Both the position numbers and the translations under genes were made by a program. Below are positions 1 to 11,862 of a DNA stretch of 11,862 nt, one piece after another. Position 1 is the first letter of the stretch. Each line of letters opens with the position of its first letter. The DNA lies in assembly GCA_030601015.1 (NCBI GenBank), contig JAUVUO010000020.1, forward strand, positions 1 to 11,862, written 5' to 3'. Source of the DNA: Candidatus Omnitrophota bacterium (lineage in GTDB: Bacteria > Omnitrophota > Gorgyraeia > Duberdicusellales > 4484-171). The notes beneath the pieces were generated by a model. That model did not search any database and was not told the DNA's origin. It was given only the letters and a program-made list of their open reading frames with translations.

Positions 1-419
1 ATTATACTGAGTGCAGCCCCGAAACTACTCTCAAAAGTTTGAATTTGCCCTAGTTTTTTCCAATAAATGCGAAAACTAATATTTACTACTTTGACACAAA
101 GGTAAACTACAGAAAACGTTATTAATGTCATTAAAGCCGTATCTAAAAAATTACTGAATCCTTGACACAAATTCAATGTCTTTAAACTGAAAAACAAGGC
201 AAAAAAATAAAAAATCGGAACAACTAATCGTTCAAGTATATGGACTATAAAATCATCTATCTCTGTCGAAGTTTTTTCTGCCCAACTTTTTAGTCTTTTT
301 AATAATATCCGTTTAAATATCTTAGCTGCAATAATCCCTACCAAAAAAAGTACCAAAGCTGTAAAATATTTAAACAATTCATTACCAAAATATTCATGAT
401 TTAATACATCAACTAACAT
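1..419 (-). CDS. MscS-family mechanosensitive channel, N-terminal part (runs off left edge)
   Basis: A reading frame opens with ATG at 419 and stays open for 139 codons to the window edge, so the pore and C-terminal domains are missing. The product has three hydrophobic segments at roughly residues 16-36, 65-80 and 91-113. Between the first two is a charged stretch with the TEIDDFIV motif (residues 52-59), which is typical of the small-conductance mechanosensitive channel family just before its second helix. The family releases osmolytes through the inner membrane on hypo-osmotic shock. The start is supported by a good Shine-Dalgarno sequence, TAAGGAGAAA, immediately upstream (421-430). The gene begins 24 bases after the stop of the REC-GGDEF gene, so the two are probably co-transcribed. 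The pore-lining helix is off the window, so the family call rests on the N-terminal pattern alone. Confidence 0.75.
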   Translation of the reverse strand, partial: MLVDVLNHEYFGNELFKYFTALVLFLVGIIAAKIFKRILLKRLKSWAEKTSTEIDDFIVHILERLVVPIFYFFALFFSLKTLNLCQGFSNFLDTALMTLITFSVVYLCVKVVNISFRIYWKKLGQIQTFESSFGAALSI

Positions 420-443
420 TTTTCTCCTTATAAATATTATTTT

Positions 444-1661
444 TTACGATAATCGGTTATTACTTTGCACGAGTAAAGCTTTCTGCAAATCTTCTTCATT
501 AAGAAAACCAAGTTCTTTTAACGTTTCACCTAAAACAATACCTTTCTTCCAATGGATGTTTAGTGCCTCATCCAACTGTTCACCGGAAACTTTATTACTA
601 TCTAATAATATTTGACCCAGTGGTTTGTGTAAATGGGAATTGTTTTTCTCATTTGTACGTACAATATTATTCGAAGAAAATTTATTATCTCTTCGATCAG
701 CCATAAATTTGCTTCCCGGAATTCTTTTGATATAAGTCTTTATTTCGACAATTTTTTCGCTCACCTCAATAGTACTCTTAATATCTGTCCCTGCTTCCTT
801 ATTTACAATAGCAATTGAAACACTCATTATAGGTATTTTTTTAATTATATTTGTCCTATCTTTAGCCACTATGAATCCTTGTTTTCTATCCACCTCACTA
901 TAATGAAACGGTACCACTTCATCAAACTTTTTAATAAAATTATGACAAATCCTCCCGCACTTATCAGGAGTACTTATTATTGCAAAATCATCCCCTCCTA
1001 TATGACTAACAAAATCATCATTATTACCAAATTCCTTTAAATTTGTAAATAACATATATGCTGTATGTAAAAGAACTCTATCTCCCTTTTGGTAACCATA
1101 AACATCATTAAAGCATTTAAAATTATCCAAGTCAAAATATGCAAAAGAAAAAGGGTCTCCACCCTTTATTTTACATTTAAGGACATCCTCCAGAGTCCTG
1201 CCGCCGGGAAGTCCTGTTAAAGAACTAGCTTCCATCCTGTATTTACATCTACGTATAGTCATTTCGATTCTAATACGTAAATCTAAAGGGTCAGGAGGCT
1301 TAATAAGATAATCGTCAACTCCTTGCTTCAGATTCAATAGCTGGCCTCGTAATTGGCGTTTGTTGATAAGCGCTATTACCGGGATGAATGCTGTTGCAAA
1401 GTTATCTTTAAGTAAACGGCAGATATCCAGATGTTCCTTACTCGCTGTCTGAACATCTACCACTATAACATCCGGTGAAATTTTCTTTATAGTCTCTATA
1501 TCCTCTATCTTTGTATTATTTTTCGAAGAATCTCTTAAAAAAACTTCATAACCCCAACCATCAAAACAAAAATTAAGGACATTTTTTAAATTTTCATCAG
1601 AGGATATTATTAATATTTTTGTAATTTTTTCCATATCTTTATCAATTTGGGAATGTAACAT
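444..1661 (-). CDS. Response regulator: receiver, divergent GGDEF (GGDDF) and C-terminal MshEN-like domain
   Basis: Three domains are visible in 405 residues. Residues 14-135 are a CheY-like receiver with acidic pocket D22/E23, likely phospho-acceptor D69 (VVDV) and K121 (LIKPP). Residues 145-325 are a GGDEF-type nucleotide cyclase domain: SLTGLPGGR at 147-155, FDLDNFK at 176-182, and signature GGDDF at 222-226. The signature has Asp in place of the usual Glu, and the usual SxG after it reads SIAI. As I recall, GGDDF with SxSIAIV occurs in a recognised divergent branch, so it need not be a decayed enzyme, but activity is unproven. Residues 346-399 hold two tandem LGxxLxxxxxxxxxxLxxAL units like the N-terminal domain of GspE/PilB/MshE, which binds c-di-GMP in MshE. 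Neither Met1 nor Met10 (1634) has a Shine-Dalgarno site; with a TSS near 1669, Met10 would have a more usual leader length. Confidence 0.88.
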   Translation of the reverse strand: MLHSQIDKDMEKITKILIISSDENLKNVLNFCFDGWGYEVFLRDSSKNNTKIEDIETIKKISPDVIVVDVQTASKEHLDICRLLKDNFATAFIPVIALINKRQLRGQLLNLKQGVDDYLIKPPDPLDLRIRIEMTIRRCKYRMEASSLTGLPGGRTLEDVLKCKIKGGDPFSFAYFDLDNFKCFNDVYGYQKGDRVLLHTAYMLFTNLKEFGNNDDFVSHIGGDDFAIISTPDKCGRICHNFIKKFDEVVPFHYSEVDRKQGFIVAKDRTNIIKKIPIMSVSIAIVNKEAGTDIKSTIEVSEKIVEIKTYIKRIPGSKFMADRRDNKFSSNNIVRTNEKNNSHLHKPLGQILLDSNKVSGEQLDEALNIHWKKGIVLGETLKELGFLNEEDLQKALLVQSNNRLS

Positions 1662-1675
1662 TTTGCAATTATGCC

Positions 1676-1703
1676 ATTATACCACCATTTTTAAAATACA
1701 CAA
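1676..1703 (-). promoter_or_regulatory. Probable sigma-70-type promoter of the REC-GGDEF gene
   Basis: On the minus strand there is a perfect TATAAT at 1681-1676, preceded by TGG so that it also reads as an extended -10 (TGnTATAAT). A weak -35 (TTGTGT, 1703-1698) lies 16 bases upstream. Transcription would start near 1669, leaving only about 8 bases before the first ATG or about 35 before the second. It falls in the 118-base gap after the EF-G stop. Confidence 0.5.
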
Positions 1704-1779
1704 AATATTGATTTTATTTGAGTTTTTTGGTGGATGGATTAAAAATTTTTCTATGTTTTTGCGTGATAAAATTTCATAT

Positions 1780-4700
1780 TTAATCTTTCTTATTTTTTTC
1801 GTCGATTACATTTTGTGCTATCTCCCGGGGAACTTCGACATACTTATCAAAACGCATTGAACTGTTTGCCCGGCCACTACTTAAAGACCGTAAATTCGTG
1901 GTATACCCAAACATTTCAGAAAGAGGTGCCTCTGCCTGAATACACTTCTGATTACCTTTAGCATCCATTCCTAAAATTTTACCTCTTCGCGAACATACAT
2001 AACCCACGATATTACTAGCATATTCTTCAGGTGTGTTAATTTCTAAAATCATTGAAGGTTCAAGTAACACAGGGTTGGATTTTAAAAAAGCATTTTTAAA
2101 ACATTCCCTAGCTGTAATCTTAAAAGCTAATTCTGATGAATCGACGTCATGATATGAACCGTCAATTAAACCAATTTTTATATCAACTACCGGATAACCC
2201 GCGAATACTCCTCTATTCATAGCCTCAACAATTCCTTTTTCAACCGCGGGAATATAATTTTTTGGTATAGCGCCTCCCTTAATGCTATCTGTAAATTCAA
2301 ATCCTTTTCCCGGTTCATTAGGGGAAACTTCTAAAATGACATGGCCATACTGGCCTCTACCCCCAGACTGTTTAACATGTTTATATTCTTCCGTAACCTT
2401 TGCTAATATCGTCTCTTTATATGCAACTTTAGGCTGTCCCGAGTCAGCAAAAACTTTAAATTCATTCTTCAATCTATCAACAATTATTTCAAGATGCAAT
2501 TCACCCATCCCTGAAATAATTGTTTCTCCGGTTTCTTTGTCAGAATGGGCCTGGAATGTTGGATCTTCCTCCGAAAGTTTAGCTAACCCCTTACTCATTC
2601 TATCTTGATCGGAACGTGTTTTAGGCGTAATACTGATAGAAACAACCGGTTCTGGAAAATCAATAGTTTCTAAAATTATTTGATTATTCATATCACAAAG
2701 AGTATCACCGGTTAAAGTGCTGTTTAATCCTACAACCGCCGCAATATCACCGGCAAATACAATATCTAAATTTTCTCTTTGATTTGCATGCATTTGAAGT
2801 ATTCGTCCAACTCTCTCTTTTTTATTTTTTAAAGGATTATACACATAAGAACCTGCTTTCAAATAACCGGAATATACCCTTATATAAATTAATTTACCAA
2901 TATGTTGATCAGCCTGTATCTTAAAAGCTAAAGCTGAAAAAGGCTCATTGTCAATAGCCTTTCGATAAATAACCTTCTCAGGATCTTCAGGGTCATTACC
3001 TTCTATATCAGGGATATCTAATGGTGAAGGCAAATAAGCTGATATGCCGTCTAAAAGATTTTGAATACCCTTATTTTTAAATGCTGAACCACAAAATACC
3101 GGAACGATCTCATTAGATATAGTTCCTTTACGTATAACATTAATTAACTCTTCCTTCGTAATTGAACCCTCTGATTTTAAATATTTCTCCATCAAGTCAT
3201 TGTCATTGGCTACAGCTCTTTCAATTAATATATGCCTATACTTCTGGGAAATTTCTTTATATTCCTCATCGATTTCTTCAATTTTATAATTTTTACCCAT
3301 GGTTTCATCATCGTAAATAAAAGCTTTCATTTCTAATAAATTGATGACTCCCTTAAAATTTTCTTCAGCCCCAATCGGAATCTCTAAATCTATCGGATTT
3401 GATTGCAAATCCTTTTCTATGCTTTCTAAAACTTTATAAAAATCAGCACCTGTTCTATCCATTTTATTAATAAAAGCCATTTTAGGTACTTTATATTTAT
3501 CTGACTGCCTCCATACAGTTTCTGATTGAGGTTCTACTCCGCCAACCGCGCAAAAAACAGCAATGGTACCATCAAGAACTCTTAAACTGCGTTCAACTTC
3601 CGCGGTGAAATCAACGTGCCCGGGAGTATCAATAATATTGATACGGCAATCATCCCAAAAACAAGTAGTAGCCGCAGATGTTATAGTTATCCCCCTATCT
3701 TGCTCTTGTTTCATCCAATCCATTTGCGCGTTTCCATCATGCACCTCTCCAATTTTGTGAGAACGTCCGGTATAAAACAAAATCCTTTCGGTAAGAGTAG
3801 TCTTTCCGGCATCAATATGAGCCATAATTCCAATATTTCTTACTTTATCTAAGCCTATTTTACGAACAGGGAGACTATCTGTTTTTTTAACAATTTTGGC
3901 GTTACTATCTTCACTCTTTTCTATTTTTTCAACCTCTGTATTTTCGTTAATTACCTGAACTTTTTCGTTATCTAATGAAGCCGGCACCTCCGCATCTACC
4001 TCTAGAGATTGTTCCCCCTCCTGTTGCTCCTTCTTTATTTGTTTATCTTTATCCTGTAGTTCTTGTTCTTTCACTTGTACCGCTTCATCAATTTTATAAT
4101 TTTCTTTATTTTCTGTCAATTCAAGTTCCGTATTTACCACCTTAACTTCTTCGTTAGTTAATACAATCGAATCATCTTTAACTTCACTTTCTGTTTCAAT
4201 TTTAGTTTTTTCTGCTTCAACCTTTATTCCTCTTTCCAATTCATGGAGTTTGTGAACAATACTTATCCTCTCCGTATCAACTCTTTCTATCTCTTTACCC
4301 TTAATTTCTATTTCTTTATTTTTTATCTCTAATACATGCTTCAACTCTTCAACAAAATCATTTAAAACATTATAATCACTTTTAGAGACCCACTCACTAT
4401 TTTCTTCTTTTTCCTGCATTTGTGCTATAGTTCTGGCATGAGTATTAGTTTGTTTAACTGCTGACTGAATATTTTCTGTAAGTTTGTCTATCTTGTTTTG
4501 CAAATACAGTCTATTATCTGCGGACTCTTTCAACTTAGTTTCCATCTCCTCTATATTTTTTTGTAATTCGTCTAAATTTCTTTTAAAATTTACATTTTTA
4601 GAAAACTCTTTTTCTAATTCCTTTTCTTTATTTAAAAATTTTATTCTAAGTTCAGCTATAGGCTGCCGATCTTTTTTTTGAATATCCTTTTGATTTTCCA

Positions 4701-5010
4701 GCCATTTTTTATTTCGTTTAATTTCATCATTAAGATCCTTCTCTTTTTTCTTCAATTCAGATAATCCTTGTTTTAAATCCGCGGCCTGTCTTTTTATTTT
4801 CTCTAACGACTCATTCTCTGTCTTAAGCCTCAAAATTTGATTTTTTAAAACTTTAATTTGCGCGTTTAAAATTAATATATTCTGTTGATCTATATTTAAC
4901 TTTTTTTTTCGAGATGGTTTATCTTTTTTTGTGCCGCTATTATCAAAAATAAAATAATAGACACCCAAAACAATTGATAAAGATAAGAGAATAAATATTA
5001 GTATAATCAT
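1780..5010 (-). CDS. Elongation factor G fused to an N-terminal membrane anchor and long coiled coil
   Basis: A single uninterrupted frame encodes 1076 residues. Residues 1-22 are a hydrophobic segment, followed by a basic cluster ([10 protein letters not shown] region), predicting a membrane anchor with the rest in the cytoplasm. Residues about 35-290 are charged, heptad-rich and helical, as in a coiled coil. Residues about 290-385 are a Glu/Lys/Val-rich linker. From about 388 to the end (about 690 residues, the usual full length) is EF-G: P-loop AHIDAGKTT at 397-405, RGITI at 439-443, DTPGH at 461-465 and NKMD at 515-518. Domain IV-V signatures follow, including [10 protein letters not shown] and [16 protein letters not shown] hydrolyses GTP to translocate tRNA-mRNA on the ribosome. 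No ribosomal-protein or tuf genes are adjacent. There is no Shine-Dalgarno site before Met1. The only internal start I noticed is GTG at 3987 (codon 342), with AGAGG about 11 bases upstream; it would give a 735-residue near-normal EF-G. Confidence 0.93.
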
Positions 5011-5043
5011 CTAAATTAAATAATCCGTTTATAGTATTAAATC

Positions 5044-5490
5044 CTAAATATTGGCAATTGCTCTAACAATATCTTTTTTTGTCATTACACCAACTAATTT
5101 ATCATTAGATAATACGGGGAAATAATATTGTTTATTTTCTATCATGATTGTTGCGGCATCCTCTATTGATATATCAGGACTGATAGTTAAAAAATCTTTA
5201 TCCATAATTTCACCGACTTTATTTGCCGTTATCTTTTTCATTTCCTCTTCAAACCGTTTTATCCCCAGAGTTAAAAATCCTAAAGAAATATTTACAAATG
5301 TAGGTAAATGAACTTTTTTATCCTGAAAAATAACCCCTTCCTCTTGAACAACTCCTACCAATTTACCTTCCCTATCTACTACCGGCGCCCCGCTGATATT
5401 TTTTTCTACAAGTAATTCTGCCAATTCATGTACGCTCATTTCCTCAGGAACAGTTATTACATTCCTGGTCATCACTTCATTTACTTTCAT
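5044..5490 (-). CDS. CBS-pair domain protein
   Basis: The 148-residue product consists of little more than two CBS domains. The first begins VNEVMTRNVITV and contains SGAPVVDREGKLVGVV; the second begins VGEIMDKDFLTI and ends with KLVGVMTKKDIVRAI. Between them is a short insertion, with a hydrophobic NISLGFLTLGI stretch followed by RFEEEMKK. CBS pairs usually bind adenine nucleotides (AMP, ATP, SAM) and regulate partners; no fused enzyme domain is present, so the target is unknown. An upstream in-frame ATG at 5508 exists, but AAAGGAGGGG sits just before the ATG at 5490, so I take 5490 as the start. The gene leads the EF-G gene by 33 bases and shares its strand, suggesting co-transcription. Confidence 0.92.
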   Translation of the reverse strand: MKVNEVMTRNVITVPEEMSVHELAELLVEKNISGAPVVDREGKLVGVVQEEGVIFQDKKVHLPTFVNISLGFLTLGIKRFEEEMKKITANKVGEIMDKDFLTISPDISIEDAATIMIENKQYYFPVLSNDKLVGVMTKKDIVRAIANI

Positions 5491-5526
5491 ATCCCCTCCT
5501 TTTCTCATAAATTTCTTTTATATTGA

Positions 5527-5556
5527 ATTATAACATATCTTTATGACATATTTAAA
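5527..5556 (-). promoter_or_regulatory. Probable promoter of the CBS / EF-G transcription unit
   Basis: The minus strand has TATAAT at 5532-5527 preceded by TGT, giving an extended -10 (TGTTATAAT). The -35 region (TTTAAA at 5556-5551, spacer 18) is poor, which fits an extended -10 promoter. The start would be near 5520, about 30 bases before the Shine-Dalgarno-supported ATG at 5490. Confidence 0.55.
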
Positions 5557-5949
5557 GAACTTATAAAAATAGTTAGCAATTCTTTCAGCCAAAGATTGAT
5601 CGGTCTTCTGCGGAAGCTCTTAAGCTAGTCGTAAAATAGGGCGAAGACGGGGATGGGTTGGCGAGTTGATAAGATAAAATGTAAAATATAATAGAAGCAA
5701 CACTATTAGATTGCCCGGTTGCTCCTCCGATCAAGCCGGAAGAGGTTAATGATAAAATAGGTATTTTGACACAGTCTGTTTCGCCGAGATGGCAGTTGCG
5801 GGAATATTTTTTCTATTTTTTTATCCTGCATCCTGTTATCTATTTGTCATTTCTGTGTATTGTCAAAACATCTTCTGTGTTTTTATTGGTAAGAAAAATT
5901 CAAATTTAATATTCGGCAATTAGCTGCAAGCTATTTCCGCAATACGTAA
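5541..5949. other. Gene-free divergent intergenic region with nested inverted repeats
   Basis: I find no convincing coding region in these 400 bases. The part from about 5581 to 5810 is visibly richer in G and C (about 40% by hand count of two lines) than the surrounding genes. It holds several complementary pairs: TTGATCGG 5596-5603 with CCGATCAA 5727-5734, enclosing GTCTTC 5603-5608 with GAAGAC 5642-5647 and AGCAAC 5696-5701 with GTTGCT 5718-5723. TTTTGACA 5764-5771 pairs with TGTCAAAA 5861-5868. A minus-strand hairpin (AAAGA/TCTTT, 5581-5595) is followed by ATTTTT near 5565-5570. A structured RNA or a decayed insertion are both possible; no known RNA family was recognised. Confidence 0.4.
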
Positions 5950-5977
5950 TTGCTATTTTACTCTTTTATGCTATAAT
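5939..5977 (+). promoter_or_regulatory. Promoter of the yqeY-like gene with an inverted repeat over the -35
   Basis: TTGCTA (5950-5955) and a perfect TATAAT (5972-5977) are 16 bases apart. The ATG at 5984 begins six bases after the -10, where transcription would start, so the mRNA should be leaderless or nearly so. The inverted repeat GCAAT-ACGTA-ATTGC (5939-5953) overlaps the -35 and could be an operator. A second small one, TAGCT-GCA-AGCTA (5921-5933), lies just upstream. Confidence 0.6.
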
Positions 5978-5983
5978 TCAAGC

Positions 5984-6433
5984 ATGCTTGAAAAACAAAT
6001 ATATTTTGATTACTTAGAAGCGCTTAAATCTAGAAATAAAAATAAAATCAGTTATCTTAGCTTTATACGCTCTGAACTGAAAAATCATGCCATTAATTTT
6101 AAAAAATCAAAATTAGACGATTCTGAAGTTTTAATAATACTGAAAAAACTACAAAAAAATCTTTTTGATACAACAGCAAGTATTGCACCCAATACTCGAC
6201 AAGATCTTCTTAATGATTTAGAAAAAGAGTTGCAAATTTTAAATCAATATTTACCCAAACCTCTCGATGATTCCGAATTGCTAAAAATTATAAACCAAGT
6301 TATCACAGACATAAATGCCTCGTCTATGAAAGATATGGGTAAAGTTATGAAAGAAGTTTTATCAATAGTTGGTTTAAAGGCTGACTCAAAAAAATTAAGT
6401 TCTTTTGTTAAAGACAAATTAATGTCTCATTAA
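5984..6433 (+). CDS. yqeY: GatB/YqeY domain-containing protein
   Basis: The 149-residue product matches the stand-alone YqeY family across its length, which is also about 150 residues. The N-terminal helical part carries RNKNKISYLSFIRSELKN; the middle has LEKELQILNQYLPKPLDDSEL; the C-terminal helical domain has ASSMKDMGKVMKEVLS and ends with a lysine-rich helix. YqeY resembles the C-terminal domain of the GatB subunit of tRNA-dependent amidotransferase, which recognises tRNA, but the role of the free protein is not established. It is the only plus-strand gene in the window. There is no Shine-Dalgarno sequence before the ATG, in keeping with the leaderless promoter just upstream. It converges with the 94-codon gene, with only 13 bases between the stops and no clear terminator. 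Confidence 0.92.
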   Translation: MLEKQIYFDYLEALKSRNKNKISYLSFIRSELKNHAINFKKSKLDDSEVLIILKKLQKNLFDTTASIAPNTRQDLLNDLEKELQILNQYLPKPLDDSELLKIINQVITDINASSMKDMGKVMKEVLSIVGLKADSKKLSSFVKDKLMSH

Positions 6434-6446
6434 ATTTTTTATCCCT

Positions 6447-6731
6447 TCAGAGTCTATCAGGCAATTCTTTAAATATATCTTGAACAAATTCAATAACCGG
6501 ATGGGAATTATTTTTCTTAGCCCTATTTATTAGAGTATCTAATTTTCCAGGCTTGTTAAGCATATCACTGATCTTATCAAAATTAAAATCACCCTCATTA
6601 TCATAAAAAGCTTTTAGATCCTGCATGAACTTATCGATATCATATCCTTTTAAGAAAGTATTTAATTCTGCGATTTTGTTTCTATTCAGCTTTCTATTAG
6701 ATTCAATATCTATATATTTTTTTCGATTCAT
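6447..6731 (-). CDS. Hypothetical protein, 94 residues
   Basis: I do not recognise a family. The product is soluble, charged and probably helical. It starts MNRKKYIDIESNRKLNRNK, then has a KFMQDLKAFYDNEGDF stretch, a DKISDMLNKPGKLDTLI stretch and an HPVIEFVQDIFKEL C-terminal helix. No signal peptide, membrane segment or cysteine pattern is visible. Codon use resembles that of its neighbours. No Shine-Dalgarno site precedes the ATG. The gene lies 58 bases downstream of the 77-codon gene on the same strand and may be read from that gene's promoter. The coherent amphipathic pattern makes it more likely real than chance. Confidence 0.72.
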   Translation of the reverse strand: MNRKKYIDIESNRKLNRNKIAELNTFLKGYDIDKFMQDLKAFYDNEGDFNFDKISDMLNKPGKLDTLINRAKKNNSHPVIEFVQDIFKELPDRL

Positions 6732-6789
6732 ATTGTTTCAGTAATTTTTAAAGCATTGTTTATAATATATAAATATATGATGCTAATAC

Positions 6790-7023
6790 TTACATATTCT
6801 GCAGTGCTTCTTGTATAAAAGGTAAAATCCCTTCTACTTCCTCTTTAAGCATTCTTCCAAGTTTAGCAAACCTAAAATTACCGTTAGAATCTTTAGTCTC
6901 TCTTGAAATTTGCAACTTCTTTGAGCCATTATTATAAGAAAAAACACTGACAGTTATTTTCAACTCGTCTGTTTCCCATGCTTTTGAAAATAAATTTTGA
7001 TCTAAATTGCTATCGTATGGCAT
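6790..7023 (-). CDS. Small conserved-looking protein, 77 residues, possible PC4/YdbC-like fold
   Basis: The start is well supported: AAGGAGGGTGAT sits directly before the ATG. The predicted product alternates short beta-type strands (ELKITVSVFSYN, KKLQISRET) with a Gly-containing turn (SNGNFRFAKLGR). It ends in one helix (EEVEGILPFIQEALQ). Four strands followed by a helix, with a basic KLQISRE strand, is the layout of the PC4/YdbC single-stranded nucleic-acid binding fold. This is only a pattern-level resemblance, and the protein could be an unrelated small beta-alpha protein. No catalytic or metal-binding residues stand out. It has its own promoter in the gap after the STAS-PilZ gene and may be followed by the 94-codon gene in one transcript. 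Confidence 0.8.
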   Translation of the reverse strand: MPYDSNLDQNLFSKAWETDELKITVSVFSYNNGSKKLQISRETKDSNGNFRFAKLGRMLKEEVEGILPFIQEALQNM

Positions 7024-7093
7024 ATCACCCTCCTTTTTAATTATCTACTTTTTTCATCACTATATATTTCAGCTCTTGATTTACAGTTAACTT

Positions 7094-7121
7094 ATTATAA
7101 TATATAATTCGTAATAGTAAA
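7094..7121 (-). promoter_or_regulatory. Probable promoter of the 77-residue protein gene
   Basis: On the minus strand TTTACT (7121-7116) and TATAAT (7099-7094) are separated by 16 bases. Transcription would begin near 7087, giving a leader of about 64 bases that ends in the strong GGAGG ribosome binding site. It lies in the gap downstream of the STAS-PilZ stop. Confidence 0.5.
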
Positions 7122-7139
7122 GATTGAATCTTCTGAAAC

Positions 7140-7844
7140 TTAAGTTGACTGATCTTCGATAAATTTCATGATTTTCTGCTGAATTTCATTAGTTATATCA
7201 TAAAATTCTAACCCCATTCCGGGATAATCTCGATACTGTATTTCTTTATCTGCAACCCAAACAACTTTTGTAGCCAATATTAACTTATCAAGCCCAGGGG
7301 GAAGATTTATATATGTTTCTAATATTTCTCCTAATTGAAACAATACATTTGTCTTTACAAACATTCCTACAGCACTCAAATCTATAATAATCCCTTTATA
7401 TATTTTCCTTTTATCCCCAAATTTTGTTTTAAATTCAATAATTTTTCTGGATTCGACCCGTTTAAATTTTCTTCTTAATTTTCCCTTTGTTTCTTTTGGG
7501 ATTTCATTTTTATTTTCAATAGCTTTTAATGCTTCTTCTTCTGAAATATAACATTTAAATACTTTATCTAATCCCACAACAGTAAACAACCGTCTTACAT
7601 GAGCAGGAACGGCATATAATTTTAATTCTCCCGAATGATTTAAAACATTTTTATAAATTACAGCAATCAACGATATTCCTACATAATCAATAAGATTTAC
7701 ACCATTAAAATTACAAATAATGTTTTTTGTCTTATTATTTAAAACCCAACCCACTTTTTCTACTAATTTAGAAGAATTAATATCAATATTACCTTCAATA
7801 TCCAATATAGCCGTATTATTTTTTTTTCTTATTTGAATTTTCAT
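7140..7844 (-). CDS. STAS-PilZ two-domain protein
   Basis: Residues 1-110 form a STAS (anti-anti-sigma type) domain: TAILDIEGNIDINSS near the start, then NFNGVNLIDYVGISLIA and a C-terminal VVGLDKVFKCYISEEEAL. The segment that is DSSG in SpoIIAA reads D53-Y54-V55-G56, so the phosphorylatable Ser is absent. Residues 123-232 form a PilZ domain with the c-di-GMP-binding signatures RKFKR (R125, R129) and DLSAVG (D155, S157, G160), followed by GMGLEFYDI. The expected behaviour is a cytoplasmic c-di-GMP sensor using STAS for protein contacts. The start ATG overlaps the uppP stop in ATGA (7844-7841), indicating translational coupling. It is the last gene of the anti-sigma/uppP operon. Confidence 0.9.
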   Translation of the reverse strand: MKIQIRKKNNTAILDIEGNIDINSSKLVEKVGWVLNNKTKNIICNFNGVNLIDYVGISLIAVIYKNVLNHSGELKLYAVPAHVRRLFTVVGLDKVFKCYISEEEALKAIENKNEIPKETKGKLRRKFKRVESRKIIEFKTKFGDKRKIYKGIIIDLSAVGMFVKTNVLFQLGEILETYINLPPGLDKLILATKVVWVADKEIQYRDYPGMGLEFYDITNEIQQKIMKFIEDQST

Positions 7845-8581
7845 ATCAATAAACTAAGCAAGGATAAAATTAAACAATAATAAGCAAAATTTTTAAATTT
7901 TTTCATAATCAAAAGTTTTTTTACCACTCCTAAAGCAAAAAATGCCGATACAAAAGCAAATATAAACCCCAATGAAATTTCTCGAAAAGAAATATTACTG
8001 TGAACTAATTCTTTTATTTCTAACACAGAAGCCCCTAAAATAGCGGGTATTGCGATTAAAAAAGATAAGACAAATGATGACTCAGGAGAAAATCCTCTTT
8101 TCAAAAAACCCGCGATAGTAATACCAGACCTTGATATACCCGGGAATAATGCGGCTGATTGTAAAAGGCCAATTATAAAAGAATCTTTTAATCTTAGTGA
8201 ATCCCAACTTCTATTTTTATATTTATTTGTAATATTAAATAATATCATAGAGTTAACCATTAAACATATGGCTACCAAATATTTGTTATCAAAAAAACCT
8301 TTCAAATAATGCCTAATAAAAAGACCTATTACACCTGTAATTATTGTAATTAAACATATTTGAGGAAATAATTTTTTATTGAACAAAAGTTTGATATGGC
8401 TAAATAGAAATACGAAAATCGCAAATAGGGTGGCAATATGCAAAAAGACAAAAAAAGCACTATAATCTTCTTGTATCGCCAGAAGTCTCTTTAACAAATA
8501 AAGATGCCCTGAACTGCTTATTGGAAAGAACTCTGTTAACCCTTGAATAATGCCGAGGAATACAAATTTCAGCAAAGTCAA
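7841..8581 (-). CDS. uppP: Undecaprenyl-diphosphate phosphatase UppP (BacA family)
   Basis: This integral membrane enzyme converts undecaprenyl diphosphate to the monophosphate lipid carrier used for peptidoglycan and other envelope polymers. Family signatures are present: the (E/Q)xxxE motif as Q13-GLT-E17, PISSSGH at 20-26 with H26, and PGISRSG at 147-153 with R151. About seven to eight hydrophobic segments span its 246 residues, slightly under the usual 260-275. The start is a TTG at 8581, whose TTGA overlaps the stop of the upstream gene; it gives the family-like opening MTLLKFV. A GAGG at 8585-8582 is too close for that start but is six bases from a second TTG at codon 3 (8575), which may be the true one. 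The stop overlaps the STAS-PilZ start. Confidence 0.95.
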   Translation of the reverse strand: MTLLKFVFLGIIQGLTEFFPISSSGHLYLLKRLLAIQEDYSAFFVFLHIATLFAIFVFLFSHIKLLFNKKLFPQICLITIITGVIGLFIRHYLKGFFDNKYLVAICLMVNSMILFNITNKYKNRSWDSLRLKDSFIIGLLQSAALFPGISRSGITIAGFLKRGFSPESSFVLSFLIAIPAILGASVLEIKELVHSNISFREISLGFIFAFVSAFFALGVVKKLLIMKKFKNFAYYCLILSLLSLLI

Positions 8582-9276
8582 CCTCGAATAAGGAGATAAC
8601 TAACAAAAATAAGGACAATAATTCCAAGAGTTAACGATATGTATTCAAAAAAATCAATTTTCTTTGGTGTTCTGTTAATTTGTTTCTCGTTTTCAATCTC
8701 TTTACTAATTTTCTCGGATTTGCGCTGATTTAAAATATCCTCTTTTTCCTCACATTCTCCAAACTCATCTTTAAACGATATTCTAACATCTTCTCCATCA
8801 CCTTCTGTCTCTTTATTTTCTCCCGCATCCTTTATTTTTTTTTGCTTATCATCTTTTAATTTTTTTTCATCACTTACAAACTGTTGATTCTCTAAAGGAG
8901 CAACATTCCCCATCTTTTTATTATCGTTATTTCCACTAAATACACTAATATCTTCTTGCTGCCTATTCGCAGTAAAAACTTCTTTGTCCTCATTCGCGGC
9001 TGTATGTCTTGGAATATCAGAGATAGCTTTATCATCAAAAACTATCTTAATTTCCGGGAGATTACTTTCCACCTTATGTTTCTCGTCAATTTTGTCACCA
9101 TTGTTTTCTTCAGTATGTAAATTATTTACAACTTCCTTCTTGTCCATCAACTCTCCCAAGTCTGTTCGGCAATTATGGCAAATACAAAGATGTTCTTCGA
9201 CCATCTTTATTTCCGCCTCACTTGCTTGATGCCTAAAATATTTTGGTATTATTTTCTTAATATCTTCACAATTCAT
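8578..9276 (-). CDS. Zinc-finger anti-sigma-like protein, tail-anchored
   Basis: The N-terminus carries a zf-HC2/ZAS-type motif: C3, then H29-xxx-C33-xx-C36. These residues bind zinc in RsrA- and RsiW-like anti-sigma factors, which hold ECF sigma factors inactive. Residues about 45-205 are low-complexity and rich in Lys, Glu, Asp and Asn, so probably disordered. A single hydrophobic segment at about 209-230 ends two residues before the C-terminus, so there is no periplasmic sensor domain. No sigma factor gene is adjacent in the window; its partner, if any, is elsewhere. The ATG has no Shine-Dalgarno site. The gene overlaps uppP by 4 bases and begins the three-gene operon. A weak TTGTTA/TAAACT promoter pair about 80 bases upstream is possible. 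Confidence 0.8.
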   Translation of the reverse strand: MNCEDIKKIIPKYFRHQASEAEIKMVEEHLCICHNCRTDLGELMDKKEVVNNLHTEENNGDKIDEKHKVESNLPEIKIVFDDKAISDIPRHTAANEDKEVFTANRQQEDISVFSGNNDNKKMGNVAPLENQQFVSDEKKLKDDKQKKIKDAGENKETEGDGEDVRISFKDEFGECEEKEDILNQRKSEKISKEIENEKQINRTPKKIDFFEYISLTLGIIVLIFVSYLLIRG

Positions 9277-9399
9277 AAATTAACAAAATATTTTTAAAAT
9301 CAATAATCTTACTATCACTAAATTAGTTTATCACAGCACATTGATTTAACAAGAATATTTTACGTATTTTTATTGAACCTTATCAGATTATAAAAAATA

Positions 9400-9804
9400 T
9401 TAATGAAAATTAAAAGGCTTAATCTGAATAATCTTTCCTTTTTTTATCATATCTCCAATTTTCCCTTTCATCCACTCACGCAACACTTTTCTTGTCACTG
9501 GAATCAAACCGATAAACCCGGCAAAATCAGTTAAAAACCCGGGAGTTAACAGCAATATCCCGCTCACTAAGATTAAAAAACCATCTATCAATCTATCTGC
9601 GGGCATTCTTCCAAGATTAATATCATCCCGTATCTTACCTAATATCAAAGCACCCTGAATCTTCGCTAAATAAGCGCCCGTTACCCCCGTGGAAATAACA
9701 ATTACAACCGTATAGTATAAACCAATAACCTGGCCTATTTTTATCAAAAGCACTAATTCAATTGTTGGAACAGTAATAAATAATAAGATAAGATATCCTA
9801 ACAT
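9400..9804 (-). CDS. fxsA: FxsA family membrane protein
   Basis: The 134-residue product has the family's features: an N-terminal membrane segment with FITVPTIELVLLIKIG, a second segment at about 28-48, and the long DGFLILVSGILLLTPGFLTD motif at about 74-93. A conserved GLIP(V/L)TR follows, then a basic cytoplasmic tail. FxsA is an inner-membrane protein first linked to suppression of F-plasmid exclusion of phage T7; its normal role is unclear. The start is supported by AAAGGAG with a nine-base spacing to the ATG. It lies 197 bases downstream of tRNA-Arg on the same strand, and 123 bases before the anti-sigma-like gene. I see no clear terminator after it. Confidence 0.93.
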   Translation of the reverse strand: MLGYLILLFITVPTIELVLLIKIGQVIGLYYTVVIVISTGVTGAYLAKIQGALILGKIRDDINLGRMPADRLIDGFLILVSGILLLTPGFLTDFAGFIGLIPVTRKVLREWMKGKIGDMIKKGKIIQIKPFNFH

Positions 9805-10001
9805 TGTTTACATCTCCTTTTTAAATTAAATATTTTTTAATGTGTTCTTTTTTTGAAATATGTGTCTCATCTATCTGCAGTCTGTTAAAATTCAAACCTC
9901 TACATTTTCGCTCAATAAAATTAAAACAATTTAATAGTTCATAAATTCCTTAAAACCTCTTCATTCTTTTCATTCAAATATCAACAAAACAACATTCAAT
10001 A

Positions 10002-10075
10002 CGCGCCCGGCAGGACTCGAACCTGCAACCCTTTGATCCGAAGTCAAATGCTCTATCCATTTGAGCCACGGGCGC
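10002..10075 (-). tRNA. tRNA-Arg (anticodon TCG)
   Basis: The 74-nucleotide sequence folds as a complete cloverleaf. The acceptor pairs GCGCCCG (10075-10069) with CGGGCGC (10009-10003), with discriminator G at 10002. The D arm is GCTC/GAGC, the anticodon stem TTTGA/TCAAA, and the T arm GCAGG/CCTGC with loop TTCGAGT. The anticodon loop is CTTCGGA, giving anticodon TCG (10041-10039), which reads CGA and wobble CGN Arg codons. The GCGCCCG acceptor matches other bacterial tRNA-Arg. The 3' CCA is not encoded, so it must be added afterwards. Confidence 0.97.
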
Positions 10076-10082
10076 ATTGGAT

Positions 10083-10121
10083 TATAATGAAAATGTTTCA
10101 TTTTGAAACATTTTCATTATA
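10083..10121. repeat. Perfect 18-bp inverted repeat immediately 5' of tRNA-Arg
   Basis: Arms 10083-10100 and 10104-10121 are exactly complementary and flank a 3-base TTT loop; the plus-strand left arm reads TATAATGAAAATGTTTCA. It lies seven bases upstream of the tRNA 5' end. On the minus strand TATAAT occurs at 10121-10116, at 10086-10081 and again at 10134-10129, so tRNA promoter elements overlap the palindrome. No T-run follows on either strand, which argues against an ordinary terminator. An operator, a processing hairpin or an insertion remnant are possible. Confidence 0.85.
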
Positions 10122-10152
10122 CACAAACATTATACAATTTTAAATATTTTAT

Positions 10153-10181
10153 AAAAAAAAAGAAATGATATTTTCGAATAT
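10153..10181 (-). terminator. Possible weak terminator after the 56-residue ORF
   Basis: On the minus strand the short hairpin ATATT-CGAA-AATAT (10181-10168) is followed after a few bases by a run of nine T (10161-10153). The stem is only five AT pairs, so termination would be weak. It lies eight bases beyond the stop codon of the small gene. Confidence 0.35.
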
Positions 10182-10188
10182 TTATACT

Positions 10189-10359
10189 TTATTGAGTATT
10201 AGTTTTATAAATTTTATTATTTGATGATTCAACAACAGCAAAAAAAGTTTCCGGCAATTTTTGCTTAAGAGTTATTTGTTGTAACAAAGCATACGCGATG
10301 ATTTCTTCATTAAGAAATTCTTCCGCATTGCACCTTATTTTAAAAATTTTTTCAACCAT
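10189..10359 (-). CDS. Small protein, 56 residues, unknown function
   Basis: ATG at 10359 follows a strong ribosome binding site, GGGGAGG, with five bases between. The product starts MVEKIFKIRCNAEEFLNEE and continues with an alanine/leucine helix (IIAYALLQQITLKQKL). It ends with a probable strand (ETFFAVVESSNNKIYK). It is soluble, with one Cys and no recognisable motif; I do not recognise the family. It has its own promoter (10547-10520) and a leader of about 150 bases containing a terminator-like hairpin, so its expression may be conditional. Downstream are a weak terminator, the palindrome and tRNA-Arg, all on the same strand. Confidence 0.7.
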   Translation of the reverse strand: MVEKIFKIRCNAEEFLNEEIIAYALLQQITLKQKLPETFFAVVESSNNKIYKTNTQ

Positions 10360-10403
10360 TTAATCCTCCCCATTGTAAAATGAAACAACTGCTATTCTTC
10401 TTT

Positions 10404-10438
10404 AAAAAAATAAGCAACCTTTAAAGGGTTGCTTATTT
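10404..10438 (-). terminator. Rho-independent terminator or attenuator
   Basis: On the minus strand AAATAAGCAACC (10438-10427) pairs perfectly with GGTTGCTTATTT (10419-10408) around a seven-base loop. The transcript then runs into T residues (seven counting to 10404). It lies downstream of the nuclease gene, so it could end that transcript. It also lies inside the leader between the promoter at 10547-10520 and the 56-residue ORF, where it would act as an attenuator. Confidence 0.8.
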
Positions 10439-10519
10439 AAAATAATAGCACTAAAATAAACACCTCCGTGGCTTTTAAAAAGGTTATATTTATCTTTGAT
10501 TTAAATAGTTATTCTATTT

Positions 10520-10547
10520 ATTCTACTTTTACTGCTAAAAAAGTCAA
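10520..10547 (-). promoter_or_regulatory. Promoter reading towards the 56-residue ORF
   Basis: On the minus strand TTGACT (10547-10542) and TAGAAT (10525-10520), each five of six to consensus, are separated by 16 bases. Transcription would begin near 10513, just past the nuclease stop. The leader then contains a GGAGGTG (10467-10461), a mini-ORF GTG CTA TTA TTT TAA (10451-10437), the terminator-like hairpin and the ribosome binding site of the 56-residue gene. Confidence 0.6.
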
Positions 10548-10567
10548 GAAAAATTCTTTGTGGTATA

Positions 10568-11464
10568 TTAACCGCAAATTTCTTGGAATTTACATCTTCG
10601 GCAAGTCCACTCATTATCTGTCTTGGGACATAACTCAATATTAGCCAAATTTTTTTCAATATCAAACAAAACGGATTTCATATCGTTAATACTGTTGATG
10701 ATATAACTCTTTATTTCCTCCGATGAAACCGCCTGAACCGGAGAAAAAGATACTTCTTCAGCACCTAAATATACCGGGACTAATTTCACATTTACATAAT
10801 CCGCTTTCCATTTCCTTTCGGCATAAAGTGTATAACAGGATAATTGAAAAATATCTTTATCGTACGGTTTACCGGTTTTCCAATCATATACGATATATTG
10901 TCCGTCGAGCACTGCGAAATCCGGTACAGCATAAATTTTTGTACCTTCAAACAAAAAACTGTCCAACTCATCAATAGTCAAAAAGTTTTCACGAGGCAAT
11001 TTTGAAAAAAAATCTATCAATCCTGAATTATAAAAATTCTTTATACTATTTACAACTTTTTGTAATTTTTGAGTTAAGGCCTCTCTTTCCGGCACACAAT
11101 TATAATAATGTTCAAAAAGATTAAGATTGTTTTTTATATTTTTTTTCCACGCTTGACTACGCGATTGTTCCCATGTGCGCATTAACATTTGCTTAGCTTT
11201 CTTACGCGCGTCTTCTAAGGAAATATCGTTACCATAAAGTTTCGTGCTTAGTATCCATTTAATAATCTGATGAACAATATCCCCTATCCAGGCATCAATA
11301 TTTCTTATGTTCTTTACTAAATAAGCTTTACGGGCAAATTTATCTGAATCTTTGCTCCATCCCCCCCAGGAAGCATAATAGTTATAATAATAAGCTCTGC
11401 GGCATTCATTAAATAGTCTATCTCTAGAAACCGACCATGTTAACTCACTTTTGAATTTTGCCAT
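10568..11464 (-). CDS. PD-(D/E)XK nuclease with Fe-S-type cysteines (Cas4/AddB-like)
   Basis: The 298-residue product starts SVSRDRLFNECRRAYYYNYY (residues 11-30), an opening shared by stand-alone RecB-like nucleases. The active-site pattern is GDIVH with H65, then PD at 181-182 in YAVPDFAVL, D194-W-K196 in VYDWKTG, and Q207 with Y211 in QLSCYTLYA. C21 near the start and C288-xx-C291-xxxxx-C297 at the end match the split four-cysteine 4Fe-4S site of Cas4 and AddB. It should therefore be a metal-dependent DNA nuclease. No helicase, cas gene or CRISPR array is nearby, so its partner and pathway are unknown. The start has TAGGAGG six bases upstream, and its ATG overlaps the stop of a 30-codon ORF by one base (TAATG). 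Confidence 0.88.
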   Translation of the reverse strand: MAKFKSELTWSVSRDRLFNECRRAYYYNYYASWGGWSKDSDKFARKAYLVKNIRNIDAWIGDIVHQIIKWILSTKLYGNDISLEDARKKAKQMLMRTWEQSRSQAWKKNIKNNLNLFEHYYNCVPEREALTQKLQKVVNSIKNFYNSGLIDFFSKLPRENFLTIDELDSFLFEGTKIYAVPDFAVLDGQYIVYDWKTGKPYDKDIFQLSCYTLYAERKWKADYVNVKLVPVYLGAEEVSFSPVQAVSSEEIKSYIINSINDMKSVLFDIEKNLANIELCPKTDNEWTCRRCKFQEICG

Positions 11465-11556
11465 TATTGCCTCCTATAAATCAAACAAATCCTGTCAAAA
11501 ATATCTTCTGTTTTTTCATATAAGTCTTTATATTTTAATGGTTTCCAGGGATTCAT
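11464..11556 (-). CDS. Small ORF, 30 codons, coupled to the nuclease gene
   Basis: ATG at 11556 follows a very strong purine-rich ribosome binding site (GGGGAGGGGG). The predicted peptide MNPWKPLKYKDLYEKTEDIF continues to a C-terminal LIYRRQ. It is aromatic and basic, without a signal peptide or known motif. Its stop codon overlaps the nuclease start in TAATG, so the ribosome would terminate exactly at the next start. It may be a real small protein working with the nuclease or only a coupling ORF. The ribosome binding site is the strongest support. Confidence 0.6.
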   Translation of the reverse strand: MNPWKPLKYKDLYEKTEDIFDRICLIYRRQ

Positions 11557-11619
11557 CCCCCTCCCCTAAAAATATAAACAAATAAAATCACCTTTTTAAT
11601 TTGCAAAATTTTTAAATAG

Positions 11620-11862
11620 CTATAACCCTCTCAAAAATTCAGGTTTTAATTTTATTTCACCGTTAATAGCTAATCGAAGAAGCCTCAATAAATATTCTTT
11701 GTCTTGAGGAAATCTTCCTGCAAGTGAAATATAATTTGAAGCATGATTGCTTCGAAAAATTGTTTTCTTTAAATCAAGCCCCTTGATAATATCATATGAC
11801 TGTTTCAGCAATTCAAGAGGATTTAACTCCTGAAACTCCGACCTTTGAACCTGATAAAACAA
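11620..11862 (-). CDS. C-terminal part of a probable radical SAM protein (runs off right edge)
   Basis: Only the last 81 codons are in the window, ending at a TAG (11622-11620). The frame is open to the edge; the TTG at 11862 need not be a start. The motif KTIFRSNHASNYISLAGRFPQDKEYLL (about 29 residues from the end) matches what I recall of the C-terminus of a family of bacterial and archaeal radical SAM proteins, often written FR(S/A)NHASNYL.L.G.LP.DK..LL. The iron-sulfur CxxxCxxC motif that would confirm it lies beyond the window. The next gene on the strand is the 30-codon ORF, 63 bases downstream, so co-transcription with the nuclease is likely. Confidence 0.55.
   Translation of the reverse strand: MFYQVQRSEFQELNPLELLKQSYDIIKGLDLKKTIFRSNHASNYISLAGRFPQDKEYLLRLLRLAINGEIKLKPEFLRGL

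Follow-up and report, generated by a model that had tools for sequence, protein, structure and literature searches.

Elongation factor G fused to a predicted membrane anchor and coiled coil in Omnitrophota

Members of the elongation factor G (EF-G) family are, as a rule, soluble proteins of about 700 residues, whereas the gene studied here encodes 1076 residues with a hydrophobic helix and a coiled coil in front of the EF-G part. The locus raises two questions, whether such a fusion is genuine, and what an EF-G built in this way would do. The window, i.e. the whole stretch of 11,862 nucleotides that was analysed, belongs to a Candidatus Omnitrophota MAG, and its features are listed in Table 1. 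The fused open reading frame comprised 1076 codons without a frame break, with an ATG start immediately 3′ of a stop codon. The initial annotation had described a single frame that joins a hydrophobic helix, a coil, a charged linker and a complete EF-G, and this layout was confirmed by the ORF call, Pfam, NCBIfam and hydropathy. The coiled coil itself was shorter than the ~350 residues first assigned to it; it spanned ~200 residues (43-238), and the remainder was the acidic linker.

Table 1. Features of the fused gene and its direct neighbours in the window.
Feature	Position	Strand	Basis or remark
Fused EF-G gene, 1076 aa	1780..5010	(-)	ORF call, Pfam, NCBIfam
N-terminal hydrophobic helix, residues ~1-22, predicted membrane anchor	4945..5010	(-)	Hydropathy and charge pattern
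Coiled coil, scored over residues 43-238; conserved W103, [13 protein letters not shown], SEWVSKSDY	4297..4884	(-)	
Acidic linker, residues 264-384; length and sequence vary among orthologues	3859..4221	(-)	
Complete EF-G, domains I-V, residues 385-1076	1783..3858	(-)	
In-frame GTG, proposed internal start, not conserved	3985..3987	(-)	
CBS-domain protein, directly upstream of the fused gene	5044..5508	(-)	Cluster c5 in 8/51 loci compared
Response-regulator/GGDEF protein, directly downstream of the fused gene	444..1661	(-)	Cluster c9 in 7/51 loci compared

The N-terminal helix of the window protein reached a Kyte-Doolittle 19-residue maximum of 2.68, starting from residue 2, and was followed by seven Lys/Arg within 20 residues. 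The hydrophobic heptad power of the coil gave z = 7.3 over 200 shuffles, and z exceeded 3 against shuffles in 27 of 28 orthologues. Asp and Glu made up 28% of the 121 linker residues scored. The coil was ~178-208 residues long and the acidic linker ~56-208 residues; outside the motifs, both were poorly conserved, with a mean column identity of 29%. In the C-terminal part, Pfam located GTP_EFTU at residues 389-662, D2 at 690-773, domain III (EFG_III) at 785-856, domain IV (EFG_IV) at 860-978, and EFG_C at 981-1067.

The fused protein scored 1062.6 bits against the NCBIfam EF-G equivalog TIGR00484 (cut-off 659.4), which is more than the 956.0 bits of the str-operon EF-G of the same genome. It stayed below the cut-offs of the models for LepA/EF4 (TIGR01393, 148.2 vs 533.9), the ribosomal protection protein Tet (NF012153, 395.9 vs 775) and RF3 (NF001964, 258 vs 473). 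The closest solved structure was the EF-G of entry 1dar (867 bits), which we take to be that of Thermus thermophilus. With E. coli EF-G as the motif reference, the fused protein carried G1-G4, the switch II His and the domain IV tip loops. Canonical patterns of the G motifs, the switch II His and both tip loops were present in 45/45 rows of the fusion found in the window (family A; the rows include L042 and L049, cut N-terminally, and L045 and L048, cut C-terminally) and in 16/16 rows of a second fusion (family B). In family A (n = 45), G1 read AHIDAGKTT in 42 rows and AHIDSGKTT in three, G2 was ERGITI in 42, DRGITI in two and ERGVTI in one, and G3 was DTPGHVDF in 44 and DTPGHIDF in one, while G4 was NKMDR throughout (45/45). 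Tip loop 1 was [ST]GG[RH]GQYG in 43 rows and SGGRGQYA in two, and tip loop 2 followed GS[YF]H[DE]VDSS[ED] in all 45. In family B, [23 protein letters not shown] and NKIDR occurred in 16/16 rows, as did loop 1 in the form [ST]GG[RK]GQYG and loop 2 with the family-A pattern. The canonical motifs of the 45 fused rows bear out the view that an intact GTPase speaks against decay, and decay of the window gene was rejected. In one relative, though, the fused gene (G203:C86 8927-10987) is interrupted by a single in-frame TAG that lies within the contig.

In the source genome we found four EF-G genes. As the initial annotation had suggested looking for, one of them lies beside rpsL, rpsG and tuf. This separate str-operon EF-G (C181) is 49% identical to the fused EF-G and, judged by eye, is accompanied by nusG, rplK, rplA, rplJ, rplL, rpoB, rpoC, rpsL, rpsG and tuf. 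The EF-G part of the fused protein is of a second type (type II), distinct from the str type. An unfused, soluble type II paralogue (C28) shared 71% identity with it. The fourth gene (C100) encodes a divergent paralogue in which GHAQSGKTS, ERKSSI and DIPGY replace the canonical G1-G3; the fused EF-G has kept its motifs, in contrast to this degenerate copy, which supports a working translocase. The paralogue with these degenerate motifs lies at L037 9546-11552 (-), and GHAQSGKTS and ERKSSI were present in 3/3 rows. Beside C28, L035 3932-9199 (-) encodes a 1755-aa protein that, by eye, starts like a kinase and ends like a histidine kinase. In G005 we saw no str-type EF-G, but rpsG was missing as well, so this genome is probably incomplete at the str region, and we rejected the fused EF-G as its sole canonical EF-G.

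The in-frame GTG at 3987 had been proposed as an internal start, by which one gene would yield two products, a tethered and a soluble EF-G. In the window this GTG is preceded by AGAGG. The 70 codons before the P-loop lack any in-frame ATG except the Met directly preceding AHIDAGKTT, in line with the first reading that none lies between the end of the coil and the P-loop Met. Within the 70 codons before the P-loop, however, a GTG or TTG with a Shine-Dalgarno (SD)-like word occurred in just 5/43 family-A rows, each time at a different distance. An ATG was present in the linker in 9/43 rows, without an SD-like word, and an SD-like word preceded the NIGIM Met in 8/43, although a start there would cost the G-domain its first strand. 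Moreover, a separate gene, C28, already encodes a soluble paralogue. The internal start is thus not conserved, and we regard a two-product gene as highly improbable.

Fusions of ~1000-1170 aa recurred across the source genome and 57 relatives. A 28-row profile of the extension, searched at a threshold of 1e-6, matched 171 of 384 evenly drawn Omnitrophota genomes. Architectures were sorted for the top 96 rows, each from a different genome, and the fused counts are therefore lower bounds: a fused frame of ≥ 900 aa was present in at least 64 of the 384 genomes and a shorter fused frame in at least 10, together in at least eight families. Among these best 96 of the 171, the fusions of ≥ 900 aa were distributed over families f1 (17), f2 (2), f4 (39), f12 (2), f41 (1), f42 (1) and f45 (2), and the shorter ones over f1 (4), f4 (4) and f37 (2); at least 22 genomes had a frame that was coil-only or cut before EF-G (f1, 2; f4, 19; f33, 1). 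Seven of the 10 shorter fusions met a contig edge (G020, G014, G016, G007, G167, G175, G159), those of G334 and G322 lay close to a contig start, and the tenth was the TAG-broken gene of G203. In f4, EF-G was re-found in the same frame in 39/39 cases, one of which (G372) was cut by the contig edge. Of the loci in named genomes, 18/19 were titled Candidatus Omnitrophota, Omnitrophica or Susulua, the last of which NCBI places in Omnitrophota, and one was titled uncultured bacterium. The best 120 protein-database hits to the whole fused protein, a list biased by the query to fused proteins and hence no measure of fusion frequency, included 117 with an extension of > 200 aa, of which 107 passed the hydropathy test, and 114 with the coil motif. 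In the genus mate G001 the extension continues until the 6,120-bp contig ends, and L072, which by its equal coordinates is the same contig, was 72% identical over residues 1-262. At the contig end the linker (L109, G001:C150) becomes a TGETETGE-like repeat, which may explain the break of the G001 assembly.

The recurrence in at least eight Omnitrophota families bears out the suggestion to seek the same fusion in related genomes. In addition, the 90% cluster of the window protein includes a member on a 28,905-bp contig, compared with the 11,862-bp contig of the window. A misjoin was rejected on these two grounds, and an assembly error behind the fusion is very unlikely.

We consider it fairly probable that the fused protein is a working EF-G translocase tethered to the inner membrane on its cytoplasmic side, where it would serve nearby ribosomes. 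With the start codon taken as the last ATG before the hydrophobic window, a 19-residue hydrophobic window (mean ≥ 2.13) began 0-6 residues after that ATG in 44/44 rows. At least three Lys/Arg followed within 20 residues of the helix in 34/44 rows; the other 10/44 had one or two, and the topology is less firmly indicated for these. The predicted helix would insert N-out/C-in, and under the positive-inside rule the coil and EF-G are expected to be cytoplasmic. A coiled coil rises by 0.15 nm per residue, i.e. ~30 nm over 200 residues, and the coil would accordingly form a rod ~30 nm long; the linker might give it slack, at most in the range of tens of nm. With such a rod and linker, EF-G would be in reach of a membrane-docked ribosome. 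At a high local concentration, the tethered EF-G would power translocation on ribosomes docked at the membrane or close to it, and might also act in their recycling; ribosomes elsewhere in the cell would be left to the str-operon EF-G. Most Omnitrophota cells measure ~0.2 µm across (PMC10066038), so the tether would cover a large share of the cytoplasm. The initial annotation had pictured a membrane-tethered specialised paralogue beside a normal EF-G; the spread over at least eight families, the intact motifs and the separate str-operon gene all fit this picture, in which the tethering is predicted from sequence. On the other side, a Pfam scan of 10 window proteins turned up no Sec, YidC or SRP protein to go with the putative role in membrane-bound translation.

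The helix-coil also occurs on its own. Stand-alone helix-coil proteins of ~205-350 aa were found in families f26, f30, f32, f33, f36, f38, f44, f12 and f4, and in the f1 genome G021 one stands alongside a fusion. A protein search with the N-terminal profile gave two hits among the candidates listed. The profile of the fused extension scored 77-173 bits on 11 stand-alone helix-coils, whereas the highest score among 260 shuffled copies was 3.1 bits. Since its homologue also exists alone, the anchor is a separate module. In 17 stand-alone genomes re-searched with the EF-G part, no type II EF-G of 65-71% identity was found, the best EF-G being 49-55% identical. Of the 19 coil-only genomes of f4, 17 had only a str-type copy at 1e-150, and G364, which is 75% complete, had no EF-G at that threshold; in G138 a type II piece lies on another contig, so that the gene there may be a fusion in split form. 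The neighbours of stand-alone coils (an aminotransferase, a TPR protein, a cyclophilin and an MgsA-like AAA protein) indicated no function.

Both states were met within genus g61, with the fusion in 4/16 genomes examined (G341, G188, G102, G284) and a coil without type II EF-G in 12/16. At the five coil-only loci that were read, the protein stops short of EF-G with a charged tail, and these loci have neighbour clusters (c16, c13, c12, c15) in common with the fused gene of G049. Loss of EF-G in g61 would be the simpler reading. In these relatives the EF-G part is dispensable and the coil has a use independent of it, which counts against a tethered translocase, and the genus offers a natural experiment on what EF-G contributes. 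It might also be argued that the roles are reversed. The helix-coil, as a scaffold in the membrane or a rod of the envelope, would then do the work, and EF-G would be a GTPase handle that binds ribosomes in order to store, anchor or regulate them, not for routine translocation. The isolated coils in many families, the missing type II EF-G in the re-searched genomes and the state of g61, with neighbours common to G049, agree with such a scaffold. Nevertheless, the translocation signatures, including both tip loops, were kept in 45/45 rows, and a mere handle could lose them; we judge a scaffold with a handle unlikely, although it deserves some weight.

A tethered translocase gains support from the second fusion. 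In family f32, G182 and G244 (2/7 genomes searched) had fused frames of 1032 and 1077 aa, laid out as a hydrophobic start, a coil-like stretch, a Glu/Pro-rich linker and EF-G. This seemingly independent helix-coil-linker-EF-G fusion of f32 is seen at L189 4317-7388 (+). The family-B extension gave 7.3 bits (G182) or no listed match (G244) with the family-A profile, the best of 260 shuffles reaching 3.1, and no homology of the two extensions was found. This second fusion was found in f32 and in metagenomes; among its best 120 database hits, 29 had an extension of > 200 aa, which began with a hydrophobic stretch in 25. Its EF-G sits in the str-type clade. In a 72-row tree, the 16 B-fused rows formed one clade (100/99) within the str-type clade (100/100), and the A-fused rows grouped with unfused type II EF-G in a separate clade (100/100). 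Forcing A and B into a single clade was 643.6 log-likelihood units worse and was rejected (p-AU 0.00016), under LG+G4 without mixture and with test groups that were defined by architecture but set after the first tree had been seen. The A-fused rows were one clade in a 99-row quick tree (SH-aLRT 99) and no single clade in the careful 72-row tree, where one clade was not rejected (p-AU 0.435).

These trees thus point to two apparent origins of the design within the phylum, which suggest a deliberate placing of ribosome movement at the membrane. More broadly, we tentatively propose, as a reading with close to an even chance of being right, membrane-dedicated elongation in Omnitrophota: on two or more occasions, canonical EF-G would have been joined to helix-coil-acidic-linker tethers that are unrelated to each other, giving the membrane-near ribosomes of very small cells their own translocase pool. 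EF-G is taught as freely diffusing, and a covalently tethered EF-G that has its full set of catalytic signatures, occurs in many families and was invented twice would mean that bacterial elongation can be spatially organised. A dedicated factor supplying membrane-bound ribosomes becomes a testable idea, and a natural tethered EF-G is offered for biophysics.

Like EF-G (FusA, TIGR00484), the window protein has all five domains, canonical G motifs and the tip loops; it differs in that a helix, a coil and an acidic linker, together ~385 residues, precede these domains, and in its place outside the str operon. To our knowledge, no membrane-anchored EF-G paralogue is known. We found no description of a membrane-anchored or Omnitrophota fused EF-G in open-licence PMC papers, and the words "membrane" and "coiled" occurred 0 times in the main text of the EF-G paralogue survey PMC4342817. 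The nearest precedent for a translational GTPase at the membrane is EF4/LepA (PMC4085283), a location that is predicted for the window protein. EF4 differs in that it binds the membrane reversibly, depending on growth conditions (PMC4085283), and the window protein lies below the LepA cut-off. Bacteroides EF-G2, spdEFG, gcEFG2 and EFGII resemble the fused protein in being a second EF-G beside a housekeeping one.

These precedents bear on a further alternative, in which the extension would mark a stress- or lifestyle-specific paralogue that is stored by membrane binding until needed. The fused EF-G is accessory to the str-operon EF-G, and EF4 was 80% membrane-associated under optimal conditions (PMC4085283). 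Moreover, Bacteroides EF-G2, the nearest precedent for a conditional EF-G paralogue, is up in carbon limitation, where its authors suggest compensation for falling EF-G (PMC6989115). An integral helix, however, could be released only by proteolysis, and we hold storage to be improbable.

Turning to the other genes of the window, a zf-HC2 (anti-sigma-like) protein encoded at 8578-9276 (-) has a hydrophobic segment in its C-terminal part, and the Pfam scan of window proteins showed no sigma factor. The GGDEF motif of the response-regulator/GGDEF protein is spelled GGDDF, and one protein at 7140-7844 (-) joins STAS and PilZ domains.
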